A DNA stretch of 64,000 bases from assembly GCF_000959525.1 (NCBI RefSeq), contig NZ_CP009832.1:248001-312000 (forward strand). Direction: 5' to 3'. Made by a program: the position numbers and the translations under genes. Position 1 is the stretch's first letter, and each line of letters opens with the position of its first letter. The notes under the pieces are model-generated. The model was not told the origin of the DNA. It searched no databases and was given only the letters and a program-made list of their open reading frames with translations. Shown piece by piece: positions 1 to 64,000 of this stretch. Origin of the DNA: Burkholderia multivorans ATCC BAA-247. Lineage in GTDB: Bacteria > Pseudomonadota > Gammaproteobacteria > Burkholderiales > Burkholderiaceae.

Positions 1-2217
1 GAACTGGTCGCCGATCCGGTCGACGAGGCATCGAAGGTCGTGCCGCTCGGCGCGCCGCATCCCAAGATTCCGCTGCCGCGCAACCTGTACGGCGACGAGC
101 GTCCCAACTCGATGGGCCTCGATCTGTCGAACGAGCATCGTCTCGCGTCGCTGTCGTCCGCGCTGCTCGCGAGCGCGCATCATCCGTGGCGCGCGGCGCC
201 GATGCTCGCCGACGACGCGCTCGCCGACGCGCCGGCGCGCGACGTACGCAATCCGGCCGACCAGCGCGACATCGTCGGCACGGTCAGCGAAGCGACGGCC
301 GAGCACGTGAGCGCGGCGCTCGCGCATGCGGTCACGGCCGCGCCGATCTGGCAGGCGACGCCGGTCGATGCACGCGCCGACTGCCTCGTGCGCGCGGCCG
401 ATCTGCTCGAAGCGCAGATGCACACGCTGATGGGCCTGATCGTGCGCGAAGCCGGCAAGTCGCTGCCGAACGCGATCGCGGAAATCCGCGAAGCGGTCGA
501 CTTCCTGCGCTACTACGCGGCGCAGATCCGCGGCGAATTCTCGAACGATACGCATCGTCCGCTCGGCCCGGTCGTCTGCATCAGCCCGTGGAACTTCCCG
601 CTCGCGATCTTCATGGGCCAGGTCGCCGCCGCGCTCGCGGCCGGCAACACGGTGCTCGCGAAGCCTGCGGAGCAGACGCCGCTGATCGCCGCGCAGGCCG
701 TGCGCCTGCTGCGCGAGGCCGGCGTGCCGGCCGGCGCGGTGCAGCTGCTGCCGGGCGACGGCGAGACGGTCGGCGCGGCGCTCGTCGCCGATCCGCGCAC
801 GCGCGCGGTGATGTTCACGGGCTCGACCGAGGTTGCGCGCCTGATCAACAAGACGCTGTCCACGCGCCTCGACCCGGACGGCAAGCCGATTCCGCTGATC
901 GCCGAAACGGGCGGCCAGAACGCGATGATCGTCGACTCGTCGGCGCTCGCGGAACAGGTCGTCGCGGACGTGATGCAGTCGTCGTTCGACTCGGCCGGTC
1001 AACGGTGTTCGGCGCTGCGCGTTCTGTGTCTGCAGGACGACGTCGCCGATCGCACGCTGACGATGCTCAAGGGCGCGATGCAGGAACTGTCGCTCGGCAA
1101 CCCGGACCGTCTGTCGACCGACGTCGGCCCGGTGATCGACGCGGACGCGAAGCGCACGATCGACGCACATATCGCGACGATGAAGGACAAGGGCCATGCG
1201 GTCACGCAGCTCGCGATGCCGGAAGCGTGCGCGCACGGCACGTTCGTGCCGCCGACGCTGATCGAGATCGGCAGCATCGACGAACTGAAGCGCGAAGTGT
1301 TCGGCCCCGTGCTGCACGTCGTGCGCTATCGCCGCAGCCAGCTCGACAAGCTGCTCGAGCAGATCCGCGCGACGGGCTACGGCCTCACGCTCGGGATCCA
1401 TACGCGGATCGACGAGACGATCGCGCACGTGATCTCGCGCGCGCACGTCGGCAACATCTACGTGAACCGCAACGTGATCGGCGCGGTGGTCGGCGTGCAG
1501 CCGTTCGGCGGCGAAGGGCTCTCCGGTACCGGGCCGAAGGCCGGCGGCGCGCTGTATCTGCAGCGTCTGCTCGCGACGCGTCCGTCGGGCCTGCCGCGTT
1601 CGCTCGCGCAGTCGCTCGTCGCGGACGGCGCGGTGGAAGGCGGCGAGCGTGCGCACCCGGCGGCGGCGCTCACGGCACTGCGCGACTGGCTGATCGAGCA
1701 GCGCGAGCCGGCGCTGGCCGCGCGCTGCGACGGCTACCTCGCGCAGGTGCCGGCCGGCGCGACCGCCGTGCTGACGGGGCCGACGGGCGAGCGAAACACG
1801 TATACACTCGGCCCGCGCGGCACGGTGCTGTGCGTCGCAGCGACGCCGTCCGGCGCACGCGCGCAGCTCGCGGCGGTGCTCGCGACCGGCAACCGCGCGC
1901 TGTTCTCGGGCGCGGCCGGCGAGGCGCTGGTCGCCGCGCTGCCCGCCTCGCTGAAGGCGCATGCGACGGTGCGCAAGCAGGCCGACGCGGCGTTCGACGC
2001 GGTGCTGTTCGAAGGCGACAGCGACGAACTGCTGACGCTCGTGAAGGAAGTCGCGCAGCGGCCGGGCCCGATCGTGTCGGTGCAGGGCGTGTCCGCGGGC
2101 GCGTTCGAGCACGGCGACGCGGAGGACTACGCGCTCGAGCGGCTGTTGACCGAGCGCTCGGTCAGCGTGAATACGGCCGCGGCGGGCGGCAATGCGAATT
2201 TGATGACGATCGGCTGA
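1..2217 (+). CDS. putA: Bifunctional proline dehydrogenase / P5C dehydrogenase PutA, C-terminal part (5' end outside window)
   Basis: The reading frame is already open at base 1, so the gene starts upstream. About 738 codons are visible. They cover the delta-1-pyrroline-5-carboxylate dehydrogenase half and the C-terminal region of PutA, which oxidises P5C semialdehyde to glutamate with NAD. The aldehyde-dehydrogenase fold is clear: SPWNFPLAIF in the nucleotide-binding part, FTGSTEVA, the general-base AETGGQN motif, the catalytic cysteine in SAGQRCSAL (about base 1003-1015) and QPFGGEGLSGTGPK near the end of the domain. A further ~200 residues after the ALDH domain match the extra C-terminal domain of long PutA proteins. 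The proline dehydrogenase half and any DNA-binding N-terminus cannot be judged here. Confidence 0.95.
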   Translation, partial: ELVADPVDEASKVVPLGAPHPKIPLPRNLYGDERPNSMGLDLSNEHRLASLSSALLASAHHPWRAAPMLADDALADAPARDVRNPADQRDIVGTVSEATAEHVSAALAHAVTAAPIWQATPVDARADCLVRAADLLEAQMHTLMGLIVREAGKSLPNAIAEIREAVDFLRYYAAQIRGEFSNDTHRPLGPVVCISPWNFPLAIFMGQVAAALAAGNTVLAKPAEQTPLIAAQAVRLLREAGVPAGAVQLLPGDGETVGAALVADPRTRAVMFTGSTEVARLINKTLSTRLDPDGKPIPLIAETGGQNAMIVDSSALAEQVVADVMQSSFDSAGQRCSALRVLCLQDDVADRTLTMLKGAMQELSLGNPDRLSTDVGPVIDADAKRTIDAHIATMKDKGHAVTQLAMPEACAHGTFVPPTLIEIGSIDELKREVFGPVLHVVRYRRSQLDKLLEQIRATGYGLTLGIHTRIDETIAHVISRAHVGNIYVNRNVIGAVVGVQPFGGEGLSGTGPKAGGALYLQRLLATRPSGLPRSLAQSLVADGAVEGGERAHPAAALTALRDWLIEQREPALAARCDGYLAQVPAGATAVLTGPTGERNTYTLGPRGTVLCVAATPSGARAQLAAVLATGNRALFSGAAGEALVAALPASLKAHATVRKQADAAFDAVLFEGDSDELLTLVKEVAQRPGPIVSVQGVSAGAFEHGDAEDYALERLLTERSVSVNTAAAGGNANLMTIG

Positions 2218-2301
2218 CCATCCTTGCCGCTCGGCTCAAACAATGGAAGCGGCAAGGCGATCCCGAAGCCGCTCCACTTACCCTGGTACCTAGGAGATGC
2301 T

Positions 2302-3441
2302 ATGCAACACACGATGAAAAAGCTGGCAGGCGCGACGTTCGTCGCTGTCATGTCGCTGGCGGGGACGGCTCACGCGGACGACGTGAAAATCGGTTACGCA
2401 GGGCCGATGACGGGCGCGCAGGCGCACTACGGCAAGGATATGCAGAACGGGATCGTGCTCGCGCTGGAGGATTTCAACGCGACGAACCCGAAGATCGGCG
2501 GCAAGCCGGTCAAGTTCGTGCTCGAAACGGCGGACGACCAGGCTGACCCGCGCACCGGCACGACGGTCGCGCAGAAGCTCGTCGACGACGGCATCAAGGG
2601 CATGCTCGGCCACTTCAACTCGGGCACGACGATCCCGGCTTCGCGCATCTATGCGAACGCGGGCATTCCGGAAATCGCGATGGCAACGGCGCCGGAATAC
2701 ACGCAGCAGGGCTACAAGACGACGTTCCGGATGATGACGTCCGACACGCAGCAGGGTTCGGTGGCGGGCACGTTCGCATCGAAGGATCTCGGCATGAAGC
2801 GCATCGCGATCGTCGACGATCGCACCGCGTACGGCCAGGGTCTCGCCGACCAGTTCGAGAAGGCCGCGAAGGCCGGCGGCGCGACGATCGTCGACCGCGA
2901 GTTCACGAACGACAAGGCCGTCGACTTCAAGGCGATCCTGACGAAGCTGAAGGCCGCGAAGCCGGACCTGATCTACTACGGCGGCGCGGATTCGCAGGCA
3001 GCGCCGATGGTCAAGCAGATGAAGGCGCTCGGCATCACGGCGCCGCTGATGAGCGGCGAAATGGTGAAGACGCCGACGTTCCTGAAGATCGCGGGCAACG
3101 CGGCGGAAGGCACGATCGCGTCGCTGGCCGGTCTGCCGCTCGACGAGATGCCCGGCGGCAAGGCGTATGCGGAGAAGTACAAGAAGCGCTTCGGCGAAGA
3201 CGTGCAGACCTACTCGCCGTACTCGTACGACGGCGCGATGGCGATGCTGAACGCGATGAAGAAGGCCGATTCGACGGATCCGGCGAAGTACCTGCCGGTG
3301 CTCGCGAAGACCGACATGGCCGGCGTCACGTCGACGCATGTCGCGTACGACGCGAAGGGCGACCTGAAGAACGGCGGCATCACGATGTACAAGGTCGAGA
3401 AGGGCGAGTGGAAGCCGCTGAAGAGCATCGGCGGCAAGTAA
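2302..3441 (+). CDS. Branched-chain amino-acid ABC transporter, periplasmic substrate-binding protein (LivK/LivJ type)
   Basis: A 379-residue periplasmic binding protein of the Leu/Ile/Val family (type I fold). Residues 1-25 form a signal peptide (MKK, hydrophobic core, AHA cleavage motif), and the mature protein opens with the typical DDVKIGYAGPMTGAQA. The start at 2302 has AGGAG 5-10 bases upstream. The frame stays open a little further upstream, but that stretch has no ribosome site and would bury the signal peptide. It follows putA by 84 bases in the same direction, yet no permease or ATPase genes accompany it, so it must share a transporter encoded elsewhere. The exact ligand cannot be read from sequence. 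Confidence 0.9.
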   Translation: MQHTMKKLAGATFVAVMSLAGTAHADDVKIGYAGPMTGAQAHYGKDMQNGIVLALEDFNATNPKIGGKPVKFVLETADDQADPRTGTTVAQKLVDDGIKGMLGHFNSGTTIPASRIYANAGIPEIAMATAPEYTQQGYKTTFRMMTSDTQQGSVAGTFASKDLGMKRIAIVDDRTAYGQGLADQFEKAAKAGGATIVDREFTNDKAVDFKAILTKLKAAKPDLIYYGGADSQAAPMVKQMKALGITAPLMSGEMVKTPTFLKIAGNAAEGTIASLAGLPLDEMPGGKAYAEKYKKRFGEDVQTYSPYSYDGAMAMLNAMKKADSTDPAKYLPVLAKTDMAGVTSTHVAYDAKGDLKNGGITMYKVEKGEWKPLKSIGGK

Positions 3442-3511
3442 GCCGCACGGTGTAGCTACAGCAGCATGACGGCCGGGCCGCGGGATCCCGCGGCGCCGGT
3501 CCGGCATTCGG

Positions 3512-3553
3512 AACCCGTCGCGAGCGTCGAGCGCTCGCGGCGGGTTTTGTTTT
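3512..3553 (+). terminator. Rho-independent terminator after the LivK-like gene
   Basis: A 13-bp near-perfect stem (3514-3526 with 3532-3544, one G-T wobble) with a 5-base loop is followed by TTTTGTTTTT. It ends transcription of the binding-protein gene 70 bases after its stop codon. Confidence 0.85.
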
Positions 3554-3658
3554 TCGGCGGTCGAGCGATGGGGCGGCGACTTGACTTCGTCGAGCGCCGT
3601 ATCGCCGCATCGACCGGTACCCGCGACACGCGCGCGAATTCGCGAATCGGGCGCGCCG

Positions 3659-5311
3659 TCACTGCGGATACGCGCGCTCGAGCAGCGCGCCGACGTCGAT
3701 CGCATGCGGGTCGAACGCGCCGGCCACGCGCCCCCACGACGCTTCGCCGAGCCGCGTCGCGATGAACGCATCCGACACGGCCGCCGGCGCATCGCGTCGC
3801 AGCAGGCAGGCCTGGGCCGTTAGCGCGAGCCGCTGGGCGAACAGGCGCGCCGACGCCTCGAGCGTGTCGGCCGGCGCGGCGAGCATCGCGCGCAGCGCGT
3901 CGAGCGCCGCGCGGATGCGCGGTTCGCCGGCGCCGAGCTCGCTCAGTTCGGCGAACAGCGCGGCAGCCGAATCGGGCTCGCGCGACACCGCGCGCAGCAC
4001 GTCGAGGCACATCACGTTGCCCGAGCCTTCCCAGATCGAATTGACGGGCGCCTCGCGGAACAGCCGCGCGATCGGGCCGTCGTCGACGTAGCCGTTGCCG
4101 CCGAACACTTCCATGACCTCGCCGGTCAGCTCGACCGCCCGCTTGCAGACCCAGAATTTCGCGGCCGGCGTGACGATCCGCTTCCATGCGCGCTCGCGCG
4201 GCGAGTCGTCGTGCTCGAACGCATCGGCGAGCCGCATCGCGAGCACGAGCGCGGCTTCGCTTTCGAGCGCGAGATCGGCGAGCACCGTGCGCATCAGCGG
4301 CTGCTCGGCGAGCGCGCGGCCGAACGCGTGGCGCTGGCGCGTGTACGCGATCGCCTGCACGACGCCCTGGCGCAGCATCGCCGCGCTGCCGAGCACGCAG
4401 TTGAGCCGCGTGTAGGTCGCCATGTCGATGATGGTCGGGATCCCGCGCCCTTCGTCGCCGAGCATGATGCCCCACGCGTCGTCGAGCTCGATCTCGCTGC
4501 TCGAATTGCTGCGGTTGCCGACCTTGTTCTTCAGACGCTGGATCTCGACCGCGTTCTTCGTGCCGTCCGGCCGCCAGCGCGGCACGTAGAAGCACGACGG
4601 GCTGCCGGCTTCGGTGCGCGCGACGACGAGGTGCGCGTCGCACATCGGCGCCGAGAAGAACCACTTGTGGCCGCGCAGCCGGTATTCGCCGCCGCGTCCG
4701 CCCGCGCCGGCCGGCGTCGCGAGCGTCGTGTTCGCGCGCACGTCCGAGCCGCCCTGTTTCTCGGTCATCCCCATGCCGAACCAGATCGAGCGCTTGTCGG
4801 CGATCGGCACGTCGCGCGCATCGTAGTCGTCGCTGTACAGCTTGTCGCGCAGCGCTTCCCAGAGCGCGGGCTCCTTCTGCAGCACCGGAATCGCGGCCTG
4901 CGTCATCGTCGCCGGGCACAGCGTGCCGGCCTCGATCTGCCCGTGCAGATAGAAGCCGGCGGCGGTCGCGGCCCAGCGGCCGCGCCGCGTATCGCGAAAC
5001 GCGAGCGACACGAAGCCTTCGTTCCGGTACAGCCCGAGCAACGCGTGCCACGCGGGATGGAACTCGACGCGGTCGATCCGGCGGCCGCGCCGGTCGAACA
5101 CGTTCAGTTCCGGCGTATGGCGATTCGCTTCGTCGGCGAGCCGCGCGGTATCGGCGCTGCCGAGCCGCGCGCCGTATGCGTCGAGCTGCGGCACGGCCCA
5201 GTCCGCGCCTGCGCGCGCGAGCGCGTCGCGCAGCGCGATGTCGGTCGCGAACGGGTTATAGTCGACCAGTTCGTCGAACTGGTTCGTGACGACGTGGGTC
5301 GGTTCGCTCAT
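3659..5311 (-). CDS. AidB-type acyl-CoA dehydrogenase family protein
   Basis: A 550-residue flavoprotein of the acyl-CoA dehydrogenase superfamily. The length and N-terminal block (NPFATDIALRDAL, FHPAWHALL) resemble E. coli AidB rather than the ~380-residue short-chain enzymes. FAD and fold motifs visible include MTEKQGGSDVRANTT, GHKWFFSAPMCDAHLV, YTRQRHAFGRAL and GGNGYVDD/EGSGNVMCLD near the C-terminal half. AidB proteins belong to the adaptive response to alkylation or acid stress in enterics, while in Burkholderia many paralogues may simply oxidise acyl-CoAs, so the substrate is not assigned. The start MSEPTHVV is chosen because AGGAGA precedes it; the longer open frame upstream runs into the promoter of the divergent TetR gene. 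Confidence 0.85.
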   Translation of the reverse strand: MSEPTHVVTNQFDELVDYNPFATDIALRDALARAGADWAVPQLDAYGARLGSADTARLADEANRHTPELNVFDRRGRRIDRVEFHPAWHALLGLYRNEGFVSLAFRDTRRGRWAATAAGFYLHGQIEAGTLCPATMTQAAIPVLQKEPALWEALRDKLYSDDYDARDVPIADKRSIWFGMGMTEKQGGSDVRANTTLATPAGAGGRGGEYRLRGHKWFFSAPMCDAHLVVARTEAGSPSCFYVPRWRPDGTKNAVEIQRLKNKVGNRSNSSSEIELDDAWGIMLGDEGRGIPTIIDMATYTRLNCVLGSAAMLRQGVVQAIAYTRQRHAFGRALAEQPLMRTVLADLALESEAALVLAMRLADAFEHDDSPRERAWKRIVTPAAKFWVCKRAVELTGEVMEVFGGNGYVDDGPIARLFREAPVNSIWEGSGNVMCLDVLRAVSREPDSAAALFAELSELGAGEPRIRAALDALRAMLAAPADTLEASARLFAQRLALTAQACLLRRDAPAAVSDAFIATRLGEASWGRVAGAFDPHAIDVGALLERAYPQ

Positions 5312-5400
5312 CGAATGTCTCCTGTCGGCGCGGCCGCGCGTTCGACCCGCGTGGGGCCGCGCGACGAAGCGCGTTCGTCTCGAATTCGAGGGTAGCAAAT

Positions 5401-6069
5401 ATGCCGCCGCGACATGTTCAGGTTCCCGCGCCGTCCGGCTCGCCCGCGGCGCCTTCCGCGCCGGTGCTGCGCCGCCGGCCGCGGCAGCCGCGCGCACGCG
5501 CGAGTTCGGACGCGCTGCAGCAGGCGTTCGTTCAGCTTTTGCGCGAGCGCGGCTACGCGAAGACGACGATCCGCGAGATCGCGGCGGTGGCCGGCGTCAG
5601 CGTCGGCACGTTCTACGAGTACTTCGGCGACAAGCAGAGCCTCGCGGCCTTCTGCATCCACCGTCACGTGCTTGCGCTGGCCGAGCGGCTGCGCGAGGCG
5701 GCGCACGCGCTGCGCGGCGAGGCGCGCGCCGCGCTGGCCGCCGCCTTCGTCGATCTGCAGGTCGATGCGGCTGCCGGCGACGCGGCGCTGTGGAGCCTGC
5801 TGTTCGCGCTCGAGCGGCAGGTGTCGTCGCTGGTCGCGTATCGCCGGCATTACGACGCGTATGTCGCGCTGTGGCGCGACGCGCTCGCGTACACGGCGGA
5901 CCCGCCGCCGGCTGCGCGTCTCGATGCCATCGCGCGCATGGCGCATACGATCTGCTACGGCGGCATCTCGCAGGCGCTGCTGACGCTCGGCCCCGCGTGG
6001 GACGCCGCCGCGTTGCGCGGCGAGCTGCACGCGGCGCTGCGCGCGTATCTGGCCGTGCTGCCCGCCTGA
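5401..6069 (+). CDS. TetR/AcrR family transcriptional regulator
   Basis: A 222-residue one-component repressor. After a basic Pro/Ala/Arg-rich leader of ~35 residues comes a TetR helix-turn-helix at about residues 40-85 (TTIREIAAVAGVSVGTFYEYFGDK is the recognition block), followed by an all-helical ligand domain. It is transcribed divergently from the AidB-like dehydrogenase with only 89 bases between the two start codons. The usual TetR layout therefore suggests it controls that neighbour and itself through the shared promoter region. The ligand is unknown. The annotated start is the first methionine; a later start would cost only the disordered leader. Confidence 0.85.
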   Translation: MPPRHVQVPAPSGSPAAPSAPVLRRRPRQPRARASSDALQQAFVQLLRERGYAKTTIREIAAVAGVSVGTFYEYFGDKQSLAAFCIHRHVLALAERLREAAHALRGEARAALAAAFVDLQVDAAAGDAALWSLLFALERQVSSLVAYRRHYDAYVALWRDALAYTADPPPAARLDAIARMAHTICYGGISQALLTLGPAWDAAALRGELHAALRAYLAVLPA

Positions 6070-6286
6070 GCGCGCCGGCCGTAGCCGGCAATGCCCGACG
6101 CGCATGCCGGCGCCGCCGGTGTGCCCGGCCGCTGAACCGTTTTCCTCGTTCGCCATGAGCAAAATGCATGGCCGCCATGACGAACTTTCGGTTGTCCGCC
6201 GATATTGGCTCGGGCTAAATCATGCGGAACGCGCAGGCCGCGCGAGCGTGCGGCCGGCCCGACAGACACCGGAAGGAGGAGGAGAC

Positions 6287-7441
<1,155 letters not shown>

Positions 7442-7483
7442 GCGCGGCGCCCCCGCCGCTGCAATCGACAACAGGAGATCACG

Positions 7484-8272
7484 ATGAAACCCACGCACTC
7501 CCTGAAACTGGCGATCGCGCTCGCATGCGCGCTCGGTTCCGCCGCGGCCGTCGCCGACGCGCAGACGCTGCGCTTCGGCCTCGAGGCGCAATATCCGCCG
7601 TTCGAGTCGAAAGCGCCGAACGGCGAACTGCAGGGCTTCGACATCGACGTCGGCAATGCGGTGTGCGAAACCGCGAAGCTGACGTGCAAATGGATCGAGA
7701 CCTCGTTCGACGGGCTGATTCCGGCGCTGAAGGGCCGCAAGTTCGATGCGATCAACTCGGCGATGAACGCGACCGAGCAGCGCCGCCAGGCGATCGACTT
7801 CACGACGATCATCTACCGCGTGCCGACGCAGCTGATCGCGCGCACCGGCAGCGGGCTGCTGCCGACGCCCGAATCGCTGAAGGGCAAGCGCGTCGGCGTG
7901 CTGCAGGCGTCGATTCAGGAAACCTATGCGAAGGCGCACTGGGAGCCGGCCGGCGTCGCGATCGTCGCGTATCAGGATCAGAACCAGGCCTATGCCGATC
8001 TCGTCGCCGGCCGCCTCGATGCGACGCTCGTGCTCGCGCCGGCCGGCCAGCGCGGGTTCCTGTCGCGTCCGGACGGCAAGGGCTTCTCGTTCGTCGGTCA
8101 GCCGGTGCGCGACGACCGGATCCTCGGCAGCGGCATCGCGTTCGGCTTGCGCAAGGGCGACGACGCGCTGAAGGCGAAGCTCGACGCGGCGATCGACAAG
8201 CTGAAGGCGGACGGCACCGTGAAGTCGCTCGGCCGCAAGTACTTCGGCGACATCGACATCTCGGCGAAGTAA
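7484..8272 (+). CDS. Polar/basic amino-acid ABC transporter, periplasmic substrate-binding protein (ArgT/HisJ type)
   Basis: 262 residues with a signal peptide (MKPTHSLKLAIALACALG..., cleavage near AVADA|QT) followed by the SBP_bac_3 fold: TLRFGLEAQYPPFESKAPNGELQGFDIDVGNAVC, then SFDGLIPALKGRKFDAINSAMNATEQRRQAIDF. These blocks match lysine/arginine/ornithine/histidine binding proteins. GAGATC lies just upstream of the start, which is 42 bases after the aminotransferase stop. No permease or ATPase is encoded nearby, so the membrane part must come from another locus. Confidence 0.88.
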   Translation: MKPTHSLKLAIALACALGSAAAVADAQTLRFGLEAQYPPFESKAPNGELQGFDIDVGNAVCETAKLTCKWIETSFDGLIPALKGRKFDAINSAMNATEQRRQAIDFTTIIYRVPTQLIARTGSGLLPTPESLKGKRVGVLQASIQETYAKAHWEPAGVAIVAYQDQNQAYADLVAGRLDATLVLAPAGQRGFLSRPDGKGFSFVGQPVRDDRILGSGIAFGLRKGDDALKAKLDAAIDKLKADGTVKSLGRKYFGDIDISAK

Positions 8273-8285
8273 GCGGGACCGCACG

Positions 8286-9716
8286 ATGTCGATGCCGGAT
8301 ACGGCCGCCGCGCGCGGCACGCCGCGCGCGGCGCGGCTGTCGGATACCGCGCTCGAAGCGGCGCTCGTCGCCGAGCTCGGCGACGAATGCGTGACGCGCG
8401 CGGCCGACATCGAGCCGCGCTACTTCACCGCGTACAACGAGCGGCCCGGCGTGCGGCCGCGTGCGCTGGTGCGCCCGCGCAGCGTCGACGAGGTGTCGCG
8501 CGCGCTGGCGCTCTGTACGCGACTTGTGCAGCCCGTCGTGCCGCAGGGCGGGCTCACCGGCCTCGCGCGTGGCGCGGTCGCGCTCGGCGGCGAAGTCGTG
8601 CTGTCGATGGAGCGCTTTGCGGGCATCGACGCGCTCGACGCGGCGGCGGGCACGCTCACCGTGCGCGCCGGCACGCCGCTGCAGGTCGTGCAGGAAGCAG
8701 CCGATGCCGCCGGCTTCACGTTCGGCGTCGATCTCGGCGCACGCGGCTCGTGCCAGATCGGCGGGATGCTCGCGACCAATGCGGGCGGCACGCGCGCGAT
8801 CCGCTACGGGACGATGCGCGAGCAGGTGCTCGGGCTCGAAGCGGTGCTCGCGGACGGCACGGTCGTCTCGTCGATGAACCGGATGCTGAAGAACAATGCG
8901 GGCTACGACCTCAAGCAGCTGTTCATCGGCAGCGAGGGCACGCTCGGCGTCGTCACGCGCGCCGTGCTGCGGCTGCATCCGAAGCTCGCCGCGCCGGCCA
9001 CGGCGCTGTGCCGCGTGCGCGACTACGAGGCCGTCGTCGCGCTGTGGAACCGGATGCGCACGTTGCCGGAACTCGTCAGCTTCGAAGCGATGTGGCCCGC
9101 GTTCTACGACTACGTCGCGCGTCATACGCCGGGTGTCGCGGCACCGTTCGCGGCCGACGGCGGCTTTGCGGTGCTGATCGAATGCGCAACGAGCGCGCCG
9201 GGGCGCGACGCGCGCGCCGCGCTCGAAACGGCGCTCGCCGATGCGATCGACGCCGGGCTTGCCGACGATGCGGCGCTCGCGACGTCCGAGCGGCAGGCAC
9301 GCGACTTGTGGACGCTGCGCGAAGGGCTTGCCATCGATGCACTGCCGAATCTGGTGAATTTCGACGTCAGTCTGCCGACCGGAGACCTCGGCGCATTCGC
9401 CGCACGTTGCGACGCGGCGCTGCGTGCGCGCTGGCCCGATATCGTGTGTCTGTTCTTCGGCCATGTCGGCGACGGCAACGTGCATATCGGCGTGTCGCTC
9501 GCCGCGATGACCGACGCGGACGCCGACGAGATCGATCGCCGTACCTACGCGATCGTGCGCGAGATGGGCGGCTCGGTCTCGGCCGAACACGGGATCGGCG
9601 TGCTGAAGCGCGACTATCTCGCGCACACGCGCAGCGATTCGGAAATCGCGCTGATGCGCACGTTGAAGGCCGCGCTCGACCCCGGCGGCATCCTGAATCC
9701 CGGCAAGGTGCTGTGA
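8286..9716 (+). CDS. FAD-linked 2-hydroxyacid dehydrogenase (GlcD / D-2-hydroxyglutarate dehydrogenase family)
   Basis: 476 residues. The N-terminal FAD_binding_4 (PCMH) domain shows ALVRPRSVDEVSRAL, VVPQGGLTGLARGAV and IGGMLATNAGGTRAIRYGTMREQVLGLEAVLADG. The C-terminal FAD-oxidase domain has the metal/active-site block LFFGHVGDGNVHIGV and ends SAEHGIGVLKRDYL...LDPGGILNPGKVL. Such enzymes oxidise D-lactate, glycolate or D-2-hydroxyglutarate and pass electrons to a cytochrome, ETF or quinone. It starts 13 bases after the binding-protein gene, so all three are probably one operon. The specific hydroxyacid cannot be assigned. Confidence 0.88.
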   Translation: MSMPDTAAARGTPRAARLSDTALEAALVAELGDECVTRAADIEPRYFTAYNERPGVRPRALVRPRSVDEVSRALALCTRLVQPVVPQGGLTGLARGAVALGGEVVLSMERFAGIDALDAAAGTLTVRAGTPLQVVQEAADAAGFTFGVDLGARGSCQIGGMLATNAGGTRAIRYGTMREQVLGLEAVLADGTVVSSMNRMLKNNAGYDLKQLFIGSEGTLGVVTRAVLRLHPKLAAPATALCRVRDYEAVVALWNRMRTLPELVSFEAMWPAFYDYVARHTPGVAAPFAADGGFAVLIECATSAPGRDARAALETALADAIDAGLADDAALATSERQARDLWTLREGLAIDALPNLVNFDVSLPTGDLGAFAARCDAALRARWPDIVCLFFGHVGDGNVHIGVSLAAMTDADADEIDRRTYAIVREMGGSVSAEHGIGVLKRDYLAHTRSDSEIALMRTLKAALDPGGILNPGKVL

Positions 9717-9744
9717 GCGGCGGCGGCCGCGCGGGCGGCGCGCG

Positions 9745-10317
9745 TCAGGCGTCGACCCAGCGCAGCGCACCGATCTTCAGATGCTCGACGACGCTGCGCG
9801 TCCAGTCGAGCTCGGCATCGAGCAGCACCAGCGCGTGCTCGTTGTGCAGCAGGAACAGGCGCGGCACCTGATCGGCCTGCGCGGCGTGGCGCAGCGCTTC
9901 GACGCGCGCGCGCTCGGCTTCGAGCGCGGCAATGCGGCGCTCGAGTTGCTGGCGCGCATCGTCGGCGTCGAGCAGCGGCAGGAAAGCGAGACCCGCGCCG
10001 AACGCCGGAAATTCGCGCACCGGCTCCGCGAGCAGCGCGTACAGCCACGCCTGCCCGGCCGTGTGCCCGGCTTCGGTCAGCGTGTACAGCGTGCGCTCCG
10101 GAAACGCCCCGTCTCGCTCGGTGTCATGCACGACGATGAGCCCGTCGCGCAGCAGCCGCTCGATCGTCTGATAGAGACTCGTGCGCTGTCGCACGTTGAC
10201 GACTTCGTCGTAGCCACGCGCCTTCAGTTGCTGGAGCATCCCGTACGGATGCATCGGTGCTTCGGTCAGCATCGCCAGCACGGCGAGCGCGAGCGGGGAC
10301 GGGCGGGCAGCGGGCAT
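9745..10317 (-). CDS. PadR family transcriptional regulator
   Basis: 190 residues. The N-terminal winged helix is typical PadR (LAVLAMLTEAPMHPYGMLQQLKARGYDEVVNVRQRTSLYQTIERLLRDGLIVV, ending in the TERDGAFPERTLYTLTEAG wing). The C-terminal half contains a coiled-coil-forming stretch (DDARQQLERRIAALEAERARVEAL) used for dimerisation. It is convergent with the FAD dehydrogenase upstream in the window and downstream of cadR on the same strand. A 7-bp-arm palindrome lies directly ahead of the start. No obvious target gene is adjacent, so it may control only itself or a distant effector. Confidence 0.88.
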   Translation of the reverse strand: MPAARPSPLALAVLAMLTEAPMHPYGMLQQLKARGYDEVVNVRQRTSLYQTIERLLRDGLIVVHDTERDGAFPERTLYTLTEAGHTAGQAWLYALLAEPVREFPAFGAGLAFLPLLDADDARQQLERRIAALEAERARVEALRHAAQADQVPRLFLLHNEHALVLLDAELDWTRSVVEHLKIGALRWVDA

Positions 10318-10334
10318 GAATAGTCTCGATATAT

Positions 10335-10353
10335 CTAGTCAAATTATGACTAG
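10335..10353 (-). promoter_or_regulatory. Palindromic operator candidate ahead of padR-like gene
   Basis: A perfect inverted repeat, CTAGTCA-aatta-TGACTAG, sits 18 bases upstream of the PadR-family start. On the minus strand it overlaps a plausible promoter (TTGTCA at 10380-10375, 17-base spacer, GATACT). PadR proteins commonly bind such dyads, so autoregulation is likely. Confidence 0.6.
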
Positions 10354-10385
10354 TATCAGATCGACTATCTGGTTTGACAAGGGTT

Positions 10386-10817
10386 TCAGCCGAGATGCGT
10401 GCGCTTCGCCGCCGGCGCGACGGTTTCCATCGTCGCGAGCCCATGCACGATCCCGCAGTCTTCCACCGAATGCTCGCCGACGCATTGCCGCCGCAGTTCG
10501 GTGAGCTGATCGCGCAGATGCGTGAGCTCCGCGAGGCGCGCGTCGACGTGTCCGATGTGTTCGTCGAGCAGCGCATTGATTGAATCGCAGCGGTCGCCCG
10601 GCGTGTCGGTGAGGCGCAGGAGCGCGCGGATTTCGTCGTGCGCCATGTCGAGCGCGCGGCAGTTGCGGATGAAGCGCAGCCGCTCGAGGTGTACATCGGT
10701 GTAGTTGCGATAGTTCGAGTCGGTACGCTGCGCATCTGGCATCAGACCCTCTTTCTCGTAGAAGCGGATCGTCTCCGGCGTGCAGCGGGCCGCTTTGGCC
10801 AGTTCGCCGATCTTCAT
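10386..10817 (-). CDS. cadR: MerR-family Cd(II)/Pb(II)-responsive regulator CadR
   Basis: 143 residues. The MerR winged-helix N-terminus (MKIGELAKAARCTPETIRFYEKEGLMPDAQRTDSNYRNYT) is followed by a long dimerisation helix. Cysteines that fit the CadR/PbrR metal-site pattern lie in GDRCDSIN, LRRQCVGE and EDCGIVHG. CadR proteins twist a promoter with an over-long spacer to switch on metal export. Here it is divergent from cadA, with a canonical 19-bp-spacer promoter between them. The C-terminus (PAAKRTHLG) lacks the His-rich tail seen in some Pseudomonas CadR proteins. Confidence 0.92.
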   Translation of the reverse strand: MKIGELAKAARCTPETIRFYEKEGLMPDAQRTDSNYRNYTDVHLERLRFIRNCRALDMAHDEIRALLRLTDTPGDRCDSINALLDEHIGHVDARLAELTHLRDQLTELRRQCVGEHSVEDCGIVHGLATMETVAPAAKRTHLG

Positions 10818-10837
10818 GTCGCTCTCCCGGTCAACGG

Positions 10838-10868
10838 TTGACCTTGTAGTGGCTACAGGGTGTTAACT
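10838..10868 (+). promoter_or_regulatory. MerR-type cadA promoter/operator with 19-bp spacer
   Basis: The -35 TTGACC (10838-10843) and -10 TTAACT (10863-10868) are separated by 19 bp. The spacer carries the near-perfect dyad ACCTTGTAG-TG-GCTACAGGGT. This is the classic architecture of MerR-family activators such as CadR, which realign the two hexamers when metal is bound. Confidence 0.9.
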
Positions 10869-10900
10869 CTACACCGTCAAGTCATCGAAAGGAGAACGTC

Positions 10901-13441
10901 ATGAGCGACGCCCAGCGTCTGCGCGAGCCGCGCGACGACACGGAGGGCAGCGGCGCGTGCTGCACCGGCCCGGCCCGCAGCGCGCCCGCGCAACGCACGG
11001 CCGACGCGGCGTGCCGCGCGCACGGCGACGCAGCGTCGTGCGGCGCGTCGTCGCACGCGAGCAGTCGCGATCATGGCGCCGCGCCGGCCGTCGGTACGGA
11101 CGCGCACCGCAAGCACGAACATCACGCCGCGCACGGGCACGGGGATGACGAGGCGGGGCACGAGCACCGCCACGCTCATCCGCATGGCCACAGCCACGAG
11201 CACCAGCACGGCCACGACCACGACCACGAGGACAGCTGCTGCGCGCCGGCCGTTTCGACGCTCGCGCCGCTGCCGGCCGCCGAGGCGACCGCAGCCGGCA
11301 ACGTGCGCTCCGCGTTCCGCATCATGCAGATGGACTGTCCGACCGAGGAAACGCTGATCCGCAAGAAGCTCGGCGGAATGGACGAGGTGTCCGCGCTCGA
11401 ATTCAACCTGATGCAGCGGATGCTGACGGTCGAACACGTGCCGGGCGCGCAGCCCGCGATCGAGCGCGCGATCCGCACGCTCGGAATGACGCCCGAGGCC
11501 GCATCGGCCGGCACGCCGGCCTCGGCGGCGCCCGCCGAAGCGCCCGCGAAACCGTGGTGGCCGCTCGCGCTGGCCGGCGCGGCCGCGATCGCGTCCGAGG
11601 CGGCGAGCTGGGCCGGCCTGCCCGCGTGGCTGTCTGCGCTGCTCGCGATCGCGGCGGTGCTGAGCTGCGGGCTCACGACCTACCGCAAGGGCTGGATCGC
11701 GCTGCGCAACGGCAACCTGAACATCAACGCGCTGATGAGCATCGCGGTGACGGGCGCGATGGCGATCGGCCAGTGGCCGGAGGCGGCGATGGTGATGGTG
11801 CTGTTCACGATCGCCGAACTGATCGAGGCGAAGTCGCTCGACCGCGCGCGCAACGCGATCCAGGGGCTGATGCGGCTCGCGCCGGATACCGCGACCGTGC
11901 AGGACGCGGACGGCACGTGGCGCACGATCGATGCCGCGCGCGTCGTGCTCGGCGCGATCGTGCGCGTGAAGCCCGGCGAGCGGATCGGGCTGGACGGCGA
12001 AGTGGTGTCCGGACGCTCGACGGTGAACCAGGCGCCGATCACCGGGGAGAGTCTGCCGGTCGAGAAGGCGGCCGGCGACGCGGTGTACGCCGGCACGATC
12101 AACGAGTCGGGCTCGTTCGACTATCGCGTGACCGCGCTGGCGTCGAACTCGACGCTCGCGCGCATTATTCACGCGGTCGAGGAAGCGCAGGGCGCGAAGG
12201 CGCCGACGCAGCGCTTCGTCGACCGCTTCGCGCGCATCTATACGCCGATCGTGTTCGCGGTCGCGCTGCTCGTCGCCGTCGCGCCGCCGCTCGTCGTCGG
12301 CGGGGCATGGCACGACTGGATCTATCGCGCGCTCGTGCTGCTCGTGATCGCCTGTCCGTGCGCGCTCGTGATCTCGACGCCGGTGACGATCGTGTCGGGG
12401 CTCGCGGCCGCCGCGCGGCGCGGGATCCTGGTCAAGGGCGGCGTCTATCTGGAAGAAGGGCGCAAGCTTGCATGGCTCGCGCTCGACAAGACCGGCACGA
12501 TCACGCATGGCAAGCCGGTGCAGACCGATGTCGACGCGCACGCGGCCGACATCGATTTCACGCGCGCGCGGCACCTCGCCGCGAGCCTCGCCGCGCGATC
12601 GGACCATCCGGTGTCGCAGGCAATCGCGGCAGCCGCGCGCGACGCGAACGCGCCGGCGTTCGCCGACGTGCAGGATTTCGAAGCGCTGCTCGGTCGCGGC
12701 GTGCGGGGCACGATCGACGGCGTGCGCTACTGGCTCGGCAATCATCGGCTCGTCGAGGAGCTCGAGCGCTGCTCGCCGGCACTCGAGGCGAAGCTCGATG
12801 CGCTCGAGCGGCAGGGCAAGAGCGTCGTGATGCTGATCGACGATGCGCGCGTGCTCGCGATCTTCGCTGTAGCCGATACGATCAAGGACACGAGCCGCGC
12901 AGCGATTGCCGATCTGCACGCGCTCGGCATCCGCACCGCGATGCTGACGGGCGACAACCCGCATACCGCGCGGGCGATCGCCGCGCAGGCCGGCATCGAC
13001 GACGCACGCGGCAACCAGTTGCCGGAGGACAAGCTCGCGGCCGTCGACGAGCTCGCGCGCGGCGGCGCGGGGGCGGTCGGGATGGTCGGCGACGGGATCA
13101 ACGACGCGCCGGCGCTCGCACGCGCCGATATCGGCTTCGCGATGGGCGCGATGGGCACCGACACCGCGATCGAGACGGCCGACGTCGCGCTGATGGACGA
13201 CGACCTGCGCAAGATTCCCGCGTTCGTCCGGTTGTCGCGCGCGACGCACCGCGTGCTCGTGCAGAACATCGGCTTCGCGCTCGGCGTGAAGCTCGTGTTT
13301 CTCGGGCTGACGGTCGCGGGGCTCGGCACGATGTGGATGGCCGTGTTCGCCGATGCGGGCGCGAGCCTGATCGTCGTCGGCAACGGGCTGCGGCTGTTGT
13401 CGAACGCACGCGCGTTCGGCGGCGCGCCGGCCGCACGCTGA
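10901..13441 (+). CDS. cadA: Cd2+/Zn2+/Pb2+-translocating P1B-type ATPase CadA
   Basis: 846 residues, inner membrane, exporting soft divalent metals from the cytoplasm. The first ~115 residues are rich in Cys and His, with a dense His cluster at about 68-112 (HGHSHEHQHGHDHDHED) as an extra metal-binding tail. A degenerate HMA domain follows (~140-200) in which the usual GMxCxxC is reduced to MDCPTEE. Core ATPase motifs are intact: the membrane CPC in IACPCALVIS (~484), DKTGT phosphorylation site (~529), TGDNPHTA and GDGINDAPAL (~729). AAAGGAG precedes the start. It is driven by the MerR-type promoter and followed 14 bases later by a small zinc-ribbon gene. Confidence 0.93.
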   Translation: MSDAQRLREPRDDTEGSGACCTGPARSAPAQRTADAACRAHGDAASCGASSHASSRDHGAAPAVGTDAHRKHEHHAAHGHGDDEAGHEHRHAHPHGHSHEHQHGHDHDHEDSCCAPAVSTLAPLPAAEATAAGNVRSAFRIMQMDCPTEETLIRKKLGGMDEVSALEFNLMQRMLTVEHVPGAQPAIERAIRTLGMTPEAASAGTPASAAPAEAPAKPWWPLALAGAAAIASEAASWAGLPAWLSALLAIAAVLSCGLTTYRKGWIALRNGNLNINALMSIAVTGAMAIGQWPEAAMVMVLFTIAELIEAKSLDRARNAIQGLMRLAPDTATVQDADGTWRTIDAARVVLGAIVRVKPGERIGLDGEVVSGRSTVNQAPITGESLPVEKAAGDAVYAGTINESGSFDYRVTALASNSTLARIIHAVEEAQGAKAPTQRFVDRFARIYTPIVFAVALLVAVAPPLVVGGAWHDWIYRALVLLVIACPCALVISTPVTIVSGLAAAARRGILVKGGVYLEEGRKLAWLALDKTGTITHGKPVQTDVDAHAADIDFTRARHLAASLAARSDHPVSQAIAAAARDANAPAFADVQDFEALLGRGVRGTIDGVRYWLGNHRLVEELERCSPALEAKLDALERQGKSVVMLIDDARVLAIFAVADTIKDTSRAAIADLHALGIRTAMLTGDNPHTARAIAAQAGIDDARGNQLPEDKLAAVDELARGGAGAVGMVGDGINDAPALARADIGFAMGAMGTDTAIETADVALMDDDLRKIPAFVRLSRATHRVLVQNIGFALGVKLVFLGLTVAGLGTMWMAVFADAGASLIVVGNGLRLLSNARAFGGAPAAR

Positions 13442-13455
13442 GCGCGGCGGCGACG

Positions 13456-13809
13456 ATGGACTGGCTCAAACGACTGCTGCGCGGGCACGGTGACGGCCAT
13501 CGCGCTACCTACGCCGATGGTGGCCATCACGGCCGCGATCGGCGCGGCGGGCACGGCGGCCATGACGGCCATGGCGCCCCGGGCGAACATCACGGCTGGG
13601 GCCGCGCGCCCGCGCATCGCGCGGATACGCACGCGCCGCCGCGCGACGTCATCTGCGCGACGTGCGGGGCGCCCAATGCGGCCGGCGCGCGCTACTGCAT
13701 CCGCTGCGGCAGCGTGCAGCGCGGTCGCGCCTGCGTGCGCTGTCAGGCCATGCTGCCGGCCGATGCGCGCTTTTGCCCCGCATGCGGTACGCGCGCGCAT
13801 GCGGGCTGA
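13456..13809 (+). CDS. Small His/Gly-rich protein with C-terminal double zinc ribbon
   Basis: 117 residues, starting 14 bases after cadA and probably co-transcribed. Residues 1-70 are Gly/His/Asp-rich and low complexity (HHGRDRRGGHGGHDGHGAPGEHH). The C-terminal half carries two CxxC...CxxC ribbons (CATCGAPNAAGARYCIRCG and CVRCQAMLPADARFCPACG), the double-zinc-ribbon form. Nothing marks an enzyme. From the His stretch and its place behind a metal exporter, a metal-buffering or delivery role is an inference; zinc-ribbon scaffolds are equally common in unrelated proteins. Confidence 0.75.
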   Translation: MDWLKRLLRGHGDGHRATYADGGHHGRDRRGGHGGHDGHGAPGEHHGWGRAPAHRADTHAPPRDVICATCGAPNAAGARYCIRCGSVQRGRACVRCQAMLPADARFCPACGTRAHAG

Positions 13810-13833
13810 CGCCGAGGCGCCGGCCCGGCCGCC

Positions 13834-14313
13834 TCAACGCACCGACACGTGAATCTCCGTCAGCAGATCCGCCGGCGCCGTATCGAGCGGCGTATTCAGA
13901 TACAGCTCGAACGGCGGCGCGGCGGCCGGCGTGCGACCCGCTTGCTGCAGCCCCTCGCCGTATAGCCATTGATACGCCGCCTTCAGCTCCGCATACGGCC
14001 CCGTATGCAGCAGCACGGCATAATCGCCGCCCGCGATCGTCACGCGCTCCACGGGCGCATCGGGTTCGACGGCCGGCGCGTCGTCGGGCGGCACGATGCA
14101 CGCATGCGCGCGCAGCTGCGCCTCCGGAACCGTATCGGGATCGTCGTAGTAGATCCCGGCCATCTTCGCGCCGCGGCCGATGAGCCCCCGACGTGCGGCC
14201 CACGCGCCGATCTGCGCGAACGCGTCGCCGACCTTCATGTACGCGCCGACATGCGCGACCGCATAACCGTGCTGCGCCGGCAGCCGACGGATTTCGACTT
14301 CGTGCTTGAACAT
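13834..14313 (-). CDS. GyrI-like / AraC effector-binding-domain protein (SbmC family)
   Basis: 159 residues made almost entirely of a GyrI-like small-molecule-binding domain without an HTH. It shows the family flow of HEVEIRRLPAQHGYAVAHVGAYMKVGDAFAQIGAWAARRG, IYYDDPDTVP, IAGGDYAVLLHTGPYAELKAAYQWLY and ending FELYLNTPLDTAPADLLTEIHVSV. E. coli SbmC/GyrI inhibits DNA gyrase and protects from microcins; stand-alone relatives may bind or hydrolyse amphipathic cyclic compounds. AAGGAG lies upstream of the start (minus strand). It is convergent with the zinc-ribbon gene. Confidence 0.82.
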   Translation of the reverse strand: MFKHEVEIRRLPAQHGYAVAHVGAYMKVGDAFAQIGAWAARRGLIGRGAKMAGIYYDDPDTVPEAQLRAHACIVPPDDAPAVEPDAPVERVTIAGGDYAVLLHTGPYAELKAAYQWLYGEGLQQAGRTPAAAPPFELYLNTPLDTAPADLLTEIHVSVR

Positions 14314-14630
14314 CCGCTGTACTCCTTTTCATCGCGATGCGCACCGCGCGCGCTCGTCTGTACGCCTGTATCCGCGCGCCACGGTAGCACGACGCACCAT
14401 CGCCGCGCGCATGCCAACGCGTAGTCGCCGCCGATATTCCGCCCCTTTTTATATTCCGGCGAAAAGGGTCACGTCCCCACCGATCTATGATTAAAGTTAA
14501 AGACGGTGAAATCGGGTGAAGCCGTCATTTTTCTCGAGTAAGTTGCTTGAGCGGGAAAGCGCATCTTGTCGGAGTCCGCAGGGAGTGTGTCGAAGTCCAA
14601 TCACAACGCACGTTTTCGGGAGAACAAGAA
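14314..14630. other. 317-bp intergenic region between divergent genes
   Basis: This stretch carries the promoters of the GyrI-like gene (left) and the MscS-type gene (right). It is locally AT-richer around 14440-14510 (TTTTTATATTCC, TATGATTAAAGTTAAAG). No open frame with a ribosome site and no repeat was seen. Confidence 0.5.
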
Positions 14631-16094
14631 ATGGATGCTTCCAGCTTCATTACGTCGCTGCAGACCACGTTAGGCGGATATCTGCCGAAGATCGCCGGTG
14701 CGATCGGCATTCTGGTGATCGGCTGGCTGATCGCGGTGATCGTGCGGGCCGGCGCGCTGCGCCTGCTCGGTGCGCTGAAGGTCGATCAGCGAATCACCGA
14801 AAGCACCGGGCAGGGCGCCTGCGTCGAGCGCATCGTCGCCGGCGGGCTGTTCTGGCTCGTGCTGCTCGTCACCGCGGTGGGCATCTTCAACGTGCTCAAT
14901 CTGTACGCGGTGTCCAACCCGTTCTCGCTGCTCGTCACGCACATCGTCGACTATCTGCCGAACCTGATCGGCGGCGCGGCGCTCACGCTCGTCGCGTGGC
15001 TCATCGCGTCGCTGCTGCGTAGCGTCGCGAATCGCGCGCTGAAGGCGAGCAAGGTCGACGACAAGCTGTCCGGCAGCGCCGGCATGCAGCCGATGAGCGG
15101 CTATCTCGGCGACGTGCTGTTCTGGCTCGTGATCCTGATGTTCCTGCCGGCGATCCTGTCGGCGTTCGCGCTGTCGGGGCTGCTGTCGCCGGTCCAGGGG
15201 ATGATCGACCGGCTGCTCGCGATCGTGCCGAACCTGTTCGCGGCCGCGGTGATCGGCGTGGTCGGCTGGATCGTCGCGCGCGTGCTGCGCGGCCTCGTGA
15301 CGAACCTGCTCGTCGCGGCCGGCGCCGACCGTCTCACGCAGCGCCTCGACAGCCCGACGCCCGTACGCGTGTCGAGCCTCGTCGGCACGATCGTCTATGT
15401 ATTCGTGTTCGTGCCGACGCTGATCTCGGCGCTCGACGCGCTGAAGATCGACGCGATCTCGGTGCCCGCGACGAACATGCTGAACGAGTTCCTGAGCGCC
15501 GTGCCGGACATCGTCGCGGCGATCGTGATCGTGCTCGTCACGTTCTATTTCGCGCGCTTCGTCGCGGCGCTCGCGCAGCGGCTGCTCGAGGCGGCCGGCG
15601 CGGACGGGCTGCCGGCCGTGCTCGGCGTCGAGCGCGTGTTCAGCGGCATGCTGCAGCCGTCGGTGCTGGTCGCGCGGCTGATCGTGTTCTTCGCGATGCT
15701 GTTCGCCGCGGTCGAAGCGGCGAACCGGCTCGGCTTCACGCAGGTGCGCGACGTCGTCACGCTGTTCATCGAATTCGGCGGCCACGTGCTGACGGGCGGC
15801 GTGATCCTCGTGATCGGCGTGTGGCTCGCGGGCCTCGCGCGCCGCGTGATCGAGCAGGCCGACCGCGAGCACAGCGTGCTGTTCGCGCGCATCGCGCAGT
15901 TCGCGATTCTCGGCCTCGTGTTCGCGATGGGGCTGCGCGCGATGGGGATCGCGAACGAGATCGTGCAGCTCGCGTTCGGCCTCGTGCTCGGCGCGATCGC
16001 GGTGGCGGTCGCGCTGTCGTTCGGCCTCGGCGGCCGCGAGGCGGCCGGCAAGCTGCTCGATCGCTGGTTCAACCAGCGCGGCGGCGGTCAGTAA
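14631..16094 (+). CDS. MscS-family mechanosensitive channel-like protein with repeated TM-helix modules
   Basis: 487 residues with at least ten predicted membrane segments. It is built from a repeated unit of a glycine/alanine-rich helix pair: LPKIAGAIGILVIGWLIAVIVRAGALRLL, LPNLIGGAALTLVAWLIASLLR, VPNLFAAAVIGVVGWIVARVLR and VPDIVAAIVIVLVTFYFARFVAAL. This is the 'conserved TM helix' repeat found in putative mechanosensitive channels, but the soluble MscS beta and vestibule domains are missing, since the protein ends shortly after LSFGLGGREAAGKLLDRWF. GGGAGAAC precedes the start; a longer upstream reading lacks a ribosome site. Confidence 0.83.
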   Translation: MDASSFITSLQTTLGGYLPKIAGAIGILVIGWLIAVIVRAGALRLLGALKVDQRITESTGQGACVERIVAGGLFWLVLLVTAVGIFNVLNLYAVSNPFSLLVTHIVDYLPNLIGGAALTLVAWLIASLLRSVANRALKASKVDDKLSGSAGMQPMSGYLGDVLFWLVILMFLPAILSAFALSGLLSPVQGMIDRLLAIVPNLFAAAVIGVVGWIVARVLRGLVTNLLVAAGADRLTQRLDSPTPVRVSSLVGTIVYVFVFVPTLISALDALKIDAISVPATNMLNEFLSAVPDIVAAIVIVLVTFYFARFVAALAQRLLEAAGADGLPAVLGVERVFSGMLQPSVLVARLIVFFAMLFAAVEAANRLGFTQVRDVVTLFIEFGGHVLTGGVILVIGVWLAGLARRVIEQADREHSVLFARIAQFAILGLVFAMGLRAMGIANEIVQLAFGLVLGAIAVAVALSFGLGGREAAGKLLDRWFNQRGGGQ

Positions 16095-16164
16095 GCACGT
16101 CGGTCGCGCGCTGCCGCGCGGTCGCGCGCGGTCGGTCGGGCGACCAGTCGGGCGGTGCGGCCGG

Positions 16165-16183
16165 CGTTTCCGTCAGCGAAACG
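16165..16183. promoter_or_regulatory. Inverted repeat upstream of eat, operator candidate
   Basis: CGTTTC-cgtcagc-GAAACG, a perfect 6-bp-arm dyad 107 bases ahead of the eat start codon. No T-run follows, so it is not a terminator of the MscS-like gene. It could bind EutR or another regulator; this is position-based only. Confidence 0.35.
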
Positions 16184-16289
16184 TCGGCTGCCGTCTTTGC
16201 CGAATTTCGATAACACGTCGAATAATGACTCTCTAGCATCGATTCTCAGTCGCGCGGGCCGCACGCCTCGCGCTTTTGAGGAGAGTCCG

Positions 16290-17675
16290 ATGAAAGCAGA
16301 GTCGAAAGGCCAGCCCGCGCTGCAGCAGACGCTCGGCACCTGGCAACTGTGGGGCATCGCGGTCGGCCTCGTGATCTCCGGCGAATACTTCGGCTGGAGC
16401 TACGGCTGGGCCAGCGCCGGCACGCTGGGTTTCGTGATCACCGCGCTGTTCGTCGCGGCGATGTATACGACCTTCATCTTCAGCTTCACCGAACTGACGA
16501 CGTCGATTCCGCATGCGGGCGGCCCGTTCGCGTACGCGCGCCGCGCGTTCGGCCCGACCGGCGGCTATCTGGCCGGCGCCGCGACGCTCGTCGAGTTCGT
16601 GTTCGCGCCGCCCGCGATCGCGCTCGCGATCGGCGCGTATCTGCACGTGCAGTTTCCGGGGCTCGAACCGAAACACGCGGCGATGGGCGCCTATCTCGTG
16701 TTCATGGCGCTGAACATCGTCGGCGTACAGATCGCCGCGACGTTCGAACTGGTCGTCACGCTGCTCGCGATCTTCGAATTGCTCGTGTTCATGGGCGTCG
16801 TGTCGCCGGGCTTCGCGTGGAGCAATTTCACGAAGGGCGGCTGGGCCGGCGCCGACCATTTCAGCGTCGGCGCATTCCACGGGATGTTCGCGGCGATCCC
16901 GTTCGCGATCTGGTTCTTTCTCGCGATCGAAGGCGTCGCGATGGCGGCCGAGGAAGCGAAGAATCCGAAGCGCTCGATTCCGGTCGCGTACGTCGCGGGC
17001 ATCCTCACGCTCGTCGCGCTCGCGATCGGCGTGATGGTGTTCGCGGGCGGCGCGGGCGACTGGACCAAGCTCGCGAACATCAACGACCCGCTGCCGCAGG
17101 CGATGAAGTACATCGTCGGCGCGAACAGCGGCTGGATGCACATGCTCGTCTGGCTTGGGCTGTTCGGGCTCGTCGCATCGTTCCACGGAATCATCCTCGG
17201 CTATTCGCGCCAGATCTTCGCGCTCGCTCGCGAGGGCTACCTGCCGGAATGGCTCGCGAAGGTGCACCCGCGCTTCCGGACGCCGTATCGCGCGATCCTC
17301 GCCGGCGGCGTGGTCGGCATCGCGGCGATCTACAGCGACGAGCTGATCCAGTTCGGCGGTCAGACGCTGACCGCGAATATCGTGACGATGTCGGTGTTCG
17401 GTGCGATCGTGATGTATATCGTCAGCATGGCCGCGCTGTTCAAGCTGCGCCGTTCGCAGCCGAACCTCGCGCGGCCGTTCCGTGCGCCGCTGTATCCGCT
17501 GTTCCCGGCGTTCGCGATCGTCGCGGCGCTCGTCTGTCTCGGTACGATGGTGTACTTCAACGGCCTCGTCGCGCTGGTGTTCGTCGTGTTCCTCGCGCTC
17601 GGCTACGCGTACTTCCTCGCGACGCGCGCGCAGCGCGCCGCGAACGCACCGGCCGACGCACTGCTGGAGGATTGA
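16290..17675 (+). CDS. eat: Ethanolamine permease Eat
   Basis: 461 residues of the APC amino acid/polyamine permease superfamily, about 12 transmembrane helices. Features include LWGIAVGLVISGEYFGWSYGWASAGTLGF, the HAGGPFAYARRAFGPTGGYLAG motif of helix 3 and AIEGVAMAAEEAKNPKRSIPVAYV. These agree with the proton-coupled ethanolamine permease that precedes eutBC in Pseudomonas and Burkholderia. GAGGAGAG lies 6-13 bases ahead of the chosen start. It is followed 90 bases later by eutB in the same direction, so uptake and first catabolic step are probably co-expressed. Confidence 0.9.
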   Translation: MKAESKGQPALQQTLGTWQLWGIAVGLVISGEYFGWSYGWASAGTLGFVITALFVAAMYTTFIFSFTELTTSIPHAGGPFAYARRAFGPTGGYLAGAATLVEFVFAPPAIALAIGAYLHVQFPGLEPKHAAMGAYLVFMALNIVGVQIAATFELVVTLLAIFELLVFMGVVSPGFAWSNFTKGGWAGADHFSVGAFHGMFAAIPFAIWFFLAIEGVAMAAEEAKNPKRSIPVAYVAGILTLVALAIGVMVFAGGAGDWTKLANINDPLPQAMKYIVGANSGWMHMLVWLGLFGLVASFHGIILGYSRQIFALAREGYLPEWLAKVHPRFRTPYRAILAGGVVGIAAIYSDELIQFGGQTLTANIVTMSVFGAIVMYIVSMAALFKLRRSQPNLARPFRAPLYPLFPAFAIVAALVCLGTMVYFNGLVALVFVVFLALGYAYFLATRAQRAANAPADALLED

Positions 17676-17765
17676 GCATGACGAAGCCGAACGGCCGTTT
17701 CTGACGGCATCGGCGCGCCCGGCCGCAGCGGGCGCGCCGCCGGTTTTTGCAAGGAGACACGCACG

Positions 17766-19163
17766 ATGTCCTATACGGAGACGATCGGTTCGCGCACCTA
17801 CCGCTTCGCGGACCTGAAGACGCTGCTCGCCAAGGCAAGCCCGCTGCGTTCGGGCGATCAGCTCGCGGGCGTCGCGGCGGCGAGCGAGGAGGAGCGCGTC
17901 GCCGCGAAGATCGCGCTTGCCGGCGTGCCGCTGCGCGCGTTTCTCAACGAAGCCGTGATTCCGTACGAGGCCGACGAAGTCACTCGGCTGATCGTCGACG
18001 ATCACGATGCGGGCGCGTTCGCGGAGATCGCGCACCTGACGGTCGGCGATTTCCGCAATTGGCTACTTTCGCCCGCCGCCGACGGCGCGGCACTCGAGCG
18101 GATCGCGCCGGGCCTCACGCCCGAGATGGTCGCGGCGGTGTCGAAGCTGATGCGCAACCAGGATCTGATCGCGGCCGCGCGCAAGCGCCGCGTCGTCACG
18201 CGCTTTCGCAACACGGTCGGGCTGCCGGGCCGCATGTCGGTGCGGCTGCAGCCGAATCATCCGACGGACGACGTGAAGGGGATCGCCGCGTCGATGCTCG
18301 ACGGGCTGATGTACGGCTGCGGCGACGCGATGATCGGCATCAATCCGGCGACCGACAGCCTCGCGGCGATCGTGAAGCTGCTCGCGATGATCGACGGGTT
18401 TCGCGAGCGCTACCGCGTGCCGACGCAATCGTGCGTGCTCACGCACGTGACGAACACGATCGCGGCGATCGAGAAGGGCGCTCCGGTCGATCTTGTGTTC
18501 CAGTCGATCGCGGGCACCGAACAGGCCAATGCGAGCTTCGGGATCTCGCTCGCGCTGCTTGCCGAGGCGCGAGAAGCGGCGTTGTCGCTCAAGCGCGGCA
18601 CGGTCGGCGACAACCTGATGTATTTCGAGACCGGGCAGGGCAGCGCGCTGTCGGCGAACGCCCATCACGGCGTCGACCAGCAGACCTGCGAAGTGCGCGC
18701 GTACGCGGTCGCGCGCAAGTTCGAGCCGTTCCTCGTCAACACGGTCGTCGGGTTCATCGGGCCCGAATACCTGTACGACGGCAAGCAGATCATCCGCGCT
18801 GGGCTCGAGGACCACTTCTGCGGCAAGCTGCTCGGCGTGCCGATGGGCTGCGACATCTGCTATACGAACCACGCCGAAGCCGATCAGGACGACATGGACA
18901 ACCTGCTGACGCTGCTCGGCGCGGCCGGCATCAACTTCATCATGGGGATTCCCGGCGCGGACGACGTGATGCTCAACTATCAGAGCACGTCGTTTCACGA
19001 TCAGCTGTACGTGCGCGAGGTGCTGGGCTTGCGCCGCGCGCCCGAATTCGAGGAGTGGCTGGAGACGATGGAGATCGCCGATGCGCACGGCGTGCTGCGC
19101 ACGGCGACGTCGCGCGCGCCGCTGCTCGCGGGCGCGAACGACTGGATGGGGCTGTCCGCATGA
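17766..19163 (+). CDS. eutB: Ethanolamine ammonia-lyase large subunit EutB
   Basis: 465 residues, the TIM-barrel catalytic subunit of the adenosylcobalamin-dependent lyase that converts ethanolamine to acetaldehyde and ammonia. The length equals the family norm (~450-465). Family blocks include FLNEAVIPYEADEVTRLI, GLPGRMSVRLQPNHPTDDVKGIAASMLDGLMYGCGDAMIGINP, THVTNTIAAIEKGAPVDLVFQSIAGTEQAN, DQQTCEVRAYAVARKFEPFLVNTVVGFIGPEYLYDGKQIIRAGLEDHFCGKLLGVPMGCDICYTNHAEADQDD. AAGGAGA lies upstream. Its stop codon overlaps the eutC start (ATGA), so the two subunits are translationally coupled. Confidence 0.97.
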   Translation: MSYTETIGSRTYRFADLKTLLAKASPLRSGDQLAGVAAASEEERVAAKIALAGVPLRAFLNEAVIPYEADEVTRLIVDDHDAGAFAEIAHLTVGDFRNWLLSPAADGAALERIAPGLTPEMVAAVSKLMRNQDLIAAARKRRVVTRFRNTVGLPGRMSVRLQPNHPTDDVKGIAASMLDGLMYGCGDAMIGINPATDSLAAIVKLLAMIDGFRERYRVPTQSCVLTHVTNTIAAIEKGAPVDLVFQSIAGTEQANASFGISLALLAEAREAALSLKRGTVGDNLMYFETGQGSALSANAHHGVDQQTCEVRAYAVARKFEPFLVNTVVGFIGPEYLYDGKQIIRAGLEDHFCGKLLGVPMGCDICYTNHAEADQDDMDNLLTLLGAAGINFIMGIPGADDVMLNYQSTSFHDQLYVREVLGLRRAPEFEEWLETMEIADAHGVLRTATSRAPLLAGANDWMGLSA

Positions 19164-19966
19164 GCGATGCCGTCGAAAAGAATCCGTGGAGCGAGCTGAA
19201 GTCGTTCACGAATGCGCGGATCGCGCTCGGTCGTGCGGGCAGCAGCCTGCCGACCGCGCCGCTGCTCGCGTTCAACCTGTCGCATGCGCAGGCGCGCGAC
19301 GCCGTGCATCAGCCGCTCGACGCCGATGCACTGCGGCGCGAGCTCGATGCCGCCGGTTTCGCGACGCTCGGCGTACAAAGCGCGGCACCCGATCGTCAGC
19401 ATTACCTGCGCCGGCCCGATCTCGGCCGCAAGCTGTCCGACGACGGCCGCGCGCTGCTCGCCGGCTACGGCGCCGCGCTCGACGATGCGCCCGATATCGT
19501 GTTCGTCGTCGGCGACGGGCTGTCGGCGTTTGCGGCCGCGAAGCAGGCGGTGCCGCTGCTGCGCGCGGTGCGCCCGCGGCTCGAGGCGGACGGCTGGCAG
19601 ACCGGGCCCGTGATCGTCGCGACGCAGGCGCGCGTCGCGCTCGGCGACGAAATCGGCGAGCTGCTGCGCGCGAAACTGGTCGCGGTGCTGATCGGCGAGC
19701 GGCCGGGCCTTAGTTCGCCGGACAGTCTCGGCGTGTATCTGACGTGGGCGCCGCAGGTCGGCTGCCACGACGCGCAGCGCAACTGCATCTCCAACGTGCG
19801 GCCCGAAGGGCTGTCGTACGACGCGGCCGCGCACAAGCTGCACTACCTCGTCACGCACGCGCGCCGGCTCGGGCTGACGGGCGTCGGGCTCAAGGACGAC
19901 AGCGACGCGCTGCTGCCTGCCGCGCAGCGGGCGCGCGTCGGCGCGGCCTGCGATCCGGCTACTTGA
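19160..19966 (+). CDS. eutC: Ethanolamine ammonia-lyase small subunit EutC
   Basis: 268 residues, the B12-binding small subunit of ethanolamine ammonia-lyase. It shows NPWSELKSFTNARIALGRAGSSLPTAPLLAFNLSHAQARDAVHQPLD, LSDDGRALLAGY, VFVVGDGLSAFAAAKQAVPLL, IGERPGLSSPDSLGVYLTWAP and DAQRNCISNVRPEGLSYDAAAHKLHYL, all family signatures. The start overlaps the eutB stop by 4 bases. The C-terminal 8 bases overlap the 3' end of the convergent LysR gene. No shell-protein or EutA reactivase gene is nearby, so the enzyme probably works free in the cytosol. Confidence 0.96.
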   Translation: MSDAVEKNPWSELKSFTNARIALGRAGSSLPTAPLLAFNLSHAQARDAVHQPLDADALRRELDAAGFATLGVQSAAPDRQHYLRRPDLGRKLSDDGRALLAGYGAALDDAPDIVFVVGDGLSAFAAAKQAVPLLRAVRPRLEADGWQTGPVIVATQARVALGDEIGELLRAKLVAVLIGERPGLSSPDSLGVYLTWAPQVGCHDAQRNCISNVRPEGLSYDAAAHKLHYLVTHARRLGLTGVGLKDDSDALLPAAQRARVGAACDPAT

Positions 19967-20843
19967 ACAGCCGCTCGCACAGAAAGTCGACGAACACGCG
20001 CAGCTTCGGCGACAGCTGCCGGCTCGACGGCCACACGATCGAGAACTGGCCCGGCGCGATCCGGTAGTCGTCGAGCACGGTGACGAGTGCGCCGCGCTCG
20101 AGCGCGCCGCGCGCGAGGAAGTCCGGCATGTAGCCGATGCCGAGCCCCGCGAGCACCGCGCCGCGCAGCGCTTCCATGTTGTTGCACGTCATTGCGGTGC
20201 GCAGCTTCAGCGGCGTGCCGTCGTCCGCGGCGAGCGCCCAGTCCTGCAGCTTGCCCGTGGTCGGGAAGCAGTAGCGCACGCAGTCGTGCGCTTCGAGGTC
20301 GCACGGTGCGTGCGGCGTGCCGGCCCGCGCGAGATACGCGGGCGTCGCGCACAGCACGAACGCGAACGGGCCGAGCCGCCGCGACATCAGGCTCGAATCG
20401 GATAGCGGCCCGCTACGGATCACCGCATCGAACCCGCCTTCGACGACGTCGACCATCCGGTCGTTGAAATCGAGATCGAGCTCGACGTCCGGATAGCGCT
20501 GCCTGAATTCCGGCAGCACCGGTAGCAGGAACCGATAGCCGATCACCGGCAGGCTCACGCGCAGCTTGCCGCGCGGGCGCTGCGCGGATGCCGTCACGGT
20601 CGCCTCCGCGTCGCGAAGATCCTCGAGGATGCGCTGACAGCGCTCGTAGAAATGCCGCCCTTCGTCGGTCAGCGTGATGCGGCGCGTGGTGCGGTTGAAC
20701 AGCCGTACGCCGAGCGACTGCTCGAGCCGCGCGATCGTCTTGCCGACCGCCGACGCCGAGATGCCGAGCGTACGGCCGGCCGCGACGAAGCTCAGCGCGT
20801 CGGCGGCGCGCACGAAGGCGACGATGCCGTTCAGGTTGTCCAT
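19959..20843 (-). CDS. LysR family transcriptional regulator
   Basis: 294 residues. The N-terminal winged HTH (MDNLNGIVAFVRAADALSFVAAGRTLGISASAVGKTIARLEQSLGVRLFNRTTRRITLTDEG) is followed by a LysR substrate-binding domain (PRGKLRVSLPVIGYRFLLPVLPEFRQRYPDVELDLDFNDRMVDVVEGGFDAVIR). It is the subgroup that usually represses a divergent transporter or quinone/aldehyde detoxification gene. Here it is divergent from an MFS exporter with 145 bases between start codons, its most likely target. Its 3' end overlaps eutC by 8 bases in convergent orientation. Confidence 0.9.
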   Translation of the reverse strand: MDNLNGIVAFVRAADALSFVAAGRTLGISASAVGKTIARLEQSLGVRLFNRTTRRITLTDEGRHFYERCQRILEDLRDAEATVTASAQRPRGKLRVSLPVIGYRFLLPVLPEFRQRYPDVELDLDFNDRMVDVVEGGFDAVIRSGPLSDSSLMSRRLGPFAFVLCATPAYLARAGTPHAPCDLEAHDCVRYCFPTTGKLQDWALAADDGTPLKLRTAMTCNNMEALRGAVLAGLGIGYMPDFLARGALERGALVTVLDDYRIAPGQFSIVWPSSRQLSPKLRVFVDFLCERLFK

Positions 20844-20988
20844 CGACGAAACGCGCTCCGGTGTGCGAGACAGATTGCGGAATTCTAGTCCGTTATATGC
20901 GGAGCTTCGCGTGGTTTTTCGCGGATTGGATCGGATTTATCTTGTGTCGCGTTGCGGCGCCGATGCGCCGGCTTTTCGAGGAGCGATG

Positions 20989-22581
20989 ATGGATCAACCG
21001 TTTTCCGCGGTATCGCCGCGTCGGCGCGCGCTCGTGCTGTTCGCCGTCTGCGCGGCCGCCGTCGCGCTGCCGCTGTCGTTTTCCGGCGGCGCCGTCGCGA
21101 CGCCGGCGATCGGCCGCGACCTGCACGGCAGCGCGGTCGCGATGAACTGGATCACGAACGCGTTCATGCTCGCGTTCGGCAGTTTCCTGATGGCGGCCGG
21201 CGCGCTGGCCGACCAGTTCGGCCGTAAGCGCGTGTTCGCGGCCGGCGTCGGCGGCTTCACGCTGATGTCGGTCGCGCTCGCGTTCGCGCCGTCGATGCTC
21301 GCCGTCGACCTGCTGCGCGCGGCGCAAGGGCTCGCGGCGGCGGCCGCGCTGGCCGGCGGCACGGCCGCGCTCGCGCAGACGTTCGACGGCGCCGAACGCA
21401 CGCGTGCGTTCAGCCTGCTCGGCACGACCTTCGGGATCGGGCTCGCGTTCGGACCGGTGATGGCCGGCTGGCTGATCGAACACTACGGCTGGCGCGCGAT
21501 CTTCGTCACGGGCGCGCTGGCCGGCGCGCTGTCGCTCGCGTTCGGGCTGCCGCGCATGCAGGAGTCGCGCGACCCGCACGCGACGGGGCTCGACTGGCCG
21601 GGCACGGTCGCGTTCACGGCCGCGCTGACGCTGTTCACGTTCGGCGTGATCGAGGCGCCTGCACGCGGGTGGACGGCGCCGCTCGTCGTCGCGCTGTTGG
21701 CCGGTGCGGCGCTCGGCGCGGCGGCGTTCGTCGCGATCGAGACGCGCGTCGCGCGGCCGATGCTCGATCTGTCGCTGTTCCGGATTCCGCGTTTCGTCGG
21801 CGTACAGGTACTGCCGATCTCGACGTGCTGCTGCTACATCGTGCTGCTCGTCGTGCTGCCGCTGCGCTTCATCGGGATCGACGGCTTCAGCGAGATCGAC
21901 GCGGGCTGGCTGATGCTCGCGATCTCCGCGCCGATGCTCGTCGTGCCGATCGCGGCCGCGACGCTCACGCGCTGGTGGCCGGCCGGCATCGTCTCGGGGC
22001 TCGGGCTGCTCGTCGCGGCGGCCGGCCTCGTGTGGCTCGACGTTGCGCTGCGCGGCGGCGCGGGCCCGGCCGCGATCGCGCCGATGGTCGCGATCGGCGT
22101 CGGGGCCGGGATGCCGTGGGGGCTGATGGACGGGCTCTCGGTGAGCGTCGTGCCGAAGGAGCGCGCGGGGATGGCGACCGGCATTTTCAGCACGACGCGC
22201 GTGGCCGGCGAGGGTATCGCGCTCGCGATCGTCGGCGCGCTGCTCGCGGCGCTCGCGCATGCGGGGCTGCAACGCGCCGCGCCCGGCGCGCCGTCCGACG
22301 CCGTGCTGCACGCCGCCGCGCGGCTCGCGACCGGCGATCTCGCCGGCGCGGCGGCCGCGCTGCCGGGCGTCGACCGCGGGGTGCTGCTCGCGAGCTACAC
22401 GCATGCGTTCGATCGCCTGCTGATCGCGCTCGCGATCGTCACCGTGCTGTGCGCGGCGATCGTGTTCGCGTTTCTCGGCGCGCGGCAGACCGCCGACGGC
22501 ACGCACGCCGACACGCGCGCGAGCCTGCCGCGGGACCGCCGCGCGCGACGGCCGGCGTGCGCGGACACGAACGGCCGCTGA
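20989..22581 (+). CDS. MFS transporter, DHA2 (EmrB/QacA) drug-efflux type
   Basis: 530 residues with about 14 membrane helices, the DHA2 layout. Motif A is clear after helix 2 (GALADQFGRKRVF), and the antiporter motif C is represented by LGTTFGIGLAFGPVMAGWLIEHYGWRAIF. Substrates of this family are hydrophobic drugs, dyes or fatty acids exported with proton exchange. Two in-frame ATGs lie side by side; the second, 5 bases after GAGGAG, is preferred over the first, only 2 bases away. The LysR gene on the other strand is the probable regulator. The C-terminal 30 residues are a basic cytoplasmic tail. Confidence 0.88.
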   Translation: MDQPFSAVSPRRRALVLFAVCAAAVALPLSFSGGAVATPAIGRDLHGSAVAMNWITNAFMLAFGSFLMAAGALADQFGRKRVFAAGVGGFTLMSVALAFAPSMLAVDLLRAAQGLAAAAALAGGTAALAQTFDGAERTRAFSLLGTTFGIGLAFGPVMAGWLIEHYGWRAIFVTGALAGALSLAFGLPRMQESRDPHATGLDWPGTVAFTAALTLFTFGVIEAPARGWTAPLVVALLAGAALGAAAFVAIETRVARPMLDLSLFRIPRFVGVQVLPISTCCCYIVLLVVLPLRFIGIDGFSEIDAGWLMLAISAPMLVVPIAAATLTRWWPAGIVSGLGLLVAAAGLVWLDVALRGGAGPAAIAPMVAIGVGAGMPWGLMDGLSVSVVPKERAGMATGIFSTTRVAGEGIALAIVGALLAALAHAGLQRAAPGAPSDAVLHAAARLATGDLAGAAAALPGVDRGVLLASYTHAFDRLLIALAIVTVLCAAIVFAFLGARQTADGTHADTRASLPRDRRARRPACADTNGR

Positions 22582-22620
22582 GCGGCGCGGCCCGTTACGC
22601 GGCGCCGCGCCCGCGGCGCG

Positions 22621-23049
22621 TCACGCGAGTACGAGCGGCGGCAGCGTCGCGTCGGTGCGCGGCTGCGCGCACCCGACGTCGACGATCACATAGCGCCGCG
22701 CATCCGGCCACAGCGCGGCGAAGCGTCCCGCGTCTTCGTCGATCGTCGCGCGTCCCTGCACGAGCCACGTCGTCTGCCGGACGAAATCGACGAACAGCAG
22801 CGCGATCGCGGGGTTCACCAGCAAATTTCCGATCGTATTGAACAGGTTGTTGCCCGCGAAGTCGGGCAGCACGAGCGTGCGTGCGTCGACGATCGCAACG
22901 AGCGGCGTGGGCGTGCCGTCCGCGCGCGGCTGCCGGCCGCGATACGAGCAGTCGCTGTTGCCGGCGTCGTCGGAGGTCGCGACGATCAGGAACGCCTGTT
23001 CGTGGATGAACGCGATCGCGTCGTCGGTCAGCGGGGCGGGTGCATGCAT
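22621..23049 (-). CDS. Pyridoxamine 5'-phosphate oxidase-like flavin split-barrel protein
   Basis: 142 residues from the internal start MHAPAPLTDDAIAFIHEQAFLIVATSD. The split-barrel signature includes DCSYRGRQP, TLVLPDFAGNNLFNTIGNLLVNPAIALLFVDFVRQTTWLVQGRATI. These blocks match the PNPOx-like family that binds FMN or F420. The frame stays open for ~56 residues upstream, but that part is low-complexity and runs into the exaC regulatory region, so the shorter start is preferred although its ribosome site is weak. A related protein lies on the other side of exaC (25057-25599). Function unknown. Confidence 0.75.
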   Translation of the reverse strand: MHAPAPLTDDAIAFIHEQAFLIVATSDDAGNSDCSYRGRQPRADGTPTPLVAIVDARTLVLPDFAGNNLFNTIGNLLVNPAIALLFVDFVRQTTWLVQGRATIDEDAGRFAALWPDARRYVIVDVGCAQPRTDATLPPLVLA

Positions 23050-23154
23050 GGAACGAATCGGCGCGGCGGCCGGCGAAGGACGATGCGCGATGCATACGCA
23101 AGCCGCATGCCACGCGATCGCGGCCGGCACGCAGGCGCGCGTTGTGAAAATTCC

Positions 23155-23191
23155 GAACACCGCGCGCCCGTGCTGCGCAGCCGCGGTGTTC
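23155..23191. promoter_or_regulatory. Long inverted repeat upstream of the exaC sigma-54 promoter
   Basis: GAACACCGCG ... CGCGGTGTTC, perfect 10-bp arms around a 17-base spacer, 87-123 bases ahead of the sigma-54 -24 element. This is the distance expected for an enhancer-binding-protein site. No T-run follows on either strand. Binding partner unknown. Confidence 0.5.
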
Positions 23192-23276
23192 AGTTTCGAC
23201 ACAGTCGCGTAGCGCATGCGCGTCGGCGCGCCGCGCGCCGCATTGCGCTACGTGCCGGCGCGACGCCGCGATCGGA

Positions 23277-23292
23277 TGGCATGCATGTTGCG
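23277..23292 (+). promoter_or_regulatory. Sigma-54 (RpoN) promoter candidate for exaC
   Basis: TGGCATGCATGTTGCG has the invariant -24 GG (23278-23279) and -12 GC (23290-23291) with exactly 10 bases between. It differs from the TGGCACG-N4-TTGCW consensus at only two positions. It lies 63 bases upstream of the exaC ATG. Confidence 0.7.
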
Positions 23293-23354
23293 TAAACGTC
23301 GACGCGCAATCCAACCGGCGCTGCACTCACAAGCACGATGAACAGGAGACATGT

Positions 23355-24881
23355 ATGAACCCGTTTGACCTGAAGCAACTGGGCCTCGACGTCGAATATC
23401 CGTATCGTCAGCAGTACGACAACTACATCGGCGGCAAGTGGGTTCCGCCCGTGAAGGGCGAGTATTTCGAGAACGTGTCGCCGATCAACGGCCAGCCGTT
23501 CTGCCGCGTGCCGCGTTCGGGCGCCGACGACATCGAGCTCGCGCTCGACGCCGCGCACGCCGCGCGCCGCAAGTGGGGCAAGACGTCCGTGGCCGAGCGC
23601 GCGAACCTGCTGCTCGCGGCCGCCGACCGCATGGAAAAGAACCTGAAGCTGCTCGCCGTCGCGGAAACGATCGACAACGGCAAGCCGCTGCGCGAGACGA
23701 TGGCGGCCGACCTGCCGCTCGCGATCGACCACTTCCGCTATTTCGCGGGTTGCATCCGCGCGCAGGAAGGCGGGATCTCCGAGATCGACGACAACACGGT
23801 CGCGTATCACTTCCACGAGCCGGCCGGTGTCGTCGGCCAGATCATTCCGTGGAACTTCCCGTTGCTGATGGCCGCATGGAAGCTCGCGCCGGCGCTCGCG
23901 GCCGGCTGCTGCGTCGTGATGAAGCCGGCCGAGCAGACGCCCGCGTCGGTGCTCGTGCTGATGGAGCTGATCGGCGATCTGTTCCCGCCGGGCGCGGTCA
24001 ACATCGTGAACGGCTTCGGCAAGGAAGCGGGCGAAGCGCTCGCAACGAGCAAGCGGATCGCGAAGATCGCGTTCACGGGCTCGACGCCGGTCGGCAAGCA
24101 CATCCTGCACGCGGCGGCCGACAGCCTGATCCCGTCGACGGTCGAGCTGGGCGGCAAGAGCCCGAACGTGTTCTTCGCCGACGTGCTCGACCAGGACGAC
24201 GCGTTCCTCGACAAGGCGCTCGAAGGGCTCGCGATGTTCGCGCTGAACCAGGGCGAGGTCTGTACGTGTCCGTCGCGGATCCTGATCCAGGAATCGATCT
24301 ACGACCGCTTCATCGAGAAGGCCGTCGCGCGCGTCGAGCGCATCAAGGCCGGCCATCCGCTCGACATGCAGACGATGATCGGCGCGCAGGCGTCGCAGCA
24401 GCAGCTCGACAAGATCCTCTCGTATATCGATATCGGCCGCGGCGAAGGCGCGCAATGCCTGACGGGCGGCGAACGCACGGCGCCGGCCGCCGAACTGAAC
24501 ACCGGCTACTACGTGAAGCCGACGATGCTGCTCGGCAACAACAAGATGCGCGTGTTCCAGGAGGAGATCTTCGGGCCGGTCGCGTCGGTGATGACGTTCA
24601 AGGACGAGCAGGAAGCGATCGAACTCGCGAACGACACGTTCTACGGGCTCGGCGCCGGCGTGTGGACGCGCAACGGCACGCGCGCGTACCGCATGGGCCG
24701 CGAGATCGAGGCGGGCCGCGTCTGGACGAACTGCTATCACCTGTACCCGGCGCACGCGGCGTTCGGCGGCTACAAGCAGTCGGGGATCGGCCGCGAGACG
24801 CACAAGATGGCGCTGTCGAACTATCAGCAGACGAAGTGCCTGCTGGTCAGCTATCAGGCGGAAGCGCTCGGCTTCTTCTGA
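23355..24881 (+). CDS. exaC: NAD-dependent acetaldehyde dehydrogenase, ExaC/AcoD type
   Basis: 508 residues, cytosolic, oxidising acetaldehyde to acetate. Near end-to-end agreement with Pseudomonas ExaC is visible from memory of that family: [79 protein letters not shown], the catalytic Cys303 in [26 protein letters not shown] and [17 protein letters not shown]...NLLVSY-like ending. CAGGAGAC precedes the start. It supplies the step after ethanolamine ammonia-lyase and could also serve ethanol or acetoin breakdown. A sigma-54 promoter match and an upstream dyad suggest control by an enhancer-binding protein. Confidence 0.93.
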
Positions 24882-25056
24882 TCGCCGCCACGCGGGCGCG
24901 GACGCACGGGCGCACGCCGGGCAGCCGGCGGCGCGCCCGTCCGTCTCGTGATCGCGCCGCCTTTCCGGAAATCCGGCGCAGGCCGCAGCGCATCGCGTTG
25001 CAGCCCGCGCCGGCCACGACCTCGTCCGCCGCCTGCGCGCGGCGGTTCCATCCGAC

Positions 25057-25599
25057 ATGACAGACACGCCCCGTTCGCGACATCCGGTATTTCATGCAGG
25101 CGAGCTCGACGCGCATCGCCGGTTCGGCGTCGCCGACGAAGCCGAACGGATGAGCGACGTCGTGACGACGCGGCTCAGCATCGGCGTGCGGCAGTTCGTC
25201 GAGACGCAGCCGTTCATGTTCGTCGGCACGAGCAGCGGCGGCGGCGCGCCGCTCGTCTGCGACATCGTGCAGGGCGGCCGCGATCCGAACGGCGAGCTGC
25301 TGCCCGTCGTTCGCGTGATCGATACGAAGACGCTGCGGTTCGCGCTGCCCGCCCGGTGCGACGCATGCCGGATCGATGCGGCGCGATGCGACGGCAGCGG
25401 GATCGGGCTGCTGTTCGTCGATTTCGTGCGCGCGATCCGCTACCGGATCAACGGTCGCGCGACGCTGCGCACCGATCTGTCCGACGCGGACGCCGCGCCC
25501 TGGCCGGCGGGCAGCCCGATCGTCGAACTCGCCGTCGCGCAGGCGTACGGCAACTGCAGCACGCGCGTCGTGCGGCTGCAGCCGGCCGCCGGCCGCTAG
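25057..25599 (+). CDS. Pyridoxamine 5'-phosphate oxidase-related protein
   Basis: 180 residues with the same split-barrel features as the protein on the other side of exaC: VRQFVETQPFMFVGTSSGGGAPLVCDIVQGGRDPNGELLPVVRVIDTKTLRFALPARCDACRI and GIGLLFVDFVRAIRYRINGRATLR. It carries an extra N-terminal ~45 residues (FHAGELDAHRRFGVADEAERMSD) typical of longer PNPOx-like proteins. It begins 175 bases after exaC in the same direction. The start codon lacks a good Shine-Dalgarno sequence, and no catalytic role can be stated. Confidence 0.7.
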   Translation: MTDTPRSRHPVFHAGELDAHRRFGVADEAERMSDVVTTRLSIGVRQFVETQPFMFVGTSSGGGAPLVCDIVQGGRDPNGELLPVVRVIDTKTLRFALPARCDACRIDAARCDGSGIGLLFVDFVRAIRYRINGRATLRTDLSDADAAPWPAGSPIVELAVAQAYGNCSTRVVRLQPAAGR

Positions 25600-25769
25600 C
25601 CGGTGAACGTGCCGCGATGCACGTACGCACCGTGGCGGTGCGCGCGGCGCGCGCGCCGGGCGGGGCGTACGCCCCGCGCAGCGTTGAATCTCGGGCGTGG
25701 CCGCCTCGCGCGCGGTTCGGCACGGGACTTGCGTGACCGACGCGGTTCCGGCAGGTGAAGGAGAGCACG

Positions 25770-26801
25770 ATGGATGCACGACAGGCACGTCACGACGAAC
25801 CGACGGCCGAAGACACGCAGCGCAGCGCGCACGGCGACGATGCGTCGGCCGGGCAGGCGGTCGTCAGCGTCGCGCACGACGCTGACGAGCAGGCGCGCAA
25901 CCTGATCGGCTGGCGACAGACCTACGACCAGCTCGCGGCGGGCCGCTTCGTCGGCACGCTGACCGAGCTGCCGCTCGACACGATGAAACTGTTTCGCGAA
26001 TCGACGAGCCATGTGCTGCGCCAGGCGTGCGAAGTGCGCGGCGACGCGTACTGGTTCGGCATTCCGCTCGCCGGCGACGGCACCGCGCGCGTCGACGCGT
26101 GCCGGATCGGCCCCGGCGCCCTCGCGTTCCGGCCCGGCAACGTCGAATTCGAATTGCTGACGCCCGCGCAGTTCTCGATCTACGGCGTCGTCGTGCGCGG
26201 CGAGGTGCTGCGCCGCTATGCGGAGCAGGTCGAACATCGCGCGCTCGACGAGCGGCTGTTCGCGCAGCGCGTGATCCGGATCGGCGACGCGCGGCTCGCG
26301 CGCCTGTGCGCGCTGCTCGGCCGCCGGCTCGACGGCGCGGCGGTCGGCGGCGGCCCGTTGCCCGGCGCACAGCGCGATGCGCTGCAGGCCGAGGTGCTGG
26401 CCGCGCTGTTCGACGCCTGCGCGCAGCCGGCCGACGACGGCAGCGGCGCAGCGCCCTCGACGCGGCGCTGGATCGTCGAGCAGGCGCGCGACTACGTGCT
26501 GGCGCATCGCACGCGGCCGGTCGGCGTGCCGGAACTGTGCGAGCAGCTCCACGTGAGCCGCCGCACGCTGCAGTACTGCTTCCAGGACGTGCTCGGCATG
26601 GCGCCCGCTTCGTATCTGCGCGCGCTGCGGCTGAACGGCGTGCGGCGCGATCTGTGCGGCCGTGCGGCAGGCTCGGTGCAGGATGTCGCGGAAGCGTGGG
26701 GATTCTGGCATCTGAGCCAGTTCGCGACCGATTACCGCCGGCTGTTCGGCAAGCGGCCGTCCGATACGCTGCGCGAGCGCGACGCGCTCGCCGCCGGGTG
26801 A
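25770..26801 (+). CDS. eutR: AraC-family transcriptional activator, EutR-like (ethanolamine regulon)
   Basis: 343 residues. The region IGWRQTYDQLAAGRFVGTLTELPLDTMKLFRESTSHVLRQACEVRGDAYWFGIP corresponds block for block with enterobacterial EutR (W-Q-YDQL-GKF-G-TE-LL--FRE-T---LRQ-C------FWFGIP). The C-terminal double HTH at ~245-340 (ELCEQLHVSRRTLQYCFQDVLGMAPASYLRALRLNGVRRDL, WGFWHLSQFATDYRRLFGKRPSDTL) also matches. EutR senses ethanolamine together with B12 in enterics. AAGGAGAG precedes the ATG; an earlier in-frame GTG is overlapped by this site. It closes an ethanolamine region containing eat-eutBC and exaC. Confidence 0.85.
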   Translation: MDARQARHDEPTAEDTQRSAHGDDASAGQAVVSVAHDADEQARNLIGWRQTYDQLAAGRFVGTLTELPLDTMKLFRESTSHVLRQACEVRGDAYWFGIPLAGDGTARVDACRIGPGALAFRPGNVEFELLTPAQFSIYGVVVRGEVLRRYAEQVEHRALDERLFAQRVIRIGDARLARLCALLGRRLDGAAVGGGPLPGAQRDALQAEVLAALFDACAQPADDGSGAAPSTRRWIVEQARDYVLAHRTRPVGVPELCEQLHVSRRTLQYCFQDVLGMAPASYLRALRLNGVRRDLCGRAAGSVQDVAEAWGFWHLSQFATDYRRLFGKRPSDTLRERDALAAG

Positions 26802-26919
26802 TGCGCGCGCGGGCGCGTGGATCGGCGGCATAGGCCGCGTCGCGCGGATCGCGTGCAGCGTCGTTGTCGCGCGTGCTGCCGATCGCGTTGCGCACGCATC
26901 GGGCCGCTGTCCGCGCGCG

Positions 26920-28008
26920 CTATGGCGCCGCGGTCCGGGCAGCCGGCCACGGCACCGCATCCCAGTCGAGCGCGCCGTAGGCCGCATCGATCGCCGCGAT
27001 GTCGTCGGGCTGCTCGCTGCGATGCAGCCCGCGCAGTTCGGCCGGCACGTCGAGTTCGATCGGCACGCAATGCGGGTAGTCGCGCACGCGCAGTGCCGGC
27101 TCGATCGTCGTGAAGCACGCGACGCTCGGCACATCGAAGCCGGCCGCGACGTGCAGCGCGGCCGTGTCCGGTGCGAACAGCAGGCTCGCGCCTTTCACCC
27201 AGGCGATGAAGCGCGCGGTGTCGCCGGCCGCGTCCTCGCTCACGTCGACGTAGGCCGGATGCGCGACCGGCCCGAACCCGACCACCGGCAGCCCGTAGCG
27301 CTGCGCGAGCCGGTCGACGAGCACCGCGCGCCGGGCCGGCGGCACGCTGCGCACCGCGGTGCTCGCGTCCGCGCAGAACAGGACGTAAGGCCGCCGCCAT
27401 GCCGCTGGCAGCGCGGGGAGCTGCAGTCGCGCGAGCCAGCTGTTGCGCTTCGCCGATGCCGGCACGGCGGCAGGCTCCGCACCGAGCGCATCGAGGAAGA
27501 AGTCGATCATCGGCATATGCGCGAACGCCGGCCAGTACAGGTGGTTGCCGATGTCGATGCACGGTGTGTGCGCGGGTAGCGCGTCGGCTGCGCACGGCAG
27601 CGCGCGCGTCGGCGCGACGACGTCGGCCGCGAGCGCATAGAGCGCCTCGACGTAGCGCGGCGCACGCGCGGGCCGATACAGCGTGAAGCGCAGGTCCGGA
27701 TGCGCTTCGCGCAGCGCGGCGAGCGCGGTCAGCCCGATTACCGAATCGCCGAGCGCGACGCCCATCCCGTTGATCACGTGTACCTGCGTCGCGTGGCTGT
27801 AGTCGAGCCGGAACGGGCGCTGCGCGGCATGCAGCAGCTGCAGCGCCGGCGCGGCCGGCACGTAGCCGGTCGCGCGCGCCATGCCGTGCTCGAGGTCGTA
27901 CGGCGCGACGAGCGTGCGGTCGGGCGCGAGCAGCGTGCCGGGAAACGCGAGCGCCGCGTCGTGCGACAGCGCGGCGGCGGCCGGCGCGGCGAGCGTGGCC
28001 ACCATCAT
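26920..28008 (-). CDS. GT9-like (heptosyltransferase-fold) glycosyltransferase
   Basis: 362 residues. The N-terminal half has a GT9-type entry, VINGMGVALGDSVIGLTALAALREAHPDLRFTLYRP. The C-terminal nucleotide-sugar domain shows LPVVGFGPVAHPAYVDVS, ASLLFAPDTAALHVAAGFDVPSVACFTTIEPALRVRDYP, equivalent to the D-[ST]-G--H-A-A block of ADP-heptose transferases. The first ~60 residues are additional. Its ATG overlaps the stop of the preceding ThDP-enzyme gene (ATGA), so the two are translationally coupled. No LPS genes lie nearby. The donor and acceptor are unknown; assignment to the GT-B/GT9 fold is by motif only. Confidence 0.7.
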   Translation of the reverse strand: MMVATLAAPAAAALSHDAALAFPGTLLAPDRTLVAPYDLEHGMARATGYVPAAPALQLLHAAQRPFRLDYSHATQVHVINGMGVALGDSVIGLTALAALREAHPDLRFTLYRPARAPRYVEALYALAADVVAPTRALPCAADALPAHTPCIDIGNHLYWPAFAHMPMIDFFLDALGAEPAAVPASAKRNSWLARLQLPALPAAWRRPYVLFCADASTAVRSVPPARRAVLVDRLAQRYGLPVVGFGPVAHPAYVDVSEDAAGDTARFIAWVKGASLLFAPDTAALHVAAGFDVPSVACFTTIEPALRVRDYPHCVPIELDVPAELRGLHRSEQPDDIAAIDAAYGALDWDAVPWPAARTAAP

Positions 28009-29708
28009 GCGCCGCGCGCGCGACGGCCTTGCTCGCGGATCTGTTCGAGCGTCGCGGCCGGCGTGCTCGCGTCCTGCGGAATGCGGATCTCGATCAGCGC
28101 GGGCAGCCCGCAGGTCAGCGCGCGGTCGAGCGCCGGCGCGAATTCTGCCGTGCGCACGACCGTCTCGCCATGCGCACCGAACGCGCGCGCGTACGCCGCG
28201 AAGTCGGGGTTCGTGAGGCCCGTGCCGTGTACGCGGCCCGGATAGTTGCGCTCCTGATGCATGCGGATCGTGCCGAAATGCCCGTTGTTGACGACGATCA
28301 CGACGATGTTCAGCCCGTACTGCATCGCGGTCGCCAGTTCGTTGCCGGCCATCATGAAGCAGCCGTCGCCGGCCAGCGCGACCACCGCGCGCGACGGATA
28401 GAGCGACTTCGCGGCGAGCGCGGCCGGCACGCCGTAGCCCATCGCGCCGCTCGTCGGCGCGAGTTGCGAGCGGAAGTGGCGGTACGCGAAATGACGATGC
28501 AGCCAGATCGCATAGTTGCCCGCGCCGTTGGTCACGATCGCATCGTGCGGCAGCCGCTCGCGCAGCTGCACCATCACGTCGCCGAGCTGCACGTCGCCCG
28601 GCATCGGCAGCGGCGCATGCCACTCGCGGTAGGCGCGGTGCGCGTCGGCGGCCGTGCCGGCCCACGGAAGCGCGGCGGGCGGCTCGAGCGCGGCGAGCGG
28701 CGCGGCGATCTCCGGCATCCCCGAGACGATCGGCAGATCGGCCGCATAGACACGGCCGAGCTCGTCCGCGCCCTGATGCACGTGGATCAGCGTCTGCCGC
28801 GTCTTCGGGATGTCGAGCAGCGTATAGCCGCCGGTCGTCGCTTCGCCGAGGCGCGGGCCGAGCACGAGCAGCAAGTCGGCGTCGCGGATGCGCTTCGCGA
28901 GCGCCGGATTGATGCCGAGCCCGACGTCGCCCGCGTAGTTCGGATGCGCGTTGTCGAACGTGTCCTGATACCGGAATGCGCAGCCGACCGGCAACTGCCA
29001 GCGTTCGGCGAACGTGCGCAGGTTCGCGCAGGCCTCGGGCGTCCAGCCGCTGCCGCCGACGATCGCGAACGGGCGTTCCGCGCGCGCGAGCCGTTCGCGC
29101 AGCTCGTCGATCTGGGCCGGCGATGGCGCGGCCGCGACACGCTTGGCGGCGGGCACCGGCGGCTGCGGCGCGCACGCGTCGGACAGCACGTCTTCCGGCA
29201 GCGCGAGCACGACCGGCCCCGGCCGCCCGGACGTCGCGACATGAAAGGCGTGGCTCAAATATTCAGGGATGCGGCGCGGATCGTCGATCTGCGCGACCCA
29301 TTTCGCCATCTGGCCGAACATCCGCCGATAGTCGATTTCCTGGAACGCCTCGCGGTCGAGATGCTCGCGCGCGCACTGGCCGACGAACAGGATCATCGGC
29401 GTCGAATCCTGGAATGCGGTATGCACGCCGATCGACGCGTGCGTCGCGCCGGGCCCGCGTGTGACGAACGCGATGCCGGGGCGGCCGGTCAGCTTGCCGA
29501 CCGCTTCCGCCATGTTCGCGGCGGCCGCCTCGTGGCGGCAGACGACCGTCTGGATGCGCGCAGTGTCGTCCGCGAGCGCATCGAGTACGGCGAGAAAGCT
29601 CTCGCCCGGCACGCAGAACACGCGTTCGACGTGATTGGCGAGCAACGCATCGACGAGCAGTCGCGCGCCGGTGGTGGCGGGCTGCTCGAGATCCTTGGAA
29701 TGCGACAT
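28005..29708 (-). CDS. Thiamine-diphosphate-dependent enzyme, acetolactate-synthase-like
   Basis: 567 residues with the three-domain ThDP layout. The N-terminal PYR domain carries the activating glutamate in CRHEAAAANMAEAVGKLTGRPG and TRGPGATHA. A central FAD/NAD-type domain follows (~200-330). The C-terminal PP domain has the ThDP motif GDGCFMMAGNELATAMQYGLNIVVIVVNN. The set resembles IlvB/IlvG-like, sulfoacetaldehyde acetyltransferase and benzoylformate decarboxylase proteins, but no ilvN-type regulatory subunit is adjacent, so classical acetohydroxyacid synthase is unlikely. The start MSHSKDLE is preferred over an upstream extension that would overlap the vapBC promoter. It is coupled to a GT9-like gene downstream. 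Confidence 0.8.
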   Translation of the reverse strand: MSHSKDLEQPATTGARLLVDALLANHVERVFCVPGESFLAVLDALADDTARIQTVVCRHEAAAANMAEAVGKLTGRPGIAFVTRGPGATHASIGVHTAFQDSTPMILFVGQCAREHLDREAFQEIDYRRMFGQMAKWVAQIDDPRRIPEYLSHAFHVATSGRPGPVVLALPEDVLSDACAPQPPVPAAKRVAAAPSPAQIDELRERLARAERPFAIVGGSGWTPEACANLRTFAERWQLPVGCAFRYQDTFDNAHPNYAGDVGLGINPALAKRIRDADLLLVLGPRLGEATTGGYTLLDIPKTRQTLIHVHQGADELGRVYAADLPIVSGMPEIAAPLAALEPPAALPWAGTAADAHRAYREWHAPLPMPGDVQLGDVMVQLRERLPHDAIVTNGAGNYAIWLHRHFAYRHFRSQLAPTSGAMGYGVPAALAAKSLYPSRAVVALAGDGCFMMAGNELATAMQYGLNIVVIVVNNGHFGTIRMHQERNYPGRVHGTGLTNPDFAAYARAFGAHGETVVRTAEFAPALDRALTCGLPALIEIRIPQDASTPAATLEQIREQGRRARGA

Positions 29709-29832
29709 GGGCTGCCGTCTCCCTGGGTAGCGGGACGTACAGATTACGCTCGTTGGCGGGGCTACGGTATGCCGGCCGATGAAAAGTGTCGGAACACGGG
29801 AGGGCGCAAGCGGCGTCGTGTACACACATGGA

Positions 29833-29876
29833 TTTACATTGGACGAAGAATGACCTAATGTACATCCATCGTACAT
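29833..29876 (+). promoter_or_regulatory. vapBC promoter with inverted-repeat operator
   Basis: A -35-like TTTACA (29833-29838), 17-base spacer and weak -10 TAATGT (29856-29861) precede vapB. An inverted repeat ATGTAC-atccatc-GTACAT (29858-29876) overlaps the -10. It also reads as two direct GTACATCC copies. This is the usual place for VapB/VapBC autorepression. Confidence 0.55.
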
Positions 29877-29895
29877 CCGTAATGGGAGAGATGAC

Positions 29896-30132
29896 ATGCA
29901 TACCACCCGGGTCTTCCGGAATGGCAACTCGCAGGCGGTGCGGATTCCTGCGGATCTTGCTTATGAGCGCAGCGATATCGAACTCGAAATCGAGCGTGTC
30001 GGTGACGAAATTCGCATCCGGCCTGCGCGGCGGCCGCTGACCGGCGTGCTCGGCAAGTTCGCGAAATTCGGGCCCGATTTCATGGCCGAGGGGCGCGGCG
30101 ATCAGGAACAGGCCGAGCGCGAGGGTTGGTGA
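29896..30132 (+). CDS. vapB: Antitoxin VapB (AbrB/SpoVT-type)
   Basis: 78 residues. The N-terminal swapped-hairpin AbrB-like DNA-binding domain (MHTTRVFRNGNSQAVRIPADLAYERSDIELEIERVGDEIRIRPA) is followed by an acidic C-terminal tail (FGPDFMAEGRGDQEQAEREGW) that would wrap the toxin. GGGAGAG lies upstream. The stop codon overlaps the vapC start (TGATG), the classic coupling that keeps antitoxin ahead of toxin. The module is likely self-repressed through the dyad in front of it. Confidence 0.92.
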   Translation: MHTTRVFRNGNSQAVRIPADLAYERSDIELEIERVGDEIRIRPARRPLTGVLGKFAKFGPDFMAEGRGDQEQAEREGW

Positions 30133-30533
30133 TGCCGCGCTACATGCTCGACACCAACATGTGCATCTATCTGATGAAGAACCAGCCGGAGCAGGTCGCG
30201 CGGCGTTTCGCGCAGTGCTACACGGGGGACGTCGTCATGTCGGCGATCACCTATGCGGAACTCGAGTACGGCGTGACGCTATGCACCAATCCTGCCCGCG
30301 AACGCCGCAATCTCGCCGCGCTGATCGAGGATATCCCGGTGGCGCCGTTCGACGTTGCGGCTGCGCAGGCATACGGCCCCATTCGAGAGGCGACGCGCGA
30401 ACGCAAGAAGGATCATCTCGACAAGCTGATCGGCGCGCACGCCGTATCGCTCGACGTCGTGCTGGTGACCAACAACGAGCGTGATTTCGCGAGTTATCCG
30501 GGCTTGAGGCTGGAGAACTGGCTGATCGGCTAG
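30132..30533 (+). CDS. vapC: Toxin VapC, PIN-domain ribonuclease
   Basis: 133 residues. The PIN-domain acidic residues are all present: D7 in MLDTN, E43 in TYAELEYG, D94/D97 in DHLDKLIGAHA and D118 in VTNNERDFA. The protein therefore looks catalytically intact. VapC toxins cut tRNA or rRNA and arrest translation when antitoxin is degraded. It belongs to the subgroup with the LDTNMCIYLMKNQ opening. Directly downstream lies only a GC-rich spacer before the converging sdaA. Confidence 0.93.
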   Translation: MPRYMLDTNMCIYLMKNQPEQVARRFAQCYTGDVVMSAITYAELEYGVTLCTNPARERRNLAALIEDIPVAPFDVAAAQAYGPIREATRERKKDHLDKLIGAHAVSLDVVLVTNNERDFASYPGLRLENWLIG

Positions 30534-30654
30534 CACGCGGATGCCGCGGCCGGCCGGTTCGAACGGCCGCGACGGCGGCCGGCGTGCGACGGCCCGCCGA
30601 TGTAAGGCGGGCGCGTATCGCGCGGTCGGGGCGAGCGGCCGCGACGGCCGCCGC

Positions 30655-32043
30655 TCAGCACTCCACGATGTTCACGGCCAGCCCGCCGCGCGACGTTTCC
30701 TTGTACTTCGTCTTCATGTCGGCGCCGGTTTCGCGCATCGTCTTGATCACCGAGTCGAGCGACACATAGTGCGAGCCGTCGCCGCGCAGCGCCATGCGCG
30801 CCGCGTTGACGGCCTTCACCGATGCCATCGCGTTGCGCTCGATGCACGGAATCTGCACCATCCCGCCGACCGGGTCGCACGTGAGGCCGAGGTTGTGTTC
30901 CATGCCGATCTCGGCCGCATTCTCGACCTGGCGCGGCGTGCCGCCGAGCACCGCCGCGAGCGCGCCGGCCGCCATCGAGCAGGCGACGCCGACTTCGCCC
31001 TGACAGCCGACTTCCGCGCCCGAAATCGACGCGTTGAGCTTGTACAGAATGCCGATCGCGGCGGCCGTCAGCAGGAAGTCGATCACGCCCTGTTCGTTCG
31101 CGCCCGGCGTGAAGCGCGTGTAGTAATGCAGTACGGCGGGGATGATGCCGGCCGCGCCGTTGGTCGGCGCGGTGACGACGCGCCCGCCTGCCGCGTTTTC
31201 CTCGTTCACCGCGATCGCATACAGGTTGATCCAGTCGACCATCGACAGCGGATCCTGCAGCGCACGCTCCGGGTTGCCGGTCAGCGCGCGGTACAGCTGC
31301 GGCGCGCGACGCTTCACCTGGAACGGGCCCGGCAGGTTGCCTTCGGCGTCCGGGTTGCCGATGCCGCAGCCGCGCGACACGCACGACTGCATCACGGCCC
31401 AGATCTTCAGCAGGCCGTCGCGCGTCTCCTGCTCGGTATGCCACGCACGCTCGTTTTCCCACATCAGCTGCGCGATCGACTTGCCGGTCGACTCGGTCAG
31501 CGCGAGCAGCTCGGCGCCGGTGCGGAACGGATGCGTCATCTGTTCGGCCGCGCTCAGCACCTTCGTGTTCGGTGCACCGGCCGTCACGACAAAGCCGCCG
31601 CCGACCGACAGATACGTGCGCTCGGCGAGCACCGCGCCGTTCGCGTCGGACGCGCGCAGCTTCATCCCGTTCGGGTGTTCGGGCAGCGCCTGCCGGTAGA
31701 ACGCGATGTTCTCCTTCAGCACGAACGGCACCGGGTGCTTGCCGAGCAGCGCGAGCTGCTTCGACGTGCGCACCTGCTCGAGCCGTGCGCCGATCGTGTC
31801 CGGATCGACGGTGTCGGGCGCGTCGCCGAGCAGGCCGAGCATCACGCCGCGGTCGGTGCCGTGACCCTTGCCGGTCGCGCCGAGCGAACCGTACAGCTCG
31901 ACCTTCACGTGCGCAGTCGCGTCGAGCAGTCCGTCGCGCTCGAGGCCCTGGACGAACATCAGCGCTGCGCGCATCGGTCCGACCGTATGCGAACTGGACG
32001 GCCCGATGCCGATCTTGAAGAGGTCAAACACGCTGACTGCCAT
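30655..32043 (-). CDS. sdaA: L-serine ammonia-lyase SdaA
   Basis: 462 residues, single-chain iron-sulfur L-serine dehydratase converting serine to pyruvate and ammonia. Signatures: [22 protein letters not shown] at the N-terminus, [46 protein letters not shown], and cysteine-containing blocks [36 protein letters not shown] that hold the [4Fe-4S] cluster. The length fits the family (~455-460). An AGGAA precedes the start. It sits downstream of gcvTHP and the alginate-lyase-like gene on the same strand, fitting joint glycine/serine breakdown. Confidence 0.96.
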
Positions 32044-32069
32044 TTGAATTCCTGCCTTGCGATAAAAAA

Positions 32070-33212
32070 CTAGCGCGCCTGCAACGGCAGGCACGCGGCG
32101 AGCCATGCGGGCGGCGTTGGAGAAAGCTGCTGCGCGACGCGGGCGTAGCGTCCGTCGAGCCGCGCAGCGAGATGAAACAGTTCGGTGGCGTTTTTCGGGT
32201 CCCACTGCCCCGTATAGCCCGGCAAGCCGGCCTCGCGACGCTTCGCATCGAACGGTACCGTCGAATGCACGAATTCTTCGTGCGTCTTCTCGCCGAGCGC
32301 GTACGGTACGAGCCAGTCGAGCGCCGCGGCGAGCGTCGCGCCGTTCGTTCCGCGCTCGCGCAGCCAGTTGCGGTTGAAGCGGCGCGCGGCCAGCGCGGCC
32401 GTGACGAGCGGCTGCAGATCGTAGACCGCATAGTGCAGCGCATCGCGTTCGCCGAAATCCGAGGTCGCGCCGTCCGGGCCGATGTTGTCGGCCAGATGCT
32501 CGGCGAACAGCCGCTGCGCGGCGTTCATCATCTTCCGGTCGCCGAGCGTGAACGCGGACAGCGCGATCAGCTTGATCCGATGACTCTGCCAGTTGTTGCG
32601 CCAGATGCCGGTGAGCGGCCGCTTCTGCGCGTCGATCTGCGCGACATAGCCGGCGCCGAGCTTCGCGATGAACGCCGACGTCGCGTTGCGCGTCTTCACC
32701 GGCAGCGCGCTCGCGGTCATGTCGTACGCGAGGATCAGACTCTCGAAGCGCGTCTCGTCGATCGGATTGAAACTCGGTTGATACGTCGAAACCCACGCGG
32801 ACAGGAACCGGTCAACGAGCTGCAGATACCGCGGCGTATTCGTCACGCGCCAGGCGAGCGCGGCGTCGCGCATCAGATCCATGTCCTTCAGTGCTTCGAC
32901 ACTCTGATCGTAGATCCCCTCGTGCGGCAGCGTGCCTTCGGTGTGCACGCGCGCCATCGCGTGCGGCTGCTCGCCGATGCGCGCGTCGACGCTGCGGATC
33001 AGCGCCTGCACGCCCGGTTCGGCATGCGTCGTCTCGCTCGCCTGCAGGGCAGGCGCCGCGCAGAAATTCATCGCCGCGTGCGCGCTGCCGGCCGCGCCGA
33101 AGCCGGCAGCGGCAAGCGACAGCGACGCGGCGAGCGTCGGCACGAAGCGGCCGGCGCGCATGCGGCGCTGCGTCTGCGTCGCGTCGTGGCCCGGAAACAT
33201 CGGACGCACCAT
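32070..33212 (-). CDS. Alginate lyase family protein, secreted
   Basis: 380 residues with a long signal peptide ending near AGSAHA (~residue 46), so it is predicted periplasmic or secreted. The mature part is an alpha/alpha-toroid lyase domain (PF05426 type): [43 protein letters not shown], the catalytic-region-like [53 protein letters not shown] precedes the start. It is placed between gcvP (146 bases upstream) and sdaA (26 bases downstream), yet its function has no obvious link to them. The polysaccharide substrate is not proven; alginate biosynthesis genes are absent here. Confidence 0.8.
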
Positions 33213-33293
33213 ACGGAACTCCTCGTTTGGCTGGATCGCGTGATGTTAGCCGGATTGGCGGACGAATGTGAGGCGGATCGGCCTGCGGCGCGC

Positions 33294-33326
33294 GCCCCGC
33301 ACGCTGCGCGCGGCGGCGTGCGGGGC
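33294..33326 (-). terminator. Strong GC hairpin after gcvP
   Basis: A perfect 11-bp stem GCCCCGCACGC/GCGTGCGGGGC with an 11-base loop lies 33 bases beyond the gcvP stop. It lacks a T-run, so it may be a Rho-dependent end point, an RNA-stability hairpin or an attenuator before the alginate-lyase-like gene. Confidence 0.4.
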
Positions 33327-33358
33327 AAGGCGTGCCGGACGATCGGACCGGCGCTGCG

Positions 33359-36286
<2,928 letters not shown>

Positions 36287-36427
36287 GGCGTTCCTATCGG
36301 GACGGAGCGGCGTATCGGCGCCGGTCCGGCCCCATGCTGGGCGGTCGACCGGAAGCGGCGCGGCGGCCGCCTCCGGCTTGCGCGGCGCCGGATGGCTGCC
36401 GGCCCCGCGCGTTTCGGGTCGGAAAAA

Positions 36428-36808
36428 TCAGTCGATCAGCTTGCCGTAGGCGGCCGCGTCGATCAGCTTGTCGGTCGATGCACCGTCGGCGAGCTTGATC
36501 TTGAACAGCCAGCTCGCGTATGCGTCGCTGTTGACCGAGTCCGGCGTGTCGACGATCGCCGAGTTGATCTCGACGATTTCGCCCGACACCGGCGAATAGA
36601 TGTCGGACGCGGCCTTCACCGACTCGACGACGCCCACCGCGTCGCCGGCCGTCACCTGCTTGCCGACTTCCGGCAGTTCGAGGAAGACGATGTCGCCGAG
36701 CGTGCTCTGCGCGTGATCGGTGATGCCGACCGTCAGCGTGCCGTCTGCTTCGGTACGGATCCACTCGTGTTCCTCGGTGTACTTCAGATCGGCCGGGACG
36801 TTGCTCAT
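36428..36808 (-). CDS. gcvH: Glycine cleavage system H protein GcvH
   Basis: 126 residues. The lipoyl-carrier protein shuttles the aminomethyl intermediate between P, T and L proteins. The lipoylation lysine is K65 in [24 protein letters not shown]. The start [16 protein letters not shown] is chosen over a longer frame because it gives the family length and has GGAGCATCC just upstream. It lies 114 bases after gcvT and 141 bases before gcvP, all on the minus strand behind the glycine riboswitch. Confidence 0.97.
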
Positions 36809-36922
36809 CGGATGCTCCTGGATAAAAGTGTGATTCGTTGTGCCGGCGCGCCGTGCGGGCGCGCCGATGCGGTTGTTTTGCCGGGCGCCATATCCCGGCG
36901 AGCCGGGAGGCACTCCCGGTCG

Positions 36923-38041
36923 TTACGCAGCGAGGACCTTGCCGTTGCGCACGAACGGCAGTTTTACCACGCGCGCGGGAAGTTGCTTGTCACGAATCTG
37001 CACATGAACCGTGTCGCCGACCTGAACGGCCGTCGGCACGCGTGCGAACGCGATCGATTCCTGCATCGAGGGCGAGAACGTACCGCTCGTGATCTCGCCT
37101 TCGCCGTGCGGCGTGACGACCTTCTGGTGCGCGCGCAGCACGCCGCCCGCCTTGCCGTTTTCCTTTTGCAGGATCAGGCCGACGAAGGCGGCGCGCGTGC
37201 CGTCGCGCTCGAGCGCTTCGCGGCCGACGAACGCGCGCGGCGTCGACAGGTCGACCGTCCACGCGAGGCCCGCGTCGAGCGGCGACACGGTGTCGTCCAT
37301 GTCCTGCCCGTACAGGTTCATGCCGGCTTCGAGCCGCAGCGTGTCGCGCGCGCCGAGCCCGCACGGACGCACGCCGTGCTGCTGCAGCGCGTTCCACAGC
37401 GCCTCGACGTGCACGGCGGGGACGATCACTTCGAAGCCGTCCTCGCCCGTGTAGCCGGTGCGCGCGACCGTCAGATCGCCGAACGGCGTGCCGGCGACCT
37501 GCGCGGCGTTGAACGGCTTCAGCTCGCTCGTCGCGGCGCGCGCGGCGGGCACGGTCGCCCAGACCTTTTCGCGTGCGTTCGGACCCTGTACGGCGACGAT
37601 CGCGAAATCGCGGCGCGGCGCGATCGTGAGCCCGTAGCCGCCTTGCTCGTTGAGCTGATTGAACCAGGCGATGTCCTTGTCGGCCGTGCCGGCGTTGACG
37701 ACCACGCGGAAGAAGTCTTCGGTGAAGTAATAGACGATCAGGTCGTCGATGACGCCGCCTTGCGGATTGAGCAGGCACGAGTAGAGCGCCTTGCCGGGCG
37801 TCTTCAGCTTGCCGACGTTGTTCGCGATCGCGTGCTCGAAGAAGGCGCGCGCGCGGCTGCCGGTGAAATCGACGACGCACATGTGCGACACGTCGAACAT
37901 GCCGGCGTCGGTGCGCACCGCTTCGTGCTCTTCGATCTGCGAGCCGTAGTTGACGGGCATGTCCCAGCCGCCGAAATCGACCATGCGGGCATTGAGTGCG
38001 CGATGCGCGGCGTTGAGCGGGGTATGTTTCAGTGCAGTCAT
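36923..38041 (-). CDS. gcvT: Glycine cleavage system aminomethyltransferase GcvT
   Basis: 372 residues. T-protein transfers the one-carbon unit to tetrahydrofolate, yielding 5,10-methylene-THF and ammonia. Family blocks: [95 protein letters not shown] and [21 protein letters not shown]. The start [10 protein letters not shown] follows a TGAGG ribosome site; a start five codons earlier is possible but less well spaced. First gene of the gcv operon, with a ~90-base gap after the tandem glycine riboswitch. Confidence 0.97.
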
Positions 38042-38128
38042 CGAGGCCTCAGGCAAGGCGCTTGCGCGCGGATCAGAACGGCCATGTGCCGACCGCTGCG
38101 GCGATGGGCCGGCGAGCGATCCTGTACA

Positions 38129-38388
38129 TGCCCCTCTGTCCTCGATACCTGAGAGATTGCGCTGCGGGATTGCCCCGGCGAACGCGCGCCCCTTCGGTGG
38201 GCAGCCTGCCGGCGCTGCATGCGCAGCCGGCTACTGCCGCTCTCCAGAGTGCGGGGAGTGGTGCGGCCCGCGCGAAGCGCGGACGGGATTCCCCGACGCG
38301 GTCGGTCCTTTTGCCTGAGAGTTTGCGGGTGTGCCCCTTCGGCGGCGCGACCGGTGCTGAAACGCTGCGGTCACGCGCTCTCCCGACG
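38129..38388 (-). ncRNA. Tandem glycine riboswitch in the gcvT leader
   Basis: Read on the minus strand, two glycine aptamers follow each other. The first (about 38388-38298) contains GGGAGAG, GCCGAAGGGGCA and CTCAGGCAAAAGGACCG. The second (about 38249-38129) contains GGAGAGCGG, ACCGAAGGGGC and CTCAGGT...GGACAGAGGGGC. The linker between them is ~48 bases, longer than the usual short linker but with the same ordering. It should switch on gcvTHP when glycine is abundant. Confidence 0.93.
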
Positions 38389-38398
38389 CGTGCGGGCG

Positions 38399-38427
38399 AC
38401 TGTACGCGAGCGGTCGAGCCTTGTCAA
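38399..38427 (-). promoter_or_regulatory. Sigma-70 promoter of the gcvTHP operon
   Basis: On the minus strand a perfect -35 TTGACA (38427-38422), 17-base spacer and -10 TACAGT (38404-38399) lie just ahead of the glycine riboswitch. Transcription would start close to the first aptamer. Confidence 0.8.
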
Positions 38428-38506
38428 TTTGAGCAAAAGAATGTCGCTTCGCGACAAGCGGCGGTGCCCGACACCGCCCCGTTTCCCAGCCGCGACGGGT
38501 GCCGGA

Positions 38507-38884
38507 TCACTCGCCGATCGCGCGCGCGGCCGTGTCCAGTTCCTGATTCAGCACGCGCTGTTCGTCGGCCGACAGCCCGCCGCCGTGCTGGCCGGCCATG
38601 TCGCTCGATTCCTGCCGGATCACGTCGAGACGATGGTGCAGCTGGGCGCCGTACGGCGGCGGATACGCGCCGCCGTTCACGTGTGTGTCGATGCGGTGAT
38701 GAAGGATGTCGATGCGGCCGAGCACCTGCTGCATCCGCTCGTTGGCCGCCGCCTGCGGATTCGGGCGCGGCGCCGGGGCCGCAGGGGCGGGCGCCGGACG
38801 GACAGGCCGCGGCCGCTCGACGACGCATGCGGCGAGCGAAGAAATCAGGACGCAGCAGAGCGCTGCGCGAACCAACCGTTGCAT
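38507..38884 (-). CDS. Small putative lipoprotein of unknown function
   Basis: 125 residues. A lipoprotein signal peptide ends in the lipobox SSLAAC (modified Cys20), followed by a proline-rich linker (ERPRPVRPAPAPAAPAPRPNPQ) that would span part of the periplasm. The C-terminal half is a helical region rich in Q, R, H and D (ANERMQQVLGRIDILHHRIDTHV...LSADEQRVLNQELDTAARAIGE). Residue 2 of the mature part is V, so outer-membrane sorting is expected. GGAGAATTC lies upstream. No known domain was recognised; similar small lipoproteins are common in Burkholderia. Confidence 0.75.
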   Translation of the reverse strand: MQRLVRAALCCVLISSLAACVVERPRPVRPAPAPAAPAPRPNPQAAANERMQQVLGRIDILHHRIDTHVNGGAYPPPYGAQLHHRLDVIRQESSDMAGQHGGGLSADEQRVLNQELDTAARAIGE

Positions 38885-39135
38885 CGAATTCTCCTGACGA
38901 TAGGGTGTCGGATCGGCTTTTTGGGAAACGCGTCAGACCGGCGTACCGCTGACTTTCGTTCCCGCGCCAGTTGTAACGGAATGTTGAGCCGGGTTGGGCC
39001 GGGCGGCAGCCGGCGCCGGCGGGACGGCCGCCGAAAGCGGCTCGCGCTTGCGCGGTGGTCGAGGCCGACCGCGCTGACGCGGCTGCCCAAGCGCGGCGGC
39101 AGGCGCCCCGAGCCGCGCTGCCGCGGCGCGTGCCG

Positions 39136-40188
39136 TCAGATCGTGCGCCGCACGAACGGCAACCGTCGCCCGTCGTGCTCGCTCTGTGCGGCGAGCTCGA
39201 TGATCGTCATCACGTCGACCGCGTCCTGCGGTGTGACCGGGAACGGCGCCGCGTCTTGCACCGCCGCGGCGAGCGCGCGATAGAACTCCGCGTACTGGCC
39301 GTCGAGCGTCGGCACCGGCCGCTCGACTTCGATCTCGCCCTCGAGCACGCGCAGCACGCCCGGGCGGTTGCCGCCGCCGAATTCGACGTCGTCGGGCGTA
39401 AGGCCGGCCTTCAGCTGGTCTTCCTGCGTGTCGAGGCCGTATTTCTGATAGCTGCCGCGCGTGCCGTGCAGCGTGAAGCGCGCCGGCTCGATCGCCGACA
39501 GCGCGCTCGCGTGCAGCGCGACGTCCTTGTCCGGATAGCCGAGCAGCAGATGTACGAAATCCGGCGCGGTGCCGTTGTCGCGGCGCGTCTTGACGGTCGC
39601 GCTCACCGTCTCGGGCAGCCCGAACAGCGCGAGTGCCTGATCGATCAGGTGCGGGCCGAGGTCGAGCAGCAGGCCGCCGCCGCGGGCCGGCTCCTCACGC
39701 CAGCGCGTGCGCGGCGTGGGCCGGAAGCGGTCGAAGTGCGATGCGAAATAGGTGAGGCGGCCGAGCTCGCCCGCTTCGACGAGTCGCCGCACCGTGAGGA
39801 AATCGCCGTCCCAGCGGCGGTTGTGAAACGGCGCGAACAAGCGGCTGCGCGCGTTCGCGAGCCGGGCGAGCGCGAGCGCTTCGTCGGCGGTCAGCGTGAC
39901 CGGCTTGTCGACGACGACGTGGCGGCCCGCCTCGAGCACGCGGCGCGCGAGCGCGAAGTGCGTGTCGTTCGGCGTGGCGATCACCACGCAATCGATGTCG
40001 TCGAGTGCGAGCAGCGCGTCGAGATCGGCGACGATGCGCGCGCCCGGATACGCGGCGCGCGCGCGATCGGGCTGACCCGTCGCGATCGCGGCGACTTCCG
40101 TGCGGCCGCTCGCGGCGATCACCGGCGCGTGAAACGTGGCGCCGGCGAAACCGAAACCCATCAGACCAATCCTGAGCAATGACGACAT
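39136..40188 (-). CDS. Gfo/Idh/MocA family NAD(P)-dependent oxidoreductase (YdgJ-like)
   Basis: 350 residues. The N-terminal Rossmann domain has LRIGLMGFGFAGATFHAPVIAASG, DIDCVVIATPNDTHFALARRVLEAG and HVVVDKPVTLTADEA, where the family's EKP lysine motif is DKP as in YdgJ/IolW-type members. The C-terminal domain holds FHNRRWDGDFLTVRRLV and GGGLLLDLGPHLIDQALALFG with the H-x3-D active-site pattern. Such enzymes reduce or oxidise sugars and inositols; scyllo-inositol dehydrogenase is a possible match but not proven. It is divergent from rep across a 331-base gap. Confidence 0.87.
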   Translation of the reverse strand: MSSLLRIGLMGFGFAGATFHAPVIAASGRTEVAAIATGQPDRARAAYPGARIVADLDALLALDDIDCVVIATPNDTHFALARRVLEAGRHVVVDKPVTLTADEALALARLANARSRLFAPFHNRRWDGDFLTVRRLVEAGELGRLTYFASHFDRFRPTPRTRWREEPARGGGLLLDLGPHLIDQALALFGLPETVSATVKTRRDNGTAPDFVHLLLGYPDKDVALHASALSAIEPARFTLHGTRGSYQKYGLDTQEDQLKAGLTPDDVEFGGGNRPGVLRVLEGEIEVERPVPTLDGQYAEFYRALAAAVQDAAPFPVTPQDAVDVMTIIELAAQSEHDGRRLPFVRRTI

Positions 40189-40519
40189 GGCAATTCCTGG
40201 CGACGAATGAAACGGAAGGATCGCGTGCCGGGGCGGCGCGATGACGACTGGCTATTTTGGCATGACGCCGCGGTGGGGCGCGATCGGCCGTTCGGCCGAG
40301 GTGCGAGGGCGGTGCGCGCCGGCGCTGCGCCAACCGCGCGATCGCGGGCGCGGCGTGCCGCGCCGTGCCGTGCCGGCGCTCGGCGGCGGGCTTCGCGAAA
40401 CGCGCGCCGCCGACGTGTTAACATGCGCGTCCCGTCCGCGCATGCGCGTGCTTCGCAGCCTCCGGCGCGCGCGGCATCCTCCCGGCCTATCGCCGTCAAC
40501 CGCAACATCATCCGACATC
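40189..40519. other. 331-bp intergenic region between the oxidoreductase and rep
   Basis: Contains the divergent promoters. AT-rich GTTAACATG at about 40418-40426 is a possible -10 region for rep. The frame of rep stays open upstream to 40241, but that part is Arg/Ala-rich low complexity without family similarity. No repeat or RNA recognised. Confidence 0.4.
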
Positions 40520-42607
40520 ATGTCCGCAGGCCTGAACCCCGCTCAGAACGAAGCGGTGCGCTACCTCGACGGTCCCTGCCTCGTGCTCGCCGGCGCGGGC
40601 AGCGGCAAGACCCGCGTGATCACGCAGAAGATCGCGCACCTGATCGAAGCGAAGGGCTTCGAGCCGCGCCACATCGCGGCCGTCACGTTCACGAACAAGG
40701 CGGCCGCCGAAATGCGCGAGCGCGTGTCGAAGCTGCTCGAAGGCAAGACGCTCACGACGCCCGGCAAGGAAGGGCGCAAGGTGCCCGTGAACCAGCTGAC
40801 CGTCTGCACGTTCCACTCGCTCGGCGTGCAGATCCTGCGCCAGGAGGCCGAGCACGTCGGCCTGAAGCCGCAGTTCTCGATCATGGATTCGGACGACTGC
40901 TTCGGGATGATCCAGGAGCAGATCGGCACGACCGACAAGGGCCTGATCCGCAAGATCCAGAACATCATTTCGCTGTGGAAGAACGGCCTCGTCACGCCCG
41001 AGGAGGCGATGACGATCGCCGCGAACGAGGACGAGCACCAGGCCGCGCTCGTGTACCGCAACTACGTCGCGACGCTGCACGCGTACCAGGCCGTCGACTT
41101 CGACGACCTGATCCGGCTGCCGACCGAGCTGTTCGCGAAGAACGAGCAGGTGCGCGACCGTTGGCAGAACAAGCTGCGCTACCTGCTGATCGACGAATAC
41201 CAGGACACGAACGCGTGCCAGTACCAGCTGCTGAAGCTGCTCGCGGGCCCGCGCGCCGCGTTCACGGCGGTCGGCGACGACGACCAGGCGATCTACGGCT
41301 GGCGCGGCGCGACGCTCGAGAACCTGGCGCAGCTCGGCAAGGATTTTCCGAAGCTGCACGTGATCAAGCTCGAGCAGAACTACCGGTCGACGGTGCGGAT
41401 CCTGACTGCCGCGAACAACGTCATCGCGAACAATCCGAAGCTGTTCGAGAAGAAGCTGTGGTCCGAGCACGGGATGGGCGACGCGATCACCGTCACCGCG
41501 TGCAACGACGAGGAGCACGAGGCCGAATCGGTCGTGTTCCGGCTGTCCGCGCACAAGTTCGAGCGGCGCGCGCAGTTCCGCGACTACGCGATCCTCTATC
41601 GCGGCAACTTCCAGGCGCGAATCTTCGAACAGGTGCTGCGGCGCGAGCGGATTCCGTACGTGCTGTCCGGCGGCCAGTCGTTCTTCGACAAGGCCGAGAT
41701 CAAGGATCTGTGCGCGTATCTGCGCCTGATCGCGAACGCCGACGACGATCCCGCCTTCATTCGCGCCGTCACGACGCCGCGCCGCGGGATCGGCAACACG
41801 ACGCTCGAGGCGCTCGGCGCATTTGCCGGGCAGGCGAAGGTATCGCTGTTCGAGGCCGTTTATATGGGCGGGATCGAGGCGCGGCTGTCGGCGCGGCAGA
41901 TCGAGCCGCTGCGGATGTTCTGCGACTTCATCCAGCGGCTGACCGAGCGCGCGGACAAGGAGCCCGCGTCCGTCGTGCTGGACGACATGATGGAAGCGAT
42001 CCACTACGAGGCGTATCTGTACGACGCGTTCGACGAGCGGCAGGCGCAGTCGAAGTGGCAGAACGTGCTCGAGTTCCTCGAATGGCTGAAGCGCAAGGGC
42101 ACGAAGCCCGAGACGGAAGCCGTCGACGGCGAGGCCGACGGTTTCCACAACGCGGACGGGCTCGCCGATACCGGCAAGAACCTGCTCGGGCTGATCCAGA
42201 CCGTCGCGCTGATGTCGATGCTCGAAGGCAAGGAAGAGGACCCGGACGCCGTGCGGCTGTCGACCGTCCATGCGTCGAAGGGGCTCGAGTATCCGCACGT
42301 GTTCCTCGTCGGCGTCGAGGAGGGCATCATGCCGCACCGCGGCGGCAGCGAGGACGACGGCCCGATCGACGACGAGCGGATCGAGGAGGAGCGCCGGCTG
42401 ATGTACGTCGCGATCACGCGCGCGCAGCGCAGCCTGCATCTCAACTGGTGCAAGAAGCGCAAGCGGGCGCGCGAGACCGTCGTGTGCGAGCCGTCGCGGT
42501 TCATTCCGGAGATGGGCCTCGACGATGCGCCGCCGCCGACGCCCGAGGAAGCGCCGATGACGCCCAAGGACCGCCTCGCGAGCCTGAAGGCGCTGCTGCA
42601 GAAGTGA
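40520..42607 (+). CDS. rep: ATP-dependent DNA helicase Rep (UvrD/Rep superfamily 1)
   Basis: 695 residues, the 3'-5' helicase that clears proteins ahead of replication forks. All SF1 motifs are visible: Q motif LNPAQNEAVRYLDGPCLVLAGAGSGKTRVITQKI (Walker A at ~24-31), TFTNKAAAEMRERV, DEYQDTNACQYQLLKLL (Walker B), VGDDDQAIYGWRGA, LEQNYRST, STVHASKGLEYPHVFLVGVEEGIMPH and EERRLMYVAITRAQR. The start MSAGLNPAQ aligns with the family; no strong Shine-Dalgarno is seen. It ends 41 bases before a bidirectional terminator shared with the convergent cytochrome gene. Confidence 0.96.
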   Translation: MSAGLNPAQNEAVRYLDGPCLVLAGAGSGKTRVITQKIAHLIEAKGFEPRHIAAVTFTNKAAAEMRERVSKLLEGKTLTTPGKEGRKVPVNQLTVCTFHSLGVQILRQEAEHVGLKPQFSIMDSDDCFGMIQEQIGTTDKGLIRKIQNIISLWKNGLVTPEEAMTIAANEDEHQAALVYRNYVATLHAYQAVDFDDLIRLPTELFAKNEQVRDRWQNKLRYLLIDEYQDTNACQYQLLKLLAGPRAAFTAVGDDDQAIYGWRGATLENLAQLGKDFPKLHVIKLEQNYRSTVRILTAANNVIANNPKLFEKKLWSEHGMGDAITVTACNDEEHEAESVVFRLSAHKFERRAQFRDYAILYRGNFQARIFEQVLRRERIPYVLSGGQSFFDKAEIKDLCAYLRLIANADDDPAFIRAVTTPRRGIGNTTLEALGAFAGQAKVSLFEAVYMGGIEARLSARQIEPLRMFCDFIQRLTERADKEPASVVLDDMMEAIHYEAYLYDAFDERQAQSKWQNVLEFLEWLKRKGTKPETEAVDGEADGFHNADGLADTGKNLLGLIQTVALMSMLEGKEEDPDAVRLSTVHASKGLEYPHVFLVGVEEGIMPHRGGSEDDGPIDDERIEEERRLMYVAITRAQRSLHLNWCKKRKRARETVVCEPSRFIPEMGLDDAPPPTPEEAPMTPKDRLASLKALLQK

Positions 42608-42643
42608 TGCCGCAGCGCCGGTGCGGCGATTGCGCGGACAAAC

Positions 42644-42680
42644 AAAAACCCGCGACGCGCAACGCGTCGCGGGTTTTTTA
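42644..42680. terminator. Bidirectional Rho-independent terminator between rep and the cytochrome c gene
   Basis: AAAAA, an 11-bp perfect stem CCCGCGACGCG/CGCGTCGCGGG with a 3-base loop, then TTTTTT. The A-run and T-run make it work on both strands, which fits the convergent genes on either side. Confidence 0.93.
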
Positions 42681-42694
42681 TGGCGCGGCGTGCG

Positions 42695-43588
42695 TTATTT
42701 CGCTGCGTTGACCATGTAGTCGACGGCCGCCTTCACGTCGGCATCCGACGCGTTCGACCCGCCTTTCGGCGGCATCGCGCCCTTGCCGTGCAGCGCGTAG
42801 TTGTAGACGGTGTCCATCGAGTCCTTCAGGCGCGGCGCCCAGTCTTCCTTGCTGCCGAACTTCGGCGCGCCGAGCACGCCGGCTGCGTGGCAGGCCTGGC
42901 AGACCTGCGTGTACAGCGCCTTGCCGGCCGAGGCGGCGTCGGCGCTCGTCGGCGCGGCTGCCGGTTTTTCGCCGGCCTTCGGAATCGCGGCGATCGCGGC
43001 CTGCGCGGCGGCGATCTGCGCGCTGGCCGCGTCGGCGGCGCCCGATGCGCCTGCCGCGCCGCTGGCGGGCTGCGCGGCGTTGGCGGCCGGTGCGGCCGGT
43101 TCGGGGAAGTTCGCGCCGTCGTTGTTCGCCATGTAGACGATCGCGCGCGCGATCTCGTAGTCGCTGACGTCGTCGGGGTTCGTGCCGCCGCGCGGCGGCA
43201 TCGCGCCCTTGCCGGCGAGCGCCGTCTTCAGCAGCGTGTCGAAGCCTTGCGCGATGCGCGGCGCCCAGTCGTCCTTGTTGCCGAACTTCGGCGCGCCCGC
43301 GGCGCCCGTGCCGTGGCACGTGACGCAGACCGCCTTGTACACCTCCTCACCCGTCTTGTACGTGCGCGGTGCGTTGGCATCCTTCACGTCGACCTGCGCG
43401 ATCGGCGCGATGCGCCGCGCGACCTGATCGTCGGACAGCGCGTCCGTGCCGGCGCCCGCGCGGAACGCGTGGTTCGCATAGGTGGCAAACAGAACGATGA
43501 GGGCAATCGGAATCGCGAACGACGCGATGATGAGGGCAATCAGCTGCCCGGGGGTTTTGACGGGAGATTCGTGGGGTGCTTCGCTCAT
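42695..43588 (-). CDS. Dihaem membrane-anchored cytochrome c (c5-like domains)
   Basis: 297 residues. One N-terminal membrane helix (~14-37, LIALIIASFAIPIALIVLFATYA) anchors the protein, with two cytochrome c domains in the periplasm. The haem motifs are C88-VT-C91-H92 and a second CQACH near residue 227. Each is followed by PKFGN/SKDDWAPR and an axial-ligand loop KGAMPPRGG / KGAMPPKGG, the same duplicated design. The two halves are joined by an Ala/Pro-rich linker of ~70 residues. The repeated architecture is typical of electron carriers feeding terminal oxidases. The exact redox partner is unknown. Confidence 0.9.
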   Translation of the reverse strand: MSEAPHESPVKTPGQLIALIIASFAIPIALIVLFATYANHAFRAGAGTDALSDDQVARRIAPIAQVDVKDANAPRTYKTGEEVYKAVCVTCHGTGAAGAPKFGNKDDWAPRIAQGFDTLLKTALAGKGAMPPRGGTNPDDVSDYEIARAIVYMANNDGANFPEPAAPAANAAQPASGAAGASGAADAASAQIAAAQAAIAAIPKAGEKPAAAPTSADAASAGKALYTQVCQACHAAGVLGAPKFGSKEDWAPRLKDSMDTVYNYALHGKGAMPPKGGSNASDADVKAAVDYMVNAAK

Positions 43589-43843
43589 GCTTGCCTCGTC
43601 TCCGTGAATAGGAATTGTGAGCGCGGTGCAACGGCAAAATGGCTGTCCAATGAAGCACGGACGATTATAGACGGAACGTTTACATCACGGCGAGCGGCGC
43701 GATGGCGCGTGTTTACCCGCACGGGATGCGGGTGGCGGCGGGAGCCGGCGCGCAAGGTGGACGCGTCATCGGAAACAGGGTATCCTTGCCGTCTTGCCAA
43801 ATCGTGGGCGATCTTGTTTATTGGGGTCGTTTCACTGTCTCAG

Positions 43844-43919
43844 GCGCCCGTAGCTCAATGGATAGAGTACTGCCCTCCGAAGGCAGGGGTTGCTGGTTCG
43901 ATCCCAGCCGGGCGCGCCA
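43844..43919 (+). tRNA. tRNA-Arg (anticodon CCG)
   Basis: A 76-base cloverleaf. The acceptor arm GCGCCCG pairs with CGGGCGC, followed by discriminator G and an encoded CCA. The D-arm is AGCTCAATGGATAGAGT, the anticodon stem CTGCC/GGCAG encloses loop CTCCGAA (anticodon CCG, reading CGG), and the T-loop is GGTTCGATCC. No integrase, duplicated 3' end or prophage-like genes lie next to it. Confidence 0.97.
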
Positions 43920-44125
43920 CATTGCCTGTTCAGGCTTTCCTCTCTGTCGCTTTCCGCTTCGTCGTTGTTTCCATCGCACTGATATACATCGCCGGTCTCA
44001 GCGCAGTCATGCGTGAAGGCGCGAGCACCTCACGCCGCCTCGCCGTCGCGTAAGCGCGTTATGCGAGAATCGCCCGCAACGACAACTCGAGCGACGATCG
44101 CGGCGGCCGTCTGCGCATCGCGCCC

Positions 44126-45703
44126 ATGCCGATGGCTACCACCCCGTCTTCCCCGATCGCCGGCGACATGCCGGCCGACTGGCAGCAGGCGCTGCTCGCG
44201 CGCCTGAACGCCTATTCTCCCGACGACCCCCATGCGCCGCTGCCATACAGCCGGCGGCTCGCCGACGCCGAAGGCTGGTCGCACGATCGCGCACTGGCTG
44301 TGATCGAGGAATACAAGCGCTTCGCGTTCCTCGCGCAGGCGGCCGGACATGCGGTCACGCCGTCGGTCGCGGTCGACGCCGCATGGCATCTCCATCTGCA
44401 ATACACGCGCGAATACTGGGAGGTGTTCTGTGCCGACGTATTGCAGGCGCCGCTGCATCACATGCCCGGCACAGGCGCGCCGGACGAGGCACGCGTGTAC
44501 GAGCAGCGCTATCGCGACACGCTCGACAGCTATCGTCGGCTGTTCGGCTGCGAGCCGCCGGAATCGATCTGGCCGCGTCCGGCGCGTTCGCGTGCGGACA
44601 CCGAATCGTCGCGCGCGGACGGCGGCTCGACCGCACGCGCGCCGGACGAGCGCGGGGCCGCGGCACCTGCGGCGCGGCGCAACTGGCGTAACCGTCTGCC
44701 CAAGCTGGCGTGGCCGGCAGCCGCCGCAAGTGTCGCGGCGACCTGCGCGTCGGCGCGGGACCTCAACGTGCTGAACTACACGGGGCCGCAGTTCCTCGCG
44801 TTCTATATCCCGGCCTGCATCGTCGCGCTGCTGCTGATCGTCGGCTTGCAGCAGGTCGAATACCGCTGCCGGCGCCGACGTGTATTCACGCGCGAAGCGG
44901 TGCCGGAGCTGAGCGCCGAGCAGCTCGCGTATATCGCCGGCGAAGAGACGCGCGTCGTGCAGGTGATGACGCTGTCGCTGATCCAGGCGGGCGCGATCGA
45001 TCTGAGGCGGGCCGGCCGGCTGGGCACGCGCGTGACGCTCGTCGATGCGGCGCGCGCCGGCGCCTACGCGGACGAGTGCGAATGGCTGGCCGCTCAGCCG
45101 GACGGCGAAGTGAGCTTCGGCGCGTTCCGCCAGCTCCTCGCGCGGCGCGCGGCGCAATACGCGGATGCCGTGCACCGGCGTGAATGGCTTTGGGCGCCGG
45201 GCGAGATGCGTGCGGCGCGGCTGGCGGCGCGCGCGATCGTATTGATCGTGCTGGGCACGGGCATCGCAAAGCTCGCGGTCGGACTCAGTCGCGGCCGGCC
45301 GGTGCTGCTGCTCGGCATCGGCATGGCCGCATTCGCGATCGCCTACGGCATCATCGCCGAGCGTCTGACGGGCTTCGGGCGCGGCGGCCTGTCGGTGGGC
45401 GGCCGGGCGACGCTCGACGCGCACCGCAACGATCGCCACGACGAACGCGGTACGCCGGACGATTTGCTGTGGGCCACCGCGCTGTTCGGTGCGGGCGCGC
45501 TGGCCGGCACTGCGTGGGCCATGCATGCGAGCGCGTTGATGGAGCCGCCGCCGCTGATGGCGGCCGCGATGCGCGCGGACGGAACGAGCGGGTCGTCGCC
45601 CAGCAGCCACGCAAGCGATTTCGGGCCGAGCTGCTCGTCGTCGAGTTCGTGCAGTTCCAGTTCCTGCGCGGCGAGTTGCGGCGGGTGTTCGTCGAACAGT
45701 TGA
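44126..45703 (+). CDS. TIGR04222-like membrane protein with N-terminal glycine-rich-protein-type domain
   Basis: 525 residues. The N-terminal ~150 residues carry the WHLHLQYTREYW-type block (AAWHLHLQYTREYWEVFCADVLQAPLHHMPGTG, YRDTLDSYRRLFG) of GRDP/DUF1399-like domains. The middle and C-terminal parts have three to four membrane helices (QFLAFYIPACIVALLLIVGL; RAIVLIVLGTGIAKLAVGL; VLLLGIGMAAFAIAYGII) around a TIGR04222-like cytosolic region (LSAEQLAYIAGEETRVVQVMTLSLIQAGAIDLR). It ends in a Ser/Cys-rich tail (CSSSSSCSSSSCAASCGGCSSNS) with six cysteines. Function unknown. Start could also be the ATG two codons later; no good ribosome site is visible. Confidence 0.7.
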   Translation: MPMATTPSSPIAGDMPADWQQALLARLNAYSPDDPHAPLPYSRRLADAEGWSHDRALAVIEEYKRFAFLAQAAGHAVTPSVAVDAAWHLHLQYTREYWEVFCADVLQAPLHHMPGTGAPDEARVYEQRYRDTLDSYRRLFGCEPPESIWPRPARSRADTESSRADGGSTARAPDERGAAAPAARRNWRNRLPKLAWPAAAASVAATCASARDLNVLNYTGPQFLAFYIPACIVALLLIVGLQQVEYRCRRRRVFTREAVPELSAEQLAYIAGEETRVVQVMTLSLIQAGAIDLRRAGRLGTRVTLVDAARAGAYADECEWLAAQPDGEVSFGAFRQLLARRAAQYADAVHRREWLWAPGEMRAARLAARAIVLIVLGTGIAKLAVGLSRGRPVLLLGIGMAAFAIAYGIIAERLTGFGRGGLSVGGRATLDAHRNDRHDERGTPDDLLWATALFGAGALAGTAWAMHASALMEPPPLMAAAMRADGTSGSSPSSHASDFGPSCSSSSSCSSSSCAASCGGCSSNS

Positions 45704-45925
45704 GTCGTTGGTGTAGGCGGTGGCGGCGTCCGATGAACCGTCGATGGTGGTGGCCGCTTGCCACCGCCAACCCACCAACCCGCCACCACACCCCATCCGC
45801 CGAACAACCACGCGGAACGGGCTCATCTCCTCGCATCGCCCGTACATCCGCTTCGGTAACCTGTCATCCGAAGCCGTCCGCGCTGAAACGAAATCGTCGC
45901 GCGCACGGCCCTTTGCCTGCCTCCG

Positions 45926-47869
45926 ATGATGACGCCCGTTTCCGCCGATTCCGCGCCCGTTCAACGTGCCGCGACCCTATGCCAGAACGGCCAGTTCGCT
46001 GCCGCGCTGTCGCTCGTCGCGCCGTTGCTCGACACGCCCGCGGCCGATGCCATGGCACTGCATGTCGCGGCCGTCTGCGCGCTCGGCCTGAACCGGCACG
46101 CGGATGCGGAGCACTGGTGGCGGCGTGCGATCGACACGATGCCGGCATTCGAGCCCCCTTACGATGGCCTCTGCGCCTTGCTCGTATCGCAGCAGCGATA
46201 CGCCGACGCGGCAGACGTGCTGCGCCGGCAACTCGAGTCGGTCGAGCCGCTGCGCGCGTCGCATCATCATCGGCTCGGCAAGCTGCTCGAAATGCTCGGC
46301 CGCTTCAGCGAGGCCGAACAGGCGTTCGGGCAGGCACTGCTGCTCGAGCCGCAGTCGGCGGAAGTGCTGAACGATCTCGGCAACGTGCTGCGTGTCGTCG
46401 GACGGCAGGCCGAGGCCGAACTCGCGTATCGGCTCGCGATCGCCGTGCGTTCGGATCACGCGCTCGCCCATGCGAATCTCGGCGCGATCCTCGTCGACAT
46501 GCAGCGCCTGCCCGAAGCGGAAGCCGCGAGCCGGCAAGCGCTCGCCCTGTGCCCCGATCATCCGGAGGCGCATTACAACCTCGGCGTCGCGCTGCAGAAT
46601 CTCGATCGTCTCGCCGAAGCGGAAGCAGCGTATCGCGATGCGATTCGCTGCCGCCCCGGCCTGGCACAGGCGCACAACAATCTCGGCTGCGTGCTGCGCG
46701 CGCAGGGACGCCACGACGAAGCGATGGCGGTCTTCGCCGACGCGCTCGCCCTTGCGCCGCAGATGGCCGAAGTGCACTACAACCTCGGCGCGACGTTCGC
46801 GCATGCCGGTCGCTTTGCGGATGCGGAGCGCGCATACCGCCGCGCGCTCGAACTGCGCGGCGACTATGCGGACGCGCAGTTCGGTCTCGCGACGCTGCTG
46901 CTCGGCCTCGGTCGGTTCGACGAAGGCTGGCGGCGCTATGAATCGCGCTACGCGCAGTCGACGTTCGTCCATCGGCGCACGCGCGAGATACTGCGATGCG
47001 CGCAGTGGCAGGGCGAGCCGCTCGCGGGCCGCACGCTGCTCGTGTGGCAGGAGGATGGCCTCGGCGACATGCTGCAGTTCAGCCGCTATTTCAGCGAGTT
47101 TCGTGCGCGGGGCGCGGCGCGTGTGGTATTCGCGTGTCAGCCGGCGCTGCATCGGCTCATGGAAACGGTCGACGGCATCGACGCGGTGCTCGATCACGAC
47201 GCGGCCATCGCGCGTTCGGCCGAATTCGATTACTGGACGAGCCCGCTCAGCGCGCCGCTGTATGCGGGGACGACGCTCGACACGATCCCGCCGCCGGTGC
47301 GGCTCGTGCCCGATCCCGAGCGCGTCGCGCGGTGGCGGGTGCGGCTGGACGCGCTGCCTGCCGGTCCGCGTGTCGGTCTCGTCTGGAAAGGCAACCCGAA
47401 GCATCACAACGACGCGCATCGTTCGCTGCCGTCGCTCGCGTTGCTGACGCCATTGTGGAGCGTGCCGGGCGTGCAATTCGTGAGCCTGCAGAAGGGGCAG
47501 GGCGAAGACGAGGCGCGCATGCCGCCGGGCGGCCTGCCGCTGCTGCATCTCGGTTCGGAGATCGGCGATTTCGCCGATACGGCGGCGATCGTCGCGCAAC
47601 TCGATCTCGTGGTCTGCGTCGACACGTCGATCGCGCATCTGGCGGCGTCGCTCGGCAAACCGTGCTGGGTCCTGTTGCCGAATCAGGACGTCGACTGGCG
47701 TTGGCTGCACGAGCGCGACGATTCGCCGTGGTATCCGGGCACGATGCGGCTGTTTCGACGCGGGCGCGAGGAAAGCTGGATCAGGGTGGCCGAGCGCTTG
47801 CGGGAGGCGTTTGCGGCGTATTTTGCGAACCATCGTACCGCGGCGAACGAGCCGGCCCGTGTCGGCTGA
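45926..47869 (+). CDS. TPR protein with GT9-like glycosyltransferase C-terminus
   Basis: 647 residues. Residues ~10-330 form about eight tetratricopeptide repeats (for example ALCPDHPEAHYNLGVALQNLDRLAEAEAAYRDAIRC, HNNLGCVLRAQGRHDEAMAVFADALALAP). Residues ~365-630 are a glycosyltransferase-B-like domain: LLVWQEDGLGDMLQFSRYFSEFRARG, VGLVWKGNPKHHNDAHRSL, LDLVVCVDTSIAHLAASLGKPCWVLLP. This TPR plus GT9-like combination is found near flagellar and surface-glycan loci. It is 96 bases upstream of the NeuD-like gene in the same direction, so both probably act in flagellin glycan synthesis. Start 45926 or the next ATG; both lack a strong ribosome site. Confidence 0.78.
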   Translation: MMTPVSADSAPVQRAATLCQNGQFAAALSLVAPLLDTPAADAMALHVAAVCALGLNRHADAEHWWRRAIDTMPAFEPPYDGLCALLVSQQRYADAADVLRRQLESVEPLRASHHHRLGKLLEMLGRFSEAEQAFGQALLLEPQSAEVLNDLGNVLRVVGRQAEAELAYRLAIAVRSDHALAHANLGAILVDMQRLPEAEAASRQALALCPDHPEAHYNLGVALQNLDRLAEAEAAYRDAIRCRPGLAQAHNNLGCVLRAQGRHDEAMAVFADALALAPQMAEVHYNLGATFAHAGRFADAERAYRRALELRGDYADAQFGLATLLLGLGRFDEGWRRYESRYAQSTFVHRRTREILRCAQWQGEPLAGRTLLVWQEDGLGDMLQFSRYFSEFRARGAARVVFACQPALHRLMETVDGIDAVLDHDAAIARSAEFDYWTSPLSAPLYAGTTLDTIPPPVRLVPDPERVARWRVRLDALPAGPRVGLVWKGNPKHHNDAHRSLPSLALLTPLWSVPGVQFVSLQKGQGEDEARMPPGGLPLLHLGSEIGDFADTAAIVAQLDLVVCVDTSIAHLAASLGKPCWVLLPNQDVDWRWLHERDDSPWYPGTMRLFRRGREESWIRVAERLREAFAAYFANHRTAANEPARVG

Positions 47870-47965
47870 CGACGCATTGCACGTAGCGTACCGCTTGGGC
47901 ACACCGTGCAAGACCGTGCGACGGCACTCATCGCATTTTTGTTTTTCCGTTCAATCGAGGCACGC

Positions 47966-48628
47966 GTGGACAACATCGTGATCGTGGGTTCGTCGGGGCA
48001 CGCCAAAGTCGTGATCGACATCGTCGAGCAGGCCGGTCGGTACCGGATTGCCGGCTTGATCGATTCGTTTCGATCGCGCGGCGAGCAGACGCTCGGTTAT
48101 CCGGTGCTCGGCGCCGAGCGCGACTTGCCGCAACTGGTCGACGCGCATCGGGTCACGGGCGTGCTGGTCGCCATCGGCGACAACCATGCGCGCGAGCAAG
48201 TGACGGCGACGCTCGCGTCGATCGTGCCGGATCTTCCGCACGTGACGGCCATTCATCCTGCCGCGCGGGTCGGCAAGGCTTCGACGATCGGCGCGGGTAC
48301 GGTCGTGATGGCGGGGGCTGTGATCAATCCGTGCTGTGCGATCGGCGCAGCGTGCATCGTCAACACGAATGCGTCGCTCGATCACGACGGTGTCATGGAC
48401 GACTTCTCGAGCCTCGCGCCGGGCGTCGTGACGGGCGGCAACTGCCGGATCGGACGCGGCGCGGCGATCGGCCTCGGCGCGATGCTGCGGCACCGGATCG
48501 CGGTGGGCGAGCACGCTGTCGTCGGCGCGGGCGCCGTGGTGTTACGCGACGTCGACCCGTACACGGTCGCATACGGGAATCCGGCGCGCCGGATTCGCGA
48601 ACGTGCGGCGGGCGAGCGCTATCTATGA
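47966..48628 (+). CDS. NeuD/PglD-type sugar O/N-acyltransferase
   Basis: 220 residues from a GTG start behind a GAGG site; an ATG 20 codons earlier is open but poorly conserved. The N-terminal Rossmann-like PglD domain begins NIVIVGSSGHAKVVIDIVEQAGRYRIAGLID. The rest is a left-handed beta-helix of hexapeptide repeats (VGKASTIGAGTVVMAGAVINPCCAIGAACIVNTNASLDHDGVMDDFSSLAPGVVTGGNCRIGRGAAIGLGAML). The histidine in SLDHD is the expected catalytic base. These enzymes acylate a UDP/dTDP-amino sugar. With the convergent DegT aminotransferase it forms the pair needed for an N-acylated 4-amino-4,6-dideoxysugar. Confidence 0.88.
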   Translation: MDNIVIVGSSGHAKVVIDIVEQAGRYRIAGLIDSFRSRGEQTLGYPVLGAERDLPQLVDAHRVTGVLVAIGDNHAREQVTATLASIVPDLPHVTAIHPAARVGKASTIGAGTVVMAGAVINPCCAIGAACIVNTNASLDHDGVMDDFSSLAPGVVTGGNCRIGRGAAIGLGAMLRHRIAVGEHAVVGAGAVVLRDVDPYTVAYGNPARRIRERAAGERYL

Positions 48629-48639
48629 ATGTCGCGGGC

Positions 48640-49782
48640 TCAGCCGGCGATCAGATCGACGATGCGGTGGACCATCGCATCGGTCAGCGCCGGATAGATC
48701 GGCAGGCATAGCACCTTGCGCGACGCCTCGGACGCGACGGGCAGGTTGTCGCGGTTCGCGGACGGCAAGCCGCGATACATCGGGAACTCCGAAATCAACG
48801 GATGGAAGTAGCGGCGCGCGTAGACGTCGTAGTCGCGCAGCTTGCGATAGAGCGCATCGCGGTCGAGCGGATATGCTTCGTCGACGAGGATCGCGAAATA
48901 CGCGTAGTTCGCGACCGCATGGTCGCCGCGCGGCAGGCAGCGAATCCCGCGCACGTCGCTCAGCAGCGTGCGGTACAGCGTGTCGATCTCGCGGCGGCGC
49001 GCAAGCGCGGCGTCGATGTGCTGCAGCTGCAGCATCCCGAACGCGGCGTTGATCTCGCTCATTTTCCCGTTGATGCCGGGCGCGACGACCGTGACTTCGT
49101 CGACGAACCCGAAATTCTTCAGATGGTCGATCCGCTGCTTGGTCTTCGCGTCGGGGCAGATGATCGCGCCGCCTTCGAACGTATTGAACACCTTCGTCGC
49201 ATGGAAGCTCAGCACCGACAAATCGCCGTGGGTCAGCACGCTGCCGGTGTCGGTGCGTACGCCGAACGCATGCGCGGCGTCGTAAATCACGCGCAGGTTG
49301 TAGTTGTCGGCGATCTTCTGAATTGCGTCGACGTCGCACGGATTGCCGTAGCAATGCACGGGCATGATCGCGGTGGTTTGCGGCGTGATGGCCGCCTCGA
49401 TGCGCGCCGGGTCGAGATTGAGCGTGCCGGGCGTCACGTCGACGAATACCGGCTTGATGCCGTTCCACAGCAGCGAATGCGCGGTCGCGACGAACGAATA
49501 AGGCGTCGTGATGACCTCGCCGTTGATGCGTAGCGCCTGCAGCGCGGTCACGAGCGCGAGCGTGCCGTTGGCGAACAGCGACAGATACGGAACGCCGAGA
49601 TACTCGCAGAGCGCGCGCTCGAACTGCTGGTGGAACGGGCCGCCGTTGGTGAGCGTCCTGCTTTCCCAGATCTTCTCGAGGTATGGCAGGAAGTCTTCGA
49701 GCGGCGGCAAGTGCGGTTGCGTGACGTAGATGCGTTCGTTCGGCAATTGCGCGACGGACGAGGCGGGCAGGCTGGCGGTCAT
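48640..49782 (-). CDS. DegT/DnrJ/EryC1/StrS sugar aminotransferase (VioA/FdtB-like)
   Basis: 380 residues, PLP-dependent. Features: IYVTQPHLPPLEDFLPYLEKIWESRTLTNGGPFHQQFERALCEYLG at the start, TTPYSFVATAHSLLWNGIKPVFVDV, MPVHCYGNPCDVDAI, VIYDAAHAFGV and the PLP lysine in LSFHATKVFNTFEGG (about residue 196). The family adds an amino group to nucleotide-linked 4-keto-6-deoxy sugars; VioA-type members make dTDP-Qui4N. It sits between the OGT-like gene and the NeuD-like gene beside fliC-fliD. In Burkholderia cenocepacia flagellin carries an acylated Qui4N, which fits. Rhamnose-pathway genes supplying the 4-keto sugar are not in the window. Confidence 0.87.
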   Translation of the reverse strand: MTASLPASSVAQLPNERIYVTQPHLPPLEDFLPYLEKIWESRTLTNGGPFHQQFERALCEYLGVPYLSLFANGTLALVTALQALRINGEVITTPYSFVATAHSLLWNGIKPVFVDVTPGTLNLDPARIEAAITPQTTAIMPVHCYGNPCDVDAIQKIADNYNLRVIYDAAHAFGVRTDTGSVLTHGDLSVLSFHATKVFNTFEGGAIICPDAKTKQRIDHLKNFGFVDEVTVVAPGINGKMSEINAAFGMLQLQHIDAALARRREIDTLYRTLLSDVRGIRCLPRGDHAVANYAYFAILVDEAYPLDRDALYRKLRDYDVYARRYFHPLISEFPMYRGLPSANRDNLPVASEASRKVLCLPIYPALTDAMVHRIVDLIAG

Positions 49783-49809
49783 GGCGGTCTCTCTCGAATG
49801 GCGCGGCGA

Positions 49810-52149
49810 TCAGGCGTCGACCGTATCGGGCACGGCGGCCGCATCGTCGAACAACGGCGTATCGAATGCTGTGGCGGGTTCGCCTGCGCACCAGCGCCGC
49901 CACATCGTGCGCAGCGCCGACGACAGGCCCGCCGCGACGACGGCTGGCCGGAACGCAGCCGACTGCGCGCAACGTGCGCGCAGACCCGTGCGCAGCACGT
50001 GCAGCGCGGCGGTGTCGCGGCCGAGCGCGACGGCCTTCGCGACGAAGTCGTCCTCGTCCTTCGCGATATATTCGTCGAGCCGGACATGCTGCAGCCAGCC
50101 GGCGCTACCGCGCCCGGCCACCGTCGAGCCGGGGATCGTCACGGTGGGAACGCCCATCCACAGCGCATTCAGCGTGGTCGTCGAACCGGTGTACGGAAAG
50201 GCATCGAGGCAAAGGTCCACGCCGTGATGCTGCTGCATGTAGACGGGGATGTTCGAGCGCGGATGGAACGTCAGACGGCTCGCGTCGATGCCGGCCGCGG
50301 CGAACCATTCGGTCAGCGTGCGCTGATCGCCGGCATTGCCGATCGCGCCGAGCGCCATGCGTGCCGTCGGGTCCGCATGCAGCACGCGCGCCCACACCGC
50401 GACGACTCGCGGGCTCAGCTTGTTCAGGCGGTTGAAGCTGCCGTACGTCGTATAGCCGTTGTGCAACGCGGGCAGCGCATTGACCGGCGGGCAGTGCGGC
50501 GGCGGCATGAACGGCGCGATCGCGGGCAGCCGCACGATCTGCTCGACGAATTGATCATCGAATACGCCGTGCGGCGCAACGAATCGATCGGTGAGGTAAT
50601 AGTCCATCGACGCGAGGCCGGTCGTCGCCGGATAGCCGATCCAGGACGCCTGCACCGGCGCCGCACGTTGCGCGAGCGCGACGAGCCGATTGCGTCCGGT
50701 GTGGCCCGACAGATCGATCGCGATGTCGATCCGGTCGCTGCGAACGCGCTCGAGGAACGCGTGATCGCTCATGCCGGCGACGTTGCGCCAGCCTGCCGCA
50801 CAGGCCTTGAAGCGTTCGGATGTCTGATCTTCTTCGACATGGTTGTGATAGAAGGGCATCGCGATGCCGGTGTCGGCGGCGAGATGTTCGATCACGGGAA
50901 CTGCGTAGGACGCCACCGCATGGTTGAACAGGTCGCCCGATACGAAGCCGACCCGAAGCCGGCGTGCCGGGTCGCGCGAATTCGAGAAAGCCGCCGCTCG
51001 CTTGCGCTTGCGATCTTCGTAGCGCTGGCCGAACTTGCGATGTTCGGCCACCAGCGCTTGCGGATCGAGATCGCTGCTGTGTGCAAGGCAGAACAGCATG
51101 CTGCTGTGCGTGACGCTGTCGGTCGGGTCGATTTCGATTGCACGGCGAAGCCAGCCGAGTGCTTCCTGGGTCGCACCGAGTTCGAGCAGCAGGAAGCCGA
51201 GCGTGCCGTTCGGTGCCGCGGCGTTGGGCGCGAGTTCGACCGCGCGCCGGCATGCGGCGATCGCTTCGTCTGCGCGACGCAGCGCGAACAGCACGAGGCC
51301 GTGGATGCGGAGCGCTTCCGCGTGATCCGGCCGCAATTCCAGCAGGCGTCGGCACGTGTCGTCGGCTTCCGCGAGGCGGTTCATCACGCGCAGCGTGTCG
51401 GCGAGCAGGATCCGCACGAGCACTTCGTCGGGCAGCAGCGCGATGGTGCGCAGACCGGCATCGATCATCTCGGCATAGCGGCCGCTCTTGTGCAGCGATG
51501 CGGACAGCGCGCGCCAGCACGCACCATCGTCCGGGTATTCCGCGACGAGCCGTTGTGCATGCGCGGTAGCTTCGTCGTGCTTGCCCTTCTCGAACAGTGC
51601 CGCATGCTTTTGCAGCTGATGCGCACTCGCGCGGCGAACCGCCCTGCCGGCGCCGTTCGGTGCGGCCGCTTCGGCGACAGTCTCGGCCACGATCGCCGCG
51701 CCGACGCCCGTGGGCGCAATCGCCGCAGCGGCCGTCGCGAGCCGCGCGTCCGGCATGGCCATCTGGGCGATCAGTCCGTCGAGCGCAGGACCGCGCACGC
51801 CGCGCTGCTGGGCGATCTCGACCGCAATCCAGGCGGCCGGCGTTTGTCCGCTGCGATGCAGTGCATGGATGTAGCTGACCCAGTAGTAGCCGTTCGCCGG
51901 ATTCGCGCCGAGCGCGGCTTCGAAATGCGGCAGCGCGTCGGCCGGCCGGCCCGTATCGACCAGCAGGACCGCGAGGTTGTAGCGGGCGTCCGCATGCGCG
52001 GGCATCGCATCGAGGATCGCTTCGTACAGCGCCTGCGCTTCGGCAAACGCGCCGCTGCGCTGGCGCTCGAGCGCGTTTTCCATGACGAGCGCAATATCCT
52101 GCGCGAGCTGCTGTTCGGGCGTGAGCGTGGCCGGGGCGGACGGGGGCAT
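49810..52149 (-). CDS. TPR-containing GT41 / O-GlcNAc-transferase-like glycosyltransferase
   Basis: 779 residues. Residues ~15-370 hold about nine TPR units (ALYEAILDAMPAHADARYNLAVLLVDTGRPADALPHFEAAL and following). Residues ~395-750 are the SPINDLY/OGT catalytic GT-B domain: RLRVGFVSGDLFNHAVASYAVPVIEHL, IDIAIDLSGHTGRNRLVALAQRAAPVQASWIGYPATTGLASMDYYLTDRF, YTTYGSFNRLNKLSPRVVAVWARVL, LTFHPRSNIPVYMQQHHGVDLCLDAFPYTGSTTTLNALWMGVPTVTIPG. The signature residues for nucleotide binding are present. Being next to fliT-fliD-fliC, it is the best candidate for O-glycosylating flagellin Ser/Thr in the cytoplasm. It starts beyond the fliT terminator, so it likely has its own promoter. Confidence 0.88.
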   Translation of the reverse strand: MPPSAPATLTPEQQLAQDIALVMENALERQRSGAFAEAQALYEAILDAMPAHADARYNLAVLLVDTGRPADALPHFEAALGANPANGYYWVSYIHALHRSGQTPAAWIAVEIAQQRGVRGPALDGLIAQMAMPDARLATAAAAIAPTGVGAAIVAETVAEAAAPNGAGRAVRRASAHQLQKHAALFEKGKHDEATAHAQRLVAEYPDDGACWRALSASLHKSGRYAEMIDAGLRTIALLPDEVLVRILLADTLRVMNRLAEADDTCRRLLELRPDHAEALRIHGLVLFALRRADEAIAACRRAVELAPNAAAPNGTLGFLLLELGATQEALGWLRRAIEIDPTDSVTHSSMLFCLAHSSDLDPQALVAEHRKFGQRYEDRKRKRAAAFSNSRDPARRLRVGFVSGDLFNHAVASYAVPVIEHLAADTGIAMPFYHNHVEEDQTSERFKACAAGWRNVAGMSDHAFLERVRSDRIDIAIDLSGHTGRNRLVALAQRAAPVQASWIGYPATTGLASMDYYLTDRFVAPHGVFDDQFVEQIVRLPAIAPFMPPPHCPPVNALPALHNGYTTYGSFNRLNKLSPRVVAVWARVLHADPTARMALGAIGNAGDQRTLTEWFAAAGIDASRLTFHPRSNIPVYMQQHHGVDLCLDAFPYTGSTTTLNALWMGVPTVTIPGSTVAGRGSAGWLQHVRLDEYIAKDEDDFVAKAVALGRDTAALHVLRTGLRARCAQSAAFRPAVVAAGLSSALRTMWRRWCAGEPATAFDTPLFDDAAAVPDTVDA

Positions 52150-52289
52150 GATCGAATCTGCGGAAAGTCGGTCCCTACGATTATGGGTAGCGGGCCGCCG
52201 CGCCGATGCCGCGAGGTGACGGTAAAAGCACGGTCAGTTTGGGCAATTGAGCGGCGAGCGGCGGCGCGGCGACACGGCGTGCGACACGC

Positions 52290-52315
52290 AAAAAAACGCC
52301 CGCGCGAGGCGGGCG
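52290..52315 (-). terminator. Rho-independent terminator after fliT
   Basis: On the minus strand a 7-bp stem CGCCCGC/GCGGGCG with a 5-base loop is followed by TTTTTTT. It lies 85 bases after the fliT stop and closes the fliC-fliD-fliT group before the GT41 gene. Confidence 0.85.
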
Positions 52316-52399
52316 GAGTCGAACGAGCGCGCCCTCACATCAGCGCGTTGTTCTTGTTGTCGGGTGGGCCGCACGGTCACGCGCGGCAGCCGGCGCGCG

Positions 52400-52699
52400 T
52401 CAGCGGCTGGCGATGTTCTGGTATTGGCCGGCGGCCTGCACGCGGCTCATCGCCGCCTGGTATTCGTCGGCGAGTTCCCGCTGTGCGCGCTGCGCATCGG
52501 CGAAGATGCGCTCGTTGCTGGCCTGCATGCGCCGGATCGCGGCGATGCCGGCGGGCGGCTGGTCGGCCGAGAGCGACAGGACGAGCGGCTCGCGCGCCGC
52601 GGCGAGGCGTACCGCCTCGGTCCAGTCGGCCATCGCGGCCGCGTGCTCGATTGCATCGGTGAGCGCGTCGAGCTGCGCGATCAGTTCGGTCTGTTCCAT
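52400..52699 (-). CDS. fliT: Flagellar export chaperone FliT
   Basis: 99 residues, almost all helical (MEQTELIAQLDALTDAIEHAAAMADWTEAVRLAAAREPLVLSLS...AAIRRMQASNERIFADAQRAQRELADEYQAAMSRV), the size and charge pattern of FliT. FliT holds the filament-cap protein FliD until export and can restrain FlhDC. It lies 25 bases downstream of fliD in the same direction. GGAGC-type spacing is present upstream. Sequence similarity in this family is low, so the call rests on size, helix pattern and position after fliD. Confidence 0.85.
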   Translation of the reverse strand: MEQTELIAQLDALTDAIEHAAAMADWTEAVRLAAAREPLVLSLSADQPPAGIAAIRRMQASNERIFADAQRAQRELADEYQAAMSRVQAAGQYQNIASR

Positions 52700-52724
52700 C
52701 GTGGCTCCCGGGTCCGGATCGCGC

Positions 52725-54233
52725 TCAGCTCTTGTTGCTCGACAGCGCGCCGGCGCTGTTCGTGCCGCCGAACAGCTGCGTCAGGTACTGCGAATTGTTG
52801 TTCATCGTCGCCATCAGCGTATTGAGCGCCGTGAACTGCGCCTGGTACTGGCTCGTCAGCTGCGCCGCATAGGTCGACAGCGCCGTCTGCTGCTGCGCGA
52901 CGCTCTTCAGGTCGTTGCTGAGCGCGGTCGTCCGCGCGGCGATCAGTCCGTTCGTCTTCGTGTAGTTCGTGATGCTGGTCGTCAGCTGCTCGCCGATACC
53001 GTTCGTCGAGTTGAACAGCGATGCGACGCCCGTCGGATTGTTCTGCAGCGCGCTATTGAGCGCCGTGCTGTCGACCTGCAGCGTGCCGTCGGCCTGCAGC
53101 GTGACGCCGATCGACGCGAGGTTCACGGTCGAGCCGTTGTTCGTGACGCCGCCGGCGACGATCGACGCCAATGCATTGCGGATCGTATTCAGCGTCGAGT
53201 CGCCCAGCAGCGGGCCCTGCGACGACGCGCCGGACGTGAAGCTCGACAGCGAGCCCATCGTCGTGACGAGCGTGTTGTAGAGCGTCGCGAAATTGCTGAT
53301 CGCGTTGGCCTGGCTCTTCGTATCGGCCGCGACGGTCAGCGTCATCGGCTGCGTCGCGCTGACGGCCGCGGCGGTCAGGTTCAGCGTGACGCCCGTGATT
53401 GCGCCCGTCACGGCATTGGTCGCGCTCGTGCCGGCAATCCCGTTGATCGTGAACGCGGCGTCCTGCGCGGCGGTACTTTGCTTCCACGCTGCGCTGCCGT
53501 TCGCGGACGTGACCGTCGACTGCCCGCCCGTCGTGCTGGCCGTCGACGTGACACCGAGGCTCGACAGCCCTTTGTCGTTGGCGACGTTGCTGAGCGAGAC
53601 GCTGATCGTGTTGGCCGCGCCCGTCGGCGTCGAGCTGAGCACGAGATGCGCGCCGTCGCTGCCGTTGACGACCGACGCGACGATGCCCGGGTTGCCGGTC
53701 GCGTTGTTGATCGCGGCGGCGATGCCGGACAGCGTGTTGTTCGCGCCGTTGACGTCGACGGTGAACGACTGGCTGCCCAGCGACAGCGTCATCGTGCCGG
53801 TGCCGAGCGCGGTCGACGCGCCGAATGCGGCCGAGGACAGCGACTGCGACGTCGCGATCTGCGTAACGCCGACCGAGTAGCTGCCCGCAACGGCGCCGGC
53901 GCCAGCGGTCGCGGTGAGGCCGGTGCCGCTTGCGGTGGCGGTGAAGGTGTTCTGCAGCGAGCCGTTCGACAGTGTCGTGAGGCCGGCCTGCAAGGCGCTC
54001 AGCGCGGCCGACAGGGCGCCGAACGCGGAAATCTGGGTGTTGTCGCTGGTCTGCTGCGCGGTGAGCGCGGCGGCCTGACCGGCGGTCTTCGCATTGACGA
54101 GCGCCGTCACGAGCGAGTTCACGTCCATCGACGAGTTGCCGGTCGAACCGCTGATGATCGATTGCGCAGCTTGCTGCAGCAGGCTGTTGGCCGAGTTGGT
54201 GGCGGAAGTGACGGCGGAGTTGATCGTCGACAT
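52725..54233 (-). CDS. fliD: Flagellar filament cap FliD (HAP2)
   Basis: 502 residues, Ser/Thr/Ala-rich and cysteine-free, the cap that folds flagellin at the filament tip. FliD_N is seen at ~30-130 (SSMDVNSLVTALVNAKTAGQAAALTAQQTSDNTQISAFGALSAALSALQAGLTTL). FliD_C runs through ~230-490 with the coiled-coil end GEQLTTSITNYTKTNGLIAARTTALSNDLKSVAQQQTALSTYAAQLTSQYQAQFTALNTLMATMNNNSQYLTQLF. The start MSTINSAV with GGAG seven bases upstream is preferred over an N-terminal extension from an earlier start. It lies downstream of fliC and a GC hairpin. Confidence 0.95.
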   Translation of the reverse strand: MSTINSAVTSATNSANSLLQQAAQSIISGSTGNSSMDVNSLVTALVNAKTAGQAAALTAQQTSDNTQISAFGALSAALSALQAGLTTLSNGSLQNTFTATASGTGLTATAGAGAVAGSYSVGVTQIATSQSLSSAAFGASTALGTGTMTLSLGSQSFTVDVNGANNTLSGIAAAINNATGNPGIVASVVNGSDGAHLVLSSTPTGAANTISVSLSNVANDKGLSSLGVTSTASTTGGQSTVTSANGSAAWKQSTAAQDAAFTINGIAGTSATNAVTGAITGVTLNLTAAAVSATQPMTLTVAADTKSQANAISNFATLYNTLVTTMGSLSSFTSGASSQGPLLGDSTLNTIRNALASIVAGGVTNNGSTVNLASIGVTLQADGTLQVDSTALNSALQNNPTGVASLFNSTNGIGEQLTTSITNYTKTNGLIAARTTALSNDLKSVAQQQTALSTYAAQLTSQYQAQFTALNTLMATMNNNSQYLTQLFGGTNSAGALSSNKS

Positions 54234-54320
54234 CGTAGTGCTCCGTGCGGCGGTGAATGCGTGAAATCGGTGAAGAAGGTCCGGCGGCGACAGGTGCGGT
54301 CGCACGCCGGATGCAGGCAG

Positions 54321-54346
54321 CCGGGCCGCGCATTGCGCGGGCCCGG
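54321..54346 (-). terminator. GC hairpin between fliC and fliD
   Basis: An 11-bp stem with one bulged base (CCGGGCCGCGC and GCGCGGGCCCGG around ATT) sits 19 bases after the fliC stop, without a following T-run. It may limit read-through from the very strongly expressed fliC into fliD. Confidence 0.5.
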
Positions 54347-54364
54347 CCGTCGGTTGCTACGCGA

Positions 54365-55522
54365 TTACTGCAGGAGCTTCAGGACCTGCTGCGGCAGCGA
54401 GTTCGCCTGTGCGAGCACCGAGATGCCGGCTTGCTGCAGCACCTGGTTCTTCGACATGTTCGCGGTTTCCTGCGCGAAGTTCGCGTCGGTGATCTGCGAC
54501 TGAGCGGACGACAGGTCGGTCGACTCGGCCTGCTGCGCGGTTGCGATCGCCGTGAAGCGGTTTTGTGCGGCGCCGAGCGCTGCCTGCAGGTTGTTCACCG
54601 TTTGCAGTGCGTTGTCGATCGAGACCATCGCGACGTTCGCGCCGCTGACCGTGCTGATGTCGAGGTTCGACACGGTCGCCGGCTTGTTGACGGCGTTGAT
54701 TTGCGCAACGGCATTCGAGATCGCCGTGAGCGAAGCTTGCGACATGCTCGCGTTCGTCGCGCCTGCGCTGATCGAGATTTGCTCGACCGTTGCGCCGTTC
54801 GATGCTGCGGCGGTGGACGTCGCGAAGATCGCCGCTGCCGTTGCGCCGGTGATCGCCGTGCCGTTCTGGTCGGTGAACGTGAAGCCGCCCTTGCCGTCGG
54901 ACAGCACGTTGACTGCCGTGATGACCGCACCCGACGACGTGTATGCGCCGCTCGAGTCGAGGCTCAGACCCGTGACCGTGCCGACCGTCTGGCCTGCCTG
55001 CACAAGGCCGCCGCCGATTTGTGCTGCCGACATGCTCTGGCTCAGATCCAGCGAGATCGTCTGACCGACGTTCGCGCCGACCTGGAACGACACGATGCCG
55101 GCGTTGCCGTTCAGGATGTTCGTGCCGTTGTACGTCGTTTGCGACGCGATACGGTTCACTTCCTGAATCTGTTGCGCGACTTCCTGTTGCAGCGCGGCCT
55201 GGTCGGTCGACGACATCGTGCCCGTCGATGCCTGCACGGCCAGCTGGCGGATACGCTGCAGGCTGTTCGTCAGCGACGACAGCGCGCTCGATGCGGTCTG
55301 GATCATCGACACGCCATCGTTTGCGTTCGACACGCCCTGATTCAGGCCGTTGATCTGCGTTTGCATCCGCGTCGAGATCGCGAGACCCGCTGCGTCGTCC
55401 GCTGCGCTGTTGATGCGCTTGCCCGACGACAGACGCGTGATCGCTTGCGACAGCGCGTTCTGCGAACCGTTCAGGTTCTGCTGTGCGACCAGCGAGTTGA
55501 TGTTGCTATTGATTCCGAGCAT
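54365..55522 (-). CDS. fliC: Flagellin FliC
   Basis: 385 residues. The D0/D1 N-terminus (MLGINSNINSLVAQQNLNGSQNALSQAITRLSSGKRINSAADDAAGLAISTRMQTQINGLNQG) and C-terminus (NLDISTVSGANVAMVSIDNALQTVNNLQAALGAAQNRFTAIATA...NMSKNQVLQQAGISVLAQANSLPQQVLKLLQ) are canonical and flank a variable D2 region at ~170-300 rich in Ser/Thr (possible glycosylation sites). AGGAG lies upstream of the ATG. Secreted by the flagellar type III apparatus. It is transcribed from a sigma-28-type promoter ~90 bases upstream. Codon usage is strongly biased, as expected for an abundant protein. Confidence 0.97.
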   Translation of the reverse strand: MLGINSNINSLVAQQNLNGSQNALSQAITRLSSGKRINSAADDAAGLAISTRMQTQINGLNQGVSNANDGVSMIQTASSALSSLTNSLQRIRQLAVQASTGTMSSTDQAALQQEVAQQIQEVNRIASQTTYNGTNILNGNAGIVSFQVGANVGQTISLDLSQSMSAAQIGGGLVQAGQTVGTVTGLSLDSSGAYTSSGAVITAVNVLSDGKGGFTFTDQNGTAITGATAAAIFATSTAAASNGATVEQISISAGATNASMSQASLTAISNAVAQINAVNKPATVSNLDISTVSGANVAMVSIDNALQTVNNLQAALGAAQNRFTAIATAQQAESTDLSSAQSQITDANFAQETANMSKNQVLQQAGISVLAQANSLPQQVLKLLQ

Positions 55523-56032
55523 GGAAAAATCTCCTGTTAAGCCGAAAGCCTTGGAAAGCCGTTTTGGCGTCGGCGGAAGCACTCGTTCATTGCTGGCCGC
55601 CTCAGAGCAGGATTTCGGCGGCACAAAACAAAACTTGAGGGGATCGAGGAGATTCGGCCCGATTTTTATGTCGAGGGGTCGGATTGCTGTGCCGCGATGG
55701 CGGTCGGACGTTGAGCGCGCCGTGGCGTGAGCCCTTTCGTCGCTCGCCCACGCGCGGACGACAAAAGGGTGGTTTTGTCTGTGATTCCCTGCTATGATGG
55801 CGGGCTGAATTGAGATTTCTGTCACGCCTTTGCCGTTTTCGGCATGTCTGCTGGCAGTCAAACGCGGCGCTGCACGCGGCTTGTGAAGCGTACTCGCGGT
55901 GCTTTCCGCCTCTCTTTTCCGGCCTCCGAGGCCGTATTTCCGCTCGTTTCGCCTGTTGTGGGAACGCCCGGATGGCCGGTGCGTGGCGCTTGGCCGCTAC
56001 GTTTTTGACCGTTTAAGCAATTTAGGAACGAC
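55523..56032. other. 510-bp divergent intergenic region fliC / rpsU
   Basis: The left part holds the fliC leader and its sigma-28 promoter. The right part has an extended -10 (TGCTATGAT, TATGAT at 55793-55798) likely serving rpsU, giving a ~230-base leader. No protein gene is supported; small open frames here lack ribosome sites. Confidence 0.6.
55612..55638 (-). promoter_or_regulatory. Sigma-28 (FliA) promoter of fliC
   Basis: On the minus strand TCAAGTTT (55638-55631), an exact 11-base spacer and GCCGAAAT (55619-55612) match the flagellar class III consensus TAAAGTTT-N11-GCCGATAA with two differences in the -10 part. It is 90 bases upstream of the fliC start. Confidence 0.85.
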
Positions 56033-56245
56033 ATGACGACGATTCTTCTGAAAGAAAACGAGCCGTTCGAAGTGGCGATTCGCCGCTTTCGTCGCGCTAT
56101 CGAAAAAAATGGCCTGATCGCTGAACTGCGCGAGCGCCAGTCCTACGAAAAGCCGACCGCAGTCCGCAAGCGCAAGAAGGCAGCAGCCGTCAAGCGCCTG
56201 CACAAGCGTCTGCGCAGCCAGATGCTGCCGAAGAAGCTCCACTAA
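56033..56245 (+). CDS. rpsU: 30S ribosomal protein S21
   Basis: 70 residues: [70 protein letters not shown]. It is the basic, Arg/Lys-rich small-subunit protein that helps initiation with anti-Shine-Dalgarno contacts. The length and [11 protein letters not shown] block are characteristic. GGAAC precedes the start. It is divergent from fliC and followed by its own terminator, so it is monocistronic here, not linked to dnaG/rpoD as in enterics. Confidence 0.97.
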
Positions 56246-56267
56246 GAGCATCGACGGTTCGCCGCGA

Positions 56268-56308
56268 AACGGCGGAGCGTGCTTCGAAAGAAGCCGCTCC
56301 GCCGTTTT
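56268..56308 (+). terminator. Rho-independent terminator after rpsU
   Basis: A 10-bp perfect stem CGGCGGAGCG/CGCTCCGCCG continues inward as GCTTC/GAAGC and is followed by TTTT. It lies 24 bases after the rpsU stop. Confidence 0.85.
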
Positions 56309-56411
56309 GCTTTTGAGGCGCGGAAAGCGTCTGCTCGATCGGCCGGGCGCCGGTGTGGAGTCATCGCAACCACGGTGTCGCGCGACGCAAAGCGGTTCAC
56401 GCGAACGGAAC

Positions 56412-56430
56412 GAAAGTAAGAATCATTTGC
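56412..56430 (+). promoter_or_regulatory. Fur-box candidate upstream of the PepSY protein
   Basis: GAAAGTAAGAATCATTTGC matches the 19-bp Fur consensus at 13 of 19 positions, with the central AATCATT intact. It lies ~180 bases ahead of the PepSY gene and is AT-rich against its surroundings. It would tie expression to iron limitation. Confidence 0.6.
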
Positions 56431-56606
56431 ATTGCGTTAGAATGTCGCGCGTTGTCACTCCATCCGCAACACGCGCAACACTGCGATGCCGCGCCCGTCA
56501 GTCGCTGCCGCAAACGCCGCTGCGTGTGCGTAGCTTCCATGATCCGCAATCCGTCCCTTCCGGGCCATCGTCCGATTCGGCCTGCTCGTCATCCGCGGTG
56601 CGCGCG

Positions 56607-57845
56607 ATGAATGCGTTCGTGCGACCGCTGTTCGTCCGCCTGCATCGATGGTTCGGCCTCGCGACCGCGCTGTTTTTGTTCGTCGCGGGGCTCACCGGCG
56701 CGCTGATCGCCTGGGATCACGAGCTCGACGCGGCGCTGAACCGCGACTTCTACGTCGCGCGCAGCGGCGGGAAGCCGCTTTCGCCGCTCGTGCTCGCCGC
56801 GCGGATCGAAGCGGCCGACCCGCGCGTGCAGGTGACTTATCTGCCGCTCGCCGTCGAGCCCGGCCATACGCTGCAGGCCGGCGTGATGCCGCGTACCGAT
56901 CCGGCGACGGGGCAGCCCTATGCGATCGATTTCAACCAGATCGCCGTCGATCCGGCGACCGGCGCCGTGCAGGCGCGCCGCGAATGGGGCGCACTGTCGC
57001 TCGCGCGGCTCGATCTGATTCCGTTCATCTACCGGCTGCATTACTCGCTGTTCCTGCCCGTGTACGGCGGCGTGAACTTCGGCTTCTGGGTGATGGGCGT
57101 CGTCGGCATCGTATGGGCGTTCGACAGTCTGATCGCGCTCGTGCTCGCCTTTCCGAGCATGAAAAGCTGGCGCAAGTCATTCGCGTTCCGCGTGCGGCGC
57201 GGCGGCTACCCGCTCGTGTTCGACCTGCATCGGTCGGGCGGCGTGTGGGTGTGGGGGCTGCTGCTCGTCGTCGCGATCACGTCGATCTCGATGAACCTCG
57301 GCAACCCGGTCGTGCGTCCGCTCGTGTCGCTGTTCTCGCCGCTGTCGGAGACGCCGTATACAAACCCCGAGCATTTCCCGCCCGCGCCGCCGGGCAGCAA
57401 GGTGCTGGCGCGCGAGCGCATCGTCGAACTTGCCGGCCCGGCCGCCCGCGACGCGGGAATCGCGGCGCCGCCCGGTGCGCTGCTCTACGCGCCGGCGATG
57501 AACGTCTATGCGGTCGGCTTCTTCGAGCCGGGTAACGATCACGGCGATGCCGGCCTCGGCAACGCGTGGCTGTACTGGGACGCCGTCACGGGTAAGCCCG
57601 TCGCGGCCCAGCTGCCGGGGCGCGGCTCGCTCGGCGACCTCTTCATGCAGGTGCAGTTTCCGCTGCATTCGGGACGCATCGCCGGCGTGGCGGGGCGCGT
57701 CGCGGTCAGCGTGCTCGGCATCGTCATCGCGATGCTCAGCGTGACGGGCATCTGCATCTGGGTGAAGAAGCGCAGTGCACGCGTGCGGGCGGCGCGCGGC
57801 GCGTCGCGGACAGCCGTGCCCGCTTCGTCGCGGCCCGCGCGCTGA
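56607..57845 (+). CDS. PepSY-associated transmembrane protein (siderophore/haem iron-reductase type)
   Basis: 412 residues with four membrane helices and PepSY motifs: VRPLFVRLHRWFGLATALFLFVAGLTGALIAWDHELDAALN, IYRLHYSLFLPVYGGVNFGFWVMGVVGIVWAFDSLIALVL, FDLHRSGGVWVWGLLLVVAITSISMNLG and a last helix VAGRVAVSVLGIVIAMLSVTGICIWVKKR. Conserved membrane histidines (HR, HY, HR) could bind haem. Members of this family reduce ferric siderophores in the inner membrane. The start MNAFVRP is preferred; the frame upstream (to 56307) crosses the Fur box and is low quality. The Fur-box match supports an iron role. Confidence 0.83.
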   Translation: MNAFVRPLFVRLHRWFGLATALFLFVAGLTGALIAWDHELDAALNRDFYVARSGGKPLSPLVLAARIEAADPRVQVTYLPLAVEPGHTLQAGVMPRTDPATGQPYAIDFNQIAVDPATGAVQARREWGALSLARLDLIPFIYRLHYSLFLPVYGGVNFGFWVMGVVGIVWAFDSLIALVLAFPSMKSWRKSFAFRVRRGGYPLVFDLHRSGGVWVWGLLLVVAITSISMNLGNPVVRPLVSLFSPLSETPYTNPEHFPPAPPGSKVLARERIVELAGPAARDAGIAAPPGALLYAPAMNVYAVGFFEPGNDHGDAGLGNAWLYWDAVTGKPVAAQLPGRGSLGDLFMQVQFPLHSGRIAGVAGRVAVSVLGIVIAMLSVTGICIWVKKRSARVRAARGASRTAVPASSRPAR

Positions 57846-57881
57846 GCGCCGAACGGCGGCTGCCCGCGCGCCGCCGATTCG

Positions 57882-58484
57882 TCAGCCCGCTTTGCGCGCG
57901 CGCGCCGGCTGTTTGCCGCCGAGCGCCGCGCATCGCGCATGGCACGGGCAGCCGACTTCATGATCGTTGACCATTCCGGTTGCCTGCATCAGCGCGTAGC
58001 AGATCGTCGAGCCGACGAACTTGCAGCCGTACGCCTTCAGCGCCTTGCTGAGCGCATCGGAGCGCTCCGTCGACGCCGGTGCGTCGCGGTACGACTGCCA
58101 CGCGTTCTGGATCGGCGTGTGATCGACAAACGACCAGAGGAAGTGCGCGAGCGAACCGTGCTCCTCGCGGATGCGCTGCACCGCGCGCGCATTGGCGACG
58201 GCGGCTTCCACCTTCGCGCGGTTGCGCACGATGCCCGGATTTTCCAGCAGCTTCTCGATACGCTTCGGCGTGAAGCGCGCGACGGCGTCGACGTCGAAAT
58301 CGGCGAATGCGTCGCGGTAACCGGCGCGCTTGTTCAGGATCGTCGACCACGACAGCCCGGCCTGCGCGCCTTCGAGGATCAGCATCTCGAACAGGTGACG
58401 ATCGTCGTGCGACGGCACACCCCACTCGGTGTCGTGATAGTGAGCGTCCGCTTCGGTTTTGACCCAGTTGCATCGCTGCGACAT
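57882..58484 (-). CDS. tag: DNA-3-methyladenine glycosylase I (Tag)
   Basis: 200 residues, base-excision repair of 3-methyladenine. The zinc-site and fold motifs are present: MSQRCNWV with Cys5, YHDTEWGVPSHDDRHLFEMLILEGAQAGLSWSTILNKRAGYRDAFADFD, VRNRAKVEAAVANARAV and the C-terminal VNDHEVGCPCH. The length agrees with the family (~190). It is convergent with the PepSY gene, 36 bases apart. Start has a weak AGGCAGA ribosome site. Confidence 0.95.
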   Translation of the reverse strand: MSQRCNWVKTEADAHYHDTEWGVPSHDDRHLFEMLILEGAQAGLSWSTILNKRAGYRDAFADFDVDAVARFTPKRIEKLLENPGIVRNRAKVEAAVANARAVQRIREEHGSLAHFLWSFVDHTPIQNAWQSYRDAPASTERSDALSKALKAYGCKFVGSTICYALMQATGMVNDHEVGCPCHARCAALGGKQPARARKAG

Positions 58485-58626
58485 CGTCTGCCTCGCTTCC
58501 CGTATCGATTCGATCGCGCCAGCATAGCGGAAGGCCCCGGCGCGGGATAGCTGGCCGTACGGCAGATGGGCGCGCGCCGCCGATCCGGTTAAGCTTGGCG
58601 CCTGTTCGAATCAGCGGGATGAAGGC

Positions 58627-59511
58627 ATGACGGCATTACCTTTTGCGATCGGCATCGACGGCGGCGGCACGGGCACGCGCGCGGTGCTCGCCGATCGGCA
58701 CGGGCGCGAACTCGCGCAGGGGCGCGGCGGCCCGTCGGGGCTGGGGCTCGGCATCGAGCGTGCGTGGGCGTCGATCGCGGCCGCGTGCGCGGACGCATTC
58801 ACGCGCGCCGGGCTCGCGTTCGACTGGGCGCAGTGCGCGCTTGGCTGCGGGCTGGCGGGCGTCAACAACGCGGCGTGGCTCGCCGCTTTCCGGGCGCAGG
58901 CACCGCTCGCGGCGCTCGCGATCGAGAGCGACGCTTATACGACGGTCCTCGGCGCGCACGGCGGCGCACCGGGGCTGATCGTCGCGCTCGGCACCGGCAG
59001 CATCGCGGCCGCGCTCGATGCCGACGGCGCATGCCGGATCGCCGGCGGCTTCGGCTTCCCGTCCGGCGACGAGGCGAGCGGCGCGTGGCTCGGCATGCGC
59101 GCGCTCGCCTATGCGCAACAGGCGCTCGACGGACGCGCGCCGCGCGACGCGTTTGCGGAGGCGCTGCTCGCGGAAACCGGTGCGCAGGATCGCGATGCGC
59201 TCGTCCAGTGGTCGTGCGACGCGAACCAGACGGTCTATGCGCGGCTTGCCCCGATCGTGTTCGCGCACGGTGCGCATCCGGTTGCGCGCGCATTGATCGC
59301 GCAGGCCGGCGACGAGATCGGCAAGATGATCGACGCGCTCGATCCCGGGCAGACGCTGCCGGTCGCCTTGTGCGGCGGCCTGGCCGATGCGCTCTCGCCG
59401 GCCGTGCCGGCCCGGCACACGGCGCGGTTGCGCGCGCCGCTCGAGGACTCCGCACACGGCGCGTTGCAGCTCGCACTACGGACGTTGCGCGCGGCGGGCG
59501 ACGGCGGCTGA
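58627..59511 (+). CDS. BadF/BadG/BcrA/BcrD-type ATPase, probable N-acetylglucosamine/glucosamine kinase
   Basis: 294 residues of the ASKHA fold. Phosphate-binding loops FAIGIDGGGTGTRAVLADRHG and IVALGTGSIAAALD, and FGFPSGDEASGAWLGMRALAYAQQALDG are family hallmarks. Similar proteins are annotated as N-acetylglucosamine kinase or glucosamine kinase; the 2-hydroxyacyl-CoA dehydratase activators of this family carry iron-sulfur cysteines that are absent here, so a sugar-kinase role is more likely. AAGGC precedes the start. It is followed by the repeat-rich spacer before the HAD gene. Confidence 0.82.
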   Translation: MTALPFAIGIDGGGTGTRAVLADRHGRELAQGRGGPSGLGLGIERAWASIAAACADAFTRAGLAFDWAQCALGCGLAGVNNAAWLAAFRAQAPLAALAIESDAYTTVLGAHGGAPGLIVALGTGSIAAALDADGACRIAGGFGFPSGDEASGAWLGMRALAYAQQALDGRAPRDAFAEALLAETGAQDRDALVQWSCDANQTVYARLAPIVFAHGAHPVARALIAQAGDEIGKMIDALDPGQTLPVALCGGLADALSPAVPARHTARLRAPLEDSAHGALQLALRTLRAAGDGG

Positions 59512-59990
<479 letters not shown>

Positions 59991-60824
59991 ATGTACAAAG
60001 TCATCGCCACCGATCTCGACGGCACCCTGCTGAACAGCGACCACCAGCTCGATCCGTACACGATCGAGACCGTCCGCCGGCTCGACCGCGACGGCGTGCA
60101 GTTCGTGATCGCAACGGGGCGCCACTACGCGGACGTCGCCGGCATCCGCGACGTGCTCGGCATCCGCCCGTACCTGATCACGTCGAACGGCGCGCGCGTC
60201 CATGCGCCGGACGACACGACGATCCACGCGCAGGACATCGATCCGGCCATCGTCCGCCGTCTGGTGCTGCCCGAGATTGCCGGCGCGCACGGCCGCGTGA
60301 TCGTCAATCTGTTTACCGAACACGGCTGGCTGATCGACCGCGATGCCCCGCACCTGCTCGAATTCCATCAGGACTCGGGCTTCCGGTACGAAGTAATCGA
60401 CATGCTCGCGCACGACGGCGCGGACATCGCGAAGGTGCTGTATATCGGCGAACCGGCCGATCTGGCGGTCGTCGCCGAGCAGATGCGCGTGCAGTTCGGC
60501 GATGCGCTGTACGTCACGTACTCGCTGCCCGACTGTCTCGAAGTGATGACCGCGAACGTGTCGAAGGGCCGCGCGCTGCGCGCGGTGCTCGGGCGGCTCG
60601 GCGTCGACGCCGGCCATTGCGTCGCGTTCGGCGACAACATGAACGACATCGACCTGCTCGAAACGGCCGGCCATGCTTTCATGATGAACAACGCAAACCC
60701 GGATCTGATCGCGCGGCTGCCGCACATCCCGCGGATCGGCAACAACTTCGACGCGGGCGTCGCGCGTCATCTCCGTACGCTGTTCGCGCTCGAGGATCTC
60801 GCCGCGTCCCGAGTCCCGACATGA
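59991..60824 (+). CDS. Cof-type HAD superfamily hydrolase (sugar/nucleotide phosphatase)
   Basis: 277 residues. HAD motif I is IATDLDGTLLNSDH (nucleophile Asp8, Asp10), motif II IATGRHY, motif III K in SKGRALRAVL and motif IV GDNMNDIDLLETAG. A Cof-type cap lies at ~85-190. These enzymes dephosphorylate sugar phosphates, pyridoxal phosphate or FMN; the substrate is not assigned. The start at MYKVIATDLD is fixed by motif I; the frame opens three codons earlier at a TTG. Its promoter abuts a simple-repeat tract. Confidence 0.93.
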   Translation: MYKVIATDLDGTLLNSDHQLDPYTIETVRRLDRDGVQFVIATGRHYADVAGIRDVLGIRPYLITSNGARVHAPDDTTIHAQDIDPAIVRRLVLPEIAGAHGRVIVNLFTEHGWLIDRDAPHLLEFHQDSGFRYEVIDMLAHDGADIAKVLYIGEPADLAVVAEQMRVQFGDALYVTYSLPDCLEVMTANVSKGRALRAVLGRLGVDAGHCVAFGDNMNDIDLLETAGHAFMMNNANPDLIARLPHIPRIGNNFDAGVARHLRTLFALEDLAASRVPT

Positions 60825-60848
60825 AAAACGGGCGCCAGCGGCGCCCGT
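60824..60848 (-). terminator. Rho-independent terminator after aqpZ
   Basis: On the minus strand a perfect 9-bp stem ACGGGCGCC/GGCGCCCGT with a 3-base loop is followed by TTTTT. The T-run reads into the last bases of the convergent HAD gene. It ends aqpZ transcription 70 bases after its stop. Confidence 0.85.
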
Positions 60849-60917
60849 CAAATGGCTTGCCTCTATCTTCTTGTGCAGCGTGAGGCTCGCTGCTCTGCTC
60901 GCATGACCCCGTAGTGG

Positions 60918-61664
60918 TTATTCGCTTGTGCGAGCGGATGCCGTCGGCAGCAGGTCGAGCGCGTCGTCGCGGCCCGCTACCAGCGGGTAGATGACCCCGG
61001 CGAGCGCCGCACCGATCAGCGGCGCGATCCAGAACAGCCAGAGCTGGCCGATCGCATCGCCGCCGACGAACAGCGCCGGGCCGGTCGAACGAGCGGGGTT
61101 CACCGACGTGTTGGTGACCGGGATCGAGATCAGGTGAATCAGCGTCAGGCACAGCCCGATCGCGATCGGCGCGAAGCCTGCCGGCACGCCGCGCTTGTCG
61201 GTCGCGCCGAGGATCACGAACAGGAAGAAGCCCGTCATCACGACTTCGCAGATGAACGACGCCGCGAGCGAGTAGTGGCCCGGCGAGCGCTCGCCGAAAC
61301 CGTTCGTCGCGAAACCGCTGCCGACGACGTCGAAGCCCGGCTTGCCGGTCGCGATCAGATACAGCACGAACGCGCCGATCGTTGCGCCCACCACCTGTGC
61401 GACGATGTACGGGACGAGGTCGCGTGCCGGGAAGCGCCCGGCGACCGTCAGGCCGACGCTCACGGCCGGATTCAGATGGCAGCCCGAAATGTGGCCGATC
61501 GCGAACGCCATCGTCAGGACGGTGAGCCCGAATGCGAGCGCGACGCCGGCAAATCCGATGCCGAGGCCCGGGAAGGCGGCGGCCAGCACGGCGCTGCCGC
61601 ACCCGCCGAGCACCAGCCAGAACGTGCCGAATACCTCTGCAGCGAGCCGCTGAGAAAGATTCAT
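60918..61664 (-). CDS. aqpZ: Aquaporin Z
   Basis: 248 residues, six membrane helices plus two half-helices. Both NPA boxes are intact: HLNPAVSVG (~residue 65) and [13 protein letters not shown] (~189), the latter being the water-channel form (R after NPA, aromatic/arginine filter with the downstream T/G). The N-terminal [27 protein letters not shown] is typical of AqpZ. It carries rapid water flux in osmotic stress. It is convergent with the HAD gene and divergent from the H-NS-like gene. Start has GGAGG-type upstream sequence. Confidence 0.95.
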
Positions 61665-61953
61665 GGGAGGACCTCGTTCAAGTGGGTTGAAGACAAACCG
61701 GCGACGGTTACGATTTAGCCGCCGTCCGGAATTGGTCTGGATTATAGGAAATGAAACGCCGCATCGTGGTCAACGATTGTTAAATTTGAGTAGCTGACAA
61801 ATCGCTTTATTAGAATAAGTCCGCATTCTCGATATATGCGGACCGGTTAAAAATGTCGGCATTAATTTCGATTGGCACGGCGCAGGACGGATTGAGCGGG
61901 GGCCGTGTCGCGGCGGATGCGCCGGGGCGCATCATGGAAAGGGGAGTCAAAAA
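61665..61953. other. AT-rich divergent promoter region aqpZ / H-NS-like gene
   Basis: From 61735 to 61880 the sequence is markedly AT-rich against the rest of the window (ATTATAGGAAATG, TTGTTAAATTTGAG, CTTTATTAGAATAAG, GGTTAAAAATG). This is fitting for a promoter that an H-NS-like protein could itself bind. An 8-bp-arm dyad lies inside. No gene is supported. Confidence 0.6.
61819..61843. promoter_or_regulatory. Inverted repeat ahead of the H-NS-like gene
   Basis: GTCCGCAT-tctcgatat-ATGCGGAC: perfect 8-bp arms, 9-base spacer, ~110 bases upstream of the H-NS-like start in AT-rich DNA. Operator or leader hairpin; no regulator assigned. Confidence 0.5.
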
Positions 61954-62250
61954 ATGTCTCAATACGCAAAACTCAAGGCCCAGATCGCCGAATTGCAGGC
62001 CCAGGCGGACGAGGTGCGGCGTCAGGAAGTCGAAGCCGTGATTGCCGATATCCGGCGCCTGATCGACGAATACGGGCTGACCGCGCAGGATCTCGGCTTT
62101 GCCGAGCGCGCGCGCCGCGGCCGTCCGCCCAAAAAGGCGCCGCTGCCGCCGAAATACCGCGATCCGAAGACGGGCGCGACCTGGAGCGGTCGCGGCAAGC
62201 CGCCGAATTGGATCGTCGGCAAAAACCGCGACCGTTTCCTGATGGAGTGA
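61954..62250 (+). CDS. H-NS family nucleoid-associated protein (short form)
   Basis: 98 residues. An N-terminal coiled-coil oligomerisation region (MSQYAKLKAQIAELQAQADEVRRQEVEAVIADIRRLIDEYGLTAQDL) and the C-terminal DNA-binding domain (YRDPKTGATWSGRGKPPNWIVG) with the AT-hook-like core are both complete. It is the compact form common in Burkholderia, where many H-NS-like paralogues exist. It may silence AT-rich or acquired DNA. GGGGAG precedes the start. A bidirectional terminator lies after it. Confidence 0.9.
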   Translation: MSQYAKLKAQIAELQAQADEVRRQEVEAVIADIRRLIDEYGLTAQDLGFAERARRGRPPKKAPLPPKYRDPKTGATWSGRGKPPNWIVGKNRDRFLME

Positions 62251-62265
62251 CCGACAGCCAAAAAG

Positions 62266-62294
62266 AAAGAGCCGCATCGTCGATGCGGCTCTTT
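62266..62294. terminator. Bidirectional terminator after the H-NS-like gene
   Basis: A 13-bp perfect stem AAAGAGCCGCATC/GATGCGGCTCTTT with loop GTC; the T-run follows on the plus strand (TTTGGTTTT) and the A-run gives one on the minus strand. It serves the H-NS-like gene and the convergent glycosyltransferase gene. Confidence 0.9.
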
Positions 62295-62353
62295 GGTTTT
62301 ACGCGCCGGATTTCGGCGCGATTTTCACCGGCTATTTCGCGCGGATTTCAGCG

Positions 62354-63418
62354 TTACGCGCCGGCCACGCGGCGCAATGCCGGCCGTCGGGCGTTGGCGC
62401 AAAGCGATTCGTAAGTTTCGACGTAGCGCTGCGCCATCGCCTTGGCGCTGAATCGCGTATCGAAACGCGCGCGAATCGCGTCGCGCGACAGGCAGTCGAT
62501 CCTGTGCAGCGCGCCGACCGCGCCTTGCACATCCTCGACGATAAAGCCCGTCACGCCGTCCTCGATCACCTCCGGCACCGAGCCGCGGTTGAACGCGACG
62601 ACCGGCGTGCCGCACGCCATCGCCTCGATCATCACGAGGCCGAACGGCTCCGGCCAGTCGATCGGGAACAGCAGCGCCTTCGCGCCCGACAGGAACGCCG
62701 GCTTCTGCGCCTCGTTGATCTCGCCGATGAACTCCACGTGCGCCTGGCCGAGCAGCGGCTCGATCACTTCCTTGAAGTAATCGGCGTCGGCCTTGTCGAC
62801 CTTCGCGGCGATCTTCAGCGGCAGCCCGCTTTGCGCAGCGATCCGGATCGCGGTGTCGACGCGCTTTTCGGGACAGATGCGGCCGAGGAATGCCAGATAT
62901 TCGGGCTTCACGTCGGGCTGCGGCGTGAGCAGCGTCTCCGGCAGCCCGTGATAGACGGTGCCGGCCCACGCGGCCTGCGGCAGCGGCTTGCGCTGCGAAT
63001 TCGAGATCGACACGACCGGCGCGTTCGGGAACGCGTCGAATACGGGCTGCAGCTCGGGCAGGTCGAGGCGGCCGTGCAGCGTCGTCACGTACGGCGTGTC
63101 GAGCCGCGACATCAGCGGAAACGGCAGATAGTCGAGATGGAAGTGCAGCACGTCGAATTCATGCGCGACGCGCGCCACCTGCTCGATCAGCCGCATATGG
63201 GGCGCCATCGAATCGCGGATCGACGGATCCAGCCGCAGCGCGCGCGGCCATGCCGCTTCGAGGCGCGCGGACGTCACCGAGTCGCCGCTGGCGAACAGCG
63301 TCACGTCGTGGCCGAGCTCGACGAGCGCCTCGGTGAGATAGGACACGACGCGTTCGGTGCCGCCGTACAGTTTCGGCGGGACGGCTTCATACAGCGGCGC
63401 GATCTGGGCAATGCGCAT
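62354..63418 (-). CDS. GT4-family glycosyltransferase
   Basis: 354 residues, GT-B fold, retaining. The acceptor half begins MRIAQIAPLYEAVPPKLYGGTERVVSYLTEALVELGHDVTLFASGDS. The nucleotide-sugar half has LAFLGRICPEKRVDTAIRIA, VEFIGEINEAQKPAFLSGAKALLFPIDWPEPFGLVMIEAMACGTPVVAFNRGSVPEVIEDGVTGFIVED with the E-x7-E motif. The start at the MRIAQIAP block is chosen because it fits the GT4 family; the frame continues ~105 codons upstream in low-complexity sequence. Donor and product are unknown. AGGAGAACG precedes the start. It is preceded by a long leader with repeated stem-loops. Confidence 0.9.
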   Translation of the reverse strand: MRIAQIAPLYEAVPPKLYGGTERVVSYLTEALVELGHDVTLFASGDSVTSARLEAAWPRALRLDPSIRDSMAPHMRLIEQVARVAHEFDVLHFHLDYLPFPLMSRLDTPYVTTLHGRLDLPELQPVFDAFPNAPVVSISNSQRKPLPQAAWAGTVYHGLPETLLTPQPDVKPEYLAFLGRICPEKRVDTAIRIAAQSGLPLKIAAKVDKADADYFKEVIEPLLGQAHVEFIGEINEAQKPAFLSGAKALLFPIDWPEPFGLVMIEAMACGTPVVAFNRGSVPEVIEDGVTGFIVEDVQGAVGALHRIDCLSRDAIRARFDTRFSAKAMAQRYVETYESLCANARRPALRRVAGA

Positions 63419-63463
63419 GGACGTTCTCCTGTGTCGACCCGGATTCGCGCCGCAGCGCTGGCC

Positions 63464-63589
63464 GGGTCCCATGTACCACGGTCGACCCGGGAGCGTTCGG
63501 CCCTGGCTCCGGGTCCCTTGTAAAACGGTCGGCCCGAACCGGCCGCCTCGACGTTGCTCGGGCCCTGCAAGACGGTCGATGAGGACCGG
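63464..63589 (-). repeat. Imperfect ~48-bp repeats with stem-loops in the GT4 leader
   Basis: Copies at 63464-63490, 63511-63542 and 63560-63589 share GGGTCCC-(A/T)TGTA-N2-ACGGTC then a GACCCGG-like arm. Copy 1 can fold CCGGGTC with GACCCGG; copy 2 keeps pairing through a G-T change. A fainter fourth copy begins near 63646. Confidence 0.6.
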
Positions 63590-63910
63590 AAGCGGCGCCC
63601 CGGTTCGTCGTTCGGTCCGTCCGAGCCGCGGGATGCGGCTCGCTCGGTCCCGTACTGCGGTTGCGGAAAGTGCCGACGCTACGGTCGGCGGGTGTGGCGG
63701 GCCGGTTCGACGAGAACGGCGGGCCGGCGCCACGCGATGCCGGGGCGGTGCGACACGCGTCGTGTCGACGCCCGTTGGAGTCCATTATCGGGATCGCTCG
63801 GCGGGGTTCGAGTGTTTTTTCAAACACTTAAGGCTTGTTACACGATGAAATACGCGAAAACCCGAATAAAAAGGGCACGGAAACACGAATGGAGATGGTC
63901 AACGCGATTG

Positions 63911-63938
63911 TTGCACCATCATGAAAAACCACTATAAT
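63911..63938 (+). promoter_or_regulatory. Strong sigma-70 promoter reading out of the right end
   Basis: TTGCAC (63911-63916), a 16-base spacer and a perfect -10 TATAAT (63933-63938) in an AT-rich island. The transcribed gene or RNA lies beyond base 64000; a GCCGGACGG-rich segment follows. Confidence 0.65.
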
Positions 63939-64000
63939 TTTTACCGATTCGCGTCCCGGCATGCCTTGCCGGACGGCCCTCCGCGGCGTATCGGCGCAGG

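What the first reader, a model, noticed from the sequence alone, without database searches (positions are those of the whole stretch)
45926..55638. Compact flagellin-glycosylation locus built around a eukaryote-like O-GlcNAc-transferase (GT41) protein
fliC, fliD and fliT share the neighbourhood with four glycan genes: TPR-GT41, DegT aminotransferase, NeuD-like acyltransferase and TPR-GT9-like. DegT plus NeuD-like would make an N-acylated amino sugar on a nucleotide, and a cytosolic GT41 could attach it to flagellin Ser/Thr before export. Known: B. cenocepacia flagellin carries an acylated Qui4N. Inference: which TPR glycosyltransferase does the transfer, and whether two transferases mean two sugars or a chain.
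Basis: partly seen in the sequence, partly recalled or inferred. Interest (0 to 1): 0.75.

Follow-up and report, generated by a model that had tools for sequence, protein, structure and literature searches.

The report
Flagellin sugar-coating locus, Burkholderia variant
Next to its flagellin gene this Burkholderia carries enzymes that very probably build an acylated amino sugar and glue it onto the flagellum protein; the system is already known from a sister species, but here the acylating gene sits in the flagellin locus itself, inside a stretch that related bacteria appear to swap for other sugar-tailoring genes.

Summary
At 45926-55638 lie fliC, fliD, fliT, a TPR-GT41 protein, a VioA-type DegT aminotransferase, a NeuD-type acyltransferase and a TPR-GT9-like protein. 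Best reading: VioA and NeuD make dTDP-N-acyl-Qui4N (4-amino-4,6-dideoxyglucose) and the GT41 puts it on flagellin in the cytosol. This is the known B. cenocepacia system (BCAL0111 near fliC BCAL0114), so the core is not new.

Added by comparison: (1) the GT41 ranks nearest plant SPINDLY, ahead of human OGT; (2) GT41 and VioA are a fixed pair (24 of 24 genus genomes with this GT41, 0 of 37 others; 67 of 80 named loci); (3) what follows VioA varies: NeuD, a 3-hydroxyacyl set as in the Pseudomonas syringae viosamine island, WbqC sets, or nothing; (4) two Burkholderia have a divergent GT41 and VioA between near-normal flagellar genes and TPR-GT9, so the block looks exchangeable; (5) here the only close VioA and NeuD relatives in the genome are in this locus, whereas the best NeuD-like hit of a B. 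cenocepacia genome lies in its rml/O-antigen cluster.

TPR-GT9 behaves as a conserved flank, so two transferases need not mean two sugars. No function was tested; acyl group and number of sites are unknown.

The parts
54365..55522 (-). fliC, flagellin (385 aa), the proposed acceptor
   Evidence: Pfam Flagellin_N, FliC_D2, Flagellin_C; NCBIfam flagellin PRK08869.1-5, 664 bits; one match in the own genome; 34 Ser/Thr in residues 170-300, 16 of them Ser or Thr in all 14 sequences aligned
55612..55638 (-). sigma-28-like promoter of fliC
   Evidence: 3 mismatches to a recalled FliA consensus, 0.01 expected by chance in the window
52725..54233 (-). fliD, filament cap (502 aa)
   Evidence: Pfam FliD_N and FliD_C; frame checked
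52400..52699 (-). fliT, flagellar chaperone (99 aa)
   Evidence: Pfam FliT 30.0 bits, cut-off 29.5
52297..52315 (-). terminator after fliT (7-bp G+C stem, then a T run)
   Evidence: stem and T run present in 14 of 14 aligned sequences
52150..52260 (-). conserved stretch upstream of the GT41, likely promoter region
   Evidence: conserved in 12 of the 14 aligned sequences, diverged in L143 and L144 (by eye); no sigma-70 consensus match; a promoter fusion of BCAL0111 is reported in PMC2753556 (passage)
49810..52149 (-). TPR-GT41 protein (779 aa), SPINDLY-like, proposed flagellin O-glycosyltransferase; BCAL0111 type
   Evidence: Pfam Glyco_transf_41; best solved relative SPINDLY; H410 and K577 invariant in 13 sequences, window included
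48640..49782 (-). VioA-type DegT aminotransferase (380 aa)
   Evidence: Pfam DegT; best solved relative 2po3, listed as '4-dehydrase' and recalled as DesI; 76% relative in B. glumae annotated VioA; Lys197 in SFHATK
47966..48628 (+). NeuD/PglD/VioB-type N-acyltransferase (start 47966 GTG or 47906 GTG)
   Evidence: NCBIfam NeuD_NnaD above cut-off; matches solved 4m98 (pilin glycosylation protein), perosamine N-acetyltransferase and VioB; LDHD motif
45926..47869 (+). TPR-GT9-like protein (647 aa); conserved flank, role not known
   Evidence: weak Pfam Glyco_transf_9; model pLDDT 88; at 78% or more in 16 of 61 genomes, also where the sugar genes differ

Best explanation
A flagellin O-glycosylation module of the BCAL0111 type. 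Rml enzymes encoded elsewhere in the genome give dTDP-4-keto-6-deoxyglucose; the DegT protein (VioA) aminates C4 to dTDP-Qui4N; the NeuD-type enzyme N-acylates it (acetyl or 3-hydroxybutanoyl, undecided); the SPINDLY-like GT41 holds flagellin with its TPR superhelix and transfers the sugar to one or more surface Ser/Thr in the cytosol before export. GT41 and VioA are the fixed core; the genes after VioA are exchangeable tailoring genes. The TPR-GT9 protein is a conserved neighbour that is not needed for this sugar. Shown here: gene content, order, conservation, two rml sets elsewhere, conserved residues. Inferred: every enzymatic step, the sugar, and flagellin as substrate in this strain.
For: Open frames and families. 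GT41 at E 4e-198 or better in 24 of 61 genus genomes, and VioA at 66% or more in exactly those 24 and none of the other 37; fliC close by in 23 of 24. Of 80 named loci fetched by the GT41 alone, 67 have VioA directly downstream, 59 have fliC in the stretch, 51 both. Own genome: the next best VioA hit is 32% and the next best NeuD hit 25% identical; rmlB twice, in rml sets without VioA or NeuD hits in the 20-kb stretches. B. glumae has the same core followed by KAS III, ACP, SDR and a NeuD relative, gene kinds of the P. syringae viosamine island, which gives N-(3-hydroxybutanoyl)viosamine on flagellin (PMC3927599, passages). In L152 the GT41 is 46% but VioA 90% and NeuD 84% identical to the window, so VioA and NeuD move together. 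B. cenocepacia flagellin carries Qui4N(3-OHBut) (PMC12355684, passages); tags BCAL0111 and BCAL0114 (FliC) are named in PMC3502180 and PMC2753556 (passages), and I match BCAL0111 to the GT41 by its annotation and the gene order. Recalled, not read: the abstract of Hanuszkiewicz 2014, naming a glycosyltransferase linked to the flagellin cluster and an acetyltransferase in the O-antigen cluster as required; the paper is not held.
Against: No function was tested in this strain. In 21 of 80 named loci no fliC lies in the fetched stretch, and 13 of 80 have no VioA within 400 bases downstream (some of these are cut by my segment rule or by contig ends), so the GT41 clade may have other substrates. 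Gene linkage is inherited among relatives. T. terrenum OGT (5djs) is nearly as close to the GT41 as SPINDLY is (274 against 297 bits). The GT41 model is only moderate (pLDDT 69). NCBIfam's DesI model scores the DegT far below its cut-off (306 against 650). B. cenocepacia NCTC13227 has no NeuD at this locus, so a local NeuD is not a general need. Sources differ on the number of sites: two held papers speak of a single site for Burkholderia (PMC3958885; PMC7591256; passages), one calls B. cenocepacia flagellin highly glycosylated, and I recall at least 10 sites from the 2014 abstract. Other Burkholderia flagellins carry other glycans (291, 300 or 342 Da; PMC3958885).
Confidence: 0.8

Rival explanations
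1. The TPR-GT9 protein is a second flagellin transferase, so that flagellin carries a second sugar or a chain.
For: It is a TPR plus alpha/beta protein, lies 36 or 96 bases before neuD on the same strand, depending on the neuD start, and all 16 genomes with it at 78% or more also have the GT41.
Against: It stays at 84-85% to the window where the GT41 falls to 58-60% (G035, G046) and at 82% where NeuD is absent or replaced (G003, G049); 8 of the 24 GT41 genomes lack it at 78% or more, among them G015 (L152), which has VioA and NeuD; B. cenocepacia keeps it (82%) although one sugar is listed for its flagellin.
Confidence: 0.15
2. The GT41 is a true OGT analogue that attaches GlcNAc from UDP-GlcNAc; VioA and NeuD serve another glycan such as LPS.
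For: BCAL0111 is annotated 'O-linked N-acetylglucosamine transferase' (PMC3502180); the bacterial relative 5djs, titled an O-GlcNAc transferase, is the second-best relative by sequence (274 bits).
Against: VioA is directly downstream in 67 of 80 named loci and co-occurs in 24 of 24; SPINDLY, recalled as an O-fucosyltransferase, ranks first and well above human OGT (297 against 199 bits); B. cenocepacia flagellin is listed with Qui4N, not GlcNAc.
Confidence: 0.07
3. The module glycosylates another protein or several proteins, flagellin being incidental.
For: 21 of 80 named loci show no fliC in the fetched stretch.
Against: fliC is close by in 23 of 24 genus genomes; the B. cenocepacia precedent.
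Confidence: 0.06

Closest known systems
Burkholderia cenocepacia flagellin glycosylation system (BCAL0111 GT41, fliC BCAL0114; Hanuszkiewicz 2014, abstract recalled, paper not held)
   Same: Same order fliC-fliD-fliT-GT41-VioA and TPR-GT9 in B. cenocepacia NCTC13227 (GT41 80%, VioA 91%, TPR-GT9 82% identity; L052/L142); expected sugar Qui4N-acyl
   Different: The window has NeuD between VioA and TPR-GT9; NCTC13227 has none there, and its best NeuD-like hit, with a 49% VioA-like gene, lies in its rml/O-antigen cluster (L166)
Pseudomonas syringae viosamine island (vioA, vioM, vioT, vioS, vioB, vioR, acp)
   Same: VioA plus an acyltransferase; the cassette of B. glumae and others (KAS III, ACP, SDR, NeuD) has gene kinds of that island
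   Different: There a trisaccharide ending in modified viosamine, Fgt1 putting rhamnose on Ser and VioT adding the last sugar (PMC3927599, passages); here no such chain is foreseen, and the GT41 would attach the sugar directly
Caulobacter FlmG, TPR-glycosyltransferase for flagellins
   Same: TPR part plus GT-B part; FlmG's TPR part binds flagellin (PMC7591256, passages)
   Different: FlmG attaches pseudaminic acid; sequence relation not tested here
Arabidopsis SPINDLY (GT41)
   Same: Best solved-structure match by sequence and fold
   Different: Recalled as a plant protein O-fucosyltransferase using GDP-fucose
GT41 genes in flagellin glycosylation islands of Enterobacteriaceae (PMC4875605, passages)
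   Same: SPINDLY-type GT41 in islands by the flagellin genes, with DegT and NeuD genes in several types
   Different: Most there also carry methyltransferase domains; the passages seen describe no fixed GT41-VioA pair

Membership tests
BCAL0111-type flagellin glycosylation | GT41 gene linked to fliC-fliD-fliT, VioA next to it | tested here: met
BCAL0111-type flagellin glycosylation | flagellin carries Qui4N(3-hydroxybutanoyl) | not testable with these tools
   needs mass spectrometry
BCAL0111-type flagellin glycosylation | acyltransferase in the O-antigen cluster (recalled; a feature of B. cenocepacia rather than of the kind) | tested here: not met
   NeuD lies in the flagellin locus; no VioA or NeuD hit (E 1e-5) in the 20-kb stretches around the two rml sets; next best NeuD hit in the genome 25%
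GT41 | Pfam Glyco_transf_41 over its cut-off | tested here: met
   145.5 bits, cut-off 25
GT41 | catalytic His and Lys (human OGT H558, K842; numbers recalled) | tested here: met
   aligned to H410 and K577, invariant in 13 sequences
O-GlcNAc transferase (OGT) proper | nearest to an OGT by sequence and fold | tested here: not met
   SPINDLY ranks first; T. terrenum OGT 5djs is a close second by sequence (274 against 297 bits), human OGT 199. UDP-GlcNAc use itself could not be tested
VioA (dTDP-Qui4N aminotransferase) | DegT family with PLP lysine (motif recalled) | tested here: met
   341.7 bits; Lys197 in SFHATK
VioA (dTDP-Qui4N aminotransferase) | curated 4-aminotransferase model reached | tested here: inconclusive
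   NCBIfam PLP_DesI 306 bits, cut-off 650; a 76% relative is annotated VioA
NeuD/PglD/VioB acyltransferase | curated family model and catalytic His (motif recalled) | tested here: met
   202.8 bits, cut-off 160.8; LDHD motif
GT9 (TPR-GT9 protein) | Pfam Glyco_transf_9 over the domain | tested here: inconclusive
   23.7 bits, cut-off 22, best stretch 31 residues; fold matches led by the TPR part
P. syringae viosamine island | vioA, vioS, acp, vioR, vioB, vioT together | tested here: not met
   between fliT and TPR-GT9 only the GT41, VioA and a NeuD-type gene

The most novel reading that the evidence does not exclude
SPINDLY-like GT41 proteins paired with VioA form a widespread family of protein O-viosaminyl-transferases in betaproteobacteria and some others. 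Their tailoring genes are swapped like serotype cassettes between a fixed flagellar side and a fixed flank, so the transferase accepts differently acylated Qui4N sugars and diversifies the flagellar surface.
Probability: 0.45. Interest if true: 0.6.

Novelty: new variant of a known kind. Interest (0 to 1): 0.42.

Why it matters
If true, the known Burkholderia flagellin sugar is one of several, and gene content alone predicts which species carry which tailoring, and that one enzyme class tolerates several donors. It also puts a eukaryote-like GT41 next to its probable donor pathway, which makes donor choice in the SPINDLY/OGT family testable with bacterial proteins. Flagellin glycosylation is reported to affect TLR5 recognition in B. 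cenocepacia (PMC12355684, passage), so knowing the variants helps in reading strain differences.

Tried and rejected
Tried without gain: sigma-70 scan of 45700-56000 (0 sites, 1.2 expected; its 6 terminator-like sites are no more than the 7.6 expected, so the fliT terminator rests on its presence in 14 of 14 aligned sequences); phmmer of the GT9-like part against PDB (2 hits, E 0.32 and 0.86); fold search with the TPR-GT9 model (led by TPR matches, GT part hardly tested; no GT9 entry among the 50 rows shown in each, which is no proof of absence); paper searches for flagellin, tetratricopeptide, glycosyltransferase and glycosyltransferase family 9 (0 papers), for flagellin, WbqC and glycosylation (0 papers), for WbqC alone (12 papers, none opened, mostly unrelated by title). 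Plasmid search: 116 records, all under 60% identity; it gave the B. glumae record.

Considered and rejected: OGT proper; TPR-GT9 as a needed part; the locus as an LPS locus.

Error of mine, corrected: the fliD query was out of frame; the fliD figures there are void and those replace them. The cassette classes come from tblastn with score limits that I chose and a 7-kb reach; some stretches end earlier at a contig end; the antiparallel NeuD class includes L063 at 63%; the WbqC class includes loci where WbqC is not the gene next to VioA or is antiparallel (L055, L144). VioA 'directly downstream' means within 400 bases of the best GT41 segment, so a locus such as L106 (VioA 519 bases from the segment end) is counted as a miss. 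The extended genus set holds 22 of the 23 other GT41 genomes; G045 (a fragment) was left out. In one search, 21 intergenic stretches were taken and 13 plus the window aligned; the 8 from L145-L152 were left out as too distant, and L136 gave none. In one search fourteen loci plus the window were compared; the eight others were left out.
Full report
What is there. The window lies in a genome of 6.32 Mb in 3 contigs. The relatives of its GT41 in named genomes are Burkholderia, nearest B. cepacia LK29 (86%) and Burkholderia sp. BCC0506 (85%). The species was not determined. On the minus strand run fliC, fliD, fliT, then a terminator, then the GT41 and a DegT gene 27 bases apart; on the plus strand TPR-GT9 and neuD point towards them, with 11 bases between the neuD and DegT stops. 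On the fliC side a methyladenine glycosylase and a BadF-type ATPase gene recur beside fliC in B. glumae.

The GT41. It has Pfam GT41 (145.5 bits). By sequence its best solved relative is Arabidopsis SPINDLY (297 bits), followed by the T. terrenum protein 5djs (274; titled an O-GlcNAc transferase), human OGT (199) and Xanthomonas OGT (149). Foldseek puts SPINDLY first, E 4e-34 (model pLDDT 69). The His and Lys that line up with the catalytic residues of OGT (recalled numbers H558, K842; alignment) are H410 and K577, invariant in 13 sequences: the window and 12 relatives of 46-86% identity. The N-terminal TPR block, residues 1-130, has 22 invariant positions of 130, the second block, 179-350, 17 of 172, the linker between them 0 of 48. 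More distant GT41 relatives in the genus (34-40% identity, rows with E below 1e-70) align only from residue 137 or later. I infer that the N-terminal block holds flagellin, as the TPR part of FlmG does (PMC7591256, passages).

The sugar genes. DegT: best solved match 2po3 (240 bits; next 165), which I recall as the 4-aminotransferase DesI; a relative of 76% in B. glumae is annotated VioA. NeuD: best solved matches are 4m98 (a Neisseria pilin glycosylation protein, as I recall), perosamine N-acetyltransferase and VioB. In the own genome the next best VioA hit is 32% and the next best NeuD hit 25% identical. rmlB occurs twice over the family cut-off, each time in what I read from the gene starts as an rmlBACD set; this would supply the precursor.

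Linkage. In 61 genus genomes, drawn evenly from a larger group, the GT41 is found at E 4e-198 or better in 24 (next best E 2e-102), VioA at 66% or more in exactly these 24 (next best 49%), NeuD at 84% or more in 12 (next best 40%), TPR-GT9 at 78% or more in 16, all of them among the 24. fliC is close to the GT41 in 23 of 24 (exception G008, about 89 kb). About 23 further genomes have arrays of shorter GT41 relatives and another DegT gene near a flagellin that matches the window's only at its two ends (my reading of the lists, not computed). In 80 named loci fetched by the GT41 alone (the best 80 of 252), VioA is directly downstream in 67, fliC lies in the stretch in 59, both in 51. The pair reaches Ferrigenium and other Gallionellales, Sulfuritalea, Thiobacillus, Variovorax and Methylobacter records.

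Exchangeable tailoring genes. After VioA, the 67 named loci have NeuD (18: 9 antiparallel, 9 codirectional), a KAS III-ACP-KAS III-SDR-NeuD-Rieske set (5, one of them cut off by the contig end), WbqC sets (27) or other/none (17); the 22 genus loci beside the window have NeuD (11), WbqC (7), the KAS set (3), none (1, B. cenocepacia NCTC13227) (families of the WbqC sets). In L152 the GT41 is 46% but VioA 90% and NeuD 84% identical to the window: these two travel together. In G035 and G046 the median identities to the close loci (11 with the window) are normal for fliC (87.5, 86.5), fliD (91.8, 91.8), fliT (85.9, 86.5) and TPR-GT9 (87.5, 88.0), but low for GT41 (60.2, 58.6) and lower for VioA (65.7, 79.9). 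The 11 close loci and G049 have 80-89 for GT41 and 85-97 for VioA; G009, divergent throughout, has fliC 69, GT41 47, VioA 80, TPR-GT9 79. The fliT terminator is present in all 14 aligned sequences, and in G035 and G046 the sequence after it diverges (by eye). So the stretch between the fliT terminator and the TPR-GT9 gene looks like an exchangeable block. No formal recombination test was made.

TPR-GT9. It is 85, 84, 82 and 82% identical to the window's in G035, G046, G049 and G003, where the block differs, 78-79% in G009, and missing at 78% or more from 8 of the 24 GT41 genomes, G015 (L152) among them; G055 has a 71% relative on another contig, G057 and G051 have 60-62% relatives elsewhere. 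I read it as the conserved flank. Its own role is open.

What is known. B. cenocepacia flagellin is listed with Qui4N(3-OHBut) (PMC12355684, passages, citing Hanuszkiewicz 2014, which is not held). Its abstract, as I recall it, names a single sugar at ten or more sites, a glycosyltransferase linked to the flagellin cluster, an acetyltransferase in the O-antigen cluster, and rmlB. Against this, passages in PMC3958885 and PMC7591256 speak of a single site for Burkholderia, the second citing the 2014 paper too; PMC12355684 says highly glycosylated. I therefore leave the number of sites open. PMC3958885 also reports other glycan masses in two other Burkholderia species (291, 300, 342 Da). In line with the recalled abstract, B. 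cenocepacia NCTC13227 has no NeuD at the flagellin locus, and its best NeuD-like hit (29-34%) lies in a cluster with rmlBACD, ABC-transporter and glycosyltransferase-like genes that I take for the O-antigen cluster. BCAL0111 lies three tags from fliC BCAL0114 and responds to quorum-sensing mutations, one figure being a promoter fusion (PMC2753556, passages; PMC3502180, passage). The P. syringae viosamine island makes the related N-(3-hydroxybutanoyl)-2-O-methylviosamine (PMC3927599, passages).

The acyl group. The window has no KAS, ACP or reductase gene between fliT and TPR-GT9, which speaks for an acyl-CoA donor such as acetyl-CoA; but the NCTC13227 stretch shows no hit to those genes either, while B. 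cenocepacia is listed with 3-hydroxybutanoyl. I leave it undecided.

Verdict. The finding is real and mostly well read, but the core is a known system. The new parts are the local NeuD, the fixed GT41-VioA pair with variable tailoring genes, and the doubt about TPR-GT9. My searches for print on these points were in an open-licence library only; subscription papers may already say some of it.

Noticed in passing
unnamed genus genomes such as G020 (L157), G007, G010: About 23 of 61 genus genomes carry arrays of shorter GT41 relatives (34-40%) with another DegT gene near a flagellin of another type: an alternative, larger flagellin-glycosylation locus (read).
   Followed up: partly
G008 (L136): GT41-VioA-NeuD-TPR-GT9 lies about 89 kb from fliC, the only such case of 24; a rearrangement seems to have parted them.
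   Followed up: no
L167 and L168 (own genome C3, about 860 kb and 942 kb): Two rmlBACD sets that look nearly alike in the gene starts printed; no ABC-transporter gene was seen beside the first.
   Followed up: no
44126-45703: Protein of 525 aa without a Pfam match and with a Cys/Ser-rich tail, upstream of TPR-GT9 on the same strand.
   Followed up: no
about 59550-59930: Low-complexity repeat-like stretch between a BadF-type ATPase gene and a HAD hydrolase gene, giving repetitive translations in several frames.
   Followed up: no
L130, 16778-17877: In the B. glumae record a stretch without a listed gene holds pieces that look like a second KAS III gene in two frames; several other loci show a second KAS III match as one segment there. 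Described only.
   Followed up: no
L147, 9743-10711: A 323-aa protein in the WbqC sets has no Pfam match and recurs in many loci.
   Followed up: no
G039, C2:190603-192513: The TPR-GT9 match in this genome is listed with one TGA inside.
   Followed up: no
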